This document shows, piece after piece, positions 1 through 64,000 of a stretch of DNA of 64,000 nt. This stretch comes from Coralliovum pocilloporae. Lineage in GTDB: Bacteria > Pseudomonadota > Alphaproteobacteria > Rhizobiales > Cohaesibacteraceae. Made by a program: the position numbers and the translations under genes. The notes beneath the pieces were generated by a model. That model had not been told where the DNA came from, did no database searches, and saw nothing but the letters and a program-made list of their open reading frames with translations. The stretch covers positions 3,011,501 to 3,075,500 of the forward strand of contig NZ_CP132542.1 in the NCBI RefSeq assembly GCF_030845175.1, given 5' to 3'. Numbering within the stretch: the first letter of the stretch is position 1; each line of letters opens with the position of its first letter.

Positions 1-694
1 CGCTGGTGGTGAAACTGGTTGATCCTGAAAAAGCCCAGTAGCGGGCATAGGTGAAAAGATGTCCCCATTCCTTAAGGATGGTCGCCATGCTGCGAGCTGA
101 CACGCTGGCCGGGCGGGTTTCCACAAGGGTCAGGAACACGGCAATCAGCGTCAGTCCGCCAAACGCCAGAACCAGTTCGAAGGCTGCCTGCCAGCCGTAG
201 AGCTCGTCGAGGAACCCGCCGATTGCCGGTCCGATCAGCGGTGCAACAGCCATGCCCATGGTTACATAGCCGATCATGCTGGCAGAGCGCCGGTTGTCAT
301 AGACATCCCGGATAATGGTTCGGCTGAGTACAATCCCCACTGCTCCGCCGCTGCCCTGTACGAGCCGCCCGAAAATCAGCATTTCAATAGAGCCCGAAAA
401 CAGGCAGATCAGAGTGCCGATGAGAAACAGGACAAAGCCCCAGAGGATCACCGGCCGTCTGCCAAAGCGGTCGGCCAGAGGTCCGACGATCAGCTGGCAG
501 ATACAGATGGCACCCAGATAAACGGACAGAGTGAGCTGCACCATGCTGTAGGTGGTGCCAAAGAAATCTGCCATGCCCGGCATGGACGGGACAAAAATGT
601 TCATCGCCAGCGGGTTCACCGCTGTAACCGCGACCAGAACAAGGATGGACGGACGACGGACAATGCCGCCGGGTGTGGGAGCCGAGACTGACAT
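1..694 (-). CDS. MFS drug exporter, Bcr/CflA family (3' part missing)
   Basis: This is an inner-membrane major facilitator that probably exports drugs or metabolites by proton antiport. The frame begins at the ATG whose complement is 692-694 and stays open to the left edge, giving about 231 residues of an expected 390-410. The first helix is followed by a short loop and the MFS motif A (GPLADRFGRRPV) between helices 2 and 3. Helix 4 carries the sequence GRLVQGSGGAVG, and helix 5 has the antiporter-type motif (MAVAPLIGPAIGGFL). These features are typical of Bcr/CflA exporters. The C-terminal half lies outside the window, so intactness cannot be judged. The substrate cannot be read from sequence. 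Confidence 0.88.
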   Translation of the reverse strand, partial: MSVSAPTPGGIVRRPSILVLVAVTAVNPLAMNIFVPSMPGMADFFGTTYSMVQLTLSVYLGAICICQLIVGPLADRFGRRPVILWGFVLFLIGTLICLFSGSIEMLIFGRLVQGSGGAVGIVLSRTIIRDVYDNRRSASMIGYVTMGMAVAPLIGPAIGGFLDELYGWQAAFELVLAFGGLTLIAVFLTLVETRPASVSARSMATILKEWGHLFTYARYWAFSGSTSFTTS

Positions 695-893
695 GAACCT
701 GAGACAGAAAAATGGTTGAACAATCTGAAGACTATATCCCGGATTAAGGTGCCGATTGATCAATTCTTCACCGCAATTCATCAGCTCCGTGAATGAATGT
801 CTCAGGTAGCAAGATTCAGGTGACAAGATTCTGCCTCTTGCCGTCTTGCCACTTTCGCGACATTCTGTGATGTCCGGTCATATGGGAGGATGG

Positions 894-1799
894 ATGAAGC
901 GAGGAGAGTGGATTACAATTGTACTTCTGGGGGGCGTCTATGGTCTCTGGGGCCTGACGACAATCTTCTGGCACAGTCTTGGTCTGTGGGCATTGCCGGT
1001 TCTGGCTTTGCTGATCGCTCAGCACTCGTCACTGCAACACGAAGCCTTGCACGGGCATCCGACCCGGTCACGCAGTCTGAACGAGTTGCTTGTCTTTCCT
1101 GCCGTCGGGCTTTTCATTCCCTATCGCCGCTTCAGAACGCTCCACCTGAGACATCATAATGACGAGCGGTTGACCGACCCATATGATGACCCGGAAACCG
1201 CCTATTGCACCGAGCGCCACTGGCGGACATTACCACGATGGGTGTGTCATCTTCTGATGTGGAACAATACTCTGTTTGGTCGCCTTGTTATCGGTCCTGT
1301 TCTGACATGCCTATTCTTCTGGCGCGATGAGTTGAAGCTTATTGTGAAGGGAGACAGGGAGGTTCTGTCTGACTGGCTGATGCATGGTCCCGCTGTAGGC
1401 CTGGTGCTGGGCTGGTTGGTCTACTGGCAGGTGGACCTCTGGATTTATGTCCTCGGCGCGGCCTTGCCCGGTCTGGCATTGCTGAAAATCCGAACCTATG
1501 CGGAGCATGTGGCGAAGGAAAATGTGCTGGAGCGCACTGCGATTATCGAAAGCAGCTGGTTCTTCTCTCTGCTGTTTCTCAACAACAATCTGCATGCGGT
1601 TCATCATCGGAACCCGACAGCAGCCTGGTATGAGCTGCCGCGCCTGTATCGTGAGCGCCAGCAGGCATATCTGGATGACAACAATCACTATCGTATCAGG
1701 GGATATCGGCACCTGTTTCGCGCCTATGCCCTGAAGCCCAAGGAGAGTGTAGTGCACCCGTTTATCGATGACCGGCAGACCGGGAGCCGGCCTCTGTGA
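894..1799 (+). CDS. Membrane fatty acid desaturase family protein
   Basis: This is a diiron membrane desaturase or hydroxylase. All three histidine boxes are present: HEALH, HLRHH and HAVHH, with hydrophobic segments between them as in the fatty acid desaturase superfamily (PF00487). It therefore probably inserts a double bond or hydroxyl into an acyl chain or lipid, though the substrate is unknown. The frame is open upstream to a TTG at 846, with ATGs at 870, 882 and 894. I chose 894 because GGAGG sits at 885-889, giving about 301 residues. The stop TGA (1797-1799) overlaps the GTG start of the next gene, so the two are probably translationally coupled. Ferredoxin or reductase partners are not adjacent. 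Confidence 0.85.
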   Translation: MKRGEWITIVLLGGVYGLWGLTTIFWHSLGLWALPVLALLIAQHSSLQHEALHGHPTRSRSLNELLVFPAVGLFIPYRRFRTLHLRHHNDERLTDPYDDPETAYCTERHWRTLPRWVCHLLMWNNTLFGRLVIGPVLTCLFFWRDELKLIVKGDREVLSDWLMHGPAVGLVLGWLVYWQVDLWIYVLGAALPGLALLKIRTYAEHVAKENVLERTAIIESSWFFSLLFLNNNLHAVHHRNPTAAWYELPRLYRERQQAYLDDNNHYRIRGYRHLFRAYALKPKESVVHPFIDDRQTGSRPL

Positions 1800-2590
1800 T
1801 TGGTGCCTATGCCATGTATGCCTGGCCGGAAGTGGCTGACGAGGTACAGGCGTTCTGGTCTGAACTGGCTGAGCGGTGCAGGGGAGCAGGATTGGCATTC
1901 CCTGCGCAGCCGTCAAACCGCGCTGATGTGTCGGCGGTCTGGCGTGATCCAAAGATGATCCTGTCCCAGACCTGCGGTTACCCTTACACAATGCTGTACC
2001 GCGACGAGCTGCAGCTGGTGGCCACGCCGCATTATGTCGTTCCGGGCTGTGATGGTCCGGCTTACAGAAGTGTGCTCCTGCAAAGAGACGACGACACGCG
2101 CGGGATCCTTGGCGCATTCAGGGGGAGTGTTGCCGCGATGAATGACCGGCATTCCCAATCCGGGATGAATGCATTTTTCGGTACGTTGGTCCGCGAGGGG
2201 CAGGAGGGGCCATTCTTCGAGCGGATTATATGGTCAGGCGGGCATCGGCAGTCCATGCGACTTGTAGCGGAAGGGCAGGCAGATCTCTGTGCCTGCGATG
2301 CCGTCTGCTGGCAACTGCTTCAGGATGTGGAACCGGAAACTGCAAGAAAGCTTAAACCGCTCACATGGTCTGGTTCTGTTCCCGGCCTGCCTTTTGTCAC
2401 CAGCAAAAAGACTGACAGCGAAACACTTGCCGCGCTGCGACGGGCACTCGCAGAGTGCCTGGCAGAGGGGCAATGGGCGCAGTCCCGTCTTTATCTCTCC
2501 GATGTCACCGTGCTGCAGGAGGCGGATTACGATGTCATTCCTGCCATGTCGGAAAACGCGCGGCTAAAAGGTTTTAGTCTGACTGATTGA
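1796..2590 (+). CDS. PhnD-like phosphate/phosphonate-binding-fold protein without signal peptide
   Basis: The 264-residue product resembles the PhnD/COG3221 group of periplasmic-binding-fold proteins. The support is the opening MYAWPEV, the segment LSQTCGYPYTM near residue 60, the segment GMNAFFGTL near 125, and the late GLPFVTSKKTD. Secreted PhnD proteins begin with a signal peptide, but here the fold starts directly after the initiator, so the product is probably cytoplasmic unless the true start is missed. No ABC permease or ATPase gene is next to it. The GTG start overlaps the desaturase stop; an in-frame ATG at 1811 is an alternative. Its 3' end overlaps the convergent EamA gene by 17 bp. 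The ligand is unknown. Confidence 0.72.
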   Translation: MIGAYAMYAWPEVADEVQAFWSELAERCRGAGLAFPAQPSNRADVSAVWRDPKMILSQTCGYPYTMLYRDELQLVATPHYVVPGCDGPAYRSVLLQRDDDTRGILGAFRGSVAAMNDRHSQSGMNAFFGTLVREGQEGPFFERIIWSGGHRQSMRLVAEGQADLCACDAVCWQLLQDVEPETARKLKPLTWSGSVPGLPFVTSKKTDSETLAALRRALAECLAEGQWAQSRLYLSDVTVLQEADYDVIPAMSENARLKGFSLTD

Positions 2591-3512
2591 GTTTGGCCTC
2601 ACGAGCCCGCACCTGTTCCCTATGCAATGAATAGAGCCCGGTCGACACGATAATCAGAACACCGATGATCATGGGCAGGTCCGGAATGTCTCCCCAGACA
2701 AGGAAGCCGAGGATGATCGCCGCCAGAACGCTCGTATAGCGGAAGGGCGAGACAACCGAGAAATCGCCAAACCGGGTGGCCATGACAATCAGTAGCTGGG
2801 CGGCAACCAGCATAACGGCTGCTGACAGCAATATTCCCCACTGCCACAATTCCGGTATCGACCAATCCTCGTTCAGTCCAAGCAGCAGGCCAGTGGGTGT
2901 AACAAAGGCCAGTGTTGTGAATGAAATCAGCAATGTGGGCAGGTCAGGCGTCAGAAGGCGTGTCGACAGATCACGGGCGCTGGCCGCAAAGACGGTACCC
3001 ACCACAAAGAGGGAAAAGACCGTAAAACCGTCAAACCCAGGCCTGATAATCAGCAGCACACCTGCAAAACCGATCAGGATTGCGCTCCATCTGCGCCAGC
3101 CGACCTGCTCCTTGAAGAGAAGTGCGGAACCTGCTGTCACGACCAGCGGCATGGCCTGCAGGATAGCCGTTGCCACGCCAAGCTGCATTTGAAACAGGGC
3201 GATAAGAAACGTAACGGTCGCGATTGCCTCGAAAACCCCGCGAAAGAGATTGGGTCTCTGAGCCATGGCCCGATAGGAGTGATGTGCACCGGTTGCGAAG
3301 ATGATTGCACCGAGCAATGTCATCGCCATGACGCCGCGTATGAAGATAATCTGTCCGAGCGGCAGGCTTTCACCAATGAACTTGATCAGGGTATCGTTCA
3401 GAGTGAAGCTGATCATGGCCAGAACCATTGCCAGAATCGCAAACGGATTGCCGGTTTTACCCTTCGACAGGATTCCTGGAGAGGGCACCAGCCCCCTAAT
3501 CGATGTAAACAT
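2574..3512 (-). CDS. EamA/DMT superfamily transporter
   Basis: The 312-residue product has ten predicted hydrophobic segments arranged as two EamA repeats. The first repeat contains the signature region NDTLIKFIGESLPLGQIIF followed by a conserved arginine (RGVM), as in S-adenosylmethionine and other drug/metabolite carriers (DMT superfamily). The second repeat begins at about residue 155. It is an inner-membrane exporter or carrier of unknown substrate. The N-terminus before about residue 20 is hydrophilic, so translation could begin at a later ATG. The gene converges on, and overlaps by 17 bp, the PhnD-like gene. Confidence 0.85.
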   Translation of the reverse strand: MFTSIRGLVPSPGILSKGKTGNPFAILAMVLAMISFTLNDTLIKFIGESLPLGQIIFIRGVMAMTLLGAIIFATGAHHSYRAMAQRPNLFRGVFEAIATVTFLIALFQMQLGVATAILQAMPLVVTAGSALLFKEQVGWRRWSAILIGFAGVLLIIRPGFDGFTVFSLFVVGTVFAASARDLSTRLLTPDLPTLLISFTTLAFVTPTGLLLGLNEDWSIPELWQWGILLSAAVMLVAAQLLIVMATRFGDFSVVSPFRYTSVLAAIILGFLVWGDIPDLPMIIGVLIIVSTGLYSLHREQVRAREAKLNQSD

Positions 3513-3605
3513 AGCGAATCCGCCCTCCCAACGGTTGGTCAGGCATAGCGTAGAGACAGACAGATGTCATGTCTCTGTAAAAGCGGGGGTGACGGATTAT
3601 CGGTG

Positions 3606-4637
3606 CTAACCGCCTGTCACAGACATATGGCGGCCAACGCTTGGCTGACGGGTGTTGCGGTCAATGATAAAGTCATGACCCTTCGGCTTCCGCGCGATGG
3701 CTTCATCAATGGCCTGATAGAGCAGCTCGTTACCTTCTGATGCCCTAAGTGGTTCCCTGAGGTCCTTGGCGTCTTCCTGACCAAGGCACATATACAGCGT
3801 ACCGGTGCAGGTGAGGCGGACGCGGTTGCAGCTTTCGCAGAAATTATGGGTCATCGGTGTGATAAAGCCGAGACGGCCGCCTGTTTCCTTGATCTCCACA
3901 TAACGGGCCGGGCCGCCGGTCTTGTAGGGAATATCATTCAGGGTCCAGCGCTCTGACAGCTCGTCACGGACCTGGGAGAGGGGCAGATACTGGTCTGTAC
4001 GATCTCCCTCAATCTCACCCAGAGGCATGGTCTCGATCACGGTGAAATCATAGCCCTGACCATGAGCCCACTCGATCATCTGCGGCAGTTCCTGATGGTT
4101 GACTTCCTTCAGTGCCACAGCATTGAGCTTGACCTGCAGGCCAGCTTCTTTGGCGGCCTGGAGCCCTTCAAGAACCCGGCCAAGATTGCCCCAGCGGGTC
4201 ACAGTCTTGAACTTGTCATGATCAAGCGTATCGATAGACACGTTGATCCGGCGGACACCACAGTCGTAAAGCTCGGTCGCATATTTTGCGAGCTGGGACC
4301 CGTTGGTGGTTACAGTCAGTTCTTCCAGAGCGCCAGTATCGATATGGCTGCCAAGCTGACGGAACAGGGACATGATGTTCTTGCGGACCAGTGGTTCCCC
4401 GCCGGTGATCCGGAGTTTGCGCACGCCTTTTTCAATAAAGGCAGAGCAGACTCGCTCCAGTTCCTCAAGAGACAGAACCTCTTTCTTGGGCAGGAAGGTC
4501 ATGTGCTCGGACATGCAGTAAACACAGCGGAAGTCACAACGGTCTGTAACCGAGACACGCAAATAGGTCACCGCGCGCCCAAACGGGTCGATCATCGGTT
4601 CCGGCTTGGATGATGGTGACAAGAGTTCGTGTGCCAT
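3606..4637 (-). CDS. moaA: GTP 3',8-cyclase MoaA (molybdenum cofactor biosynthesis)
   Basis: MoaA is a radical-SAM enzyme that converts GTP to 3',8-cyclo-7,8-dihydro-GTP, the first step of molybdenum cofactor synthesis, together with MoaC. The SAM cluster motif is CDFRCVYC at about residues 34-41. The glycine-rich SAM-binding segment RITGGEPLV follows, and the second iron-sulfur cluster is given by [11 protein letters not shown] and a later Cys. The chain ends in the conserved Gly-Gly needed for activity in the family. I chose the ATG at 4637 because GGAG lies 6 nt upstream of it; a second ATG at 4667 would add 10 residues. The length of 343 residues is normal. No other moa gene is adjacent. 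Confidence 0.95.
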
Positions 4638-4853
4638 TCTGTGCTCCAGACCTTTCAGGCGATTCATCAGGGTCCCGTGCCCCGAAGTACCGTAAGGTGT
4701 ATTACATAGGAACGAGTTTGTACTTGATCCACCTCAACAGTCAATCACACCACAGGCCGATTTAGGTCGTAGATCAAGGGGAATTTAGACCTCTGGTCAA
4801 TCCGGGTCAGAATGTCTATCTGTGGCAGGAGTTTTGACCGTCCGGAGGACCAT

Positions 4854-5213
4854 ATGTCAGCGCAATCCCCGCAACCGACCGAACTTCGAGTGTCGCAAGA
4901 CAAGCGATGTCTGACTGTCTCGTTTGACAACAACGAGCGGTTTGAACTGTCTGCCGAATATCTGCGGGTCGAAAGCCCCAGCGCAGAGGTGCAGGGCCAT
5001 GGAGCGGATCAGAAGCAGATCGTGTCCGGCAAAAAGCATGTAAGCATCAGCAATATCGAGCCGGTCGGCAACTACGCGGTACGGATTACCTTCAGCGATG
5101 GGCACAATACCGGCTACTACATGTGGGAGACATTCCTTGCGCTCGGCAGAGAGCGGGAGCAGATCTGGCAGACCTATATTGACGCGCTTGACGCGCGTGG
5201 CCTGTCTCGGTGA
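4854..5213 (+). CDS. DUF971 (gamma-butyrobetaine hydroxylase N-terminal-like) protein
   Basis: This small 119-residue protein matches the DUF971 / GBBH-like N-terminal domain: it has LTVSFDNNERFELSAEYLR early and VGNYAVRITFSDGHNTGYYM later. The domain occurs at the N-terminus of gamma-butyrobetaine hydroxylases and as a stand-alone protein in many proteobacteria, sometimes near iron-sulfur or molybdenum-cofactor genes. The molecular role is not established. I chose the ATG at 4854 because GGAGG is at 4844-4848. The gene is divergent from moaA with about 216 bp between the starts, which fits a loose functional link but does not prove one. Confidence 0.85.
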   Translation: MSAQSPQPTELRVSQDKRCLTVSFDNNERFELSAEYLRVESPSAEVQGHGADQKQIVSGKKHVSISNIEPVGNYAVRITFSDGHNTGYYMWETFLALGREREQIWQTYIDALDARGLSR

Positions 5214-5256
5214 ACCGCCACCTGAAAACTGACAATCCAGAAAGAAAGCCAAAAAA

Positions 5257-5280
5257 AAGGCCGCTCCGAAGAGCGGCCTT
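5257..5280 (-). terminator. Rho-independent terminator with UUCG loop, end of the L,D-transpeptidase gene
   Basis: A perfect 10-bp inverted repeat, AAGGCCGCTC (5257-5266) and GAGCGGCCTT (5271-5280), encloses four bases that read TTCG on the minus strand. On that strand the stem is followed at once by eight T residues (complement of 5251-5258). It therefore terminates transcription of the leftward gene at 5306-5902. There is no T-run on the plus strand, so it is not a good terminator for the DUF971 gene. Confidence 0.9.
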
Positions 5281-5305
5281 GATAGCGTTCCCCTTTGAAC
5301 TAGAT

Positions 5306-5902
5306 CTAGCGCTGGACGATAACCTTGGCGCCGACTCTGATCTTATCATAGAGGTGGATCACGTCCTCATTGGCCATACGGATGCAGCCGGATGAAACGG
5401 CCTGTCCGATGGTGCGCGGCTCGTTTGAGCCGTGAATACGATAGATGGTTGAGCCGATATAGAGCGCCCGCGCGCCGAGCGGATTACGCGGTCCGCCTGG
5501 CATATAGGCCGGAAGTTTGCGGCCCTTGCGGGCTTCACGCTTGCGCATGGCAGGCGGTGGTGTCCAGCCTGGCCATTCCGCTTTGCGGGTTACACGATGG
5601 GTGCCCGCCCACTGAAAGCCCGTCCGGCCAACGCCGACGCCATATTTCAGCGCCTTGCCACCTTCAAGCACCAAATAGAGGCGACGCTCCTTGGTGTTGA
5701 CAATGATTGTGCCAGGCTTGTGCTTTGTCTGATAGCTGACAGTCTCACGCTTGATGGGAGACTTGCCATAGTGGGCACCGGCTTTCTGCCAAGTCCGTGT
5801 GACCGGATCAAAATAGGTCAGTGCAGAGCTGGTCTCAACGCTTGTTGCCATAACGCCGAGTGAGGTCAGCGCGCCCAGCGCCAAAGTCCAAAATTTACGC
5901 AT
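5306..5902 (-). CDS. L,D-transpeptidase (YkuD domain), secreted
   Basis: The enzyme forms 3-3 peptidoglycan cross-links or attaches proteins to peptidoglycan in the periplasm. The 198-residue product begins with an N-terminal signal peptide (MRKFWTLALGALTSLGVMA, then an Ala-rich cleavage region). The YkuD domain carries the catalytic signature: HGSNEP, then SSGCIRM with the nucleophilic Cys. Just before it is the typical pair of segments IIVNTKERRLYLV and GPRNPLGARALYI. I chose the ATG at 5902 because GGGGAAGAG precedes it and it starts the signal peptide. A strong intrinsic terminator follows at 5257-5280. Alphaproteobacteria usually carry many paralogues, so the exact role is open. Confidence 0.92.
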   Translation of the reverse strand: MRKFWTLALGALTSLGVMATSVETSSALTYFDPVTRTWQKAGAHYGKSPIKRETVSYQTKHKPGTIIVNTKERRLYLVLEGGKALKYGVGVGRTGFQWAGTHRVTRKAEWPGWTPPPAMRKREARKGRKLPAYMPGGPRNPLGARALYIGSTIYRIHGSNEPRTIGQAVSSGCIRMANEDVIHLYDKIRVGAKVIVQR

Positions 5903-6074
5903 TTCTCTTCCCCTAAACGTGCCCCGGGCCCCATCCTCAAGGCGTAAAATATTCAAGACTCGTGAAAACTACAGAATCCTTGTTAACAGAATGAATCCGG
6001 TACACAAGGTTTTCACGGCATCTCACAAAATTTTTACCGGTAAAATGATGTGTATAGGTTGAGCAAAAGATAGT

Positions 6075-6105
6075 CAGGCCGCCTTTGAATTGTATCGGCG
6101 GCCTG
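6075..6105 (-). terminator. Probable terminator of the fumarase gene
   Basis: The inverted repeat CAGGCCGCC (6075-6083) and GGCGGCCTG (6097-6105) can form a 9-bp GC-rich stem with a 13-nt loop just downstream of the fumarase stop at 6132. On the minus strand it is followed by ACTATCTTTTGC, which has only a short T-run, so termination may be partial. Confidence 0.6.
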
Positions 6106-6131
6106 GGGTGTTTTGGGACGGCTCGACCGTC

Positions 6132-7748
6132 CTATCCAAGATTGAGCGCCTGGAAAAAGTCGTTGCCTTTGTCGTCAACCACGATGAAGGCTGGGAAGTC
6201 TTCCACTTCAATCCGCCAGATGGCTTCCATGCCAAGCTCTTCAAACTCGACGCACTCCACCTTCTTGATGCAGTCCTGGGCAAGACGAGCTGCCGGGCCG
6301 CCGATTGAGCCGAGATAGAAACCGCCATGCTTCTGACAAGCTTCACGCACCTGGCGGGAGCGGTTGCCCTTGGCCAGCATGACCATGGAACCGCCCAGAG
6401 CCTGGAACTGATCCACATAGGCGTCCATGCGTCCGGCTGTGGTTGGTCCAAAGGAGCCTGATGCATAACCTTCCGGTGTTTTGGCAGGGCCTGCATAATA
6501 AATCGGATGGTTCTTGAAATAGTCCGGCAGATCACCGCCTGATTCAACCCGATCCCGCAGCTTGGAATGGGCCAGGTCACGAGCCACGATGATTGTGCCG
6601 CTGAGAGATAGGCGGGTCTTGATCGGGTGCCGCGTCAACTGACCGAGAATCTCGCTCATGGAACGATTGAGGTCGACCTTCACCACATCGCCGGACAGAT
6701 CGTCATCCTTGATGTCCGGCATGTATTTGGCCGGGTGTTCCTCAAGCTGTTCAAGGAATACGCCATCCTTGGTGATCTTGCCCAGGGCCTGACGGTCAGC
6801 AGAACAGGAGACACCGATACCAATGGGCAGAGATGCACCATGTCGGGGCAGGCGGACAACGCGTACGTCATGACAGAAATATTTGCCGCCAAACTGAGCA
6901 CCGACACCCGTTTTCTGGGTCAGCTTGTGAATCTGCTCTTCCATCTCAAGGTCGCGGAAGGCGTGTCCGGCCTCAGAACCTGCCGTGGGCAGTCCATCAA
7001 GATAGCGGGTGGAGGCCAGCTTGACGGTTTTCAGATTCTGCTCAGCCGACATGCCACCCACGACCACTGCAAGGTGATAAGGCGGGCAAGCTGCGGTTCC
7101 GAGCGTCAGGATTTTCTCTTTGATGAAGTCAATCAGCCGATCCGGGGTCAGCAGGGACGGCGTACCCTGGAACAGAAATGTCTTGTTGGCAGACCCGCCC
7201 CCCTTGGCGATGAACTGGAACTTGTAGGCGTCTTCACCATCCGCATAGAGTTCGATCTGGGCCGGCAGATTGGTGCGGGTGTTCTTCTCCTCAAACATGG
7301 AGATAGGCGCAAGCTGGCTGTAGCGAAGATTGCGCTTCTCATAGGCATCCAGCACACCCTTGCCAAGCGCGGCTTCATCGCTTCCATCTGTCCAGATGCG
7401 GCGACCTTTCTTGCCCATGACGATGGCTGTTCCGGTATCCTGGCACATCGGCAGGATGCCCCCCGAGGCAATATTGGCATTCTTCAGGAGGTCATAGGCG
7501 ACAAACCGGTCATTGTCGGTTGCTTCCGGGTCTTCCAGAATCCTTCGGAGCTGGGCGAGATGCCCGGGACGCAGCAGATGGTTGATATCCATGAATGCCT
7601 GCTCGGACAGAAGCCGCAAGGCTTCCGGTTCCACAGTCAGGATCTCCTGACCCTGAAACTCGGTCGTCGACACATAGTCGGAGGTGAGTTTCTTGTATGG
7701 AGTCTCGTCAGCTCCAAGCGGAAAGACAGGCGTATAGGTAAAAGTCAT
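6132..7748 (-). CDS. Class I fumarate hydratase (iron-sulfur type)
   Basis: This TCA-cycle enzyme interconverts fumarate and L-malate using a [4Fe-4S] cluster. The 538-residue length matches the FumA/FumB single-chain form. The N-terminal domain contains [19 protein letters not shown] with the first cluster Cys. The mid region [14 protein letters not shown] supplies a second. The C-terminal beta domain contains [19 protein letters not shown] and [12 protein letters not shown], typical of the L(+)-tartrate dehydratase-beta-like half. I chose the ATG at 7748, which gives the family N-terminus; a longer in-frame start at 7805 adds 19 low-complexity residues. It appears to be a single-gene unit, divergent from the exopolysaccharide transferase. 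Confidence 0.95.
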
Positions 7749-8066
7749 GGATATCGGCTCTTCTGTTTCAGACTCAGATTTTGGGTTGAGTCGTGGTCCC
7801 GGCAACAGATTGATCCCTTATATCAAAGCTTCGACACAATGCCATGCTTCCTTCGGCGAGACACTGGATTGCATCGGCTCTCGCATTTTCAAGTCCCTGT
7901 GAGAACACGAATAAAACCTGATCGATCCTGTTAACTAATCGTTATGAATGAATTCAGGTTGTCGCAACTTGTGCCGACGACTTAGCTAAAATTGACATCA
8001 AATTAACAGCCGGTCTGTACCGTGTACCGAGATCAAAACAACAAATGCGTCAAACAGGACACTGTC
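7749..8066 (+). other. Intergenic region between fumarase and the glycosylphosphotransferase
   Basis: This 318-bp divergent spacer contains no gene I can support. On the plus strand TTGACA (7992-7997) followed after 18 nt by TGTACC is a possible weak sigma-70 promoter for the transferase. The arms GTCG (7962-7965) and CGAC (7976-7979) form a short imperfect repeat. The leftward fumarase promoter was not identifiable. Confidence 0.4.
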
Positions 8067-9515
8067 ATGAGTACGCTAGATATTCAGACAAGTCATAATC
8101 CGGAAGCAGGATATATCGAGCCTGTGGTCATCCAGCGTCTTATGAAGCTGGGTGACCTGGTCGTCTTCGCGCTTCTGTCATTTGCGCTTACGCGCTATTT
8201 CGTTGGCATGGTCAATGTGTTCGAGCTGACCGTAGCCGTCTTCAATGCATGGCTGGCGGCAACGGCCAATGTATTTCTGCTGCGCCAGACCTATCACTAC
8301 GGTATCAGGAAACTCCTGTCTCCCTGGCCATCGGTCCTGACAGCAGGTGTTGTCGTCATCGCTGCAGGTGGCGGTGTCTGGTGTGTCCTTCATTTTGGTT
8401 TCTTTGGCCTGACGCTCGACTGGTTCTGGGGGTGGTGTCTTTCGGCGCTCGCCTATGTTTTTGCCTCGCGCGCCCTGTTCAAGTTTATGGCTCGACCGGC
8501 AGAACGCGATGGGCGGTTTGTCCGGCGTATCGCTATTGTGGGCGGTGGCCAGCATGCGGAAGATGTGTTGAATCTGCTTGAGGAATCAGCTCGCAACCAG
8601 ATTGAAGTCATTGGTATCTTTGATGATCGGAAGGATAGCCGGTCACCGGATTCTGTGAAGAAATACCAGAAGCTGGGTACCGTATCCGATTTGCATGATT
8701 ACGCGCGGCATAACCGTATTGACCAGATTATCGTAACCATTCCTCAGACTGCAGAAGTGCGACTGCTTCAGGTCCTGAAACGTCTCTGGGAGTTGCCTAT
8801 TGATATTCGTATCAGTGCGCTTTCGAGCAAGCTGCGGCTGCAGCCGAGATCCTATTCTTATATCGGGTCTCTGCCGCTGTTGGATGCGTTCGACAGGCCG
8901 CTTGCTGGCTGGAACGAGTTCACCAAGAATATCTTTGATCGCTGTGCGGCCACTCTGATGCTGATCATGCTGAGTCCTGTTCTGGCTGCGGTTGCCATTG
9001 CAATCAGGCTTGAGAGCAAGGGGCCGGTTATCTTTCGTCAGAAACGCTACGGCTTCAACAATGAACTGATCACCGTCTTCAAGTTCCGTTCCATGTATAC
9101 GGATCTGTGTGACCGTAATGCCAGCAAGCTGGTGACAAAGGATGACCCGCGTGTCACGCGTGTTGGCCGGTTCATCCGCAAGACATCTCTGGACGAGCTG
9201 CCACAGCTGGCGAACGTTGTTCTCGGCACTATGTCACTGGTCGGACCGCGTCCTCATGCGATCTCTGCCAAGGCGGATAACCACCTCTATGAAGATGTGG
9301 TCGACGGTTATTTTGCCCGCCATCGCATCAAGCCGGGTATCACCGGCTGGGCACAGGTGAACGGCTATCGCGGTGAGACTGATACCCGCGAAAAGATTGA
9401 GGGCCGCGTGAAACTCGACCTCGAATACATCAACAAGTGGTCCATCCTGTTTGATATCTACATCATTCTGATGACACCGTTCTCCCTGCTGTTCAAAAAC
9501 GAGAATGCCTACTGA
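8067..9515 (+). CDS. Undecaprenyl-phosphate sugar phosphotransferase (exopolysaccharide initiation)
   Basis: This inner-membrane enzyme transfers a sugar-1-phosphate, usually glucose, from UDP-sugar to undecaprenyl phosphate to start exopolysaccharide repeats. The 482 residues comprise an N-terminal block of about four membrane helices, then a Rossmann-like CoA-binding_3 domain ([15 protein letters not shown]), then the bacterial sugar transferase domain with [32 protein letters not shown] and VGPRPHA. The ending [10 protein letters not shown] is typical of PssY/WcaJ-type enzymes. I chose the ATG at 8067 (MSTLDIQ); an upstream in-frame start at 8022 is less family-like. No other polysaccharide genes flank it, so it may serve a distant cluster. 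Confidence 0.92.
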
Positions 9516-9541
9516 GGCAAATCCCGGCAGACAAAATCAGG

Positions 9542-9569
9542 AGCCCGCCAAGATCTGGTGGGCTTTTCT
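9542..9569 (+). terminator. Intrinsic terminator after the glycosylphosphotransferase
   Basis: AGCCCGCCA (9542-9550) pairs with TGGTGGGCT (9556-9564), with one G-T pair, around a 5-nt loop. The stem is followed by TTTTCTG. Confidence 0.85.
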
Positions 9570-9657
9570 GTTTGCGGGGTGAGGGACACAATCATATATT
9601 TCAGAAAGACACGCTCTCTATCGATTTGTGTAACATGGAGCAGGCAGGACGCGCGCA

Positions 9658-10863
9658 ATGACCGAGGCCTATATCTGCGATTACATCCGAACGCCTATCG
9701 GTCGTTTTGCCGGTGCCCTGTCGTCTGTGCGGGCAGATGACCTGGCCGCCATCCCGATCCGCGCTTTGAAGGACAGGCAACCGGATGTGGACTGGGCTGA
9801 AGTGGATGACTGCATTCTGGGATGTGCCAATCAGGCGGGGGAAGACAACCGCAATCTGGCGCGTATGGCCGTGCTTCTGGCCGGGTTGCCGATTTCTGTT
9901 CCCGGAACCACCGTCAATCGGCTTTGTGGCTCAGGCATGGATGCAATCACCATGGCAGCCCGTGCCATCAAGGCAGGCGAAGCGGATCTGATGATAGCCG
10001 GTGGCAGTGAGAGCATGTCGCGGGCTCCGCTGGTCATGCCCAAGGCCGAACAGGCCTTTTCGCGCTCAGCAGAGCTTTTTGATACCACGATTGGCTGGCG
10101 CTTCGTCAATCCGCTGATGGAAGCGCAATATGGCATCGATTCCATGCCGGAAACGGCTGAAAATGTAGCTGAGCAGTTCGGAATAAGCCGGGCCGATCAG
10201 GATGCCTTTGCCCTCCGCTCCCAGAAGAAAGCGGCTGCAGCGCAGGATGATGGGCGTCTGGCAGAAGAGATCACGCCTGTTACGGTTTCGGCGCGGAAGG
10301 GCGCATCCGTTCAGGTCACGTTGGATGAGCATGTGAGGCCGAACACCACCGCCGAGATGCTGGCCGGGTTGAAAGCGCCGTTCCGTGAGGGCGGCAGCGT
10401 GACTGCAGGCAATGCGTCCGGTGTCAACGATGGGGCAGCTGCACTCCTTATTGCGTCTGAAGAAGCCATCGCGCGCTATAATCTCAGGCCGATAGCACGA
10501 ATTCTTGGTGGTGCTGTAGCGGGTGTTGAACCGCGTATCATGGGCATGGGACCCGCTCCGGCATCGGAAAAGCTGATGGCCCGTCTTGGACTGGATATTG
10601 CTGACTTCGAGACTATTGAGCTGAACGAAGCCTTTGCCGCACAAGGGTTGGCCGTTATGCGTGCCTTGGGACTTGCTGATGATGCCGAGCATGTGAATCC
10701 GAATGGTGGTGCCATAGCCCTGGGACATCCTCTCGGCATGTCTGGTGTCCGACTGGTTGGAACAGCGGCTCTGGAGCTGAAACGGCGATCGGGTAAACGG
10801 GCTCTGGCGACCATGTGTATCGGCGTCGGGCAGGGGATTGCACTGGCCATTGAGGCCGTGTGA
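9658..10863 (+). CDS. Acetyl-CoA acyltransferase, 3-oxoadipyl-CoA thiolase type
   Basis: This thiolase cleaves a 3-oxoacyl-CoA with CoA. The 401-residue length and the N-terminal MTEAYICDYIRTPIGRF resemble PcaF/PaaJ, which split 3-oxoadipyl-CoA to succinyl-CoA and acetyl-CoA. The nucleophilic Cys90 lies in TVNRLCGSGMDA, the catalytic His in GGAIALGHPLGMSG, and the second Cys in ATMCIGVGQG. The phenylacetyl-CoA epoxidase genes lie about 48 kb to the right, so this enzyme could finish that pathway or the beta-ketoadipate route. Sequence alone does not exclude a general acetyl-CoA acetyltransferase. It appears to be monocistronic. Confidence 0.88.
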   Translation: MTEAYICDYIRTPIGRFAGALSSVRADDLAAIPIRALKDRQPDVDWAEVDDCILGCANQAGEDNRNLARMAVLLAGLPISVPGTTVNRLCGSGMDAITMAARAIKAGEADLMIAGGSESMSRAPLVMPKAEQAFSRSAELFDTTIGWRFVNPLMEAQYGIDSMPETAENVAEQFGISRADQDAFALRSQKKAAAAQDDGRLAEEITPVTVSARKGASVQVTLDEHVRPNTTAEMLAGLKAPFREGGSVTAGNASGVNDGAAALLIASEEAIARYNLRPIARILGGAVAGVEPRIMGMGPAPASEKLMARLGLDIADFETIELNEAFAAQGLAVMRALGLADDAEHVNPNGGAIALGHPLGMSGVRLVGTAALELKRRSGKRALATMCIGVGQGIALAIEAV

Positions 10864-11056
10864 CAGAGCACTTGAGGCTGCTTCGTCCAGGACCCCCGAT
10901 TGAGCAGATGACAAGTCTCTGCGAGAATCGTACTATATAAAGAGCGTGCTGTGCCGAATTGGGAAGCCATATGGTGACTTGCGGCGCGTTTGAAGAAGAG
11001 ATCGCGACTTGACGTCTTCGCATCTATGCGGGGAAGTCGAACAACAGGTATGATCG

Positions 11057-11509
11057 ATGCGTTTAACAAAACAGACCAGCTACGCGCTGCGCATTCTGAT
11101 GCATTGCGCCATGAAAGGCGATGAATACGCCAAAATCGCAGAGATCGCGAAAACCTATGCGATTACTGAATACAACGTGTTCAAGATCGTACCACTTCTC
11201 GTTCAGGCCGGATTCCTGGACACTGCACGCGGTCGCAATGGCGGTATTAAGCTTGCGATGCCTGCGCCTTCCATTCGCATTGGTGATGTGGTTCGCGCCA
11301 CGGAAGAGACCTACATCCAGGCAGACTGTTTCGGATCGGGTGTGGAAGAATGTGCAATTCAGCAGGCCAGCCCGCTGAACAGAATGCTCGACCGGGCACT
11401 TGATGCATTTGTGACCGTTCTGGACGAACACACGCTCGAAGATATCATGCCCCATCGCGCGCGTGCCGGACAGGCTCCGGCTGAGGTTGTTGCTGCTCTT
11501 GATGCCTGA
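11057..11509 (+). CDS. Rrf2-family regulator, RirA-like, lacking the third cluster cysteine
   Basis: Rrf2 proteins are winged-helix repressors that usually bind an iron-sulfur cluster and sense iron, nitric oxide or oxygen. The start MRLTKQTSYALRIL and the segment TARGRNGGIKLAMPA closely resemble RirA, the rhizobial iron regulator. Cluster cysteines are expected in a C-x(7-8)-C-x5-C pattern. Here Cys91 (ADCFGSG) and Cys99 (EECAIQ) are present, but the third position is Ser105 (QQASPLN). The protein may therefore bind a cluster with different ligands or not at all. RirA itself, the NO sensor NsrR or another Rrf2 subgroup are alternatives. It is a 150-residue single gene whose end lies 2 bp from the convergent gph. 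Confidence 0.85.
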   Translation: MRLTKQTSYALRILMHCAMKGDEYAKIAEIAKTYAITEYNVFKIVPLLVQAGFLDTARGRNGGIKLAMPAPSIRIGDVVRATEETYIQADCFGSGVEECAIQQASPLNRMLDRALDAFVTVLDEHTLEDIMPHRARAGQAPAEVVAALDA

Positions 11510-11511
11510 CC

Positions 11512-12189
11512 CTAAAGCGGCGGGAGTACCTGGTCGACGGCCTCGATCAGCTGGTCAAAATGATCGATGATGCTATCAGGCCCCAGCTCGGTCACCGGAA
11601 TATCCGTATAGCCGAAGGTGACCGCGACAACGGGAATGCCCGCGGCCTTGGCTGTGGCGATATCGGTTTTTGAATCACCAATCAGTACACTCCGCTGCGG
11701 ATTGCCACCCGCAGCCTTTATCGTGCCAAAAAGATGGTCCGGGTTTGGCTTGCAGACCGGAAATGTATCCCGGCCAGCCACAGTTTCGAAATAGTCCGCA
11801 AGCTGCAGATTATTGAGCAGAGTCCGTGACAGGCTTTCCAGCTTGTTGGTGCAGACGGCAAAGCGGCAACCGTTCTCACGCAGCCAGTCCATCGCATTGA
11901 TGACGCCTGGAAAAGGGCGACTGTGATCAGCGATATGGCTGCCATAATAGGTGAGGAAGTCCTGAAACAGCCGGTCAAGTTCTGTGTCGGGCAAGGAGAT
12001 ATTATTCAACTCCAGCCCGCGTTCCAGCATCTTGCGCGCACCCTGGCCGAGCAGAAAACTGATCTGCTCCCGCGAGGCAGGCTGGTAACCCTCTGTAGCC
12101 AGGACATGGTTCAACGAGGTCAGGAGATCGGGAGCCGTATCCACAAGGGTTCCGTCCAGATCAAACACCACGAGGCGGTCATCAGCCAT
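11512..12189 (-). CDS. gph: Phosphoglycolate phosphatase (HAD superfamily)
   Basis: This HAD hydrolase removes phosphate from 2-phosphoglycolate arising from DNA repair or photorespiration-like reactions. Motif I is FDLDGTLVDTAPD at the very start, with the Asp nucleophile and acid. Motif II is AVCTNK. Motif III/IV comprises KPNPDHL and VLIGDSKTDIATAKAAG. The 225-residue length fits Gph. The ATG at 12189 gives the family N-terminus (MADDRLVVFDLDG); an open frame extends 87 codons further upstream but has no HAD character. Related HAD phosphatases with other substrates cannot be excluded. Confidence 0.9.
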   Translation of the reverse strand: MADDRLVVFDLDGTLVDTAPDLLTSLNHVLATEGYQPASREQISFLLGQGARKMLERGLELNNISLPDTELDRLFQDFLTYYGSHIADHSRPFPGVINAMDWLRENGCRFAVCTNKLESLSRTLLNNLQLADYFETVAGRDTFPVCKPNPDHLFGTIKAAGGNPQRSVLIGDSKTDIATAKAAGIPVVAVTFGYTDIPVTELGPDSIIDHFDQLIEAVDQVLPPL

Positions 12190-12356
12190 TGATAACTCCA
12201 GTTTCAGAGCGAAAATTGACAATGGACTGATAGCGGGATTCTGGCAGATCGACAAATCATCTGCGCGGACCGTGTTTATGCCTGCCAACTGGTGGCCTTT
12301 GGTAAAAAGCCGTGCTAAGGAGCAAGTCGTTTGTGTTTCTGTTCCGGAGTGCCGAG

Positions 12357-13805
12357 ATGAAGCTGAGTGACCCCTCTCTCCTGAAAAATCAGTGCTATAT
12401 CGATGGTCAGTGGGTTGGTGAACCGACCGACGCCATTTATGACCCGGCAACCGGGGATGAGATCTGCAAGGTTCCCTATCTCGGTGGAGATGAGACCCGG
12501 CAGGCGATTGAAGCTGCCGATACAGCGTTCAAGACCTGGTCTGCGAAACTGGCGAAAGAGCGCTCCACGCTCCTGCGTAACTGGTTCAATCTGATCATGG
12601 CCAATCAGGAAGATCTGGCCATCATCATGACCACCGAGCAGGGCAAACCTCTTGCCGAAAGCCGCGGAGAGGTGGCTTACGCAGCCTCTTTTGTTGAGTT
12701 CTATGCAGAAGAAGCCAAGCGTGTTGCCGGGGAAACCCTGCCGACATTTGCGACCAATGCCCGGATTGTCTGTATTCGTCAGCCGATCGGGGTCATCGCA
12801 GCTATCACGCCGTGGAACTTCCCTGCTGCCATGATCACCCGCAAGGTGGCTCCAGCGCTGGCCGTAGGCTGCACGTCAGTCTGCAAACCTGCCCCGGAAA
12901 CGCCGCTGACGGCTCTGGCTCTTGCCGAACTGGCTGAGCGGGCTGGTATTCCGAAGGGTGTTTTCAACTGTATCACGGGTGATGCACCGGCAATCGGTGA
13001 TGAGATGACCAGCAATCCGACGGTCAAGTTCATCGGTTTCACCGGCTCGACCGCTGTCGGCAAGCATCTGATGCGGCGTGCGGCTGACACGGTGAAAAAG
13101 GTCGGCCTTGAGCTGGGCGGTAATGCGCCTTTCATCGTTTTTGACGATGCGGATGTGGATGCGGCCGTTGATGGCGCAATCCTGTCCAAATACCGCAATA
13201 TGGGCCAGACCTGCGTTTGCGCCAACCGCATCTACGTTCAGGACGGTGTCTATGATGCCTTTGCGGAAAAACTGGCTGCTAAAGTGGCTGAATTCAAGAT
13301 TGGCAATGGTCTTGAGGATGGCGTCATTCAGGGACCGCTGATCAACAAGAACGCTGTTGCCAAAGTGGAAAGCCATCTTGCTGATGCTGTCGAGAAGGGT
13401 GCCCAGGTGGTGACTGGCGGCAAGCCTCATGCTCTGGGTGGAACATTCTTCGAGCCGACAGTTCTGACCGGTGTCACATCCGACATGAAAGTGGCTACGG
13501 AAGAAACCTTCGGTCCATTGGCTCCTCTCTTCCGCTTCTCTGATGAAAATGAAGTGATAGAGCAGGCAAATGCGACGCAGTTCGGTCTGGCGGCCTACTT
13601 CTATGCCCGTGATCTCGGTCGTGTCTGGCGTGTGGCCGAAGCTCTGGAATATGGCATGGTGGCCATCAATTCCGGTATTCTGTCCACGGAAATGGCACCG
13701 TTCGGTGGTATCAAGGAATCAGGCCTTGGACGTGAGGGGTCCCATCACGGCGTGGAAGAGTTTGTGGAAATCAAATATATGCTGATGGGTGGTCTGGACC
13801 GCTAG
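12357..13805 (+). CDS. gabD: NAD(P)-dependent succinate-semialdehyde dehydrogenase
   Basis: This cytoplasmic aldehyde dehydrogenase oxidises succinate semialdehyde to succinate, the last step of the GABA shunt. The 482-residue chain contains the general base Glu252 in LELGGNAP and the nucleophile Cys286 in GQTCVCANR. The coenzyme segment is [10 protein letters not shown], and the conserved C-terminal [18 protein letters not shown] and the terminal YMLMGGLD are typical of GabD. I chose the ATG at 12357 with GGAG at 12344-12347; an upstream in-frame start at 12312 is not supported by family length. It is divergent from gph, and no GABA aminotransferase is adjacent. Confidence 0.93.
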
Positions 13806-13843
13806 GGGTCGACCGGACACGGAAATTCAGGATCAGTCTCAGA

Positions 13844-14536
13844 ATGAGCGATATGATGAAACGCCGCTCGGCGGAAGCTGCAGCGGACCATGTAAAGTCC
13901 GGAATGAAACTGGGCATTGGCACAGGATCCACGGCAGAACAGTTTGTTCGTGTGCTGGCTGAAAAGATTTCGGATGGTCTTGAGATCATCGGTGTCCCGA
14001 CATCCGAGCGCACAGCTGCCCTGTGCCGTGAGCTCGGGGTGCCGCTGACAACACTGGATGAGACACCGCATCTGGATCTGACGGTGGATGGTGCCGACGA
14101 AATCGGTCCTGATCTGGCTCTGGTCAAAGGTGGTGGCGGTGCGCTTCTGCGCGAAAAAATCGTGGCTGCGGCCTCCGATGAGATGATTGTTATCGCCGAC
14201 GAGACCAAGATTGTCGGGACATTGGGGACTTTTCCCCTACCAATTGAAGTAATGCCGTTTGGACTTGGTGCAACAGAGCTTGCCATTCGCTCAGCAGCAG
14301 GCAATATAGGCCTTACTGGTACTCTTGCCTTGAGGCAGGATGCTGCCGGACAGAATTTTATGACCGACGGTGGGCATTTCATTCTCGATGCATCTTTTGG
14401 CCGCATTCCGGATCCAGAAGCTCTGGCACTTGAACTGTCTGCAATTCCCGGTGTTGTTGAACATGGCCTGTTCATCGATTTGGCCAGACTGGCGGTTGTC
14501 GCTGGTGCAGACGGCATCCAGACATTGACGCGTTAA
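13844..14536 (+). CDS. rpiA: Ribose-5-phosphate isomerase A
   Basis: RpiA interconverts ribose-5-phosphate and ribulose-5-phosphate in the non-oxidative pentose phosphate pathway. The 230-residue protein has the phosphate-binding segment [12 protein letters not shown], the active-site region [13 protein letters not shown], and [14 protein letters not shown] with the catalytic acid nearby. It starts 38 bp after gabD and is followed by the DUF2059 gene after 39 bp. The rpiA-DUF2059-gor order is common in alphaproteobacteria. Confidence 0.96.
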
Positions 14537-14575
14537 ACGGGGCTGTCCCCGATCTGTGAGAGTTAGGAGATACAA

Positions 14576-15088
14576 ATGAAGAAGAGTGGACTGGGAGGCC
14601 TGTTTGCGGCTTTGGTCGTAGCAATGAGCCTGCAGACAACTCCGACCTCAGCCCAGCAGGGAACAGAAATCGCAGAAAGCCATTTGTCTGCCGCGAAAGA
14701 GGCCGTTCTGGCTTACCGCGCGACCGGTGGTTTCTCCAGCCTTCTGGAGCTTGTGGCTCTGCAGACGAAAAATACTTTTATCCGGACCAACCCAGGTCTG
14801 GAAAAGGATATCGTTGAAGTAACCGACATTGCGGTCAAGGATTTTGAGGATCGCAAGACTCAGATCGATAGCAACATGGCTGTGCTCTGGGCAAGTCGCT
14901 TCACAGAAGCTGAGCTTAAAGACATTTCGGCATTCTATCAGACAGAAACCGGACGTAAGCTAGCGGTGGAAGCAAGCTTCCTGCTGCAGGAAACTTTTCG
15001 GCAGGCCGATGCTGTGGGTCGGGAGATTTCCAACGAGCTTCTGGTCAAGGTCCGGGCTGAGATGAAGAAGCGCGGCCACGATCTCTAG
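14576..15088 (+). CDS. DUF2059 protein, exported
   Basis: The 170-residue product begins with a signal peptide (MKKSGLGGLFAALVVAMSL, then TSAQQG near residue 25), so it is probably periplasmic. The rest is helical and fits DUF2059, including the conserved stretch FTEAELKDISAFYQTETGR and a C-terminal amphipathic region. DUF2059 proteins have no assigned reaction. GTTAGGAGATACAA upstream is a good ribosome binding site. It lies between rpiA and gor, and an intrinsic terminator at 15181-15205 separates it from gor. Confidence 0.9.
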   Translation: MKKSGLGGLFAALVVAMSLQTTPTSAQQGTEIAESHLSAAKEAVLAYRATGGFSSLLELVALQTKNTFIRTNPGLEKDIVEVTDIAVKDFEDRKTQIDSNMAVLWASRFTEAELKDISAFYQTETGRKLAVEASFLLQETFRQADAVGREISNELLVKVRAEMKKRGHDL

Positions 15089-15180
15089 GCGGCCATCACG
15101 CCAATGTGAAGGTCATGGGGTGGTGCCGGTAGCCATTCACCCCTAGCTACGCTGTGTTACGGGGTATTTATGCCCCGGAT

Positions 15181-15211
15181 GGGCCGCATCCTTTCATTGC
15201 GGCCCGTTTTT
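15181..15211 (+). terminator. Intrinsic terminator between the DUF2059 gene and gor
   Basis: GGGCCGC (15181-15187) pairs with GCGGCCC (15199-15205) around an 11-nt loop and is followed by GTTTTTGTG. A smaller hairpin, CGGGG/CCCCG (15160-15177), lies just before it. Confidence 0.8.
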
Positions 15212-15249
15212 GTGACGGAAACAATCTTGAGGCGGAATTGGGGGCCACC

Positions 15250-16626
15250 ATGTCCACATATGATTATGATCTTTTTGTCATTGGTGCTGGTTCGGGCGGT
15301 GTTCGCGCAGCGCGTATTGCGGCTGGCTATGGCGCCCGTGTCGCTGTTGCAGAAGAATACCGGGTTGGCGGAACCTGTGTCATTCGTGGCTGTGTGCCGA
15401 AAAAATTGTTTGTCTATGCCTCTAAATATCGCAGTGATTTCAAGGATGCAGCCGGATTCGGCTGGACCGTGGATGGCGCGCGGTTTGACTGGAAAACGCT
15501 CCTTGGCAACAAGGATGATGAAATTGCACGGCTGAACGGTATCTACATTCGTAACCTTGAGAATTCCGGTGTTGGGATCGTCAACTCCCGCGCCGTGATT
15601 GAAGGGCCGAATACGGTGCGCCTGGTGCAGGAAGACCGCACAGTAACCGCCGAGCGTATTCTGATCGCAGTCGGGGCAACACCGAAGCTGGATGACAGCG
15701 TTCCCGGTATCGAACATGCGATCACGTCAAACGAAGCCTTCCATATGGATGAGGTTCCGAAAACGGCAATTGTTGTTGGCGGTGGTTATATCGCAGTTGA
15801 GTTTGCGGGCATTCTGAACGGCCTTGGTGCCAAGACAACGCTGCTCTATCGCGGTGAGGAAATCCTGCGTGGATTTGATGATGACCTGAGAACCCATCTC
15901 CATGCTGAGATGGAGAAGAAGGGTATCACCATCATTACCGGCGACAATATTGCTGAACTCGACAAGACCGAGGGTGGCATTTCCGCCCGTACCGTGAACG
16001 GCAAGGCACTGGTCGCCGATCAGGTGCTCTATGCAATTGGCCGTGTGCCTTATATCGATGGTCTTGGGCTTGAAAATGCCGGCGTTGAAACCGATCGCGG
16101 TGCCATCAAGGTGGATCAGTATTCCAAAACCAATGTGGACAGCATCTACGCGGTTGGTGATGTGACCAACAGGGCTCAGCTGACACCGGTTGCCATTCGG
16201 GAAGGTCATGCCTTTGCTGATACAATTTATGGCGGCAAAGAAGTGATCGTTGACCATTCCTGTATCCCGACTGCGGTCTTTTCCCAGCCGGAAATCGGCA
16301 CAGTGGGCCTGACTGAGGCGGAAGCCCGGGCGAAGCACAAAATCGTCGATGTTTACAAGTCGACCTTCCGTCCGATGAAGCACACCCTGTCTGGTGGTGA
16401 AGAGAAGACTATGATGAAGATTCTGGTCGATGGTGAAACCGACAAGGTGCTTGGTGTCCACATCATCGGTCCTGATTCCGGTGAAATGGTTCAGATCCTT
16501 GGCATTACGCTGAAGATGGGTGCCACGAAGGCAGACTTTGACGCGACCATTGCGGTGCACCCGACGGCTTCTGAAGAACTGGTGACCATGCGCCAGCGCA
16601 CGGAGCGTCACGTTCAGGGCGAATAG
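15250..16626 (+). CDS. gor: Glutathione-disulfide reductase
   Basis: This FAD enzyme reduces glutathione disulfide with NADPH. The N-terminal FAD-binding motif is FVIGAGSGGVRAA. The redox disulfide is Cys43 and Cys48 in GGTCVIRGCVPKKL. The NADPH domain has VVGGGYIAVEFAG. The FAD segment is IYAVGDVTNRAQLTPVAI. The C-terminal active-site His-Glu pair lies in HPTASEELVTM. The dimerisation domain is complete and the length (458) is normal. I chose the ATG at 15250 (MSTYDYDLFVIGAG); an in-frame TTG-type start at 15154 would place the terminator inside the gene. Its 3' end overlaps the convergent LysR gene by 13 bp. Confidence 0.94.
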   Translation: MSTYDYDLFVIGAGSGGVRAARIAAGYGARVAVAEEYRVGGTCVIRGCVPKKLFVYASKYRSDFKDAAGFGWTVDGARFDWKTLLGNKDDEIARLNGIYIRNLENSGVGIVNSRAVIEGPNTVRLVQEDRTVTAERILIAVGATPKLDDSVPGIEHAITSNEAFHMDEVPKTAIVVGGGYIAVEFAGILNGLGAKTTLLYRGEEILRGFDDDLRTHLHAEMEKKGITIITGDNIAELDKTEGGISARTVNGKALVADQVLYAIGRVPYIDGLGLENAGVETDRGAIKVDQYSKTNVDSIYAVGDVTNRAQLTPVAIREGHAFADTIYGGKEVIVDHSCIPTAVFSQPEIGTVGLTEAEARAKHKIVDVYKSTFRPMKHTLSGGEEKTMMKILVDGETDKVLGVHIIGPDSGEMVQILGITLKMGATKADFDATIAVHPTASEELVTMRQRTERHVQGE

Positions 16627-17531
16627 AGCCGGTCCTGATCCGCATCGCGAAACGTTTCAAAAAGCCAATCCCGGAACAGAATAGCTTCCGGTTTTGGCTT
16701 TTTTTGTGCTTCTTTTTCAAGAAGATAAAGCGCCTGATCTGTACTGGCCTTGTGGTCGAACGGCATGACCAGACGGCCTGACTCGATATAAGGCTTGAGA
16801 AGCCGCGTTTGCATCAGTGTGAAACGATTGCTGTTGGCTGCCAGCTCTGCACCCGTGGTCGATGAATCGACCCGTATCATGTGTCTCTGCGGGTTGAATG
16901 TCAGGTCTTGCGACGTGAAATATTTCTCCCACAGATCTTCAATGCCCATGACGTGAATAAGCGGATGGTCGAGCAGGTCTGCGACGGTTGGATGGTCCGG
17001 GAGAGCCTTCAGGGTTGACGGGCTACAGACAACGATGACCTGATCCCGGTAGACCAGATAGGAGCGATAGCCGGGCCAGAACCCGTAGCCCAGCCGGATG
17101 TCGATATCCACGTCATCATTCGCCAGTTTGTCGGCCCAGACAGACGAGGTAATGCGAAGCTCTATGTTGGGATAAAGCGATATGAAGTCGTCAATTACCG
17201 TGGTCAGCCAAAGCGAACTGTAGGAAATAGGCATCCGGATTGTCAGAAAACCCTGTGATCGCGGGCCGAAAATTGCTGATGTTGAGCCGAGAATTTCATC
17301 AAAGGCCTTCCGCACAGACGGCAGGTAGGCCTTGCCGGATTCCGTAAGACGCAGACCACGCGGCAGGCGCTCAAACAAGGGATAGCCCAGATTTTGCTCC
17401 AATTGTCGGACGCGTTGACTGACGGCTGAATGGGACAGGTTCAGTTCCTCAGCGGCTGCAACGAAGTTTTCGTGCCGCGCAGCAGCTTCAAATGCCTGAA
17501 GAGCTGGAAGTGGAGGGAGAGCATATCGCAT
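16614..17531 (-). CDS. LysR-family transcriptional regulator (GcvA-like)
   Basis: The 305-residue protein has the LysR helix-turn-helix near residues 18-50 (FVAAAEELNLSHSAVSQRVRQLE) and a C-terminal effector-binding domain with VIVVCSPSTLKALPDHP. The opening PPLPALQAFEAAARHENF is typical of the GcvA-type subgroup. It is divergent from the phytanoyl-CoA dioxygenase-like gene with a 213-bp spacer, the usual arrangement for control of the neighbour. In that spacer an imperfect repeat, TTAAGG/CCTTTAA (17661-17680), is a possible binding site. The inducer is unknown. Confidence 0.9.
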   Translation of the reverse strand: MRYALPPLPALQAFEAAARHENFVAAAEELNLSHSAVSQRVRQLEQNLGYPLFERLPRGLRLTESGKAYLPSVRKAFDEILGSTSAIFGPRSQGFLTIRMPISYSSLWLTTVIDDFISLYPNIELRITSSVWADKLANDDVDIDIRLGYGFWPGYRSYLVYRDQVIVVCSPSTLKALPDHPTVADLLDHPLIHVMGIEDLWEKYFTSQDLTFNPQRHMIRVDSSTTGAELAANSNRFTLMQTRLLKPYIESGRLVMPFDHKASTDQALYLLEKEAQKKPKPEAILFRDWLFETFRDADQDRLYSP

Positions 17532-17660
17532 GAGCTATCGTCCTTGAAACATGCTGCCCTGAACAGGGTTCACGCAACATGCTCACCGCTTTTGCAGCAG
17601 TGAGTTGCCTTCGCCAAACCGGTTCTCGCCGTAGTGCAACACGCTTTAGCTGCCACATTT

Positions 17661-17680
17661 TTAAGGTCATAGGCCTTTAA
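17661..17680. promoter_or_regulatory. Possible LysR operator (imperfect inverted repeat)
   Basis: TTAAGG and CCTTTAA flank a 7-nt centre in the spacer between the LysR and PhyH-like genes. Only the AAGG/CCTT core is perfect, so this is a weak candidate. Confidence 0.3.
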
Positions 17681-17744
17681 GATTTATCTTTTTCGTCTTC
17701 TCATCATGGGCCAATCTGTCATGAAAGCAAGAGGAGAGCGATCC

Positions 17745-18749
17745 ATGACCGATAGGAAAGGGCAGGCAGGCCTCAGCGAGACGCAATTGCAGGCCTTCAG
17801 GGAAAAAGGCTTCCTGGTGATCGACCAGTTACTGGACGATGCTGACATTGTGCCAATTGAACAGGAATATGAAGCGCACCTTGAGGAGGTGGCCAGGCTG
17901 CTGCTGGCACGCGGCGATATCAGCGAAACCTATCCGAACCTTGGTTTCAGGGATCGTTTCACCCGATTGCTGGCGGACTATCCCGATCTTCATAACTTCC
18001 TGAATATCTCACTGCCACTTGAGAACGGGACCGTTAACGAGGCGACCTATCACGGGCATTTCGGGCCTGCCATTCATGGTCTCCTGCGAAACGAAAAGCT
18101 TCTGGATGTGGTCGAGAGCGTGATCGGTAGCGAGATCGAAGCGAGCCCCGTCCAGCAGCTCCGCATGAAACCGCCTGAAGCACATCTGAGCGGAAGCAAT
18201 ACAGAGCATTCCAATGTCGGACGAACGACCTGGCATCAGGATGTCGTAGCCTTGTTTGAGGATGCAGATGACACGGACCAGCTCACGGTCTGGGTGGCGA
18301 TAACCGATGCCGCGATTGAAAATGGCTGCCTTGTATCCATACCGGGCAGCCACAGGCGGGGGGCTGTCGCGCATTGCACGGGCAAGGAGCTGGCGAGAGA
18401 ACCCAATGTGCCACAGGTGCTGGTCGATGGTTTTGAAGAAGCGCCGCTGCCGGTCAAACGGGGTGGAGCGGTTCTCTTCCACAAGCTGAATATCCACCGG
18501 GCCATGCCGAATGTCTCGAACCAGCTGCGATGGAGTTTCGATCTGCGCTTCCATCCAATCGGCCAGAAGTCAGGTCGCCCGGCATTTCCCGGTCTTGTGG
18601 TCCGCAGCAGGGAAAACCCGTCTCGGGAAGAACGAGACCCAGCACGCTGGGCCCGCACATGGGAGGATGCCCGACAGCGGATCCTGGCGGGGCAGCATCA
18701 GGGAAAAGTGTTCGCCGCTGATCGGTTCAGCGATTCTCCGGTGTGTTGA
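17745..18749 (+). CDS. Phytanoyl-CoA dioxygenase (PhyH) family protein
   Basis: PhyH-family enzymes are Fe(II)/2-oxoglutarate oxygenases that hydroxylate diverse small molecules. The iron ligands are the H-x-D pair in TTWHQDVVALF and the distal His in the segment IHRAMPNVSNQLRWSFDLR, which also contains the 2-oxoglutarate-binding Arg. An N-terminal stretch, LQAFREKGFLVIDQLLDD, is typical of the family. I chose the ATG at 17745 because GAGGAGAG precedes it by 7 nt; an ATG at 17706 in frame lacks such a site. The length of 334 residues is slightly above average. It lies divergent from a LysR regulator and ends 11 bp from the convergent PLP-enzyme gene. The substrate is unknown. Confidence 0.87.
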   Translation: MTDRKGQAGLSETQLQAFREKGFLVIDQLLDDADIVPIEQEYEAHLEEVARLLLARGDISETYPNLGFRDRFTRLLADYPDLHNFLNISLPLENGTVNEATYHGHFGPAIHGLLRNEKLLDVVESVIGSEIEASPVQQLRMKPPEAHLSGSNTEHSNVGRTTWHQDVVALFEDADDTDQLTVWVAITDAAIENGCLVSIPGSHRRGAVAHCTGKELAREPNVPQVLVDGFEEAPLPVKRGGAVLFHKLNIHRAMPNVSNQLRWSFDLRFHPIGQKSGRPAFPGLVVRSRENPSREERDPARWARTWEDARQRILAGQHQGKVFAADRFSDSPVC

Positions 18750-18760
18750 TGCCGAGAGGC

Positions 18761-19930
18761 TTATGCGTCCCGGAGCGTCTGGCAGAAGCGTTCTATTTCC
18801 TGCTCCGTATTGTAATAGTGCACGGAAGCGCGGACCAGCGCGTCATAGCCACGCTGAGGTAGATCCAGTTGTGCCGATCCCGCTGATGAGACCCGCACAT
18901 TGATGTTTCTGGCCGCCATACGGTCCTTGATTGCTGCAGGGGATTCATCGCTTTTCGCGAAAGTGACAATGCCTCCGCGACGTACGCCAAGGTCAGTCAC
19001 TGTGATCCCCGGCATGGCGGACAGGGCACCACGCAGGGTATCAGCCAGATGACAGACACGCTTTTCAATATTGGCCATGCCGAGGGTCAATGCATAGTCG
19101 ACGGCTTTTGCCAGGCCAATCTGGCCACCCATATAGCGCTCCCAGTTCTCAAACCGGCGCGCACCGGCCTTCCATTCAAACTGATTGGGCGCAACCCAGT
19201 CGGCGCTGCGGAGATCAATGAAGGGCGGCTGCAGTTCATCCAGCCTGTCTTTATTCACATAGAGAAAACCGGTGCCGCGCGGGCCACGCAGATATTTTCG
19301 CCCTGTGGCTGACAGCATGTCGCAACCGATTGCCTTGACGTCCAGGTCAATCTGGCCTGCAGACTGACAGGCGTCGAGCAGAAACAGAATGCCGTGCTTC
19401 CTGGCAACAGCACCAACAGCCTCGGCCGGATTGATCAGCCCACCCTGTGTGGGAATGTGAGTGATGGATATCAGTCTTGTCTTTGGAGTGATCGCCCGTT
19501 CCAGTGCGGCCACATCAACCTGACCATGGGCGTCGTCATCAATAACGTCAATTTCAATCCCCACCCGCTGCTGCATCTGCAGATAGGCCACATAGTTGGA
19601 TACATATTCGGCCCGTGCGGTGATGATGCGGTCACCTGGCTGGAAAGGGATACTGTAGAATGCCATGTCCCACGCCCGGGTCGCATTCTCCACATAGGCA
19701 ATCTCGTCAGGCTCTGCGTTGAGCAATGTCGCAACAGAGGAGTAAAAGCCGTTGAGAAGATCCTGAGAGGCGTCTTCCGTTTCATAGCCGCCAATCAGGG
19801 CTTCGCGATCCAGATAGGATTTAACCGTCTCAAGCACCGGACGTGGTGGCAGGGACATGCCGGCATTGTTGAAATGCAGAACAAGCTCGGCTCCCGGTGT
19901 CTCTGCGCGAATGGCGGCTATATCCAGCAT
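18761..19930 (-). CDS. Class V aminotransferase-fold PLP enzyme
   Basis: The 389-residue protein has the fold of cysteine desulfurases, isopenicillin-N epimerases and C-S lyases such as EgtE. The opening [16 protein letters not shown] is a class V signature, the PLP Asp-His region is [14 protein letters not shown], and the Schiff-base Lys is in [17 protein letters not shown] saw no catalytic Cys loop like that of IscS, so a lyase, epimerase or aminotransferase role is more likely than desulfurase. Two ATGs are possible: 19936 and 19930. The AAGGAG sequence ends directly at the first and leaves 6 nt before the second, so 19930 is preferred. It is divergent from a gamma-glutamylcyclotransferase-like gene. 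Confidence 0.87.
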
Positions 19931-20060
19931 GGTCATCTCCTTGTTTGAAGGAAATCTGCATGATTCAGGCCAGCCTGTATAGTCTTCAGGCTGATGGCAA
20001 TCAGGGCTTGTCATTGGCAGCCGCAGACGGCAAACATCTCTCCGGCAAGAGGGATAAAAG

Positions 20061-20648
20061 ATGTCAGATATAATCGCCTATTTCGGCTATGGATCGCTGG
20101 TCAACAAACAAACGCACAGAACACCGACCCGTAGGATGATCCCCGCGCGGCTGAAGGGGTGGCGGCGTGGCTGGTTTATCCGGGGGCAGGCGGCCTGGGC
20201 AGAAGCGGGCGGTGTCTGTGCCCTGACAGCAGAGCCGGACGCGGCGTCAGCCATTGATGGCGCGCTGATCCTTGATCATGTGGACAGTCTTCCTGCGGTC
20301 GATGAGCGTGAAATGCGCTATAATCGGCACCAGCTTACGGCAGATATGCTGGAAAGCCCGGAGGCGCTGCCGGATATCCCGCTTTATGTCTACAGCGCCA
20401 AAGACGCGTTCCGGGGATATGGAGACGAGGATTGTCCGGTGATCCGCAGCTATGTGGATGCCGTCCTACAAGGCTATATGACCCTGTTCGGGCAGAGTGG
20501 GCTGGAACGCTTCATGACCGAGACATTCGGCTGGCATGTGCCTATTCTGGACGACCGGAATGCACCGAGATATCCGCGTGCAGTGACGGTAACTGAAGAA
20601 GAGCAGAAGCTTTTCGACCGTCTCATTCAAAAGGCTACTGCAGGATAA
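20061..20648 (+). CDS. Gamma-glutamylcyclotransferase-like protein
   Basis: The 195-residue protein has the GGCT fold (BtrG/AIG2-like): an N-terminal [13 protein letters not shown] motif, an early basic segment ([13 protein letters not shown]), and a later acidic region [15 protein letters not shown] in which the catalytic Glu is expected. Family members release 5-oxoproline from gamma-glutamyl compounds such as glutathione degradation products. The C-terminal part ([17 protein letters not shown]) resembles the longer bacterial subgroup. The start at 20061 is preceded by an AAGAGGGATAAAAG-type site. It is divergent from the PLP enzyme. Confidence 0.85.
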
Positions 20649-20679
20649 GCGGATTTCACGGCGCTTTTTGTGGCACTGT

Positions 20680-20699
20680 CACAGAGTTCTGTGTATAAC
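20680..20699 (+). promoter_or_regulatory. Possible promoter with palindrome upstream of DAHP synthase
   Basis: CACAGA and TCTGTG (20680-20693) form a 6-bp inverted repeat with a 2-nt centre, followed at once by TATAAC (20694-20699), a plausible -10 element. The -35 element is not clear. Confidence 0.35.
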
Positions 20700-20774
20700 C
20701 GCTGTCCATCCGGACTGCGAAAGACACTGTGCCGGATTAGTTGACGATGACAGACAGGAAGTGAGTAACACGTT

Positions 20775-22148
20775 ATGTCGAGCAAATGGACACCCGATAG
20801 TTGGCGCGCAAAACCAATCGTCCAGGTTCCGGAATATTCCGACCAGGATGCATTGAAGGATGCTGAAGGCCGTCTTGCGAGTTATCCACCGCTCGTCTTT
20901 GCGGGTGAGGCGCGCAAGCTGAAGAAGCAACTGGCAGACGTGGCTGAAGGCCGTGGTTTCCTGCTCCAGGGCGGTGACTGTGCCGAGAGCTTTGCCGAGC
21001 ATCACCCGGATCATATCCGTGACTTTTTCCGGGTCTTCCTGCAAATGGCCGTGGTGCTGACCTATGGTGCCAAACAGCCGGTGGTCAAGGTTGGCCGGAT
21101 TGCCGGTCAGTTTGCCAAGCCGCGTTCCGCCCCGACTGAAAAGCAGGGCGATGTGGAGCTGCCGAGCTACCGCGGTGATATCATCAACGAGATTGATTTC
21201 GAAGCGGTTGCCCGCGAGCCTGATCCGCGCCGCATGCTGATGGCTTACCGTCAGTCTGCTGCAACGCTGAACCTGCTGCGTGCCTTTGCATCTGGCGGTT
21301 TCGCTAATCTGGATCACGTTCACCAGTGGACACTGGGCTTTGTCAACGATGGTGCCATGGGTGCCCGTTACAAGGATCTGGCTGACCGTATCTCTGAATC
21401 GCTGGACTTCATGCGGGCTTGTGGCGTTGATCCTGAATCCGCACCTCAGCTGCGCTCGACGGATTTCTTCACCAGCCACGAGGCTCTGCTGCTCGGTTAT
21501 GAGGAAGCGCTGACCCGTGTGGATTCAACAAGCGGTGAATGGTACGCCACATCCGGTCATATGATCTGGATCGGCGATCGGACCCGTCAGCTTGACCATG
21601 CTCATGTGGAATTCTTCCGTGGCATCAAGAACCCGATCGGTATGAAATGCGGACCGTCTCTCGAGCCGGACGATCTGATCAGATTGATCGATGCACTGAA
21701 TCCTGAAAACGAAGCCGGTCGTCTGACCCTGATCGCCCGCTTTGGTGCGGACAAGGTCTTTGACCATCTTCCGGCTCTGGTCCGTGCTGTCGAGCGTGAA
21801 GGCAGGAAAGTGGTCTGGTCCTGTGACCCGATGCACGGCAATGTCATCAAGGCATCCACCGGCTTCAAGACCCGCCCGTTCGACCGTATCCTCAAGGAAG
21901 TTGAGGCCTTCTTCGCTGTTCACCGTGCGGAAGGCACCCACGCTGGTGGTATCCACGTGGAAATGACCGGCAAGAACGTCACAGAGTGCACGGGTGGTGC
22001 CAAGGCGATTACAGATGAAGATCTGTCCGACCGCTATCACACCCATTGCGACCCGCGCCTCAACGCGGATCAGGCGCTCGAACTGGCTTTCCTGATTTCC
22101 GAAAATCTGAAGTCAGAGCGGGATACCCGTCTGGCGATCAACGCCTGA
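20775..22148 (+). CDS. 3-deoxy-7-phosphoheptulonate synthase, class II
   Basis: This enzyme condenses phosphoenolpyruvate and erythrose-4-phosphate, the first step of the shikimate pathway. The 457-residue length and the opening [10 protein letters not shown] are those of class II (plant-like, AroA-II) DAHP synthases. Metal and substrate residues are in [41 protein letters not shown] and [10 protein letters not shown]. The later segment [15 protein letters not shown] is also conserved. It is monocistronic, with an intrinsic terminator at 22175-22200. Class II enzymes are often feedback-regulated, but no regulatory insert was evident. Confidence 0.95.
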
Positions 22149-22174
22149 TCGCGATATCAGATTTACAAGATTTG

Positions 22175-22200
22175 AGCCGGGCTTTTTGCCCGGCTTTTTC
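22175..22200 (+). terminator. Intrinsic terminator after DAHP synthase
   Basis: AGCCGGGC (22175-22182) pairs with GCCCGGCT (22188-22195) around a TTTTT loop and is followed by TTTTC. Confidence 0.92.
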
Positions 22201-22296
22201 ATTTGATGGACACCAAACAGGTGACAGTCCGTCAGCAATTTTCGCTCTTATCTGAATGTGGTGGCAGGCTCATCTTGAGGGCGGAGGTATTTTGCT

Positions 22297-23118
22297 ATGC
22301 TGCCAAGCCTGTTTGTGTCTCATGGGGCGCCTAATCTGGTGCTGAGAGACTCTCCCGCGCGCGATTGTCTGTCTGTGCTCGGACGCTCCCTGCCACGTCC
22401 TGACGCCATCCTGTGTATTTCCGCCCATTATGAGACGGAACGAATTTCGGTCTCCTCTGACCCCTGGCCTGAAACCGTCTATGACTTCGGTGGCTTTGAA
22501 CCGGAACTGTATACGCTTACCTATCCGGCACCGGGGAACCCGGAACTGGCCAGTGAGGTTGTCTCGTTGCTGACAGAAGCAGGCGTGGACGCAGAGCTTG
22601 AGCGGGGCAGGGGTTTTGACCATGGAGTCTGGGTGCCGCTCATGCTGATGTACCCGGATGCAGATATCCCGGTGGTTCAGATGTCGGTGCGTAAAGAGGG
22701 AGCCCCTTCTGAACACCTGGCAGTCGGACGGGCGTTGAAGTCACTGCAGGGCAGGAACATCCTGATTCTCGGCAGTGGTTCCATGACCCATAATCTCTCC
22801 GAGGCGTTTCGCTGGATACGGGCAGGAGAGGATGGAACAGACACGCCGGACTGGGTCGATGGCTTTGCTGATCGCATGATTGAAGAAAGCCTCTCCGGCA
22901 ATCTGGCTCAAGTGGCTGAGAACCCTGATTCCATTCCTGGTTATCGGGACAACCATCCGACAGATGAGCATATCCTGCCTTTGTTTGTTGCGGCTGGTGC
23001 AGGGGATGGAGAGGGTGACACCCGACTTATCCACAGCAGTGCGCAGTACCATGTCCTGCGGATGGATATTCTCGCTTTTGGTGGGCAGGAATTGCAAACA
23101 GCGTTAATGCGATCCTAA
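22297..23118 (+). CDS. Extradiol ring-cleavage dioxygenase, DODA type (LigB family)
   Basis: This 273-residue enzyme belongs to the LigB-fold family that includes plant 4,5-DOPA dioxygenase and bacterial YgiD. Metal-ligand regions are LFVSHGAP at the start, ISAHYETE near residue 45, and GFDHGVWVPLMLM near residue 107. The later LILGSGSMTHNL and AQYHVLRMDIL segments are typical of the group. It cleaves catechol-type rings, but the in vivo substrate of bacterial members is usually unknown. The stop is 72 bp before the next gene; no partner in aromatic degradation is adjacent. Confidence 0.9.
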   Translation: MLPSLFVSHGAPNLVLRDSPARDCLSVLGRSLPRPDAILCISAHYETERISVSSDPWPETVYDFGGFEPELYTLTYPAPGNPELASEVVSLLTEAGVDAELERGRGFDHGVWVPLMLMYPDADIPVVQMSVRKEGAPSEHLAVGRALKSLQGRNILILGSGSMTHNLSEAFRWIRAGEDGTDTPDWVDGFADRMIEESLSGNLAQVAENPDSIPGYRDNHPTDEHILPLFVAAGAGDGEGDTRLIHSSAQYHVLRMDILAFGGQELQTALMRS

Positions 23119-23190
23119 CGTTTCGGACCGATCCTGACTCTAACGGGAAGCGCTTTGCTTGCTTCTGGGGAGCCAAGGGGAATTTGATTA

Positions 23191-23652
23191 ATGTCTGATC
23201 GCTCAACGTCACTTCTGATCGTCGCACCAGCGGGCATCAGGCGGTCAATCGTTGAACAGATGGTGGATGGAGCGGGTGTAAAAGACGTTCGAATAGCCTC
23301 AAATTCAGAAGAAGCTCGTGATCTCCTTGAAGCACGGTTGCCGGCAGTGGTGATCGTTGACTGGTCTCTTCCAAATGGTGACTGCGAAGAGGTGCTGCGT
23401 TATCTGCGCGGTGATCGCCGCCCGGAACGCCTCTATCTTCCCATTGTGACGCTCAATGCCGAGACTTATGGCTCCGGGCCGCACCTCGATAGAGGGTTTG
23501 GTGTGCAGGCAAGTCTGCCGTCTCCGCACTCAGCGCAAGACCTGATGGTGGCCATTGCCAAGGCTATCGGTCATGTGCCGGATATGGTTCATTCCGAGGC
23601 CCTTCTGCCCTGGACTGCCAACGCCGAAGCGCTACGGATTCGTCTGCACTGA
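23191..23652 (+). CDS. Degenerate response-regulator receiver protein
   Basis: The 153-residue protein aligns with the CheY-like receiver fold: Asp57 in VVIVDWSLPNGD is the phosphoacceptor position and Thr87 the switch position. However, the acidic pair that binds Mg2+ after strand 1 is absent (VAPAG at 11-15) and the conserved Lys is replaced (ASLPSP near 107-112). It may be a pseudo-receiver that signals without phosphorylation, or bind only weakly. No DNA-binding output domain follows. AAGGGG precedes the ATG. It sits 42 bp before nadE; a functional link is not evident. Confidence 0.72.
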   Translation: MSDRSTSLLIVAPAGIRRSIVEQMVDGAGVKDVRIASNSEEARDLLEARLPAVVIVDWSLPNGDCEEVLRYLRGDRRPERLYLPIVTLNAETYGSGPHLDRGFGVQASLPSPHSAQDLMVAIAKAIGHVPDMVHSEALLPWTANAEALRIRLH

Positions 23653-23694
23653 TAAGCCGTTGCCGATCAGAGGCAATCGCGCTAAATCAGACCC

Positions 23695-25374
23695 ATGACA
23701 CATTTGCTTGAAAACCGCATTATTCTGTCTCTTGCCCAGATCAATCCGACGGTCGGGGATATCGATGGCAATATGGAAAAGGCCCGGGCTGCCCGTCTGA
23801 AGGCAGCCGAGGATGGTGCCGATCTGCTGGTCCTGCCGGAACTTTTTGTCTCCGGTTACCCGCCTGAGGATCTGGTTCTGAAACCGGCCTTTCAGCGCGC
23901 GTGTCGCGAGGCGGTTGAAGCATTCGCCAAAGAGACAGCCGATGGCGGCCCCGGTGTTCTTATCGGAACCCCCTGGGTGACAGATGATGCACTGTGGAAT
24001 GCTGTCTGTCTGCTCGACAATGGCACGGTGGAATCCGTCCAGGGCAAGGTGGAACTGCCAAATTATGGCGTCTTCGATGAAGTGCGGGTGTTTGATCAGG
24101 CTCCGCTTCCGGGCCCGATGGGATTTCGCGGCCTGCGCCTTGGGGCGCCCATCTGTGAAGATATCTGGTTCGATCAGGTTTGCGAATGCCTGATGGAGAC
24201 CGGCGCTGAAATGCTGATTGTCCTCAATGGGTCTCCTTACGCTCGTGGCAAGGCCGATCAGCGGATGCAGGTTGCTGTGGCGCGGGTGGTCGAGACCGAG
24301 TTGCCTCTGGTCTATCTCAATCAGGTCTGCGGACAGGATGAGCTGGTTTTTGAGGGGGCTTCCTTCGGTCTCAATGCTGACCGGACCTTGGCTTTCCAGA
24401 TGGCGCCTTTCCAGGAAGAGCAGGTCAATGTGGTCATGGAACGGGCGGACGATGGCTGGCGCTGTACGGGTGGACCTGTCGCTGCCCTGCCGGATCGCAA
24501 CGAGGAGACCTGGCAGGCCTGTGTTCTGGGCTTGCGGGACTATGTGAACAAGAACGGTTTCCCAGGTGTGGTTCTGGGATTGTCCGGCGGGATCGATTCC
24601 GCTGTTTGTGCTGCCATGGCGGTGGATGCGCTTGGTGCGGACCGGGTGCACAGCATCATGCTGCCTTATCGCTATACGTCGGATGAAAGCCTGTCAGATG
24701 CGGCCCGCTGTGCGGAAGCGCTTGGCATTCGCTATGACAATGTGCCGATTTCAGAACCGGTCGAAGGCTTTCTGTCAGCGCTTGACCCGCTGTTTTCAGA
24801 TACGCAGGCGGACACAACAGAAGAAAACCTTCAGTCCCGGACCCGGGGCACCATCCTGATGGCGGTATCCAACAAGTTTGGCGCCATGGTGGTGACCACC
24901 GGCAACAAATCAGAAGTATCAGTCGGTTATGCCACGCTTTATGGAGATATGAACGGCGGGTTCAACCCGATCAAGGATCTCTACAAGACCGAAGTCTATG
25001 CATTGGCCCGCTGGCGGAATGCCAATCATCCCACCGGTCTTCTGGGGCCGGAGGGTGAGGTTATTCCAGCGAATATCATCGACAAGGCTCCGACGGCTGA
25101 ATTGCGGGAAAACCAGACCGATCAGGACTCCCTGCCGGATTATGACGTGCTGGATGATATTCTCGATTGTCTGGTCGAGCGGGAGATGGCGCTGGATGAC
25201 ATTGTTGCCAAGGGGCATGACAAGGCTGTCGTCGAGCGCGTCCAGCACCTGCTTTACATCGCGGAGTACAAGCGTCGCCAGGCTGCGCCAGGAGTGCGGG
25301 TGACAGACAAGAATTTTGGTAAGGACAGACGATATCCGATCACAAACCGGTATCGGGATCGCGTCAAAGGATAA
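23695..25374 (+). CDS. nadE: Glutamine-dependent NAD+ synthetase
   Basis: NadE amidates nicotinate adenine dinucleotide to NAD+ using ATP and glutamine-derived ammonia. The N-terminal nitrilase-type glutaminase domain (about 1-260) contains the Glu in LVLPELFVSGYPPEDL, the Lys in VQGKVELPNYGVF and the Cys in GAPICEDIWF. The C-terminal synthetase domain (from about 290) has the ATP pyrophosphatase loop LGLSGGIDSAVCAAM and the segment VVTTGNKSEVSVGYATLYGD. The length of 559 residues is normal for the two-domain form. The stop is 3 bp before the gltX start, so the two genes form an operon. Confidence 0.96.
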   Translation: MTHLLENRIILSLAQINPTVGDIDGNMEKARAARLKAAEDGADLLVLPELFVSGYPPEDLVLKPAFQRACREAVEAFAKETADGGPGVLIGTPWVTDDALWNAVCLLDNGTVESVQGKVELPNYGVFDEVRVFDQAPLPGPMGFRGLRLGAPICEDIWFDQVCECLMETGAEMLIVLNGSPYARGKADQRMQVAVARVVETELPLVYLNQVCGQDELVFEGASFGLNADRTLAFQMAPFQEEQVNVVMERADDGWRCTGGPVAALPDRNEETWQACVLGLRDYVNKNGFPGVVLGLSGGIDSAVCAAMAVDALGADRVHSIMLPYRYTSDESLSDAARCAEALGIRYDNVPISEPVEGFLSALDPLFSDTQADTTEENLQSRTRGTILMAVSNKFGAMVVTTGNKSEVSVGYATLYGDMNGGFNPIKDLYKTEVYALARWRNANHPTGLLGPEGEVIPANIIDKAPTAELRENQTDQDSLPDYDVLDDILDCLVEREMALDDIVAKGHDKAVVERVQHLLYIAEYKRRQAAPGVRVTDKNFGKDRRYPITNRYRDRVKG

Positions 25375-25377
25375 CTC

Positions 25378-26709
25378 ATGACCCCAGTGGTTCGCTTTGC
25401 TCCGTCTCCGACGGGCCGCCTGCATATTGGCAATGCCCGTACGGCCCTGTTCAACTGGTTGTATGCCAAATCCAATGGCGGTCAGTTCATTCTGCGTTAT
25501 GACGACACAGACAGGGAGCGCTCGACACAGGAATTTGCCGACGGTATTGCGGAAGATCTGGCTTGGCTTGGTATCAGGCCGGACAGGGTTGAGCGCCAGT
25601 CAGCCCGGGTCGAGCGCTATGATGCTGTGGCGGATGAGTTGCGGGCCAGAGGGTTGCTTTATCCTTGTTATGAAACCCCGGACGAGCTCGATAGAAAACG
25701 CAAACGCCAGCGTGCGCGCGGCCTGCCACCGATCTATGATCGGGCGGCTCTTGATCTGACCGATGAAGAACGGGCCGCCTTTGAGGCCGATGGCCGACGC
25801 CCGCACTGGCGGTTCAAGCTAGAAGGCCGCACGGTAACCTGGACGGACCTTGTGCGCGGAGAGCAGTCCATCGACACCGCCTCCCTGTCAGACCCGATCC
25901 TGATCCGGGAAGACGGAACCTATCTCTATACCCTGCCGTCGGTCATTGATGATATTGATATGGGTGTGTCTCATGTGGTGCGTGGCGAGGACCATGTGGC
26001 CAATACCGGTGCACAGATCGAGATTTTTGAGGCTCTTGGCTCAAAGCCAACCGGGTTCGGTCATCATAACCTTCTCACCACAGCAAGCGGTGAGGGGCTT
26101 TCAAAGCGCCTTGGCTCGCTGTCCCTCAAGGGGCTGCGGGATGACGGGTTCGAGCCTGGAACGGTTGCGTCTCTGGCAACACTGATCGGAACATCAGAAG
26201 CGGTCGAGCCATTTGCAGCCCTTGAGGGTCTTGCAGATCATTTTGCCTTCAGCAAGGTATCGCGTGCCCCAGCCAAGTTCGACCCGGATGACCTGAAGAA
26301 CCTCAACATGAGATTGCTGCAGACCCTGTCCTATGATGCGGTGGCAGAGCGTCTTCAGGAGATGGGTGTCAGCAGTGATGCCTTCTTCTGGGAAACAGTG
26401 CGCGGCAACATCGCCACGCTTCAGGATACAGCGCTCTGGTGGCAGGTGGTCACCGGGCCGGTTGAGCCTGAGGTCGATGGTGACGATCGCGCCTTTATCT
26501 CTGCAGCCCGTGAGGCTTTGCCCGCAGAACCCTGGGATGAAACCACGTGGTCAGCCTGGACCAAGGTGCTGAAGGGTGAAACCGGACGCAAGGGTAAAAG
26601 CCTGTTCATGCCGCTGCGCAAGGCGATTACTGGACTGTCGCACGGTCCGGAGCTTGGTCGGCTTCTGCCACTGATCGGCCGTAAAAGTACTGAGGACCGA
26701 CTATCCTGA
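25378..26709 (+). CDS. gltX: Glutamate--tRNA ligase
   Basis: GluRS charges tRNA with glutamate. The HIGH motif is [15 protein letters not shown] at about residues 14-28, and the KMSKS-type motif is [10 protein letters not shown], with Gly in place of the first Lys as I recall for the alphaproteobacterial GluRS group. The central [19 protein letters not shown] is also conserved. At 443 residues it is the shorter form; many alphaproteobacteria have two GluRS paralogues with GatCAB. It is cotranscribed with nadE. Its last 83 bp overlap the convergent DUF2865 gene, so both strands code there. Confidence 0.94.
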
Positions 26710-27790
26710 TCTTTTTGCCGGAGCGCTCGGCAACCAGTCCATTGCTGTCGCTGCCGATAATCTGTGGGAAGAAGTCACCACTCAGAGCCAGAAGTGTTTC
26801 CGGATCCTGCATCGGGTCCGGGCGCAGGTCCGGAATAGGGATCGACGGGTCGCCGAGATTCTCTTCAAAGCGGAATGTACCGCCGATGATGCTGGCATTG
26901 ACGCCGTTACCGGTCCCGAGCAGGCGGCCGGGACGATCGACTGCACCGCAGGTGCAGGATGAATTATACTGCTTGCGATAGGCGAAGGCATTGGGAAGGT
27001 CCGCATAGGGTTCCTCGTTCAGAGAAACCATGTCTTCGCTTTCCTGTCCCGGGTTGCGGTGCTTGTAGAGCGAAACCTCTGCTGCAGGGCACATGTTCCG
27101 GCAGATAGCCTCATCACGTTCGAAATTGCGCGACAAGGTGGAGAAGCTGATCGGGAAATAATATCCGTCACAGGCTCTTACGCAGAGTGTGCGAAAGGTT
27201 CCGATTGAGGTGAATTCGTCATCATAGAATTCCCGGGCGAAAGACCCGCCACGGAATCTGTCATCCCTGTCCCTGCCACCAAAGATAGGCAAGCCGAACA
27301 AGGTCCGGCCCCTGTCGCGACGGGCATAGCGCTCATATTGAGGGCCACAGCGATTGCGAGCCAGAGCCGCGAGAACTTCCCGCTTCTTGCGGTCCTGACT
27401 GCCAGGGTTGTTGGCAAACCGGTTGCGCTTGTCGAGCAGCGCATCAAGGCGTCGGGTTTCCTTCTTCAGCTGACGATTGATGCCGCGACACTGAGGCCCT
27501 GGTTTTTTACGGAAGAACAGAAAGCCTCCGCCGTCACAATTATGACGCTTGGCCTGCCGTCGCAAACGGTCAACCTTGGAACGCTGCTTGTGGCTGGCAC
27601 GGTCATACTTCTGGAACTGGGCCCGTCTGGATGCGGATTGCCGGTTGTTCTGAAGGCTGGCCAGACTGTTCTCAAGCTGCAGACAGACGCGATGCTGCTG
27701 GGGGAGAGTCTGCGCATGAACCGGATCACCAAAACCGATGAAGCTGGTTATGGCAACAACAGATGCAACAAGGGTGTAAGCAGATTTCAT
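26627..27790 (-). CDS. DUF2865 protein, exported
   Basis: The 387-residue product has a signal peptide ([20 protein letters not shown], then DPVHAQ) and a central cysteine-containing DUF2865 region with [19 protein letters not shown] followed by EAICRNMCP and SSCTCG. Such proteins are common in Hyphomicrobiales and of unknown role; the paired cysteines suggest disulfides in the periplasm. The N-terminal part is highly basic and helical (residues about 45-130). I chose the ATG at 27790 that begins the signal peptide. The last 83 bp overlap gltX. Confidence 0.88.
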
Positions 27791-28044
27791 GCGTAACTCT
27801 GTCGAGACAGTCCGGTGATCGGCATACTGAGGCGAGACAAGACACTCTTGCAATCCATTGCGACAAGAACACGGCAAACCGGTTCTATCTCTGCCCCAGA
27901 CAATCAATCATGTGATTCAATCAAATTCTGCCGGACTTTAGCAAATCAAAAATGACTGGTCGATGAACAGTTGATGGAAATGAAAAGCCATTTTCAGGGG
28001 AGGTCGGGTATGCTGTGGTAAGGGGCAGGGAATTCAGCCGGGTC

Positions 28045-28533
28045 TCATGCCCGATCTTTGCGTGAGGCCAGCGTTTCCGCTCTCTCTGTCAGGCTTGAGA
28101 GCAAATCATCCAGAACGGTACGGGTGTCTGTATCAAGTGTGTCGAGCAGCGCGGTTTCAAAGGCCAGCGCTTCAGGGGCTACCGCTTCATAGGTTTGCCT
28201 GCCAGATGTGGTGAGAGACAGGAAAGATTCGCGGTTGTCATCGGCATTGACCGAGCGGGCAATGAAACCTCTGCACTCCAGCGCGGTAACAGCCCGGCTG
28301 ACTTTGGTCTTGTGCATATGGCTGTGCTGGCCGATCTGTTTGGCGGTCATGCTGTCATATTGTCCCAGCGTTGCCAGTACTCGCCATTCGGGGATGCTGA
28401 GCCCGTAGCGCTTCTGATAGAGCCGGGAAAGGGACTGGCTGACCGTTTCCGCCAGTACATTCAGCCGGTAGGGCAGAAACTGCTCAAGGTGAAGAGGGGC
28501 ATCGGCCATCAGGAGACTCGCAAGATGAGACAT
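28045..28533 (-). CDS. MarR-family transcriptional regulator
   Basis: The 162-residue protein has the MarR winged helix: LSIPEWRVLATLGQ near residue 50, the recognition helix AKQIGQHSHMHKTKVSRAV near 68-86, and the wing NADDNRESFLSLT. It resembles the HpaR-like branch that controls aromatic or oxidative-stress genes, but the target is not proven. A palindromic operator at 28546-28559 lies 13 bp upstream of the ATG, so autoregulation is likely. No clear Shine-Dalgarno precedes either possible ATG (28533 or 28509). The divergent neighbour is an anchored alpha/beta hydrolase. Confidence 0.9.
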   Translation of the reverse strand: MSHLASLLMADAPLHLEQFLPYRLNVLAETVSQSLSRLYQKRYGLSIPEWRVLATLGQYDSMTAKQIGQHSHMHKTKVSRAVTALECRGFIARSVNADDNRESFLSLTTSGRQTYEAVAPEALAFETALLDTLDTDTRTVLDDLLSSLTERAETLASRKDRA

Positions 28534-28545
28534 GGATGATTATTA

Positions 28546-28559
28546 GTCTCATATGAAAC
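28546..28559. promoter_or_regulatory. Probable MarR operator
   Basis: GTCTCATATGAAAC is a 14-bp palindrome with a single mismatched pair. It sits 13-26 bp upstream of the marR ATG, next to TAATAAT on the minus strand. Binding there would block the gene's own promoter. It is 96 bp from the divergent hydrolase start, so control of that gene is possible too. Confidence 0.65.
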
Positions 28560-28654
28560 CGGTTTTGACAATTTCTTGAAACACGTAACCCCTGCCAGTT
28601 GCTGTATCGTATAACCCTCAGAATGTTCTGACTGGCAAGATCCTCTGGTATACT

Positions 28655-29476
28655 ATGCGACTGTTCCTCATCCTCCTTCTGATTGTCTGTGTTCTCTACG
28701 GCGGGGCGCTTGCTGCTCTCTATTTCAAACAACGGCAATTGCTCTATTTCCCTGATCCGCAACGTGTGTCTCCTGCAGATATCGGTCTTGCGCAGTTCAG
28801 TGTGGAAGAGCTCCAGACCCCGGATGGGGAAACTCTGATCGCCTGGTACGCAGAGGCGCAGAATGGTTTGCCCACATTGCTGCGTTTTCATGGCAATGCC
28901 AGCACGGTGGACTATGAGGCGAAGATTCTCAGCCATTATCTGGATCACGGCTATGGTCTGATGATCCTGTCCTATCGCGGCTTTGCAGGCTCAACCGGAA
29001 GTCCCAGCGAAGACGGACTGATTCTGGACGGGCTGACAGCTTATGATGCACTTGCTGCCAAGGGGGTGCCTCCGGAGCAGGTCATTGTATCCGGTCATTC
29101 TCTTGGTGCAGGCATTGTGGTGCAGATTGCCGCGCGCCGTCCCGTCCGCGCAGCCATTCTGGTGTCACCCTTTACTGCAGCGTCCGATGTGGCTCAGGAG
29201 CGTTACCCCTGGGTGCCGGTTTCCCTGCTGATGAAAGACCAGTACCGCTCTCGTGAGCAGATCGGAAAAATTACTGCGCCTATCCTGATTATTCATGGAA
29301 CTCAGGATCAGACGATCCCGGTTGCTCATGGAGAGCGGCTGTTCGCACTCGCAAATGAGCCGAAAGAGCTGGCTATCCTGGAAGGGGCAGGGCATGCAAA
29401 CCTGATGGACTACGGCTCAGAAGAGCGGGCGCTTGCATTCCTGTCTGATCTGGTGGCTGCGAAAGCGGCCGAGTAG
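28655..29476 (+). CDS. Membrane-anchored alpha/beta hydrolase
   Basis: The 273-residue protein begins with one membrane helix (LFLILLLIVCVLYGGALAAL) followed by the sequence FKQRQLLYFPDP, typical of the YfhR/BEM46-like group. The nucleophile is the Ser of VSGHSLGAG, the acid is the Asp in IHGTQDQTIP, and the His is in GAGHANLMDYG. The oxyanion segment LRFHGNAST is also present. It is probably an esterase or peptidase acting at the membrane; the substrate is unknown. It is divergent from marR. Confidence 0.88.
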   Translation: MRLFLILLLIVCVLYGGALAALYFKQRQLLYFPDPQRVSPADIGLAQFSVEELQTPDGETLIAWYAEAQNGLPTLLRFHGNASTVDYEAKILSHYLDHGYGLMILSYRGFAGSTGSPSEDGLILDGLTAYDALAAKGVPPEQVIVSGHSLGAGIVVQIAARRPVRAAILVSPFTAASDVAQERYPWVPVSLLMKDQYRSREQIGKITAPILIIHGTQDQTIPVAHGERLFALANEPKELAILEGAGHANLMDYGSEERALAFLSDLVAAKAAE

Positions 29477-29495
29477 AGACATAGGGAGAGGGGGA

Positions 29496-29518
29496 ACCGC
29501 CCGGTCAGGCCGGGCGGT
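29496..29518. terminator. Stem-loop between convergent hydrolase and SulP genes
   Basis: ACCGCCCGG (29496-29504) and CCGGGCGGT (29510-29518) form a perfect 9-bp stem with a 5-nt loop. Neither side has a T-run, so it may be a weak bidirectional terminator or a stabilising structure. Confidence 0.5.
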
Positions 29519-29530
29519 ACATATTTCGGG

Positions 29531-31108
29531 TCAGGACTTTTCCGTGCTCAGCGAGGTGCTGTAATCCACCGCCACTGCGTAATCCGGATCTTCAATGACC
29601 GAGACCTCCACATAGGCACCAGCCTTATGCAGAAGCTTGCGGCAATCTCCGCTCAGGTGGCGCAGATGCAGGGTCTTGCCTGCTGCATCATAACGGGCTG
29701 CCAGCGCATCGATGGCCTGAAGGCCAGACTGGTCCCAGACGCGGGAGCCGATGAAGTCGATAATCACGTCATCCGGATCATTCTTCGGGTCAAACAGCTC
29801 GTGGAAGCTCTCGATTGAGCCGAAGAACAGTGGGCCGTGCAGGACATAAACGCGGCTTCCGTCTGCTGTATCCTTCTGGTCCGCTTCAATCCGTTTGGCA
29901 CTCTGCCAGGCAAAGACAAGTGCAGAAACGATAACTCCAACCACAACAGCAACCGCAAGGTCACTGTATACTGTCACGCCTGTCACCAGAATGATGACGA
30001 AAGCATCCGCACGCGGAATCTTGGTCAGGATCTTGAGGCTCTTCCAGGCGAAGGTTCCGATCACCACCATGAACATGACACCGACCAGGGCAGCCAGCGG
30101 GATCTGCTCAATCAGGCCGGAGGCGAAGACGATAAAGGCAAGCAGGAACAGGGCCGCGCTGATGCCCGACAGCCGGGTCCGACCACCGGATTTCACGTTA
30201 ATCATGCTCTGCCCGATCATGGCGCAACCGCCCATGCCGCCGAAGAAACCGGTGACCAGATTGGCCACGCCCTGACCCACACATTCTTTCGAAGCACCAC
30301 CGCGTGTCTCGGTCATGTCGGCCACGAGGTTCAATGTCAGAAGGGATTCGATGAGGCCAATGGCAGCCAGAATGATGGAATATGGCAGGATGATCTGCAG
30401 TGTTTCCCAGGTCAGCGGAACCATCGGAATATGGAATTCCGGCAGACCGCCCTTCACTGAGGCCAGATCACCAACCCGCGGGCTGTCGAGGCCAAGACCG
30501 ATAACCAGTGCCGAAACCGCCGCAATAGCCAGCAGAGGCGCAGGGATTGCCTTGGTGATCTTCGGGGCAACATAGATCAGGGCCATGGTGGCCGCGACCA
30601 GCGCCAGCATGATGTAGAGCTTGACGCCTGACATCCATTCAGCTCCGCCCGAACCCGGTGCCTTGAACTGGCCAAGCTGGGCGAGAAAGATCACGATTGC
30701 CAGGCCATTGACAAAGCCGAGCATGACCGGGTGCGGCACCATGCGGATAAACTTGCCCCAGCGCATCACACCCGCGAAAATCTGGATAATGCCCATCAGA
30801 ACAACGGCCGCGAACAGGTATTCCACCCCATGCTGAGCAACGAGGCTGACCATGACGACGGCCAGGGCACCGGTCGCACCGGAAATCATGCCCGGACGGC
30901 CACCGATCAGGGCCGTAATGAGACCAACGATAAAGGCTGCATAGAGACCAACAAGCGGGTGAACCTGGGCTACAAAGGCAAAGGCAACGGCTTCAGGCAC
31001 CAGCGCAAGGGCAACCGTCAGGCCAGACAGAACTTCCGTCTTAACCCGGGCTGGCGAAAAGGATGTGTCGCCGCGCTCCAGCACAGAGGCGAGGGTTTTC
31101 GTGAACAT
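29531..31108 (-). CDS. SulP-family anion transporter with STAS domain
   Basis: This inner-membrane transporter probably carries sulfate, bicarbonate or another oxyanion. About ten or more hydrophobic segments are followed by a cytoplasmic STAS domain (from about residue 415), with the segment [20 protein letters not shown]. Typical SulP sequences include [19 protein letters not shown] in helix 1, [20 protein letters not shown] and [21 protein letters not shown] chose the ATG at 31108 (MFTKTLAS); the open frame runs 41 codons further upstream without family character. The substrate cannot be told from sequence. Confidence 0.93.
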
Positions 31109-31261
31109 TCCGAATTTCTTTTCTTGAAAACGACCGGACCGGCAGCTTCGCCTGATGATCCAGATCATGTATGACGACGTTTGGAGCTCTTCTAAACCGC
31201 CTTTGTAGCAAGAGCAAGTCACACCAGCCATGCAGACATCACATGGGGCATCGCATGGGGC

Positions 31262-31687
31262 TCAGATCTGCTCAAAAAGCCCGATAATCACCGCATACCG
31301 GCTCATTTTCGAAAGGCTGACCAGCAGCAGGAACAGGCTGAACCGTACCTTCAGGACGCCGGCAGCCAGAGTGAGAGGGTCGCCGATAACAGGAACCCAG
31401 GCCAGAAGCAGTGACCATTGTCCGTAGCGTTGAAACCAGGTCTGGGCTTTACCAAGAGCGTCTTCTGAAACCGGAAACCAGCGGTGATGCTGCCAGTGCA
31501 GACACAGACGTCCCAGGCCGTAATTGGTCACGGAGCCCAGAATATTGCCTAGGCTTGCTGCAAGAAACAGGAGCAGGGGAGCGTGACTGCCTTCCGCCAG
31601 AAGCCCGGCCAACACCAGTTCTGACGAAAAAGGCAGAATGGTTGCAGCCAGATAGGCGATGGCAAAAAGAGAGGCAAGAGCAAACAA
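31262..31687 (-). CDS. YqaA-family (VTT/SNARE-associated) membrane protein
   Basis: The 141-residue protein matches the length and layout of YqaA, a small DedA-related protein. The first segment ends in ATILPFSSELVLAGL, corresponding to LLPGNSE of E. coli YqaA, and LGNILGSVTNYGLGR and LLLAWVPVIGDPLTLAAG follow. No ATG is available near the family N-terminus; a stop in frame lies just upstream, so a TTG at 31687 is the most likely start. DedA-related proteins are implicated in lipid flipping and membrane homeostasis. The gene ends 153 bp upstream of the SulP start. Confidence 0.82.
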   Translation of the reverse strand: MFALASLFAIAYLAATILPFSSELVLAGLLAEGSHAPLLLFLAASLGNILGSVTNYGLGRLCLHWQHHRWFPVSEDALGKAQTWFQRYGQWSLLLAWVPVIGDPLTLAAGVLKVRFSLFLLLVSLSKMSRYAVIIGLFEQI

Positions 31688-31858
31688 GCGGGTGGTTCCC
31701 AGCGATCAGCATCTGTTCACGTGTTCACACCATTCGGAGAACAGAGACCTGTAACACTTGGCCTTTTTAGCGATTCAGGCAAGAATAACAAGGGAATACC
31801 CAACTGACACGGATTGTGATCCGTTGGATGGAAACAATTGGCTATCTGGAGTAGGGGC

Positions 31859-32404
31859 ATGCTGGCATTGCTGGGCAACAAGTGGACCGGGTTTATATGC
31901 TTTGTCATCATGATGGGCCTGTTTGCCGTGATCAACCTGATCACATTGCCAACGCTGCAGGCCTATGCCGGTGGGCTGGAACCGTTTGACCTGCGCTATA
32001 CAGGCTATAAGCCGGATGATGCCCGGGATCTGCTGGCGGCACTCGCTGGTGAGGGCGTGACTTATTACCGCTCCGTGCAACTGCCACTCGATTTTATCTT
32101 CCCCGTCTTCTTTGCTCTGGGGGTCGGCCTTCCCACCTGGCGGGTCAACCAGTCGGACAGCCAGAGCCGCATCATGCAGACTCTGCGGTCTATCTTTATT
32201 GCCGCACCGATTTTCACGGCCTGTGCCGATCTCTGGGAGAACTGGCAGATTATCCAGATGCTGGCTGACGGACCCAATGCGTCAACGGAACTGATCCGCT
32301 CGGCAAGCCGGGCAACCACCTTGAAATTCGGCTTTGGAGCCATATCGTGGCTTGGCCTGCTCTTCGGTGTTATCCAGTCCCGTGCCCGGCGACGGGTCGG
32401 CTAA
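31859..32404 (+). CDS. Unknown integral membrane protein
   Basis: I do not recognise a family. The 181-residue product has about four hydrophobic segments: residues 10-30, about 70-90, about 110-130 and 155-172. The segment between helices 1 and 2 (about 30-65) is likely extracytoplasmic. I chose the ATG at 31859 because GGAGTAGGGG lies just before it; a TTG at 31838 in frame is less good. It is followed after 117 bp by creA, and that spacer holds a decayed palindromic repeat. Confidence 0.75.
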   Translation: MLALLGNKWTGFICFVIMMGLFAVINLITLPTLQAYAGGLEPFDLRYTGYKPDDARDLLAALAGEGVTYYRSVQLPLDFIFPVFFALGVGLPTWRVNQSDSQSRIMQTLRSIFIAAPIFTACADLWENWQIIQMLADGPNASTELIRSASRATTLKFGFGAISWLGLLFGVIQSRARRRVG

Positions 32405-32440
32405 TCCATATTCCCAGAAAGCTATAGTCCCAGATGCATG

Positions 32441-32473
32441 ATGTTTCCCGAGAAGAGGTCTTTCGGAAAACAT
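32441..32473. repeat. Possible decayed copy of the rhizobial-type palindromic repeat
   Basis: ATGTTTCCCGA (32441-32451) and TCGGAAAACAT (32463-32473) form a near-perfect inverted repeat around an 11-nt centre. The layout, TTTCCGA, A-rich, then TTTCGG, resembles the element at 52394-52499, but the match is partial. Confidence 0.4.
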
Positions 32474-32521
32474 TCCAAATCCTATATGTCTACAGCGTGC
32501 TTACAGTCCAAGGAGACACCT

Positions 32522-33034
32522 ATGCTGCGTCGAGGTCTTGCAATTCTGGCTCTGGTTCTGACCGGTGCCATATCCGCACAGGCAGCCGATGATGATCCCG
32601 AGCTGATCTTCAAGAAGTCCACTGTTTTCAAACTGCTGACACCGGACCATAAACTGGCCACCTATGCCATTGATGACCCGATTATCGATGGTGTGTCCTG
32701 CCACTTTACGGTGCCGGAAAAGGGCGGCGTAGCAGGCTTCTTTGGTGTTGCGGAAGAACTGTCAGATGTGTCTCTGGCCTGCCGACAGGTTGGCCCGGTC
32801 AGCATCAAGGAAAAATTTGAACAGGGCGATGAAGTCTTCCGTCAGCGCCGGTCTCTGTTCTTCAAGAAAATGCAGATTGTCCGGGGGTGCGATACAACGC
32901 GTAACGTTCTGGTTTATCTGAGTTATTCAGATAAAATCATCGAAGGAAGTCCGAAGAATTCCACCTCAACCGTGCCGATCATTCCATGGGGCGATCAGCC
33001 TGCTCCCAAATGTGCCGACTGGCTTGATGAATAA
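32522..33034 (+). CDS. creA: CreA family protein, exported
   Basis: The 170-residue product has a signal peptide (MLRRGLAILALVLTGAISAQAA, cleaved before DDDPELIF) and the CreA family pattern: IDDPIIDGVSCHFTVPEKGG, DVSLACRQVG and the conserved C-terminal cysteine-containing KCADW. CreA is a small periplasmic protein of unknown function in many proteobacteria. I chose the ATG at 32522 because AAGGAG at about 32510 fits it. It converges on pabC with 27 bp between. Confidence 0.9.
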   Translation: MLRRGLAILALVLTGAISAQAADDDPELIFKKSTVFKLLTPDHKLATYAIDDPIIDGVSCHFTVPEKGGVAGFFGVAEELSDVSLACRQVGPVSIKEKFEQGDEVFRQRRSLFFKKMQIVRGCDTTRNVLVYLSYSDKIIEGSPKNSTSTVPIIPWGDQPAPKCADWLDE

Positions 33035-33061
33035 ATCAGCTCACGGTTCGGCAACAGGCTT

Positions 33062-33985
33062 TCATCCAGCCGCGTGATTGATGTGAAGCGTTGCGGACAT
33101 GGACTGCCGCACCGTTTCCAGATCACCAGGCAGGCCGCCGCAGTCTTCACGAGCCCGCTCAAGCAGCTGCAGGGAGAAATGTCTCACCAGTTCTGCGGCG
33201 CGGGAGCCAAGCGGTTTGCGGTCCAGTTCGGTTACCTGGCGGGTAAAGCGCAGGCTGTTGGTGATGAAAACCACCTGTGCACTGGTCAGATCTTCCCGAA
33301 GCACCGGTCTCTCCTCAAACGGCACGTTCAGAGTTTTGGCTTCGGTCAGCAGCATCTGCCGCATAATGCCTGGGAGGACCCCTTCAAACAGCGGCGGTGT
33401 CACCAGTTTCTTGCCATCAAAGAGGAAGAGATTGGCGATGGTTGTGCAGCAGACCCGGCCAGCGGTGTTGAGAATAAGCGCATCACCGGCACCAAGCTTG
33501 GTCACTTCACGCTGGGCCAGAATATTGTCCAGATAACCCAGAGACTTGATGCGGGAAACCGGAGACCGGTCGTTGCGGCGAATGGTTGATGTGGCCAGTT
33601 TTACGGGTTCAAAGGCGATACCCGGTGTCCAAGGCATCAGAACCGCAAAGATAGAAGGCGATGCCGTCATGGGTGGCGTCAGTCCACGACCACCGCTGCC
33701 TCGGGTGACTGTCAGGCGAACAATGCCATGACCGTTCGGGTTCTTCTTCGCAACGGCCTGAACCGCATTGCGCAGAACAGCTTTCTCAATAAACAGTCCA
33801 AGCAGAACGGCAGCTTCTGACAGCCGCTTGATATGCTCGTCGAGCTTGAACGGCACACCGTTGAAGACGGGCAGGGTCTCGAACAGGCCATCTCCGAGCA
33901 GGAGCCCGCGATCTGTCAGATCGACAGCCTGTTCGGTCGTGTCCAGAAGACGTCCGTTTGCCCAGACTGCAAGAGGTCCGCTCAT
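33062..33985 (-). CDS. pabC: Class IV aminotransferase, probable aminodeoxychorismate lyase PabC
   Basis: PabC cleaves aminodeoxychorismate to p-aminobenzoate and pyruvate in folate synthesis. The 307-residue protein has the fold-type IV PLP pattern: DRGLLLGDGLFETL early, the Schiff-base Lys in RIKSLGYLDN, and EGVLPGIMRQML near residue 215. The fold also covers D-amino acid and branched-chain aminotransferases, but the gene overlaps pabA by 4 bp and follows pabB-pabA, which supports the lyase. The ATG overlaps the upstream stop (ATGA). Confidence 0.88.
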   Translation of the reverse strand: MSGPLAVWANGRLLDTTEQAVDLTDRGLLLGDGLFETLPVFNGVPFKLDEHIKRLSEAAVLLGLFIEKAVLRNAVQAVAKKNPNGHGIVRLTVTRGSGGRGLTPPMTASPSIFAVLMPWTPGIAFEPVKLATSTIRRNDRSPVSRIKSLGYLDNILAQREVTKLGAGDALILNTAGRVCCTTIANLFLFDGKKLVTPPLFEGVLPGIMRQMLLTEAKTLNVPFEERPVLREDLTSAQVVFITNSLRFTRQVTELDRKPLGSRAAELVRHFSLQLLERAREDCGGLPGDLETVRQSMSATLHINHAAG

Positions 33986-34554
33986 CGTGCATACTCCAGA
34001 AAATTCTTCAGCATGGTGTGACCATGCTCGGTCAAAATTGATTCAGGATGAAACTGCACCCCGACTGTCGGATGAACGCGATGGGCGGTGGCCATGACCT
34101 CACCATCTTCCGAACGGGCCGTAACTGTCAAAGGGCTATTCGTCTCATCCTGCATTTCTACAATCAAAGAGTGATAGCGGGCGGCGCGAAACGGCGTCGG
34201 GAGACCCCGGAACATATCCGTTCCATTATGATAGATCTGTGACGATCGTCCATGCATGGGTCGCTCCGCTCGGGTAACAAGATGGCCGAATACATCACCG
34301 ATGCATTGATGTCCAAGACAAATTCCGAGGATCGGCAGGGCGCCGGAAAACGCCCGGATCACGTCACATGAAATTCCAGCCTCGGCGGGAGAGCACGGGC
34401 CTGGAGAAATGACCAGAGCGCTTGGTTGTAAATCCTTGATTTCATCGACAGAAACCGCGTCATTCCGGATGACGGTAACAGGGTGCCCCAACTCTTCGAA
34501 GTAGCGGGCAACGTTGAAAACGAAGGAATCGTAGTTGTCGATCAAAACTATCAT
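33982..34554 (-). CDS. pabA: Aminodeoxychorismate synthase, glutaminase subunit
   Basis: PabA supplies ammonia from glutamine to PabB. The 190-residue class I glutamine amidotransferase has the nucleophile Cys in LGICLGHQCIGDVFG and the His-Glu pair in GVQFHPESILTEHG. The opening VLIDNYDSFVFNVARY is typical of the PabA/TrpG group. It overlaps pabB upstream and pabC downstream by 4 bp each. TrpG is the main alternative, but the operon partners favour PabA; it may also serve anthranilate synthase in some bacteria. Confidence 0.93.
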   Translation of the reverse strand: MIVLIDNYDSFVFNVARYFEELGHPVTVIRNDAVSVDEIKDLQPSALVISPGPCSPAEAGISCDVIRAFSGALPILGICLGHQCIGDVFGHLVTRAERPMHGRSSQIYHNGTDMFRGLPTPFRAARYHSLIVEMQDETNSPLTVTARSEDGEVMATAHRVHPTVGVQFHPESILTEHGHTMLKNFLEYAR

Positions 34555-35969
34555 GCGGTGTCTCGCAGGCAGCTCGCATCAGCACCAAAGGACGCAAAAA
34601 GACGCTGCGCCTTTGTAAGTGATTCGTCATACTCGGCTGACGGTTCAGAAAGGGCTGTGATGCCACCGCCCGCATGAAAGGCGATCTTGCCATTACTGAA
34701 CAGTACGGTCCGGATCACAATGTTGGTGTCGCTGTGACCGGAGAAGCCAAGATATCCGATAGATCCGCAATAGAGAGTGCGTTCAAGAGCCTCAAGCTCT
34801 GTAATGATCTCCATGGCCCGCACCTTGGGCGCACCGGTAATGGAGCCGCCGGGGAAACCTGCAGACAGCAGATCAGCAGCGGTGTGGCCCGGTTTCAGGG
34901 TTCCGGTCACAACAGAAACCAGATGATGAACCGAAGCATAGCTTTCCAACCCGCAGAGAACGGGCACATCAACGCTTCCTGCTTCGCAGACCTTGGAGAG
35001 GTCGTTGCGCAACAGGTCGACGATCATCACGTTCTCAGCCTTGTCCTTCTCGCTGTTCAAGAGAATCTGTGCAGCTTTTTCGTCTTCCAGGAGATTCGGA
35101 CTGCGCTTGACTGTCCCCTTGATCGGCCGCGTCTCCACATGTCTGTCAGAGACCTGGAGGAACCGCTCCGGTGAGCTGGAGGCGACAGTTATGTCACCAA
35201 ACGCCAGATAGGCTGCAAAAGGTGCCGCATTCATCTGGCGCAAGGTCTTGTAATAAGCCCAGCGATCGAATCCCGCCGGCTCATCTGCCATGAAGCGCTG
35301 TGTGATGTTGGCCTGAAAGATGTCACCGGCCAGAATGTAATCGACAGTCCGCGCAATGGCGGCCTCATAGTCAGGCCGCGTCTTGTTGGATTGCCAGCCA
35401 GTGACCGGCGGGTTGCCAAGGGGGCGGTCTGATGATGCCGAGCCGGTTTCCGAAGCTTCAATAAGGGTCAGAAACATGTCTGCCCGCGCCTGGGCATGTG
35501 TCTTTCGCCTGTCAGAATCGGTTTCCGGCCAGCCGGTCGAGATAAGCCAGCAGCGACCCAGGCTGTGATCATAAGCAATCACAACATCATAAAAGGGCAG
35601 CAGAACCGGTGGGATTGATATCTCGTCTTCAGGTGCATCCGGCAGCGCTTCAAGACAGTGCGCGAATTCATAGGAGAATGTGCCGATGGCACCGCCTTGC
35701 AAGGGAGGCAGGTCCGGATCATGGTCCGTGCGATAACGCTCCAGGCAAGCATTCAGACAGTTCGCGGGAGAGCCCTTAAGCGGAGCGTTATCCCAGAAGG
35801 CGGTTCCATCCTGAACGGAGAACACACCAAACGGATCAGCAGCAATAAAGGAATATCTCCCAAGCGTGTCGTGACGCATGGCGCTGTCCAGAAATACGAG
35901 ATAGGGGAGGTGCATAAGCGCCTCGACCAGCTGTTCCGGGTCTCGCTGTCTGATTTCCACCGCATACAT
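34551..35969 (-). CDS. pabB: Aminodeoxychorismate synthase component I
   Basis: PabB converts chorismate and ammonia to 4-amino-4-deoxychorismate. The 472-residue chain has the chorismate-binding fold with ILAGDIFQANITQRF, SSSPERFLQ, ETRPIKGTVKR, VDLLRNDLSKV and FPGGSITGAPKVRAME. The PIKGT segment contains the Lys that distinguishes PabB from anthranilate synthase, which has Ala there. I took the ATG at 35969 (MYAVEIRQ); another ATG at 36017 would add 16 residues and has AGGA nearby, so the start is uncertain. The frame stays open to 36290 without family character. Confidence 0.93.
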   Translation of the reverse strand: MYAVEIRQRDPEQLVEALMHLPYLVFLDSAMRHDTLGRYSFIAADPFGVFSVQDGTAFWDNAPLKGSPANCLNACLERYRTDHDPDLPPLQGGAIGTFSYEFAHCLEALPDAPEDEISIPPVLLPFYDVVIAYDHSLGRCWLISTGWPETDSDRRKTHAQARADMFLTLIEASETGSASSDRPLGNPPVTGWQSNKTRPDYEAAIARTVDYILAGDIFQANITQRFMADEPAGFDRWAYYKTLRQMNAAPFAAYLAFGDITVASSSPERFLQVSDRHVETRPIKGTVKRSPNLLEDEKAAQILLNSEKDKAENVMIVDLLRNDLSKVCEAGSVDVPVLCGLESYASVHHLVSVVTGTLKPGHTAADLLSAGFPGGSITGAPKVRAMEIITELEALERTLYCGSIGYLGFSGHSDTNIVIRTVLFSNGKIAFHAGGGITALSEPSAEYDESLTKAQRLFASFGADASCLRDTA

Positions 35970-36040
35970 GGCTGTGTCTGATCCTGATTCAGGCTTATGC
36001 CGTAAACGGTTCCTCATACATTGGTCCTGATCGGAGAGCA

Positions 36041-36066
36041 AAAGAAAAGGCGCCACAAGGACGCCT
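36041..36066 (-). terminator. Intrinsic terminator after the small acidic protein
   Basis: On the minus strand AGGCG (complement 36062-36066) pairs with CGCCT (complement 36048-36052) around a 9-nt loop and is followed by TTTCTTTT. It separates the small gene at 36133-36330 from pabB. Confidence 0.65.
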
Positions 36067-36132
36067 GAGTTTGACGGGGATCTGAAATGGAGAAAACTGT
36101 GTTCGACACAAGTGCCGGAAGTTAAAATAAAC

Positions 36133-36330
36133 CTAGTGAGTGGGAGGCAGAACAAGAGCCAGCTCGTCCGGCTCATGGCTTGATAGTCTTGCACTTGACG
36201 GTTCAGGACTGACGATGGCTTCCGCGAAGGCCATGATGATATCACTGTTGGCTTCATCTTCCGGAAGTTCCTGACCAAGACGGTCGACAAGGATATCTGC
36301 GAATATCTGATCGATCTGGTGGTCTTGCAT
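36133..36330 (-). CDS. Small acidic protein, unknown
   Basis: I do not recognise this 65-residue protein. It starts MQDHQIDQIFADILVDR and is rich in Asp and Glu, with about one Lys/Arg per twenty residues and no cysteine or tryptophan. AGGAGAG is 6-7 nt upstream of the ATG at 36330, which is a strong ribosome binding site, and an intrinsic terminator follows at 36041-36066. These support a real gene. The open frame extends 18 codons further upstream but those are less plausible. It could be a short regulatory or chaperone-like protein. Confidence 0.6.
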   Translation of the reverse strand: MQDHQIDQIFADILVDRLGQELPEDEANSDIIMAFAEAIVSPEPSSARLSSHEPDELALVLPPTH

Positions 36331-36561
36331 AATCACTCTCCTGTACAGCCTGCATTGAAGGGGTGAAGCAGTGCCGTTAACCATGATATGGAGAGTAACC
36401 CGCCAGATTTTAACCCCTGCTGAAGTGTTTGTTCATCTGGTGTTAATATTTGTGATAAGTCGTGAATGCGTGAGCCGCAGTAAATTTTCTGCTGTCTTGT
36501 TGTGCCTTCAGCCGATCTCAACACCGGGAATACGCATGATAACTGCTGAAAACAGAATACA

Positions 36562-36578
36562 CCCCCGTATGAAGGGGG
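36562..36578 (-). terminator. Possible terminator of the BigR-like gene
   Basis: CCCCC (36562-36566) and GGGGG (36574-36578) form a short stem. On the minus strand it is followed by TGTATTCTGTTTTC, which is a weak T-rich tail. It lies 8 bp downstream of the stop at 36586. Confidence 0.45.
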
Positions 36579-36585
36579 CAGAACC

Positions 36586-36897
36586 CTAAGCGCTCTTTTC
36601 GTCTTCCTTGCAGAACTTGTCGTGCAGGAGGCCGATAAGGTCCTTCATCGTATCATTGGCGAGTGAGTAATAGATCGTTGTACCGGACCGCCGTGTTGCA
36701 ACAATGCTCTGGGCACGGAGCAGGGCCATATGCTGGGATACAGCAGACATACGCAGGCCTGTCGCCTCGGATAATTCACCCACCGCCCGCTCGCCATCCG
36801 TAAGCTGGCACAAGATCATCAGCCGCGGTGCAGAAGCCAGTAGTTTCAAGAAACCTGAAACATATTCGGCTTTCTGTTCAAGTTCTGTCGTATTCAT
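36586..36897 (-). CDS. ArsR-family regulator, BigR/SqrR-like sulfur sensor
   Basis: The 103-residue protein has the ArsR helix-turn-helix (VGELSEATGLRMSAVSQHMALLR, residues about 39-61) and a short winged tail. Two cysteines occur at 30 (LMILCQL) and 96 (HDKFCKED), with 66 residues between them. In BigR and SqrR two cysteines at the same spacing form a sulfur-sulfur bridge with hydrogen sulfide or persulfide and release DNA. I infer a persulfide-responsive repressor here. No BigR target genes such as a persulfide dioxygenase or sulfide:quinone reductase are adjacent; the divergent neighbour is DUF1636. Confidence 0.8.
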   Translation of the reverse strand: MNTTELEQKAEYVSGFLKLLASAPRLMILCQLTDGERAVGELSEATGLRMSAVSQHMALLRAQSIVATRRSGTTIYYSLANDTMKDLIGLLHDKFCKEDEKSA

Positions 36898-37276
36898 TTT
36901 GTTCTTGTCTCAAATCAACTTGGGGCCCCGGTGCCAGCGAGCTGGCATGATGACCTTGCAAAAGCACGTCATTATTGCAGATTTTGATCAACGCTTCTTG
37001 GTAAGCTCCAATCCGCCAGATGTAAAGGGAATGTGATAACGGAAATGTGATCGGGAATCCTCCGGGCGCAATGAGGTATCCATTCATTCAGTATCTGAGA
37101 AATAATAATCCAGAAATGTGGTGTTATCGGGAATTTATATACCCATATGGAGGCATTCAAGAATATATAATTTATTTTGCCATTTGCAGAATCGCCGTCT
37201 AGGGTCCTGACGCTGTGCTCTGCCGGTTGAGGGGAACCGTGCGCAGAAAGACCTGTACCAAGAAGGCGGGAATTGA
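36898..37276. other. Intergenic region between the BigR-like and DUF1636 genes
   Basis: This 379-bp region contains no gene I can support. It has GGGGCCCC (36922-36929), a perfect 7-bp inverted repeat TGCCAGC/GCTGGCA (36932-36947), and an AT-rich segment (about 37085-37190) with ATTCAAGAAT. The purine/GC part near 36920-36950 is 35-50 bp upstream of the ArsR start. I saw no convincing cobalamin or other riboswitch. Confidence 0.5.
36932..36947. promoter_or_regulatory. Candidate operator of the BigR-like regulator
   Basis: TGCCAGC and GCTGGCA are a perfect 7-bp inverted repeat with a GA centre, 35 bp upstream of the ATG of the ArsR-family gene. It could instead be a leader hairpin. Published BigR/SqrR sites have different, AT-rich sequences, so the assignment is weak. 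Confidence 0.4.
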
Positions 37277-37681
37277 ATGTCGGATGTTACGATTTATGTT
37301 TGCAAGACCTGTGGCTTCAAGCAGGACGGTGAAGTCACTTATACCGGAGAAAGCCTTCTTGCGGCGACCGACCAGGCGGCGAACGGCATGGAAGGTATCT
37401 CTGTTCGTCCTGTCTCATGCATGAACAATTGTGACAGAGGGTGTACAGTCGCGTTCACAGGTCCAGGCAAGCTGACCTATGTGTTTGGTGATTTTTCCTC
37501 AGATGATATCGCGGTCGACCTGGCCGCATATGCCGAAATCTACCGCGACAGGGAGGGTGGGGCCGTCAAGCTGGGTGAGCGTCCGCAGGGTCTCAAAGGC
37601 AAAATCGTCACCCGGGTTCCGCCTTTTGGCTTTTCCGGTTTTCCGGTGATGGACCCGAAAGACGCTGAGGCAGACGCATAG
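37277..37681 (+). CDS. DUF1636 metal-binding protein
   Basis: The 134-residue protein carries Cys9 and Cys12 (VCKTCGF) and Cys48, Cys52 and Cys56 (VSCMNNCDRGC). This pattern and the beta-alpha arrangement resemble thioredoxin-like [2Fe-2S] ferredoxins; DUF1636 proteins also occur near cobalamin and metal-homeostasis genes. The function is unknown. The downstream tail (RPQGLKGKIVTRVPPF) is conserved in the family. GAAGGCGGG precedes the ATG. Confidence 0.83.
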   Translation: MSDVTIYVCKTCGFKQDGEVTYTGESLLAATDQAANGMEGISVRPVSCMNNCDRGCTVAFTGPGKLTYVFGDFSSDDIAVDLAAYAEIYRDREGGAVKLGERPQGLKGKIVTRVPPFGFSGFPVMDPKDAEADA

Positions 37682-37700
37682 CTTGTCGTCTGCTAATCGC

Positions 37701-38012
37701 TCAGCTTGCCAGTACATCCCCGATCAGAAGCTCGGGTGTGACATTGGTGAAGTTCGGTATGTCTTCCATGACAGGGCCTGAGGCTGCCAGTGCTGCATCA
37801 AAAGCAGCCTGATCTGCGAAGGTGATACTGGCAATGGCATGATAGGCGGGCGGTGCGTTCGGGCCACCGGCAAGCCCCTTTGTCACAAGGACTGACTGGA
37901 CATGTGACCCGAGATATTCTGAGACAATTTCCATATGGCGACCAGTGTAGTAGTCAAAGTCGAATGTTGATCCGTTCGAGATCGGGTAAAGCACTTGTAA
38001 TGAAACCGGCAT
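37701..38012 (-). CDS. EthD-domain protein
   Basis: The 103-residue protein has the dimeric ferredoxin-like EthD fold: the opening MPVSLQVLYP, the central YYTGRHMEIVSEYLG, and a late ANFTNVTPELLIGDV-type strand (here IPNFTNVTPELLIGDV). EthD proteins are small oxidoreductase-associated or structural proteins. No partner is adjacent. The start at 38012 is preceded by GAGGGAGGACAAC on the minus strand, a good ribosome binding site. Confidence 0.85.
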   Translation of the reverse strand: MPVSLQVLYPISNGSTFDFDYYTGRHMEIVSEYLGSHVQSVLVTKGLAGGPNAPPAYHAIASITFADQAAFDAALAASGPVMEDIPNFTNVTPELLIGDVLAS

Positions 38013-38112
38013 GTTGTCCTCCCTCTATATAGAAATATTTTACTGATCGAACCATCAACGACCACCCCGACCAAACGGTTGCTTTTGGTCTTTTCAATCC
38101 CATATCGAAGCC

Positions 38113-38793
38113 ATGATTTACGTTCTTCTCGCTCTTGTTGGTCTCGCTGTGATCTTCGGGCCCAGATACTGGGTCCAGTGGGTCATCAAACGCCATTCTG
38201 ATGAGCGGCGAGACTTTCCCGGAACAGGTGGTGAGCTGGCGCGGCATCTTCTGGATGAAGCCGGGCTGTCCCATGTCCGCGTTGAGCGGGTGCCTGAGGG
38301 AGATCACTACGACCCGGACGCGCGGGCTGTCCGGCTTTCTGCGCCCAATTATGACGGGCAGTCGGTGACTGCCGTCGCCATTGCCGCCCACGAGGTTTCT
38401 CACGCCTTGCAGGATGCCAATGGGTATACACCGCTTGCTCTTCGGACCCGGATGGCCAGAAATGTTGCTCGTATACAGCGCCTCGGCAGCATCATCCTCT
38501 TTGCGGCACCTATCCTGTTCATGGTCATCAAGGCTCCGGTTCTGATTGGCGCGCAGGTGGTGGCGGGGTTGATGTTGCTGGGCTCGTCCATTGTGTTTCA
38601 TCTGCTCACGCTGCCTGTAGAGCTGGATGCGAGTTTCAATAAGGCTCTGCCGATCCTGTCGGAAGGCGGTTATCTGTCAGAGGAAGACCTGCCAGCCGCC
38701 CGCCATGTTCTGCGCGCGGCTGCCTTCACTTATGTGGCAGCAGCGCTCACAACGCTGCTGAACGCGGCCTACTGGCTCAGGATCCTGCGATAG
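38113..38793 (+). CDS. YugP-type zinc metallopeptidase, membrane
   Basis: The 226-residue protein has an N-terminal membrane segment (MIYVLLALVGLAVIFG), a soluble part with the HExxH motif in AIAAHEVSHALQ near residue 95, then two further hydrophobic segments. This is the YugP/Zn_peptidase_2 group, neutral zinc metallopeptidases with the catalytic domain facing the membrane. The family-typical LTLPVELDASFNKAL segment follows the last helices. The physiological substrate is unknown. It is followed by cysS after 213 bp. Confidence 0.87.
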   Translation: MIYVLLALVGLAVIFGPRYWVQWVIKRHSDERRDFPGTGGELARHLLDEAGLSHVRVERVPEGDHYDPDARAVRLSAPNYDGQSVTAVAIAAHEVSHALQDANGYTPLALRTRMARNVARIQRLGSIILFAAPILFMVIKAPVLIGAQVVAGLMLLGSSIVFHLLTLPVELDASFNKALPILSEGGYLSEEDLPAARHVLRAAAFTYVAAALTTLLNAAYWLRILR

Positions 38794-39006
38794 CCCAAAG
38801 TTGAGGCTTGACGGCGCTTGTGCAATCGCGCAATGTCCGCGCCATGAAACAGGCCACGCGGACCTCCGCGACTTGCATTACGACCATCATTATTTGCGGC
38901 TAGCTTGATCGCTGGCTGTGGCCGTTTCCTCGTTCCCAGATTGTTAAACGAAGGACGACCCAGCCAGGGGGCAGGGCTCATCGCTTGTCTGGAAACGGGA
39001 CCAACA

Positions 39007-40380
39007 ATGACACTCAGGCTCTACAACACGCTCTCACGGACCAAAGAGGGTTTCGAGCCCATCGATCCGGACAATGTGCGGATGTATGTCTGCGGGCCGA
39101 CGGTTTATGACACAGCCCATATCGGCAATGCCCGTCCCGTTGTGGTTTTCGACACGCTCAACAGGCTGCTGCGCCACGTCTATGGAGACGATAAAGTCAC
39201 CTATGTGCGCAACATCACGGATGTGGATGACAAGATCAACGCACGCGCTGCAGAGCGGGGGATTTCCATTGGTGAGCTGACGCAGGAGACCACAAAGGTT
39301 TTCCATGCGGATATGGATGCGCTCGGCACCCTGCGGCCTGACAGGGAACCACGGGCGACCGAATTCATCGAGCAGATGGTCGAGATGATTTCAGTGCTGA
39401 TCGACAAGGGCCATGCCTATGCGGCTGATGGGCATGTGCTGTTCCATGTGCCATCCATGAGTGATTACGGCAAGCTCTCCGGCCGCTCTCTGGATGAGAT
39501 GGAAGCCGGTGCCCGTGTGGAAGTGGCGTCTTACAAGAAAGACCCGATGGATTTCGTCCTCTGGAAGCCGTCGAAAGAAGGCGAGCCAAGCTGGCCGTCT
39601 CCCTGGAGTGATGGTCGCCCTGGCTGGCATATTGAATGCTCGGCCATGTCGAAAAGCTATCTGGGCGAGACCTTTGATATTCACGGCGGCGGGCTGGACC
39701 TGGTCTTCCCGCACCATGAAAACGAGATTGCCCAATCTCGCTGCGCCCATGGCACAGCGCATATGGCGCGTGTCTGGATGCATAACGGCTATGTGCAGGT
39801 GGAAGGCGAGAAGATGTCGAAGTCTCTCGGTAACTTCATCACCGTGCATCAGCTGCTTGAAGACTGGCCGGGTGAAGCCATCCGGCTGGCCCTGATGTCG
39901 ACCCATTACCGTCAGCCGTTCAACTGGACAGCAGATGGTGTGCGGGATGCCAAGAAAACCCTCGATAGCTGGTACGCGATAACCGGTGATGCGGAGGCGG
40001 GCGAAATCAGTACGGCTGTTCTGGACGCTCTGTCTGATGACCTCAATACACCGAAAGCCATTGCTGAACTGCACCAGCTTCGCAGTAAGGCTCAGGCAGG
40101 CGACAAAGAGGCCGCAGCGCAGTTGAAGGCTGGTGCGCAGATGCTTGGTCTGCTTGGTGGTTCTGCTGAAGACTGGGCCAATTGGCGTCCAAGCACCTTT
40201 GCTGTTGATGAATCCAGGATCGAGGCGCTGGTGGCTGAACGTCTTGAGGCACGCAACAACAAGGATTTTGCTGCATCTGACCGTATCCGGGATGAACTGG
40301 CAGCCATGGGCGTTGTTCTGAAGGACAGCCGCAACAAGGAGACGGGTGCGTTTGAAACCACCTGGGAGGTGGCGTCGTGA
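39007..40380 (+). CDS. cysS: Cysteine--tRNA ligase
   Basis: CysRS charges tRNA-Cys. The zinc-binding and HIGH region is [18 protein letters not shown], and the KMSKS loop is [14 protein letters not shown]. The central [10 protein letters not shown], with [18 protein letters not shown], is also family-typical. I chose the ATG at 39007 ([11 protein letters not shown]), giving 457 residues; an in-frame start at 38905 adds 34 residues of poor character. The stop overlaps the GTG of the next gene (GTGA), so they are coupled. Confidence 0.96.
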
Positions 40381-40799
40381 GCGATGGCCCCGTCTATCGC
40401 CATTTTCTCGGCGCCTGGGTTCTGGATGTGGATACCTGTTCCTTTGATCAGGGTTCACCTCCACGGGCCGGAACCTGCCGGTTTGAAGAAGAGGGCGACG
40501 AGCTGATCATCTCGATGAACTGGGTGGATGTGGAAGGCGAAATTCACAATATGGCGTTCAAGGGTGTGCCCAATGCTGACCCGGCCCCGTTTAATGGGGG
40601 AGAACTGGCCGATGCGCTGTCCATGGACGCACCATCCGAGATCGAGCTCAATTCATCCGCCTATCTGAAGGGCGTTGAACTGATGACGGCCCGCCGCACC
40701 CTGTCACGTGATTACACCAGCATGGAGCTTGTTCAGCGGGTCATTCTGCCTGACGGGACAATGCCCGAGAACCGCTCCACCTACCGGCGGGAAAACTGA
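40377..40799 (+). CDS. Unknown small protein coupled to cysS
   Basis: I do not recognise this 140-residue protein. It starts GTG, overlapping the cysS stop by 4 bp, and lies before cimA. The sequence is polar and beta-rich, with [19 protein letters not shown] and [19 protein letters not shown], and no signal peptide or membrane segment. A lipocalin-like or DUF1579-like fold is possible. The tight coupling suggests it is a real expressed gene. Confidence 0.7.
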
Positions 40800-40847
40800 C
40801 TGCGCCGACTGACCCGTTTGTCTGAGAAAAGAAACAGAGCCGATCCG

Positions 40848-42446
40848 ATGACCAAAGACCGCCTTTACCTGTTCGACACCACCCTGAGAGACGGGGCACA
40901 GACCAACGGTATTGATTTCTCTCTGGAAGACAAGATTGCCATCGCGCGGATGCTGGATGAGCTGGGCGTCGATTATGTGGAAGGCGGTTATCCCGGAGCC
41001 AATCCGACCGATACGGAGTTCTTTTCCAAAAAACGGGTGGAGAAGGCCAAATTCACTGCGTTCGGCATGACCAAGCGGGCCGGGCGGTCTGTTGCCAATG
41101 ATCCGGGTGTTCAGGAATTGTTGCGGTCGCAGTCGGACGCCATCTGTTATGTGGCCAAATCATGGGATTTCCAGGTCCGCGTGGCGCTCGGCTGTACGAA
41201 TGAGGAAAATCTGGAAGGCATCAAAGAGTCTGTGGAGGCCGCTGTGGCTGCTGGCAAGGAAGCCATGGTCGATTGCGAGCATTTCTTTGATGGCTACAAG
41301 GGCAATCGTGACTATGCACTGGCCTGTGCTAGAACGGCATACGAGTCCGGTGCCCGCTGGGTGGTGTTGTGCGATACCAATGGTGGCACCCAGCCGGATG
41401 AGGTGTACGACATCGTCACAGATGTAACCTCTGTCATTCCCGGTGCCCATGTGGGTATCCACGCGCATAATGATACGGAGCAGGCTGTGGCCAACTCACT
41501 GGCTGCGGTTCGCGCCGGGGCCCGTCAGATACAGGGGACGCTTAACGGCATCGGAGAGCGCTGCGGCAATGCCAATATGGTCAGCCTCATTCCAACCCTG
41601 AAACTGAAACCGGCCTATGCCGGGCAATTTGAAATCGGCATTGCCGAGGATGGCCTGAAGAAACTGACGTCTGTTTCCCGCGCGTTTGATGAATTGCTGA
41701 ACCGTGCGCCGGATCGTCATGCGCCTTATGTGGGCGAGGCGGCATTCGCGACCAAGGCAGGCATTCATGCCTCTGCCATTCTCAAAGATCCAAGCACCTA
41801 TGAGCATGTGGCCCCTGAGACCGTGGGTAACCGGCGTCGTGTGCTGGTCTCCGATCAGGCGGGCAAGTCCAATCTTCTGGGTGAGCTGGAGCGGATCGGT
41901 CTTGAGGTGGACAAAGCCGACCCGCGCCTTGACCATCTGCTGCGGGCTGTGAAGGAGGCCGAGACCGAAGGGTTCTCCTATGAGGCTGCGGATGCATCTT
42001 TCGAGCTTCTCGCCCGTCGTCATCTGGGAACCGTGCCAAAGTTCTTTGATGTGGATTCCTTCCGGGTTCAGGCCGAACGACGCTATAACGCCAGAGGTGA
42101 GCTGATCACCATGTCGGAAGCCGTGGTGAAGATTTCCGTCGGTGGTGAACTGCTGATGTCAGTGGCCGAGGGCAACGGTCCCGTCAATGCCCTGGACAGT
42201 GCCTTACGCAAGGACCTGGGCGTCTATCAGTCTCATATCGATGATCTGGAACTGGTGGACTACAAGGTGCGCATTCTGAACGGCGGTACCGGAGCTGTGA
42301 CCCGTGTTCTGATTGAAAGCCGTGACAGCGAGCGAAACCGCTGGTTCACGATTGGTGTGTCCTCAAACATCATCGACGCATCGTTTCAGGCTCTGATCGA
42401 CTCGGTCACCTACAAGCTGGTGCGGGCGGGCGTGAAAGCGGTTTAG
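40848..42446 (+). CDS. cimA: Citramalate synthase
   Basis: CimA condenses pyruvate with acetyl-CoA to citramalate in the pyruvate route to isoleucine. The chain opens with YLFDTTLRDGAQTNGIDFSLEDK, the catalytic HMGL-like barrel motif, and has HAHNDTEQAVANSLAAVRAG with the metal-binding histidines. The linker and C-terminal regulatory domain (from about residue 400) carries GGTGAVTRVLIESRD and the family tail. I chose the ATG at 40848; an in-frame TTG at 40818 is less plausible. The length of 532 residues fits CimA better than LeuA (about 510-570), and the sequence pattern ANPTDTEFFSKKR favours CimA. Confidence 0.9.
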   Translation: MTKDRLYLFDTTLRDGAQTNGIDFSLEDKIAIARMLDELGVDYVEGGYPGANPTDTEFFSKKRVEKAKFTAFGMTKRAGRSVANDPGVQELLRSQSDAICYVAKSWDFQVRVALGCTNEENLEGIKESVEAAVAAGKEAMVDCEHFFDGYKGNRDYALACARTAYESGARWVVLCDTNGGTQPDEVYDIVTDVTSVIPGAHVGIHAHNDTEQAVANSLAAVRAGARQIQGTLNGIGERCGNANMVSLIPTLKLKPAYAGQFEIGIAEDGLKKLTSVSRAFDELLNRAPDRHAPYVGEAAFATKAGIHASAILKDPSTYEHVAPETVGNRRRVLVSDQAGKSNLLGELERIGLEVDKADPRLDHLLRAVKEAETEGFSYEAADASFELLARRHLGTVPKFFDVDSFRVQAERRYNARGELITMSEAVVKISVGGELLMSVAEGNGPVNALDSALRKDLGVYQSHIDDLELVDYKVRILNGGTGAVTRVLIESRDSERNRWFTIGVSSNIIDASFQALIDSVTYKLVRAGVKAV

Positions 42447-42473
42447 AGCAAGCGCTGGACGAGGGCGTCAGAC

Positions 42474-42863
42474 ATGAACAAAGCCGTTATCGTAACCACC
42501 GTGGTTGCCGTTTCCGGATGGTTTATCTTCAATGAGATCAAACAGAACGTGAAAGCGGTCGAGAGAGAAGACATCACCACGCCGATTTACACCATTGGCG
42601 AGGCTGAGGACTATTCTGCAGCTCTTGCCGAGGGAAAACGTGTGGTGAAGTTCGGCCCCATGTTCTGGGGACTCTATTCGGGCGGACTTGCATTCCGAAC
42701 GATAGATGCGGCGCGGGCTTATATGGACAACAACGACTGGGATCAGAAAACCTGGTCCGTCTATCAGCTGTCAGGCGACTATGCCCTTGATGTAACAGAC
42801 GGATTTACCAACAAGACGCTGCTGGTTGTCGAGGAAACTTCGTCATCCCGTTTGACACAGTAA
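42474..42863 (+). CDS. Unknown protein with N-terminal membrane helix
   Basis: The 129-residue protein has one hydrophobic segment at residues 4-22 (AVIVTTVVAVSGWFIF) and a soluble remainder with a pattern FGPMFWGLYSGGLAF. I do not recognise a family. It starts 28 bp after cimA and ends 10 bp before rarD, so it is probably cotranscribed with rarD. Confidence 0.65.
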   Translation: MNKAVIVTTVVAVSGWFIFNEIKQNVKAVEREDITTPIYTIGEAEDYSAALAEGKRVVKFGPMFWGLYSGGLAFRTIDAARAYMDNNDWDQKTWSVYQLSGDYALDVTDGFTNKTLLVVEETSSSRLTQ

Positions 42864-42872
42864 GGATCTTCC

Positions 42873-43775
42873 ATGTCGAATGAGGACAGGATGCATAGCC
42901 TCGGCCTTGCAGCGGCCGCATCTGCCTTCACGATCTGGGGGCTGAGCGTCATTTTCTTCAAGTTTCAGGCCCATATTCCAGCCCATGAGGTGATTGCGCA
43001 TCGCATTGTCTGGTCAGTGGTCTTTGTCGGGCTTTATCTGGCTGTTCAGCGGCGGGGCGGAGAAATCGTCTCGGTGTTGCGCAATCGACGTCTGGTGCTG
43101 ATGCTGCTGGTGTCTTCGCTGCTGGTGGCCACCAACTGGCTGCTGTTTGTCTGGGCGGTGGGCCAGGGCAAGATCCTTGAAACCAGCTACGGCTATTTCA
43201 TCAATCCCCTGACCATCATCCTGTTGAGCTTTGTGGTGCTGAAAGAAAAACTCTCTCCACCACAATGGCTGGCTGTCGGGCTGGCCTTTATTGCGGTTCT
43301 GGTCCAGGGGGCATTGCTCAGCGGTTTTCCGTGGATTTCCATCGCGATTACCGTGACGTTTGCGCTCTACGGCCTGATGCGCAAGCAGCTTGATGTGGGC
43401 GCTAATCTTGGTCTGTTCGTTGAAGCGCTGCTGCTGTCGCCGCTGGCATTGGGTTATCTTTTGCTGCTTGAGTTTGGTCAATCAACCTCGGGCCATTTCG
43501 GTGCTAGCGTTTCAGATACGATGCTGCTGATGGCAAACGGACCGGTGACGGCCACGCCACTGATCCTGTTTGCTTATGCGGCACGACGCCTGAAGTTTTC
43601 GACGGTCGGATTATTGCAATATATCACGCCATCCCTGTCGTTCCTTCTGGCTGTTCTGATTTATGGGGAGCCGCTGAATACGATCAAGCTGGTCAGCTTT
43701 GTCATCATCTGGGTATCGCTGGTGGTCTTCACCTGGGATCTGCTACGAAAGGCAAAACAACCGGCTCAAGATTAG
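42873..43775 (+). CDS. rarD: RarD-like EamA transporter
   Basis: The 300-residue protein has ten membrane segments and the RarD signature: AFTIWGLSVIFFKF, then EVIAHRIVWSVVFVGLYLA, and ETSYGYFINPLTIILL. RarD (chloramphenicol-sensitive protein) is a DMT-superfamily exporter of uncertain substrate. The second EamA repeat ends with LLQYITPSLSFLLAVLIYGEPL. It starts 10 bp after the previous small gene. Confidence 0.9.
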   Translation: MSNEDRMHSLGLAAAASAFTIWGLSVIFFKFQAHIPAHEVIAHRIVWSVVFVGLYLAVQRRGGEIVSVLRNRRLVLMLLVSSLLVATNWLLFVWAVGQGKILETSYGYFINPLTIILLSFVVLKEKLSPPQWLAVGLAFIAVLVQGALLSGFPWISIAITVTFALYGLMRKQLDVGANLGLFVEALLLSPLALGYLLLLEFGQSTSGHFGASVSDTMLLMANGPVTATPLILFAYAARRLKFSTVGLLQYITPSLSFLLAVLIYGEPLNTIKLVSFVIIWVSLVVFTWDLLRKAKQPAQD

Positions 43776-43805
43776 CGGAGCCCCCGCATCCTGAGGGAGA
43801 ATGCC

Positions 43806-44105
43806 ATGTGGTTCGCCGTAATGACCCTGGCCGTGCTGGGCCTGTTCATCATTATTCCAATGATCATGAAAGTGCTGATCACATCCTGGGATGCCTATCG
43901 CCGGGCTCTTTTGGGTTTCGTTGTGGTGCTGGTGTTCGGCTGGTTCTGTCTTGAAACATCTCTTTCCCCCACTCAGGCCCTGCCAATGGATGTTCAGATC
44001 TGGATTGGCCTGATATCCGGCCCGCTTTTGGTCGGTGTCACTGTCGGTTTCGCCTATGTAGCCTTTCGCATGGTGTGGAGAAGACGTTGGGCTGAAGTCG
44101 CATGA
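43806..44105 (+). CDS. Unknown small membrane protein
   Basis: The 99-residue protein has about three hydrophobic segments (residues 2-20, 35-52 and 65-88) and a basic C-terminus (RMVWRRRWAEVA). I do not recognise a family. It lies 30 bp after rarD and may be cotranscribed. GAGGGAGAATGCC precedes the ATG. Confidence 0.65.
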   Translation: MWFAVMTLAVLGLFIIIPMIMKVLITSWDAYRRALLGFVVVLVFGWFCLETSLSPTQALPMDVQIWIGLISGPLLVGVTVGFAYVAFRMVWRRRWAEVA

Positions 44106-44194
44106 ATGCCTGACGACCAGAATGAACGAAATTAATAGGTCATGACCCTATGGAGTGATAGCACTGTTCCGATAAGGATTATCGGGGGAGCATC

Positions 44195-45544
44195 ATGCCG
44201 TCACTTCTCGTCAGGAACGCCACGATGCTGGTCACAATGGATGATCAGCGCCAGGAAATCCCGGATGGTGGATTTTTCGCAGAAGACGGGGTAATCCGGC
44301 AGGTGGGGCCAAGCGAGACCCTGCCTGATGACGCCGATGAGGTGATCAACGCGTCCGGAGCAATTGTTGTTCCGGGTCTCGTCAATACCCATCATCACCT
44401 CTACCAGACCCTGACCCGAGCCTACGCACAGGACGCGCCGCTGTTCGGCTGGCTGCAGACGCTTTATCCGGTCTGGGCACGGATGACGCCGGGTGCGATC
44501 AGGACCGGCACCCAGACCGGTATCGCCGAGCTGCTGCTGTCCGGCTGTACCACCACGTCCGATCATCTCTATCTTTTCCCCAATGGGTCGCGACTGGATG
44601 ATTCAATCGAAGGGGCGATGGAACTGGGGATCCGTTTTCATGCCACACGCGGCTCCATGAGCATTGGCGAATCCGACGGAGGACTGCCGCCAGACAGCCT
44701 GGTGGAACGGGAAGAGGCCATTCTGAAAGACAGCCAGAGGCTGGTTGAGACTTATCATGATCCATCAGACGGAGCCCGGCTCAGGGTAGCGTTGGCCCCA
44801 TGCTCGCCATTCTCCGTCAGCCGTGACCTGATGAGGGAAACTGCTGTTCTGGCCCGCTCTCTTGGTGTCGGTCTTCACACTCATCTGGCGGAAAACGTGG
44901 AAGATATCCTCTATTCAGAGGAAAAGTTCGGATTGAGACCCGGTGCTTATGCGGAAGAACTGGGCTGGACCGGGCCGGATGTCTGGCATGCCCATTGTGT
45001 CCAGCTCAATCACGACGAGATCAGTCTTTTCGCTCATACTGGCACCGGTGTTGCCCATTGTCCGTGCTCCAATATGCGGCTCGGGTCGGGCATTGCTCCG
45101 GTCAGGCAGATGGTGGATGCGGGCGTCAAGGTTGGCCTTGGTGTCGACGGGTCTGCATCCAATGATTCCGGCCACCTTCTGGCAGAGACCCGGCAGGCCA
45201 TGCTGCTGCAGCGGGTAATGCTCGGTGCTGAAGGTCTGAAAGTGCGCGAGGCGCTTGAACTGGCGACACTGGGTGGCGCACGTGTGCTCAACAGACAGGA
45301 TATCGGTGCTCTGAAACCGGGCCTTCAGGCTGATTGTGCTGTCTTTCCACTGACAGGGCTTGCCCATGCGGGTGCCGAGATTGACCCGGTGGCAGCCTTG
45401 CTGCTCTGTCAGCCGGTCAACGCATCAACAACCATCGTTGGCGGTGATGTCCTGGTTCGCGACGGCCAGCTGACCCGGCTTGATCAACAGAAACTTATTG
45501 AGCGGCACAAGGCCCATTCCATCCGGCTCATAAACGGCGAATAG
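44195..45544 (+). CDS. 8-oxoguanine deaminase (amidohydrolase)
   Basis: The enzyme deaminates 8-oxoguanine to urate in the cytosine deaminase/AtzB-like amidohydrolase branch. Metal and catalytic residues are NTHHHLYQ at about residue 68, THLAEN, HAHCVQLN and GVDGSASND. The central ADAPLFGWLQTLYPVW-type stretch (here QDAPLFGWLQTLYPVW) is typical of 8-oxoguanine deaminases. The length of 449 residues is normal. Related triazine hydrolases (AtzB, TrzA) are the main alternatives. The 3' end overlaps a LOG-family gene by 17 bp. Confidence 0.87.
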   Translation: MPSLLVRNATMLVTMDDQRQEIPDGGFFAEDGVIRQVGPSETLPDDADEVINASGAIVVPGLVNTHHHLYQTLTRAYAQDAPLFGWLQTLYPVWARMTPGAIRTGTQTGIAELLLSGCTTTSDHLYLFPNGSRLDDSIEGAMELGIRFHATRGSMSIGESDGGLPPDSLVEREEAILKDSQRLVETYHDPSDGARLRVALAPCSPFSVSRDLMRETAVLARSLGVGLHTHLAENVEDILYSEEKFGLRPGAYAEELGWTGPDVWHAHCVQLNHDEISLFAHTGTGVAHCPCSNMRLGSGIAPVRQMVDAGVKVGLGVDGSASNDSGHLLAETRQAMLLQRVMLGAEGLKVREALELATLGGARVLNRQDIGALKPGLQADCAVFPLTGLAHAGAEIDPVAALLLCQPVNASTTIVGGDVLVRDGQLTRLDQQKLIERHKAHSIRLINGE

Positions 45545-46139
45545 GTTCCACATCTGCCCCAAGTTCCAGATCGGTCCGGTCCAGATGACTGGCTTCACCG
45601 GTCAGGATAGGGATGATGTCTTCTGCCTTCTTTGCCTCAAGAAACTGGATGTCGCTGTCCGGTCTGATGAATTCTTCCCGCCGCATGTGATTCAACAACT
45701 GGATAAGCGGGTCCCAGAACTGGTCGATATTGGCAAGCAGAACCGGTTTCTTGTGCTGCCCCAGCTGTGCCCAGGTCAGCATTTCAACGGTTTCCTCAAG
45801 GGTGCCGATGCCGCCCGGCAGGGCCACAAAGGCTTCCGCCTTGTCAAACATCAGCCGTTTGCGCTCGTGCATGTCATCCGTGACAATCAGTTCCTGCACG
45901 TCGCGCAGCATGACTTCCCGTTCTTCGAGAAACTTCGGAATGATTCCGGTGACCTCTCCGCCATGTTTGAGAACCGATTTCGCCACCGTTCCCATCAGGC
46001 CGATGGAGCCGCCTCCATAGACGAGGCGAATCCCTGCATGCGCCATATGACGGCCCAGGATCTTGGCCGATTCCTTGTATTCCGGGTCGATACCATGGCC
46101 GGAACCACAATAAACACACACTGAGCGTAAAGGCTGCAT
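45528..46139 (-). CDS. LOG family phosphoribohydrolase (TIGR00730)
   Basis: LOG enzymes cleave nucleoside 5'-monophosphates to base and ribose-5-phosphate; plant members activate cytokinins. The 203-residue chain has VCVYCGSGHG near the start, VYGGGSIGLMG, and the catalytic motif LPGGIGTLEETVEM. I chose the ATG at 46139 (MQPLRSVCVYCG); a second ATG at 46169 adds 10 residues. It converges on and overlaps the 8-oxoguanine deaminase gene, a pairing that could relate to purine base handling. Confidence 0.87.
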   Translation of the reverse strand: MQPLRSVCVYCGSGHGIDPEYKESAKILGRHMAHAGIRLVYGGGSIGLMGTVAKSVLKHGGEVTGIIPKFLEEREVMLRDVQELIVTDDMHERKRLMFDKAEAFVALPGGIGTLEETVEMLTWAQLGQHKKPVLLANIDQFWDPLIQLLNHMRREEFIRPDSDIQFLEAKKAEDIIPILTGEASHLDRTDLELGADVEPIRRL

Positions 46140-46319
46140 AACGGGAACGTGCTCCAAATTCAGTCGCATTAGTAACTACAATAAGTCACCATCCTTGCCG
46201 ATCTCGTAAAAGAACGTTAATGAGGCGCATAAGGTTTCATCAGAAGGAAAGCCTCGCGGCTCGCCTGTTCATAAAAGGACATAGTGCGAAACTCTGGCGG
46301 GGCAAAGGGTGGCGAGCGA

Positions 46320-48212
46320 ATGAAAAGCACACCGGTATCAATCGGCTTCGCAATTGTGGGCATCATTATTGCGGCCTTGATCGGCTATTATGGCTTCATG
46401 TCGGAGGACGCCACCTTCAAGCCGGTGGTGACTGAGACGGCATCGAAAGACCAGACCAAGGTTGCCGAAACCCCGGAAGCTGAAAAGACTCAGGACGAAA
46501 CGCCGTCTGAGGATGCTGCTGCGACTGAAGCCATTTCGCCGAGTTTCGATGTGGTCCGTGTCGAGCCCGATGGAAGCGCTGTGATTGCCGGACGGTCAGA
46601 GCCTGAATGGACCGTTGAGCTGAATGACAACGGAACCGTTATCGGTAAGGAAAAAGCCGGTATTTCCGGTGAGTGGGTGATCGTCCCGAACAAGACCCTG
46701 ACGCCGGGTGATCACGAACTGACCCTCTCTGCCAAATCCCCTGACGGAGAAAAGACCGTTGCCTCCCAGGACAGTGTGACCGTTGTTGTGCCGGAGACTG
46801 CCGAGGGTGATCTGCTTGTCGCGCTGAACAAGCCGGGTGAGGCGATCCAGATTCTCAACAAGCCCGAAACAGAACAGAAAACTGTTGTCGCTGATAGCGG
46901 GCAAAGCTCTGATTCCAATACGGAAACAGCCGAGGTAACAGAGGAAGGCAATCAACCGGTCTCTGATGAACAGCCAACAAGTGTCGCATCCGGTGAGGCC
47001 GAGACCACGGCAGAGGAGACCGCTGGTATAGAGCAGGGTGAAGAGACGAACACAACTGTCGCTCATAATGATAGTGGCAACGGTGTCACCGCCGAGGCTG
47101 ATGGTCAGGCTGTAAGCCAGCAGGCGACTGTCGAAGAACCCGCTGCATCAACGGAAGCCGAAACGTCTGTTGCCGATTCTGGTGCTGGTGCCGGTGCCGA
47201 GGGCGAACAGACACCTTCTACCGAAGAACTGGATGTGGCTGAACTGCGTGGCTCAACTGACGAGACCTCTGCAGGACAGGATAACTCCGGAGCCGATACC
47301 GACAGCGTATCAGATGCAGGTACGGTGGAAGAGCAGACCGAGGTCGCTGGCCAGTCCAATGAGACACAGGACGACAGCCAGTCTGTTGCGAGCACCGAGA
47401 CGGCTCCTGCTGAAGAAACATCCGGAGAGCAGTTTCAGGTGGCCGCTGGCGAAAGTGACGCCGATACCGGTAGCGATGTGGACACAACAGTTTCAAATCA
47501 GGGTGAAGGCAGTGCGACAGCGCCTGCTGAGACGGAAAGCGCCCAAGAGGAAACCACTGAAACGGCTCAATCCACCGAAACCGATGCGTCCGCAGAGCCG
47601 TCAGTTTCAGAGACGACCACCGCAGTGGCTGATGCTGACACGGGTTCCCAGGAAACTGCTGCGCCAAAGCCTGAAGTCTCCGTTGAAGCAGTCGAGCTTG
47701 AGAACGGCCAGCGTCTGTTCGTTGCGGGCAAGGCCAAGACGCCGGGCACCATCCGCATTTATGTGAATGACAAGCCTGTCGGTGATGTGAATCCCCGTGG
47801 CGGCCACTGGCTGCTGGACGTGGAACTGGCTCTGGTTCCTGGAAACCATCAGGTTCGCGTTGATCAGCTCAATGACAGCGATGGCAAGGTTGTTGCCCGT
47901 GCTGAAGTCACGTTTGAACGTCTTGAAGACGCTGTTGCTGAAAGCACGGATCAGGCCCCCATCCGCCTGACGGGAAGCGGCACGGTTTCCACAGGTTCTG
48001 GTGAAAAGGCAAAGGCCAATGTCGGCGCACCAGGCAATGTGATCATTCGCAAGGGAGACAATCTCTGGACGATCTCCCGCCGCCTTTATGGTCAGGGCAT
48101 CCGGTTCTCTACCATTTATCTGGCCAATACGGACCAGATCAGAAATCCGGACCTGATTTATCCAGGGCAGGTCTTTGTTCTGCCTGAAGGTGATGCTGCC
48201 TGGTCGAACTGA
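46320..48212 (+). CDS. Envelope protein with LysM domain and acidic low-complexity region
   Basis: The 630-residue protein has an N-terminal membrane anchor (residues about 5-25). An Ig-like domain follows at about 80-165, then a region of about 260 residues rich in Glu, Thr, Ser, Ala and Asp, then a second Ig-like domain (about 450-545) and a LysM domain at the C-terminus (RKGDNLWTISRRLYG and PDLIYPGQVFVLPEG). It is probably anchored in the inner membrane and binds peptidoglycan. The acidic spacer lacks cysteine. Similar LysM proteins occur next to division or envelope genes in alphaproteobacteria. An intrinsic terminator follows at 48261-48287. Confidence 0.83.
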   Translation: MKSTPVSIGFAIVGIIIAALIGYYGFMSEDATFKPVVTETASKDQTKVAETPEAEKTQDETPSEDAAATEAISPSFDVVRVEPDGSAVIAGRSEPEWTVELNDNGTVIGKEKAGISGEWVIVPNKTLTPGDHELTLSAKSPDGEKTVASQDSVTVVVPETAEGDLLVALNKPGEAIQILNKPETEQKTVVADSGQSSDSNTETAEVTEEGNQPVSDEQPTSVASGEAETTAEETAGIEQGEETNTTVAHNDSGNGVTAEADGQAVSQQATVEEPAASTEAETSVADSGAGAGAEGEQTPSTEELDVAELRGSTDETSAGQDNSGADTDSVSDAGTVEEQTEVAGQSNETQDDSQSVASTETAPAEETSGEQFQVAAGESDADTGSDVDTTVSNQGEGSATAPAETESAQEETTETAQSTETDASAEPSVSETTTAVADADTGSQETAAPKPEVSVEAVELENGQRLFVAGKAKTPGTIRIYVNDKPVGDVNPRGGHWLLDVELALVPGNHQVRVDQLNDSDGKVVARAEVTFERLEDAVAESTDQAPIRLTGSGTVSTGSGEKAKANVGAPGNVIIRKGDNLWTISRRLYGQGIRFSTIYLANTDQIRNPDLIYPGQVFVLPEGDAAWSN

Positions 48213-48260
48213 TGCGGTTCTGATTTCAGATTCCAGGTCTGTTTTTAAAGAAAAATCACG

Positions 48261-48287
48261 CGGCGGGCTTGGCCCGCCGTTCTTTTC
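48261..48287 (+). terminator. Intrinsic terminator after the LysM gene
   Basis: CGGCGGGC (48261-48268) pairs with GCCCGCCG (48272-48279) around a TTG loop, followed by TTCTTTTC. Confidence 0.88.
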
Positions 48288-48296
48288 GGCCTATCT

Positions 48297-48312
48297 ATCG
48301 TAAAAATACGAT
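48297..48312. promoter_or_regulatory. Probable ArsR operator
   Basis: ATCGTA and TACGAT (48297-48302 and 48307-48312) form a perfect 6-bp inverted repeat around AAAA, 15 bp upstream of the ArsR ATG. It would allow the regulator to repress its own operon with the exporter. Confidence 0.65.
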
Positions 48313-48327
48313 GAAAGAGGCCGGGAT

Positions 48328-48720
48328 ATGGGCAAGACGACATGCTGCGAGAAGGGATTACCCCGGAACGCAGAAGAACTGGCAAACCGTCTGAAAGCGA
48401 TGGGGCATCCGGCACGGCTCATGATCCTGTCCCTGCTGGCGCAGCGGGATCAATGCTGTTGTGGGCAGGTGGTGAGTGATCTGCCACTGGCACAGTCAAC
48501 GGTTTCCCAGCATCTGAAAGTTCTTCAGGACGCTGGCTTTGTATCCAGTCGGGCGGATGGGGTCAGATCATCCTATCAGTTCGATCTGGATATGCTGAAG
48601 GCATTCCATCAGCAACTCGGCTCTTTCATTGATACGCTTGAGGCGGATTACAAATCCTGCTGCGCAGCGCAATCCGGCAACACGGTTCACGCCGTAGAAG
48701 AAGGCGAGGGCCAATCATGA
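48328..48720 (+). CDS. Cys-rich ArsR-family regulator of the Atm1-type exporter
   Basis: The 130-residue protein has the ArsR fold (MGHPARLMILSLLA near residue 25, then QSTVSQHLKVLQDAGFV). It has seven cysteines: Cys6, Cys7 near the N-terminus, Cys43-45 (QCCCGQVV) where ArsR/CadC proteins bind As, Cd or Pb, and Cys111-112 near the C-terminus. I infer a soft-metal or metalloid sensor. The stop overlaps the exporter start by 4 bp (ATGA), and the operator at 48297-48312 lies just upstream. A sulfur/oxidant role is an alternative. Confidence 0.85.
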   Translation: MGKTTCCEKGLPRNAEELANRLKAMGHPARLMILSLLAQRDQCCCGQVVSDLPLAQSTVSQHLKVLQDAGFVSSRADGVRSSYQFDLDMLKAFHQQLGSFIDTLEADYKSCCAAQSGNTVHAVEEGEGQS

Positions 48721-50645
48721 CAGCATCCGCTGACCAGACAACAAAGACATCTGCGAAAGGGAGAGTCACTGCCGACAGCGGTGAAACATTCTCCGCCATT
48801 CGTGCGCTCTGGCCTTATATGTGGCCCAGTGACCGGGCAGACCTCAAGGCCCGGGTGGTGCTGGCGATTGCGGTGCTGGTCGTCGCCAAAATCATCACGG
48901 TGCTGGTGCCTTATCTCTATAAATGGGCAACCGATGCGCTGACAGGCGAGGGAGGCGGCCCTGCCTATCTGCCGATTTTTCTGGCAACCCCGTTGATGCT
49001 GGTGATCGGCTACGGCATCGGGCGTATTCTGATGATGGGTTTCACCCAGTTGAGAGATGCGCTGTTTGCTCAGGTCGGCCAGCATGCGGTCAGGCAGCTT
49101 GCGCAGGAAACCTTTGTTCATATGCACAACCTGTCCCTGCGGTTTCATCTGCAGCGCCGCACAGGTGGTCTCAGCCGCGTCATTGAGCGTGGCACCAAGG
49201 GCATCGAGACGATCGTCCGCTTTACGGTGTTGAACTCTGCACCGACCGTGCTGGAATTTGCCCTGATGGCTGCTGTCATCGCCTGGCAGTTTGATTTCTC
49301 CTATGTGGTCGTGTTGTCGGTCACGGTCTGGCTCTATGTCTGGTTTACCGTAAAGGCCAGCGACTGGCGCATTGCCATCCGGCGACAGATGAATGATTCC
49401 GATACCGATGCCAACACCAAGGCAATCGACAGCCTGCTGAACTTCGAGACCGTCAAATATTTCGGCAATGAAGAGATGGAAGCGCGCCGCTTCGGGCGGG
49501 CGATGGCGCAATATGAAAAGGCGGCGGTCAAGACCTGGACATCGCTGGCCTGGCTGAATATGGGGCAGACGGTTATTTTCACGATCGGCATGATCGTCTG
49601 TATGGGCCTGTCTGCCCGCGCTGTGGTGGCAGGAGAGCAGACAATTGGTGATTTCGTCATGCTCAATGTGCTGCTCATGCAGCTCTACATGCCGCTTAAC
49701 TTCATCGGGTTTGTCTATCGCGAGATCAAGCAGGGGCTGGCGGATATCGAGACCATGTTCGATCTGCTGGATGTGGCTCCCGATATTGTTGATGATCCAA
49801 AAGCCAAAGTGATTTCCGTGACCGACGGTCATATCCGCTTTGACAATGTGCACTTTGCCTATGAGCCTGAGCGTCCGATCCTGAAGGGCGTCAGCTTTGA
49901 GGTGCCGGCTGGCAGGACACTGGCGATTGTCGGGCCATCAGGTGCAGGCAAGTCCACCATCTCCCGGCTTCTGTTCCGCTTCTATGATGTAACGGATGGC
50001 TCGGTGACCGTGGATGGTCATGATGTGCGGGATGTGACCCAGAAAAGCCTGCGTTCTGCTATTGGCAATGTGCCTCAGGATACGGTACTGTTTAATGACA
50101 CGATCCAGTACAATATCCGCTATGGCCGTCCTGACGCCACAGATGAAGACGTTCGGGATGCGGCAGGCATGGCCCAGATCGGTGAGTTCGTCGACGGCCT
50201 GCCGGATGGCTATCAGACCCAGGTGGGTGAGCGCGGCCTGATGTTGTCAGGCGGAGAAAAGCAGCGTGTTGCCATCGCCCGCACTATTCTCAAAGCGCCG
50301 CCAATCCTTATCCTGGATGAAGCCACGTCGGCACTGGATACCCATACAGAGCGTGAAATCCAGTCGGCGCTTGATCGGGTGTCTGCCAACCGCACCACTC
50401 TGGTGATCGCCCATCGCCTGTCGACCGTGGTCAATGCAGATGAAATTCTGGTCCTTGAAGCCGGGCAGATTGTCGAGCGTGGCCGCCATGCGGAACTGCT
50501 CGACAAGAACGGGCTCTATGCATCCATGTGGTCGCGCCAGCGGGAGGCGGATGAGGCCGCTGAACGTCTCCGCAAGGCGCAGGAAGAAGACGAATTCGGC
50601 ATTGTCAGGCGGGGAGCGCCTGCTGAAACCACACTGGCCGAATAG
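48717..50645 (+). CDS. Atm1/HMT1-type ABC exporter, fused permease and ATPase
   Basis: The 642-residue half-transporter has an N-terminal region of about six membrane helices (residues about 25-330) and a C-terminal ATPase domain with Walker A (GPSGAGKST), the signature LSGGEKQRVAIARTIL, and Walker B (ILILDEATSALD). The Atm1/HMT1 group exports glutathione-linked iron-sulfur or heavy-metal complexes; NaAtm1 of Novosphingobium is the model. Substrate-pocket features were not checked. Coupling to a Cys-rich ArsR protein supports a metal-detoxification role. It is followed by psd after 119 bp. Confidence 0.88.
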   Translation: MTASADQTTKTSAKGRVTADSGETFSAIRALWPYMWPSDRADLKARVVLAIAVLVVAKIITVLVPYLYKWATDALTGEGGGPAYLPIFLATPLMLVIGYGIGRILMMGFTQLRDALFAQVGQHAVRQLAQETFVHMHNLSLRFHLQRRTGGLSRVIERGTKGIETIVRFTVLNSAPTVLEFALMAAVIAWQFDFSYVVVLSVTVWLYVWFTVKASDWRIAIRRQMNDSDTDANTKAIDSLLNFETVKYFGNEEMEARRFGRAMAQYEKAAVKTWTSLAWLNMGQTVIFTIGMIVCMGLSARAVVAGEQTIGDFVMLNVLLMQLYMPLNFIGFVYREIKQGLADIETMFDLLDVAPDIVDDPKAKVISVTDGHIRFDNVHFAYEPERPILKGVSFEVPAGRTLAIVGPSGAGKSTISRLLFRFYDVTDGSVTVDGHDVRDVTQKSLRSAIGNVPQDTVLFNDTIQYNIRYGRPDATDEDVRDAAGMAQIGEFVDGLPDGYQTQVGERGLMLSGGEKQRVAIARTILKAPPILILDEATSALDTHTEREIQSALDRVSANRTTLVIAHRLSTVVNADEILVLEAGQIVERGRHAELLDKNGLYASMWSRQREADEAAERLRKAQEEDEFGIVRRGAPAETTLAE

Positions 50646-50764
50646 TGATATATCCGCCGCGCGGTGCCGCCATGACTTGACGGGAGCCGTGCGGTGATGA
50701 ATAGGTTATCCCCTTCAAAAGGCAACAGATCATCCGAGATCTCCTTCGGGGCAGATAACCGACT

Positions 50765-51466
50765 ATGACCATTATCGACAGCATCAAGGCATCCATGGTT
50801 CCCATTCACCGCGAGGGCTGGCCGTTCATCGCCATTGCTGCGGTGACAAGCGTGGTGCTGGGCTACTTCGCTGATCCTCTGTTCTGGATTGGCCTGATCA
50901 TAACCGCTTGGGTATGTTACTTTTTCCGTGACCCACCCCGTGTAACACCGGTTGGCAAGGGCCTGGTCATCAGCCCGGCAGACGGAACGGTTTCTGCGGT
51001 TGGCCCGGCTGTTCCCCCACCGGAGCTTGGATTGTCAGACACGCCGCTGTTGCGGGTCTCGGTGTTCATGAATGTCTTCAATTGCCATGTGAATCGCGCA
51101 CCGCTGGGTGGTATCATCACCAAGGTTGCCTATAAGCCGGGCAAATTCCTCAATGCCGAGCTCGATAAGGCCAGCGAAGACAATGAGCGGAACGGCGTTG
51201 TGATTGATGCGGATGGCACGTCTATCGGTGTGGTCCAGATTGCCGGTCTTGTTGCACGCCGTATCGTTTGCTGGTCAAATGAGAATGACGCCATTCAGGT
51301 GGGTGATCGCTTTGGCCTCATTCGTTTCGGCTCCCGTCTGGATGTGTATCTGCCGGTTGGAACACCAGTTCAGGTCGCCGTTGGCCAGACGGCGATTGCC
51401 GGTGAAACCGTGCTTGCAGATCTGGTCGCCACAGAGGCACCCACCTCTACCTATCGGGAAGGATAA
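50765..51466 (+). CDS. psd: Phosphatidylserine decarboxylase proenzyme
   Basis: Psd decarboxylates phosphatidylserine to phosphatidylethanolamine. It is made as a proenzyme and cleaves itself at a serine to form the pyruvoyl group. The 233-residue length and the autocatalytic motif [12 protein letters not shown] fit the short proteobacterial form. The N-terminal membrane segments ([15 protein letters not shown] and [15 protein letters not shown]) anchor it, and [11 protein letters not shown] and [12 protein letters not shown] are conserved. It precedes pssA by 5 bp and forms a phospholipid operon. Confidence 0.95.
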
Positions 51467-51471
51467 GCCGG

Positions 51472-52386
51472 ATGGCAGACACGGACCAGACTGAGCCGAA
51501 GCTCGCACGACGACGGTTCCGCAAAATCCCGCTCCGGGTGATGGCTCCCAATCTGGTAACGCTGCTGTCCATCTGCGCCGGTCTTACCGGCGTTCGCTTT
51601 GCGATTGAGGGTCGGTTCGAGGCTGCGGTTATTGCAATTCTGGTGGCCGCAGTTCTGGACGGTCTCGACGGGCGGGTGGCACGCCTGCTCAAATCCGCAT
51701 CCCGTTTTGGTGCCGAGTTGGATTCCCTGGCAGATTTCTTCAATTTCGGTGCTGCACCTGCCATTGTTCTGTATGCCTGGGGGCTTGGAGAAACGGGATC
51801 GTTCGGCTGGATAGCCTGCCTGATCTATGCCATTGGCATGGCTCTGCGGCTGGCGCGGTTCAATGCAGCGCTTGATGATCCGAAGAAACCGGAATGGCAG
51901 GCAGGTTTCTTTACCGGAGTTCCGGCACCTGCTGGAGCCCTGATCGTCTTTCTGCCCATCTATTTCACCATTCTGGGTATGGAGCGCTGGCCGGGCCTTG
52001 AGAGCCTGGTGGCCGTTTACACGATGATTGTCGGACTGCTGCTTGTGAGCCAGCTGCCCACATTCTCGACAAAGCGTGTCAGCGGACGTATCCCGCGTGA
52101 GCATGTATTACCGTTCCTGGTGTTGACTGTCGCCGCTATCGCACTTCTGATGAGCTATCCCTGGACTGTGCTGACCATGATCAGCATGGGCTATCTGCTG
52201 ACCCTGCCGGTGAGCTTCTTTTTCTGGAAGAAATACGAGAGAGAGCATGCGGAAGAGCTTGCTCTGGTCGATGAGGATGACGGCCTCGGTGATGGAGAGG
52301 ATGATAGCGACGGGGAGAGTGAGAGGGATGCGGCTCCAGTCGAGACTCCATCTGTTACCAAACCGGACCAGACCATCGTTCATTGA
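51472..52386 (+). CDS. pssA: CDP-diacylglycerol--serine O-phosphatidyltransferase
   Basis: PssA transfers phosphatidyl from CDP-diacylglycerol to serine. The CDP-alcohol phosphatidyltransferase motif DG(x)2AR(x)8G(x)3D(x)3D is DGLDGRVARLLKSA followed by GAELDSLADF. Eight or so hydrophobic segments follow, and a C-terminal tail (about residues 255-304) is highly acidic (DEDDGLGDGEDDSDGESERD). The tail is unusual in length but not disqualifying. It lies immediately downstream of psd. Confidence 0.94.
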   Translation: MADTDQTEPKLARRRFRKIPLRVMAPNLVTLLSICAGLTGVRFAIEGRFEAAVIAILVAAVLDGLDGRVARLLKSASRFGAELDSLADFFNFGAAPAIVLYAWGLGETGSFGWIACLIYAIGMALRLARFNAALDDPKKPEWQAGFFTGVPAPAGALIVFLPIYFTILGMERWPGLESLVAVYTMIVGLLLVSQLPTFSTKRVSGRIPREHVLPFLVLTVAAIALLMSYPWTVLTMISMGYLLTLPVSFFFWKKYEREHAEELALVDEDDGLGDGEDDSDGESERDAAPVETPSVTKPDQTIVH

Positions 52387-52393
52387 TGTATCG

Positions 52394-52499
52394 TTAGAGC
52401 ATATTTCCGAAAAGTGTGCGCGGCTTTCGGTCAAGAATATGCTTATAAACAAGGAGATAGAGCATTTTGGACGACCCCGTTTAAACTCAAAATACTCTA
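52394..52499. repeat. RIME-like mosaic repeat with two palindromes
   Basis: The first palindrome has AGCATATT (52398-52405) and AATATGCT (52436-52443), with internal CCGAAA (52407-52412) and TTTCGG (52425-52430). The second has TAGAGCATTTTG (52458-52469) and CAAAATACTCTA (52488-52499), with one mismatch. The TTAGAGCAT start (52394) is repeated as TAGAGCAT at the start of the second unit. This layout, about 106 bp with two palindromes, and motifs such as CCGAAAAGTGTG and AACAAGGAGATAGAGCA resemble intergenic mosaic elements described in rhizobia (RIME). It lies between pssA and an intrinsic terminator. Confidence 0.75.
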
Positions 52500-52506
52500 G
52501 AGACAG

Positions 52507-52541
52507 AAAAGCCGGTGAGGGTAATGGCCCCACCGGCTTTT
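52507..52541. terminator. Bidirectional intrinsic terminator between pssA and the RND gene
   Basis: AAAAGCCGGTG (52507-52517) and CACCGGCTTTT (52531-52541) form an 11-bp stem with a 13-nt loop; a T-run follows on the plus strand and the A-run gives T residues on the minus strand. It serves both convergent genes. Confidence 0.9.
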
Positions 52542-52561
52542 TACGTTCGTAACACGGGGAA

Positions 52562-55500
52562 TTATTCCGCCGCGTGTTTCAGCTCGACCAGCTCACCCAT
52601 TTCTTCATGGACATCCGCTTCATCTGACTGGTCATCATCATCGCGTTTCTTCTTTCTGGACGAGAAGGCGCGCGCCACGTTGCCGGGCATGGCCAGCATG
52701 GATGGAATGACAATCAGCGTCAGCAGGGTCGAGAAAGCCAGGCCGGAGATGATGGCGGTTGACAGCTGCACCCACCAGATGGCCGTGACGCCACCAACCG
52801 CAACGATCTGGTCGAAGAAGTTGAAGTTCACCTGTGTGGCCATCGGCACCAAACCGGCAATCGTCGTGATCGTTGTCAGCAGGATCGGACGAATACGCTG
52901 AGCCGAGGTTTTCAGAATAGCCTCAAGCGGCTCCATACCATCATGACGGAAGCGGTTATAGGTATCGATCAGAACAATGGCATTGTTCACCACGATCCCC
53001 GCCAGAGCCACAACGCCGGTGCCGGTCATGATGATTGAGAACTTCTGTCCCGTCACCATCATGCCAATGAGAACGCCAACCACCGACATGACCACGGTCG
53101 AGAGGGTGAGGAAGGTCTGGTAGAAGCTGTTGAACTGTGTCACCAGAATAATGAACATCAGGAACAGCGAGCCAAGCATGGCCTTCATCAGGAAGGCCCC
53201 GGATTCCTTTTGTTCCTCATCCGCACCGCGGAACTTGAAGAACACGTTCTCCGGCCATGTCTGGGTCTTCAGCCATGCATCCAGTTCGTTCACCTTGTCA
53301 TCTGGCGTCAGGCCCAGTTCCTCGATCACGTCGGCCTTCACATCCATGGCGTAGAGGCCGTCCCGACGGATGATCTGTGAAACCTTCTGCTGTGGCTTCC
53401 GCTCGACGAAATTCCGGATTGGCACCTGTCCGTTCGGCGTGCGCAGTTTGAGCTGCTCGAACCGGTCCAGCGTCCGCTGTTCCTCCGGCAGGCGGACACG
53501 GATGTCAACCTCATCCTCGGAATCATCCGGACGGGATGTGCCAATCAGAATGCCGTTGGTCACGAGCTGCACCATAGCGCCCACAGAGGCAATGCCTGCA
53601 TTGAAACGACCGGCTTCTTCACGATCAATGGCCAGTTCCCATTCAATACCGGGCAGGGGACGGGAATCCTCCACATCGCGCAAGCCGTCCATGGTGTTCA
53701 CATGGGCGCGGATGCGACCGGTAACCTGAGCCACGAGATCATAATTGGTAGAGGTGACCTGAAGGCGCAAATCCTTGCCGGTTGGTGGACCACCCTCGAT
53801 CTTGCGGACTTCCACCTTGATACCGGCAAGTTTGGCAGTGCGCTCGCGGATATCGGCAAAGACCTCAACCGCACGACGACGGCAGCAATAGCTGGCCAGC
53901 TCTACATTCAGCTCACCGATCACATCAGCAGGCTTGTCCTGCACGCCACCAAGTTCCGGGCCGCTGCCACCGCCGCCAACCGGATGCGATGTGGTGACCA
54001 CATTCTTGACGCCGGGAACCTGCAGAACCTGCTGTTCCACTTCAGCAACAAGGTGGTCGGCCTCAAGAGCCGACAGGTTGCCGCGACCGGAGACCAGAAC
54101 AATGGCCTGGTCCGGTTCCTCGTCGACGAAGAATTCAACGCCCGCATTGTTGGAACCGAACAGGTAGAAGACCATAAAGCTCGCGCCAAGAACGGCGGCC
54201 AGAACCACCACATTGCCCACAAGCGTGCCTGCAGCACGGTTAAGGAAGCGCACATAGACGCCGGTCAGACCCTTTACTGCTTTCGGATCGAAATGGCCTT
54301 TTGCTGACAGGATGCGTGCATTCTCGTCAATATGCTGTGGCTTGTCTGCATTGCGTGCCTTCCGCCAGTCATAGAGCTTGAGCGCAAACAGAATGCTGAC
54401 CAGCGCCAGAGCCAGAGGCAGAACATAGAGCAATACCATTGGCAGAATGGACTGGGCTGCGACCGGCAGGGCAGGCCCTGCCTGGGCGGACAGGGCTCCA
54501 AGATTGGTCGAGGTGATGTTGTAGGCCATGAAGCCAACCAGAAGCGCGATTGTTCCGGGGAACAGCTTGCGTCCGTGGCGACCGCACCAGGCAACCAGCC
54601 GTGCCGTGGCAATGCCGGAGGCTGGCAGGAAGACCATGGCTGTGACCAGCGAGGCTGACAGCACGATGATCACCATGATTGGCAGATAGCTCATAAACTC
54701 GCCTGGAACACCCGGCCACAACAGCATGGGCAGGAACGCGGCCAGCGTTGTGGCTGTGGAGGAGACGATCGGCCAGAACATCAGCTTTGAGGCACGGATA
54801 TAGGCGTCCTCCGGATCAAGGCCTTCAGCCAGTTTCCGGTCGGCATATTCCGTCACAACAATTGCACCGTCCACCAGCATGCCAACGGTCAGCACAAGGC
54901 CGAACATCACCATCATGTTGACCGTGAACCCGGCCAGTCCAAGGATGAGGAAGCCAACCATGAACGAGGCAGGAATTGCCAGTCCGACCAGCAGTGCCGA
55001 GCGGAGACCAAGAGCCGCGACGACCAGGATCATGACCAGGAAAATGGCAGTCAGGATGGACGACTGCAGGGACCCAAGCACTTCATAGATGAAGGTGGAC
55101 TTGTCCAGCAGGTAGTTCACCTGAATGGCGCTTGGCCAGTCGGCTGAGGCCTGCTCAACAACCGCCCGAACAGCTGTGTTGTTCTCGATGATATTGGTGC
55201 CAATCCGCTTGACCACCAGAAGCGCAATCGCCGGTTTGCCGTTTACACGGGTAAACTGGCTGGCATCCTTGAAGGTGTAGCGGATATCGGCAATGTCGCC
55301 GAGGGTTACGACACCTTCGCCATTCTGCTTGATGGGAAGCTGGTAAACGTCCTGTACCGTTTCAACCAGACCCGGCACCTTGACGTTGAAGCGTCCTTTG
55401 CCCGTATCCAGAAAACCGGCAGGAACAAGCTGGTTGTTGTTGGTCAGTGCCGTCAGCAGTTCCTGCTGGGTGACATCATAGGATTCGAGTTTCATCATAT

Positions 55501-56062
55501 CGATGATAACTTCGAACATTTCTTCACGATGGCCACTGAGATCGGCAGACCGGACAGAAGAAATGGCTTCCAGCTCGTCCTTCAGGCGGCGGGCATGCCG
55601 ATAGAGCGTCCGCTCTGGCACGTCGCCGGAAAGCGTGATGATAATCGTTGGCTGCAGCGCGAAATTGGTTTCCGTAATGGTCGGCTCTTCTGCCTCTTCC
55701 GGCAGTTCGGCCTTGCCCTGGTCAACCTTGTCGCGGATATCGGCCAGCGCCTTGTCCTTGTCGAAGTCAGCATCGAATTCCAGCACGAAACCGGCGTGAC
55801 TTTCCGATGCGATGGCCGTCAGTTCCTTCAGGCCGTCAAGGCTGCGCAGGGTGGTTTCCATCGGTCGAACCAGCAGGCGGTCCGCGTCTTCCGGCGAAAT
55901 GCCCTGCTGAACAACCGAGACATAGAACACCGGAACGTCGATATCCGGGTCAGCCTCTTTTGGGATGGCGATATAGGTGGCAATCCCGGCAACAATCATC
56001 ACCACCATCAGTGTGAGGATGGTTCGTGGCCGGTGCAGAATGGTTTCGAGAGCGGAAATCAT
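52562..56062 (-). CDS. RND efflux permease with an inserted central segment
   Basis: The 1166-residue protein is an inner-membrane RND pump, longer than the usual 1020-1050. The opening MISALETILHRPRTILTLMV and the helix 4 motif VGMLVDGAIVVTEYADRKLAEG fit; the second Asp of the AcrB DD pair is Gly, as in several RND subgroups. The extra length includes a segment encoded at about 54270-54580: two additional hydrophobic stretches (GTIALLVGFMAYNI and LPMVLLYVLPLALALVSILFAL), with a polar ARNADKPQHIDENARIL stretch after them. A Cys-Cys pair (SYCCRRRAVEVF) sits in the second periplasmic domain. It overlaps the adaptor gene by 4 bp. Substrates are unknown. Confidence 0.9.
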   Translation of the reverse strand: MISALETILHRPRTILTLMVVMIVAGIATYIAIPKEADPDIDVPVFYVSVVQQGISPEDADRLLVRPMETTLRSLDGLKELTAIASESHAGFVLEFDADFDKDKALADIRDKVDQGKAELPEEAEEPTITETNFALQPTIIITLSGDVPERTLYRHARRLKDELEAISSVRSADLSGHREEMFEVIIDMMKLESYDVTQQELLTALTNNNQLVPAGFLDTGKGRFNVKVPGLVETVQDVYQLPIKQNGEGVVTLGDIADIRYTFKDASQFTRVNGKPAIALLVVKRIGTNIIENNTAVRAVVEQASADWPSAIQVNYLLDKSTFIYEVLGSLQSSILTAIFLVMILVVAALGLRSALLVGLAIPASFMVGFLILGLAGFTVNMMVMFGLVLTVGMLVDGAIVVTEYADRKLAEGLDPEDAYIRASKLMFWPIVSSTATTLAAFLPMLLWPGVPGEFMSYLPIMVIIVLSASLVTAMVFLPASGIATARLVAWCGRHGRKLFPGTIALLVGFMAYNITSTNLGALSAQAGPALPVAAQSILPMVLLYVLPLALALVSILFALKLYDWRKARNADKPQHIDENARILSAKGHFDPKAVKGLTGVYVRFLNRAAGTLVGNVVVLAAVLGASFMVFYLFGSNNAGVEFFVDEEPDQAIVLVSGRGNLSALEADHLVAEVEQQVLQVPGVKNVVTTSHPVGGGGSGPELGGVQDKPADVIGELNVELASYCCRRRAVEVFADIRERTAKLAGIKVEVRKIEGGPPTGKDLRLQVTSTNYDLVAQVTGRIRAHVNTMDGLRDVEDSRPLPGIEWELAIDREEAGRFNAGIASVGAMVQLVTNGILIGTSRPDDSEDEVDIRVRLPEEQRTLDRFEQLKLRTPNGQVPIRNFVERKPQQKVSQIIRRDGLYAMDVKADVIEELGLTPDDKVNELDAWLKTQTWPENVFFKFRGADEEQKESGAFLMKAMLGSLFLMFIILVTQFNSFYQTFLTLSTVVMSVVGVLIGMMVTGQKFSIIMTGTGVVALAGIVVNNAIVLIDTYNRFRHDGMEPLEAILKTSAQRIRPILLTTITTIAGLVPMATQVNFNFFDQIVAVGGVTAIWWVQLSTAIISGLAFSTLLTLIVIPSMLAMPGNVARAFSSRKKKRDDDDQSDEADVHEEMGELVELKHAAE

Positions 56063-57177
56063 GACTGCGCCCCGTTCTGTTCGGTGACATCCTGTTCGGC
56101 AACCGCTTCAACAGCCTGACCGTCAACAACATAGTCCTGTCCGACGGTGATCAGGGTCAGCGTGTCCGGAAGACCGGCAATCCACACACCGTCACCCGTG
56201 TCACCCAGTATCTTCACCGGGTAGAATTTCACCATGCCGTCTTTCACCGTACGAATGCCGACCCGTCCGTTATCAGACAGTGTCAGCAGGGCAGGGGAAA
56301 TCAGATGACCCTTGACGTCCGGCAGCTGGACAAAAGCAACGGCAGTGACCCCATCCTTGATCGACAGGTCCGCATTATCGATGTGGATTTCAACCCGGAA
56401 GGTACGTGTCTGTGCATCTGCCGCGCTGGCAATATGCCGAATGGTTCCGATGGTGCTCTGACCGGTGATCAACTCAGCCTTGGCCTTATCCCCGATTTTG
56501 AGCTGGGCCACATCGCGCTCCGAGACCTGGCCGATCAGCATCATCGGATTGGCGTCCATAAGGCTGATGCACGGATTGCCCGCTTCAAGGAGTTCGCCGA
56601 CATCGGCAATCGGGTCAAGAACAACGCCATTTGCCGGAGCGTAGACTTCGGTCCGTTTCAGCTCCAGTTCTGCTGCAGCCAGATTGGCCCGGGCGGCATC
56701 AAGATTGGCGCGTTCTGCAGAAACGCGGGTTTTGGAGGCAAAACCCTTGTCGCTCAGGGTGCTCTGGGCCTCATAATCCAGCTCAGCGCGGGCAAGAGCG
56801 GCTTTGGCACGCGCAACTTCAGCATTACGGGTCCTTGGGTCAAGACGGCAGACCAGGTCACCTTTTTTGACGTGATCACCACGGCTGACAAAGCGCTCCA
56901 TCAGCAGGCCTGTTGTCTCCGCCCGAACCGTCATCCGGATATCCGCCTCGGTCCGGCCGCGAATTTCCAGAACCGGCTTGCGGATTCCGGCTTCGATCTG
57001 CTTGACCCGAACCTTGAACAGGTCGGTCTTTCCATCCTGTCGCTCTGCCGGTGGTGGCGTCGCATTCGCCCCGTCACCCTGACCGCCGATCACCACGTCT
57101 CCGGCAGCCATCCACGCGCCCAGACCGGCGGTAATCGCCAGAGCAATGATATATGATCCTTTGATACGGAAGCCCAT
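56059..57177 (-). CDS. RND periplasmic adaptor (membrane fusion protein)
   Basis: The 372-residue protein has an N-terminal anchor (IIALAITAGLGAWMAAG) and the adaptor layout: a biotinyl-lipoyl-like domain split around a helical hairpin (AKAALARAELDYEAQSTLSD) and a beta-barrel with KGDLVCRLDPRTRNAE. Such proteins link the inner-membrane pump to an outer-membrane channel, which is not encoded nearby. The stop overlaps the pump start by 4 bp (ATGA). PadR control is likely because the padR gene ends 28 bp upstream of the adaptor start. Confidence 0.9.
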   Translation of the reverse strand: MGFRIKGSYIIALAITAGLGAWMAAGDVVIGGQGDGANATPPPAERQDGKTDLFKVRVKQIEAGIRKPVLEIRGRTEADIRMTVRAETTGLLMERFVSRGDHVKKGDLVCRLDPRTRNAEVARAKAALARAELDYEAQSTLSDKGFASKTRVSAERANLDAARANLAAAELELKRTEVYAPANGVVLDPIADVGELLEAGNPCISLMDANPMMLIGQVSERDVAQLKIGDKAKAELITGQSTIGTIRHIASAADAQTRTFRVEIHIDNADLSIKDGVTAVAFVQLPDVKGHLISPALLTLSDNGRVGIRTVKDGMVKFYPVKILGDTGDGVWIAGLPDTLTLITVGQDYVVDGQAVEAVAEQDVTEQNGAQS

Positions 57178-57205
57178 ATCCGTCCCTCTGTTCTTTCAAT
57201 GGCCG

Positions 57206-57760
57206 TTATTCGGCCGCGTCCCTTGCTGCTGCGGCCTGTTCGGCAATTGCCTCAAGCCGCGCTCTATTCTTGGTCAGATAGTCTTTTGATGAGCTGATGC
57301 AGTGCAGCCCGTATTCGCAGACCCAGCGTGTGCCGGGGTGTTCACAGTCTTCCAGCACCGAAGTGATGTGCTCCAGCTCGGCATCAAGCTGCCCGAGCCG
57401 TGTTTCGATGGCCGCGGCAATCCGCGGTGCATCAACCAGCTCTGCACACATGCCGATCATCAGAAATTCGGATCGGAACACGTCCTGAGATGGAGGCTGG
57501 TTGAGTTCTTCAATAAAAGTCTGTCGTCCTGCCTCGGTAATCGAGAAGATCTTGCGCGCCGGTTTGCCAATCTGGGTTTCTTCCCGGGAGGTGACCAGCC
57601 CGTCCTGTTCCAGACGCCCCAGCGCCGGATAAATGGACCCGAAGCTCGCATCAACGAAATGGCTGAACCGACCTTCTGTCGACAGCTTGCGAATTTCGTA
57701 TCCCGTCGCTTCTTGGAAATAGAGGATCGACAGGCACAGCGTGCGAACATTCATACCCAT
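57206..57760 (-). CDS. PadR-family transcriptional repressor of the RND operon
   Basis: The 184-residue PadR protein has the winged helix ATGYEIRKLSTEG and FVDASFGSIYPALGRLEQDGLV, followed by a C-terminal dimerising helix (VirR-like, with DCEHPGTRWVCEYGLHCI). The operator GTCATATA-N9-TATATGAC (57785-57809) is 25-49 bp upstream. All three genes run leftward, so they probably form one autoregulated operon. The ATGs at 57760 and 57754 are both possible. The inducer is unknown. Confidence 0.9.
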   Translation of the reverse strand: MGMNVRTLCLSILYFQEATGYEIRKLSTEGRFSHFVDASFGSIYPALGRLEQDGLVTSREETQIGKPARKIFSITEAGRQTFIEELNQPPSQDVFRSEFLMIGMCAELVDAPRIAAAIETRLGQLDAELEHITSVLEDCEHPGTRWVCEYGLHCISSSKDYLTKNRARLEAIAEQAAAARDAAE

Positions 57761-57784
57761 GTGATAACCCGGCAGTTTCTGATT

Positions 57785-57809
57785 GTCATATATCCGGTCA
57801 TTATATGAC
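57785..57809. promoter_or_regulatory. PadR operator
   Basis: GTCATATA (57785-57792) and TATATGAC (57802-57809) form a perfect 8-bp inverted repeat with a 9-nt centre. Within it, GTCAT-TAT-ATGAC (57797-57809) is a second, overlapping repeat. A related GATATAT lies at 57815-57821, and a further GTCATATA half-site at 57860-57867. Confidence 0.7.
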
Positions 57810-58029
57810 GAACCGATATATGGTGTCTATCTATATTCTCGTTTGATATATTTCAAGCCGTCATATAGTACCGCGCGCCATTTTATTCAGACACGCCTCG
57901 TCTGGATCAAGCTATGACCCTAGACCCTGACTCCAACTTTTCCCTCTGGATTGATTTTGCCTTCAAGCTGCGTTGCGGTTTCTCTTAAGTGAGGCCACAC
58001 TGAGGGGGAAATCGCCCGAGACCAAGACC

Positions 58030-58926
58030 ATGCTGAATACGCCGCTTCTTAATCCGCTGCTTACCGCCTACCACCGACGCACGCCAATTCGGGCCTGGTC
58101 GCTGATTGTTTCCTTCTATGGAGATGCCGTGCTGCATCGGGGAGGATCGCTGTGGCTCGGCAGCCTGTTGTCCGTGATGGAGGCCTGCGGCGTTGAGGCC
58201 GGTGTAGTTCGGACGGCCATGTCACGACTGGCTGCAGACGGGCTTCTCGTCAGAAATCGTGTCGGGCGAAACAGCTACTACCGCCTGTCCGACACTGGTG
58301 AAACGCTGTTTTCGGAGGCATATGGGCGGATTTATCATGCCCGCTATCCCGGAGAAGATGCACCTTGGCTGCTTGTCATTCTTCCTGATGAAGCGGAGAG
58401 GCGGGCTGAACTTCGAAAGATGCTGGAGCGGACGGGAGCCGGGCAGATTAACGGCTCGGTGATGGTGATTTGCGCGCCGTCTGACGAGCTGATCAAGGCT
58501 TTGCCTGATGATGTCACTCAATGTGAAACGACACATATCCGCCATGCACAGGGCCTGACGGACAAGGCATGGGACCTCACACCGCTGGCAGAATCCTACC
58601 GGCAGTTCAGCACTCTCTATCGGCCGGTTCTGTCAGCGCTTGAAGAGGGATATGACATTGGAGACGAAGAGGCGCTGATCCTCCGGTTGCTGCTGATCCA
58701 CGATTTCAGACGTGTTGTGCTGCGCGACCCGCTTCTCCCGGAACACATGCTCCCGGAGCGCTGGCCGGGGTATGAGGCACATGCACTGGTTGCCGCGATC
58801 TATCGCAGGGTGGTCACGCTGGCAGAGGCATGGCTTGATGAGCATGCCAGGTGCGAGGAGGGTGCTCTTCCCCCGGAAGCCGGGCGTCTGGGCAGCCGGT
58901 TCTCCAGTCTTAGACAGGGGATCTAG
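58030..58926 (+). CDS. paaX: PaaX family repressor of phenylacetate degradation
   Basis: PaaX is a GntR-like repressor released by phenylacetyl-CoA. The 298-residue protein has the N-terminal helix region TPIRAWSLIVSFYGDAVLHRGG, the winged helix GVEAGVVRTAMSRLAADGLL, and the C-terminal PaaX domain with LLLIHDFRRVVLRDPLLPEHMLP. I chose the ATG at 58030 (MLNTPLLNPLLTAYHRR); an in-frame TTG at 57973 is less family-like. It lies immediately upstream of paaA and reads the same way, with a candidate operator at 58955-58975 between them. Confidence 0.92.
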   Translation: MLNTPLLNPLLTAYHRRTPIRAWSLIVSFYGDAVLHRGGSLWLGSLLSVMEACGVEAGVVRTAMSRLAADGLLVRNRVGRNSYYRLSDTGETLFSEAYGRIYHARYPGEDAPWLLVILPDEAERRAELRKMLERTGAGQINGSVMVICAPSDELIKALPDDVTQCETTHIRHAQGLTDKAWDLTPLAESYRQFSTLYRPVLSALEEGYDIGDEEALILRLLLIHDFRRVVLRDPLLPEHMLPERWPGYEAHALVAAIYRRVVTLAEAWLDEHARCEEGALPPEAGRLGSRFSSLRQGI

Positions 58927-58954
58927 AGAAAGTATATCGCTATATGTTACGGAA

Positions 58955-58975
58955 AAATTTGTAATTAACAAATTT
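58955..58975. promoter_or_regulatory. PaaX operator upstream of paaA
   Basis: AAATTTGT (58955-58962) and ACAAATTT (58968-58975) form a perfect 8-bp inverted repeat with an AATTA centre, flanked by ACG/CGT. It lies 43 bp upstream of the paaA ATG and 29 bp after paaX. It probably overlaps the paaA promoter. Confidence 0.65.
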
Positions 58976-59018
58976 CGTGACATATTATGTAAGAGGAGAG
59001 CAAAGCCGGGAGAACTCC

Positions 59019-60017
59019 ATGTATACGCAAGGGTTGAATCAGCCTGAAACTGCGGCAGCTGCTGAGGATGAAGACCGGCTTCGGCATTTTCAGGCGCGCA
59101 TTGATCGGGAAGAGAAAATCGAGCCGAATGACTGGATGCCGGAGGCATATCGCAAGACTCTGGTCAGGCAGATCTCTCAGCATGCGCATTCCGAAGTTGT
59201 GGGCATGCTGCCGGAGGGCAACTGGATCACCCGTGCACCGACCCTGCGTCGCAAGGCGGCCCTATTGGCCAAGGTGCAGGATGAAGGCGGTCATGGCCTT
59301 TATCTCTACTCGGCCGCCGAAACACTCGGGGTTTCACGCGAAGAGCTGGTTGACCAGCTTCTTTATGGCACGGCCAAATATTCCTCCATCTTCAATTATC
59401 CGACCTTGAGCTGGGCGGATATAGGCATGATTGGCTGGCTGGTGGATGGCGCGGCTATCATGAACCAGATCCCGCTCTGTCGCTGTTCTTACGGCCCTTA
59501 TGCGAGGGCGATGATCCGGGTCTGCAAGGAAGAAAGTTTCCACCAACGGCAGGGGTATGAGCTTCTGCTGACCATGATGAAGGGGACAGAAGCCCAGCGG
59601 CAGATGGTGCAGGAGTCCCTTGACCGCTGGTGGTGGCCGGCCCTGATGATGTTCGGTCCGTCCGACAGCGACTCCCGGCACAGTGCCCAGTCTATGGCCT
59701 GGAAGATCAAGCGGTTCACAAATGATGATCTGCGCCAGAAATTTGTCGATGCCACCGTGCCGCAAGCGCAGGTTCTGGGTGTTGAGGTGCCGGACCCTGA
59801 TCTGAAGTTCAACGCCACATCCGGCCATTGGGATTATGGCGCGATCGATTGGGACGAATTCAATCGCGTCGTCAGGGGAGGTGGTGTCTGCAATCGTCAG
59901 CGGATGGCGGATCGTCGCAAGGCGCATGAGGATGGTGCATGGGTTCGCGATGCTGCCCTGGCATTTGCCGAAAAGCAGGCTGCGCGCCGCAAGGCTGCAT
60001 CCGTTGCAGCAGAATAG
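59019..60017 (+). CDS. paaA: 1,2-phenylacetyl-CoA epoxidase, catalytic subunit PaaA
   Basis: PaaA is the diiron subunit of the multicomponent monooxygenase that epoxidises phenylacetyl-CoA. The 332-residue protein has the iron-ligand helices with [20 protein letters not shown] and [18 protein letters not shown], matching the conserved ExxH pairs, and the family segment [18 protein letters not shown] chose the ATG at 59019 ([10 protein letters not shown]) with GGGAG at 59008-59012; an in-frame start at 58977 would overlap the operator. It begins the paaABCDE operon. Confidence 0.95.
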
Positions 60018-60029
60018 GGAGAGGTGGGC

Positions 60030-60353
60030 ATGAGTGATCAAACCGGTTCTGCGGGGGCATCTGCCAAAACCCCGCCCAAAACCCCGCTCTGGGAAGTGTT
60101 CATCCGCTCCCGCAATGGTATGGCCCATCGCCATGCAGGAAGCGTTCATGCAGCAGACGCGGAAATGGCGCTTCAGGCAGCCCGTGATGTCTACACCCGG
60201 CGGGGTGAGGGACTGTCTATCTGGGTTGTTCCATCTAGTGCGATCAGCGCCAGTGATCCAGACGACCGGGATATGCTGTTCGAGCCCGCAACAACCAAGA
60301 TCTATCGCCATCCCACATTCTATGACCTCCCCGAGGAAGTGGAGAATATGTGA
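60030..60353 (+). CDS. paaB: Phenylacetyl-CoA epoxidase subunit PaaB
   Basis: PaaB is a small subunit that bridges the catalytic heterodimers; here it has 107 residues, about 10 more than E. coli PaaB because of an N-terminal extension (SDQTGSAGASAKTPPKT). The core PLWEVFIRSRNGMAHRHAGSV and LQAARDVYTRRGEGLSIWVV are conserved. GGAGAGG precedes the ATG. It starts 12 bp after paaA and its stop TGA overlaps the paaC ATG (TGATG). Confidence 0.93.
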   Translation: MSDQTGSAGASAKTPPKTPLWEVFIRSRNGMAHRHAGSVHAADAEMALQAARDVYTRRGEGLSIWVVPSSAISASDPDDRDMLFEPATTKIYRHPTFYDLPEEVENM

Positions 60354-61105
60354 TGAGAGACCCTGTGGTTGAATACAGTCTGCGTCTGGCAGACAATTGC
60401 GTCATTCTCGGCCAGCGTCTCAGCGAATGGTGTGGTCATGGGCCAACTCTGGAAGAAGATATTGCGCTATCCAATATCGCGCTTGATCTGATTGGTCAGG
60501 CTCGCATGCTCTATGCTTATGCAGCTGAGCGGGAGGGTGAAGACCGTGATGAGGATCAACTCGCCTTTCTGCGTGACTGCCGGGAGTTCCGAAATATCCT
60601 GCTGGTGGAGCAGCCCAATGGCGACTTTGGCAGGACCATCATGCGCCAATTGTTGTTTTCCGCTTTCATGCATCCATTCTGGCAGGCGATGACGGGTTCA
60701 CGGGATGAGACCCTGGCAGCTATTGCCGCCAAGGCCGAAAAGGAGATGGCCTATCATCTGCGTCACAGTGCCGAATGGGTGATCCGTCTCGGGGACGGGA
60801 CGGATGAGAGTCACAGGCGATGCCGGAACGCGCTGGAAGAGTTGTGGGATTATACCGGTGAGCTGTTCGAGACTGATGCCATTGAGAACGCCTTGATAGG
60901 AAACGGCGTTGCGGTTGACCCTGCCAGTTTAAGGGAACAATGGCAGAAGACTGTTGAGAATGTCCTGGCGCAGGCAACCCTCACATGTCCGGCTGACGGC
61001 TATATGCAGACGGGTGGCAGGCAGGGGCTCCACTCGGAGCATCTCGGCCACATCCTGTCTGAAATGCAGTTCCTGCAACGGGCCTATCCCGGCGGCACAT
61101 GGTGA
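60353..61105 (+). CDS. paaC: Phenylacetyl-CoA epoxidase subunit PaaC
   Basis: PaaC is the structural partner of PaaA with a similar ferritin-like fold but without a diiron centre. The 250-residue protein has the family segments SLRLADNCVILGQRLSEWCG, DLIGQARMLYAYAAER and ALEELWDYTGELFE. The ATG at 60353 overlaps the paaB stop; a GTG three bases upstream is an alternative. GGAG lies 8 nt upstream. paaD follows after 7 bp. Confidence 0.94.
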   Translation: MRDPVVEYSLRLADNCVILGQRLSEWCGHGPTLEEDIALSNIALDLIGQARMLYAYAAEREGEDRDEDQLAFLRDCREFRNILLVEQPNGDFGRTIMRQLLFSAFMHPFWQAMTGSRDETLAAIAAKAEKEMAYHLRHSAEWVIRLGDGTDESHRRCRNALEELWDYTGELFETDAIENALIGNGVAVDPASLREQWQKTVENVLAQATLTCPADGYMQTGGRQGLHSEHLGHILSEMQFLQRAYPGGTW

Positions 61106-61112
61106 GGCGCTC

Positions 61113-61619
61113 ATGCATCAGAGAGCATTTCCAGACACCGATTGTGACAGACGTGCCTATGAGGCAGCCGCCACGGTCTGTGATCCCGAAATCCCCGTCC
61201 TGACCATTGCTGATCTGGGGGTTCTGAGGGATGTGTCCGTTGATGAGGATGGCAAGGTGCTGGCCGTTATCACACCGACCTATTCCGGCTGTCCGGCCAT
61301 GTCGATGATTGCTGTTGAGGTGGAGGCCGCTCTGCTGAAGGCCGGTTTCCCGGATGTATGTGTGAAAACAGTTCTCTCGCCCGCCTGGACAACGGACTGG
61401 ATGACTGAGACCGGCAAACGGAAACTGCGGGATTATGGCATTGCACCACCGGTCGGGAAGGCCGGGCGCGGGGTTCTGTTTGGCATTGACGATGTGCCAT
61501 GCCCCCGTTGTGGCAGTTCTGATACCGAACGGGTATCGGAGTTTGGTTCAACGGCCTGCAAGGCGTTTTACCGCTGCCAGTCATGTGCGGAACCGTTCGA
61601 CTATTTCAAATGCATCTGA
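61113..61619 (+). CDS. paaD: Phenylacetate assembly protein PaaD
   Basis: PaaD is a DUF59-type (MIP18-like) protein probably needed for maturation of the epoxidase. The 168-residue chain has CDPEIPVLTIADLGVLRDV, PTYSGCPAMSMI, and a C-terminal zinc- or iron-sulfur-type motif with CPRCGSSDTE and CQSCAEPF. I chose the ATG at 61113; the frame is open upstream into paaC. It is part of the paa operon, 7 bp after paaC and 30 bp before paaE. Confidence 0.93.
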   Translation: MHQRAFPDTDCDRRAYEAAATVCDPEIPVLTIADLGVLRDVSVDEDGKVLAVITPTYSGCPAMSMIAVEVEAALLKAGFPDVCVKTVLSPAWTTDWMTETGKRKLRDYGIAPPVGKAGRGVLFGIDDVPCPRCGSSDTERVSEFGSTACKAFYRCQSCAEPFDYFKCI

Positions 61620-61649
61620 TGTCAATCAGGTACTGACGAGGACCAGGCC

Positions 61650-62756
61650 ATGAGCCCGCAATTTCATACATTGACCATCAAGGATGTCCGGCGGGAGACA
61701 TCCGATGCCGTGTCTATTTCCTTTGATGTGCCTGACGATCTGAAAGGCGCCTATCGTTTTCTTCCCGGGCAATATCTGACCCTTCGTTCAGAGATAGACG
61801 GAGAGGATATCCGGCGCTCCTATTCAATCTGTTCAGCTGGTGCGGAAGATATCCGGGTGGCGATCAAGGCAGTCGAGAGCGGGCGGTTCTCATCCTTCGC
61901 CAACAATGGACTTGAGCCTGGAATGGACCTGCAGGTCATGACGCCGATGGGGCGGTTCACTCTGCCGGAACGAGAGCGCGAGAACGAACAGGATGATGCT
62001 CCGGTTTATGCGGGTTTTGCCGCCGGGTCCGGCATTACACCGATCCTGTCGATGATCAAGACCGCGCTGGCCAGTCATGCAGAAAGCCGATTTTTCCTCT
62101 TCTATGGCAACCGCACGGCTCAGAGCATTCTGTTCAAGAGCCAGCTTGATGATCTGAAGGACAGGTTCATGGGTCGCCTGTCGGTCTATCATGTGCTGTC
62201 AGGCGAGGATCAGGATCTGCCTATTCTGTCCGGCCGACTGGACAGGGAGAAGATTGCTGCGTTCCTCACTTCGGTTCTCCCGGCCTCCCGGATTGATCAT
62301 GCTTTTCTCTGCGGCCCCGGCACTATGACAGAGACGGCTGCGAAGGTTCTGGCAGAGGCCGGGTTGCCTGAGGGGCGCATTCATACGGAGCTGTTTACCC
62401 CGGCAGAGGGCGCAGAGCCCCAAAGAGCCGGGTCAGTATCAAAGAATAATGCTTCAAAGAGTAATGCACCGCATGAGGTTACTCGCGTTGACATGATCAT
62501 GGATGGAGCGCGGCAGACCATTTCCCTCAAGCCGGGAGAGACCATTATTGATGGTGCAATCCGCGAAGGTGTTGAAGCGCCGTTTTCCTGTAAGGGCGGC
62601 ATGTGTTGCACCTGTCGTGCCAGGCTGGTCGAAGGGGAGGCCGATATGGCTGTCAACTACTCGCTTGAGCCCTGGGAAGTCGAAGCAGGCTATATCCTGA
62701 CCTGCCAGACCCGCCCCATCTCCGGTCATATTCTGGTGGATTATGACGATGTCTGA
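61650..62756 (+). CDS. paaE: Phenylacetyl-CoA epoxidase reductase PaaE
   Basis: PaaE passes electrons from NADPH to PaaA. The 368-residue protein has a ferredoxin-reductase-type N-terminal FAD domain (FLPGQYLTLR and RRSYSICSA), an NAD domain (FAAGSGITPILSMIK and FLFYGNRTAQSILF), and a C-terminal plant-type [2Fe-2S] domain with CKGGMCCTCRARLVEGE and a late LTCQ. It ends 114 bp before a CocE/NonD-type hydrolase gene. The set paaABCDE is complete; paaG, paaZ, paaF, paaK and others were not found in the window. Confidence 0.94.
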   Translation: MSPQFHTLTIKDVRRETSDAVSISFDVPDDLKGAYRFLPGQYLTLRSEIDGEDIRRSYSICSAGAEDIRVAIKAVESGRFSSFANNGLEPGMDLQVMTPMGRFTLPERERENEQDDAPVYAGFAAGSGITPILSMIKTALASHAESRFFLFYGNRTAQSILFKSQLDDLKDRFMGRLSVYHVLSGEDQDLPILSGRLDREKIAAFLTSVLPASRIDHAFLCGPGTMTETAAKVLAEAGLPEGRIHTELFTPAEGAEPQRAGSVSKNNASKSNAPHEVTRVDMIMDGARQTISLKPGETIIDGAIREGVEAPFSCKGGMCCTCRARLVEGEADMAVNYSLEPWEVEAGYILTCQTRPISGHILVDYDDV

Positions 62757-62870
62757 CGTGTGATCGGAACCTGCTGATCCACCCTGGCATTTCCATGATG
62801 GATTGATGCCTTTTCTTGGGCAGATTTCGGGCACATACTCTCGGCGGAGGGCTGATTCCGAGAGGCAGAC

Positions 62871-64000
62871 ATGACAGGTCATACAGTTTGGGAAAACATC
62901 TTTATTCCGTTGGCAGATGGACGCAGGCTGGCTGCGCGGGTCTGGATGCCGGATGGGGCTGAGAATAACCCGGTTCCGGCAGTTTTTGAGTATATTCCCT
63001 ACCGCAAGAGAGATGGCACAGCGCCCCGTGACGAGAGTACCTATCCGGTGTTTGCGGAGGCTGGTTTTGCCGGTGTACGGGTCGATCTCTCAGGCAATGG
63101 TGAATCGGACGGGGATTGGGATGACGAGTATTCCCCCAGAGAACTGTCGGACGGGGTTGAGGTCATCCATTGGATTGCCGCCCAGAACTGGTGTTCCGGC
63201 TCCGTTGGAATGATGGGGATTTCCTGGGGCGGGTTCAATGGTCTCCAGATTGCAGCACTTCAACCTGAGCCGCTCAAGGCCGTCATCTCCATCGGGTCTA
63301 CGGTTGATCGGTTCAATGATGACATCCATTACAAGGGTGGTGCGCATCTCTCGTCGAATTTCGGCTGGTCCAGTGTCATGCTGTCCTATGCCTCACGCGC
63401 GCCGGACCCGGAGCTGGTGGGTGATCAATGGCGGGATATGTGGCTCAACCGCCTGAAGAGCCAGCCGTTTCCGCTTGATATCTGGCTCAGGCATCAGGCC
63501 AAGGATGCCTATTGGAAACATGGTTCAATTTCCGAGGATTACAGCAGGGTTCGGGTCCCGTGTCTGGTGATCAGCGGGTGGGGAGATGGCTATATCAACG
63601 CGCCGCCTGCCTGTGCTGAGCATCTTCCGACCCACAGCAAGGCCATCAACGGCCCGTGGATTCACAAATATCCCCACTTTGCCTATCCCCATCCCCGCAT
63701 TGATTTTCACAAGGAGGCAATCCGCTGGTGGGGGCAATGGCTGCGCGGTGAGGAGAATGCCTGTGAAGATATCCCGGCCTACAGGGCCTATATCTCGGAA
63801 GATGTCGCTCCCGGTGGCTGGCGAGAGCGGGAACCGGGCCGATGGGTCGCAGAACCTGACTGGCCGCCCAAAGACCGCGCGATCAAGACGCTCTACCTGG
63901 GCAAGCATGGCCACCTGACCGAAGAAGAAGGCCCGGACGGAGAACTGCAGGTCAGGTCACCACTTGAATGCGGCATGGCCTGCGGTGAATTCTTCAGCCT
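62871..64000 (+). CDS. CocE/NonD family hydrolase (3' end cut off)
   Basis: The product is an alpha/beta-hydrolase of the X-Pro dipeptidyl peptidase/cocaine-esterase group. At least 376 residues are inside the window of an expected 550-680, so the C-terminal jelly-roll domain is incomplete. The start ATG at 62871 (MTGHTVWENIFIPLADG) is preceded by GAGAGGCAG. The nucleophile Ser is in GMMGISWGGFNGLQ near residue 120, a candidate acid is in LVISGWGDGYINAP, and a candidate His lies in NGPWIHKYPH. The substrate could be an ester or peptide. A link to phenylacetate degradation is only by proximity. Confidence 0.85.
   Translation, partial: MTGHTVWENIFIPLADGRRLAARVWMPDGAENNPVPAVFEYIPYRKRDGTAPRDESTYPVFAEAGFAGVRVDLSGNGESDGDWDDEYSPRELSDGVEVIHWIAAQNWCSGSVGMMGISWGGFNGLQIAALQPEPLKAVISIGSTVDRFNDDIHYKGGAHLSSNFGWSSVMLSYASRAPDPELVGDQWRDMWLNRLKSQPFPLDIWLRHQAKDAYWKHGSISEDYSRVRVPCLVISGWGDGYINAPPACAEHLPTHSKAINGPWIHKYPHFAYPHPRIDFHKEAIRWWGQWLRGEENACEDIPAYRAYISEDVAPGGWREREPGRWVAEPDWPPKDRAIKTLYLGKHGHLTEEEGPDGELQVRSPLECGMACGEFFS

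Follow-up and report, generated by a model that had tools for sequence, protein, structure and literature searches.

A RirA-like Rrf2 regulator of Coralliovum pocilloporae belongs to a clade that lacks the third cluster cysteine and probably controls iron uptake

The stretch of DNA analysed here (the window) covers 64,000 nucleotides of the C. pocilloporae genome, a single complete contig of 3.918 Mb. An open reading frame at 11057–11509 on the forward strand codes for a 150-residue protein beginning MRLTKQTSYALRILMHCA. It was annotated as a two-cysteine RirA-like Rrf2 regulator on the basis of its open frame, its Pfam and NCBIfam scores and the fold of an AF2 model. Membership of the Rrf2 superfamily was clear from the Pfam score (PF02082, 104 bits against a cut-off of 30), whereas the protein scored below the cut-offs of the more specific NCBIfam models, with 151 bits against 193 for RirA, 91.3 against 182 for NsrR, and 42.9 against 207.55 and 28.9 against 275 for IscR. 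In its translation cysteines are found only at positions 17 (codon at 11105–11107), 91 and 99. Cys91 (11327–11329) and Cys99 (11351–11353), both encoded by TGT, are the two retained cluster cysteines, and the third cluster position is Ser105 (AGC, 11369–11371), which aligned with the third cluster cysteine of Streptomyces coelicolor NsrR. The preliminary description of this locus, which had reported a RirA-like protein with serine at the third cluster cysteine and the other two kept, was correct in both respects, and the usual three-cysteine ligation of RirA is not usable with Cys91, Cys99 and Ser105. Its proviso that a different cysteine might take the third position can be set aside because the only cysteines are those at 17, 91 and 99.

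The regulator, which we take to be a dimer from what is known of the Rrf2 family, was modelled with AF2 from an alignment of three rows, giving a mean pLDDT of 75.8; since residues 86–103 fall below 50, the cluster loop is unreadable from this model. Rrf2 structures were matched at Z 12–16, those of IscR, CymR, RsrR and NsrR all lying within a few Z units of each other, and no RirA structure was seen in the list of structure matches. NsrR was the top sequence match among solved structures (2.7e-12). In the model a helix spanning residues 106–122 begins right after Ser105 with Pro106, a residue present in 92% of the two-cysteine rows described below, which suggests that position 105 may serve as a helix cap.

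No iron-acquisition genes were recognised in the window. It holds a fumarase gene (6132–7748), whose product by eye resembles the iron-sulfur enzymes of class I, and a small open frame resembling an ArsR-type winged-helix protein (36586–36897). None of seven tested window neighbours adjoins the regulator of any relative fetched, and the matches of these neighbours beyond their own locus were limited to a single reductase and to aldehyde dehydrogenases of distant kinship. Neither the regulator's own promoter nor the rest of the window contained a good copy of the operator palindrome described below (12 matches versus 22.9 expected when two mismatches or fewer were allowed), and autoregulation was rejected on this ground.

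The cluster cysteines were then compared across relatives, taken as deduplicated top matches rather than as a random sample, with matches below 60 bits or beginning after position 4 removed before rows were counted. The two-cysteine and Cys-less proteins made up 41 rows, the window protein included. Cys91 and Cys99 were both present in 25 of these and both absent in 16, and in no row was exactly one of them found, an all-or-none pattern which argues that the pair would act as a unit. The third cluster cysteine was absent from all 41 rows and present as Cys105 in all 39 three-cysteine RirA-type rows, 11 of which are from a second paralogue in the family of the window organism. The loss is therefore common to the whole clade, where the preliminary description had dealt with this protein alone, and a sequencing error hiding a cysteine, also considered there, does not fit these counts. 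Nor do the orthologues keep the serine: position 105 is occupied by Ala (9), Ser (8), Thr (5) or Val (3) in the 25 two-cysteine rows. Because three other residues also occupy this position, serine is no conserved replacement ligand, and Ser105 was rejected in that role. No new ligand clearly common to all the two-cysteine rows was seen among these 25. Cys17 was conserved without exception in the 37 rows that formed the clade when the tree was built without column 17; in the row counts, which are partly circular for this residue as rows had been grouped by residue 17 and the three cysteines, it was present in 39 of 39 three-cysteine RirA-type rows, and Leu17 was found in 16 of 23 NsrR-like or other rows. 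Since the three-cysteine rows also have it, Cys17 did not arise with the cysteine loss, and although it is the only other cysteine of the window protein, it was likewise rejected as a substitute in the third place. His125 (codon at 11429–11431), a candidate alternative ligand or a structural mark, was found in 20 of 25 two-cysteine and 16 of 16 Cys-less rows, with Tyr125 in 71% of the three-cysteine rows. The clade is marked by Lys5, Asn40, Cys17 (also found in canonical RirA) and mostly His125.

Phylogenetic analysis placed the two-cysteine and Cys-less proteins in one clade, both in a first tree (29 rows, support 100/100) and in a tree of 37 clade rows (100/99) for which near-copies at 93% identity or more had been removed and residues 89–107 and 17 omitted from the alignment. 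The neighbour of this clade is canonical RirA, itself recovered as one group with support of only 87/84, and the two are jointly supported at 99/95. The window protein groups outside canonical RirA, in its own clade, within which its exact branch is not fixed by the tree. Loss of the third cysteine is best read as ancestral to the clade, and within it the tree requires the cluster cysteines to have disappeared altogether on two or more independent occasions. The closest relatives come from other families of the order: 21 proteins at 55–65% identity all have Cys91 and Cys99 and lack the third cysteine, and two more at 49% identity have none of the three. In the organism's own family, a RirA orthologue at 45–50% identity was found in 18 of 19 other genomes, with three cysteines in 18 of 18; the one genome in which none was found (G007) has a completeness of 64%. 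The second three-cysteine RirA-type paralogue of this family (L026–L036, 40–43% identity, six to eight cysteines) branches outside RirA and the new clade together. A class-wide scan of 385 genomes, including C. pocilloporae and some others of the same order, returned one member outside the order besides the protein itself, a Cys-less protein in G486, at a threshold of E 1e-36 which would miss divergent Cys-less members; an earlier scan of genome contigs returned two far relatives only. G486 belongs to another order and its member (L169/L232, G486:C31) lies on a 3.6 kb contig, for which transfer or contamination is possible. Within the accessible portions of the literature, mostly exclusive of subscription papers, no homologue of RirA or other Rrf2 protein was seen that lacks the third cluster cysteine or all of them.

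When 32 clade genomes were searched with a canonical RirA query, none of them yielded a canonical RirA. Additional Rrf2 copies read in these genomes were NsrR-like (with Asp8 and no Cys17) or IscR-like, and the last four non-clade matches comprised two NsrR-like proteins, one IscR-like protein and a weak match in G073 (32% identity), a genome region in which no open frame exceeded 20 bits against the window protein. The best reading is that the clade stands in for RirA in its genomes. The C. pocilloporae genome itself encodes two Rrf2 proteins above the Pfam cut-off, the window regulator and an NsrR-like one, together with three Fur-family proteins read by eye as Fur/Mur, Irr (L103) and Zur.

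Examination of the gene neighbourhoods of 22 clade loci revealed iron genes at 11 and none at the other 11. Genes of the hmu type and a TonB receptor were present at L070, L071, L074 and L077, exbB-exbD-tonB at L080 and L081, imelysin operons at L092 and L095, Bfd-like and bacterioferritin genes at L062 and, with a FutA-like binding protein, at L099, and feoAB (by eye) at L093. At seven Cys-less loci of family f2 (L220–L226), imelysin or bacterioferritin genes, again read by eye, adjoin the regulator. In a selection of these products Pfam confirmed imelysin, ExbB, TonB receptors, HemP, HemS, FTR1, ferritin and FumC. The FutA-like proteins matched general binding-protein families only and the Bfd-like frame of L099 had no Pfam match, so that both names are by eye.

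The haem-uptake promoters of L070, L071, L074 and L077 have in common the palindrome TTGACT-N5-AGTCAA or a near-identical one, and ATGACA-N5-TGTCAT lies at the exb promoter of the Cys-less locus L080. The half-sites of the haem-uptake palindrome are near-identical to those of the published RirA operator at fhuA, TGACTAAAATAATCAT, as given in the accessible part of that report (PMC10510648), and the RirA IRO box has been described as TGA-N9-TCA (PMC8822346, likewise in part). Exact copies of TGACT-N5-AGTCA were counted against the same pattern reversed as a control. They were enriched in 25 clade genomes (37 versus 12, p = 0.0005) and in 20 canonical RirA genomes (40 versus 23, p = 0.04), and equalled the control (20 versus 20) in 25 genomes with no close homologue, 21 of which had no match at 1e-24, whereas for the other four the absence is established at 1e-36 only. 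Among 30 of the 37 clade sites that were listed (two in loci already studied, ten chosen first, and the remaining 18 added to remove choice), 14 stand immediately in front of genes for iron acquisition, namely TonB receptors, haem-uptake genes, FTR1 permeases, iron-type binding proteins (by eye) and a siderophore-receptor operon. Such placement has a probability near 1e-20 if 1% of random positions qualify, a figure that we assumed. Two of the 14 sites belong to Cys-less genomes (G310, G262). The other 16 comprise two near iscR/iscS-type genes, one at a DUF4856 gene and 13 at none. The palindrome was seen beside an IscR-type Rrf2 gene in G073 (L247, G073:C1:727415) and beside a cysteine-desulfurase-like gene, named by eye, in G109 (L246, G109:C3:271143), a hint that Fe-S assembly may be controlled as well. 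Five sites of canonical genomes were inspected (L164–L168), with a TonB receptor gene at L164 and L167 and the other three elsewhere.

In C. pocilloporae itself the exact pattern occurs 8 times versus 4 for the control, and with one mismatch allowed the count (13) falls below that of the control (17); because these counts are weak, the argument rests on the placement of the sites and on exact sites. One exact site (position 1099270) lies between hmuR, which has exbB and exbD downstream, and hemP-hmuSTUV, and another upstream of an operon for imelysin and a di-haem oxidoreductase; both are present as IRO-type sequences at iron-uptake genes and are putative binding sites. Two tandem exact sites between the pseudoazurin gene and a glyoxalase-fumC pair (L152:4506-4551, G000:C1:532005-532050) suggest that this control extends to iron-sparing proteins. 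Two strong tandem sites (L150:5061-5101, G000:C1:2820560-2820600) stand in front of the gene for a protein of 130 residues that seems to be secreted and has no recognised function (L150:5336-5728), and the remaining two of the eight (854680, 869314) are at no iron-type gene. An IRO-like sequence, ATGACATTCATAGTCAT, was observed at L111:1501-1517 (G000:C1:3509535), about 310 bp upstream of a nuoA-like gene.

Comparison with characterised Rrf2 proteins brought out the closest likeness to RirA of Rhizobium leguminosarum and relatives, with which the window protein shares the Rrf2 fold, Arg12, Cys17, Cys91 and Cys99, near-identical operator half-sites and iron-uptake targets, its clade occurring where canonical RirA was not found. 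It differs in having no third cluster cysteine, in scoring below the RirA model cut-off and in falling into a separate clade, and since these three defining features are lacking it was not classed as RirA. Further differences are found at position 8 (Ser or Gly in two-cysteine rows, mostly Asn in RirA), in helix 38–50 (Asn40 in the clade, mostly His40 in RirA) and at position 125 (mostly His against Tyr). The window protein has the Rrf2 fold and the Cys91/Cys99 turn in common with NsrR, but has Ser8 in place of Asp8 and no third cysteine, and many clade genomes carry separate NsrR-like copies. RsrR, whose extra ligands are Glu8 and His12, resembles it in the two cysteines and differs at these positions, which are Ser8 and Arg12 here. 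In the parts of the RsrR report accessible to us, two Cys, a His and a Glu hold a [2Fe-2S] cluster, a precedent within the Rrf2 family (PMC11138216). The IscR of Rhodobacter sphaeroides is also an alphaproteobacterial Rrf2 iron regulator, with a single cysteine involved in its cluster and its own binding motif according to the text available (PMC4618611), whereas the window protein is far below the IscR cut-offs.

What we read from the sequences is a missing cysteine, a clade-wide loss, genomes in which a search gave no canonical RirA, and an operator-like palindrome at iron genes. That the window protein is a RirA-like iron repressor is highly probable, with DNA binding and repression predicted from these features, and most likely it works like RirA on the same operator type. 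It is near certain that RirA's three-cysteine ligation is impossible here. In our best explanation, to which as a whole we give an even chance, it is a RirA-like iron-uptake repressor from a clade beside canonical RirA, with a labile two-cysteine cluster. A winged-helix Rrf2 repressor would bind the IRO-type TGACT-N5-AGTCA palindrome and, at sufficient iron, repress genes for acquiring iron, those of haem uptake among them, and for sparing it. Cys91 and Cys99 would bind a labile Fe-S cluster, with other ligands that are not cysteine, and thereby keep the turn that contacts DNA in place, loss of this cluster at low iron would release the operator, and the cluster site would later have been lost entirely in sub-lineages. 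The sensing step by itself, through a putative two-cysteine Fe-S cluster, falls a little short of an even chance, and the Ser8 and Arg12 that occupy the RsrR-type ligand positions count against it. Points against the explanation as a whole are the 16 of 30 sites away from iron-acquisition genes, the weak counts in C. pocilloporae itself, a window with neither a good site nor a recognised iron-acquisition gene, and the 11 of 22 clade loci at which no iron genes were seen. The NsrR cluster has as ligands three cysteines from one monomer and Asp8 from its partner, and it stabilises the turn that runs between the first and second cysteine, which is positioned to touch DNA (PMC5411485, accessible portion). 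RirA is described, in the parts of the reports available, as having three cysteines and a fourth ligand that is perhaps non-protein, thought to be the source of its fragility and iron sensing (PMC10510648, PMC6748827).

Several other readings of the same data have to be weighed. The clade may have given up Fe-S sensing and respond to another signal, such as mononuclear Fe(II), haem or a partner, for example Irr, or be constitutive, with Cys91 and Cys99 as a remnant already gone from some lineages. At least two independent losses of all cluster cysteines would favour this, as does the continued proximity of Cys-less members to exbBD-tonB, imelysin, feoAB, FutA-like and bacterioferritin genes (several by eye), and their retained linkage to iron genes means that the two cysteines may therefore not be the sensor. 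The Irr-like protein encoded in the organism's own genome could sense iron, and so also counts against our best explanation. We nevertheless consider it rather unlikely that Fe-S sensing was abandoned, as both cysteines are intact in all 25 two-cysteine rows, spread over several families, and never stand alone, which is unlike drift. This strict keeping or losing of the pair would also suit a thiol–disulfide switch or a single-metal site sensing redox or metal directly; the cysteines flank a turn that in NsrR is placed for DNA contact, going by the accessible text (PMC5411485), and an oxidised form has been solved for the fold relative CymR. The iron-type regulon context and the presence of a cluster at this site in the nearest characterised relative, as the reports seen in part describe it (PMC6748827, PMC10510648), make such a switch improbable in our estimation. 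Because the pair is all-or-none but Cys-less members keep the regulon, we retain these three models of sensing and weight the two-cysteine cluster first.

Much less can be said for Ser105 as an oxygen ligand replacing Cys105 in a RirA-like [4Fe-4S] cluster. Fe-S clusters can take a serine ligand, judging from the accessible part of PMC11138216, but Ala or Val occupies position 105 in 12 of 25 two-cysteine relatives and, in the AF2 model, Ser105 precedes the helix at 106–122 like a cap, with Pro106 following, so that we think this very improbable. The preliminary description had proposed another ligand, altered sensing of iron or redox, or lost sensing: this set is supported in part, in that the usual three-cysteine ligation is excluded, and a role for Ser105 as the replacement ligand finds no support. 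A sequencing error or a lone degenerate gene has a negligible chance: AGC and TGC do differ by one base, but the genome is a complete single contig, the frame is open and the third cysteine is missing throughout the clade. Loss of all function in the clade is also unlikely, because the clade apparently retains a RirA-type operator and iron-uptake targets.

The sister group to RirA thus probably controls iron uptake yet senses iron differently, since the cluster cysteines have been lost while control of iron-uptake genes was apparently kept. Judging by the Cys-less members, the cysteine pair may be dispensable for survival of the regulon. A possible but doubtful extension is that the site was dismantled stepwise, from three cysteines to two to none, with operator and iron regulon kept and with a mode of sensing new to the Rrf2 family, perhaps via Cys17 and His125. 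RirA is a model for the reading of iron by a fragile [4Fe-4S] cluster, and a natural series of proteins in which the cluster cysteines number three, two or none, acting on the same type of operator and target, would allow a test of which parts of the site are needed and would show how a sensor could be rewired without loss of its regulon. Bacterial genomes seemingly without RirA may use this clade instead.
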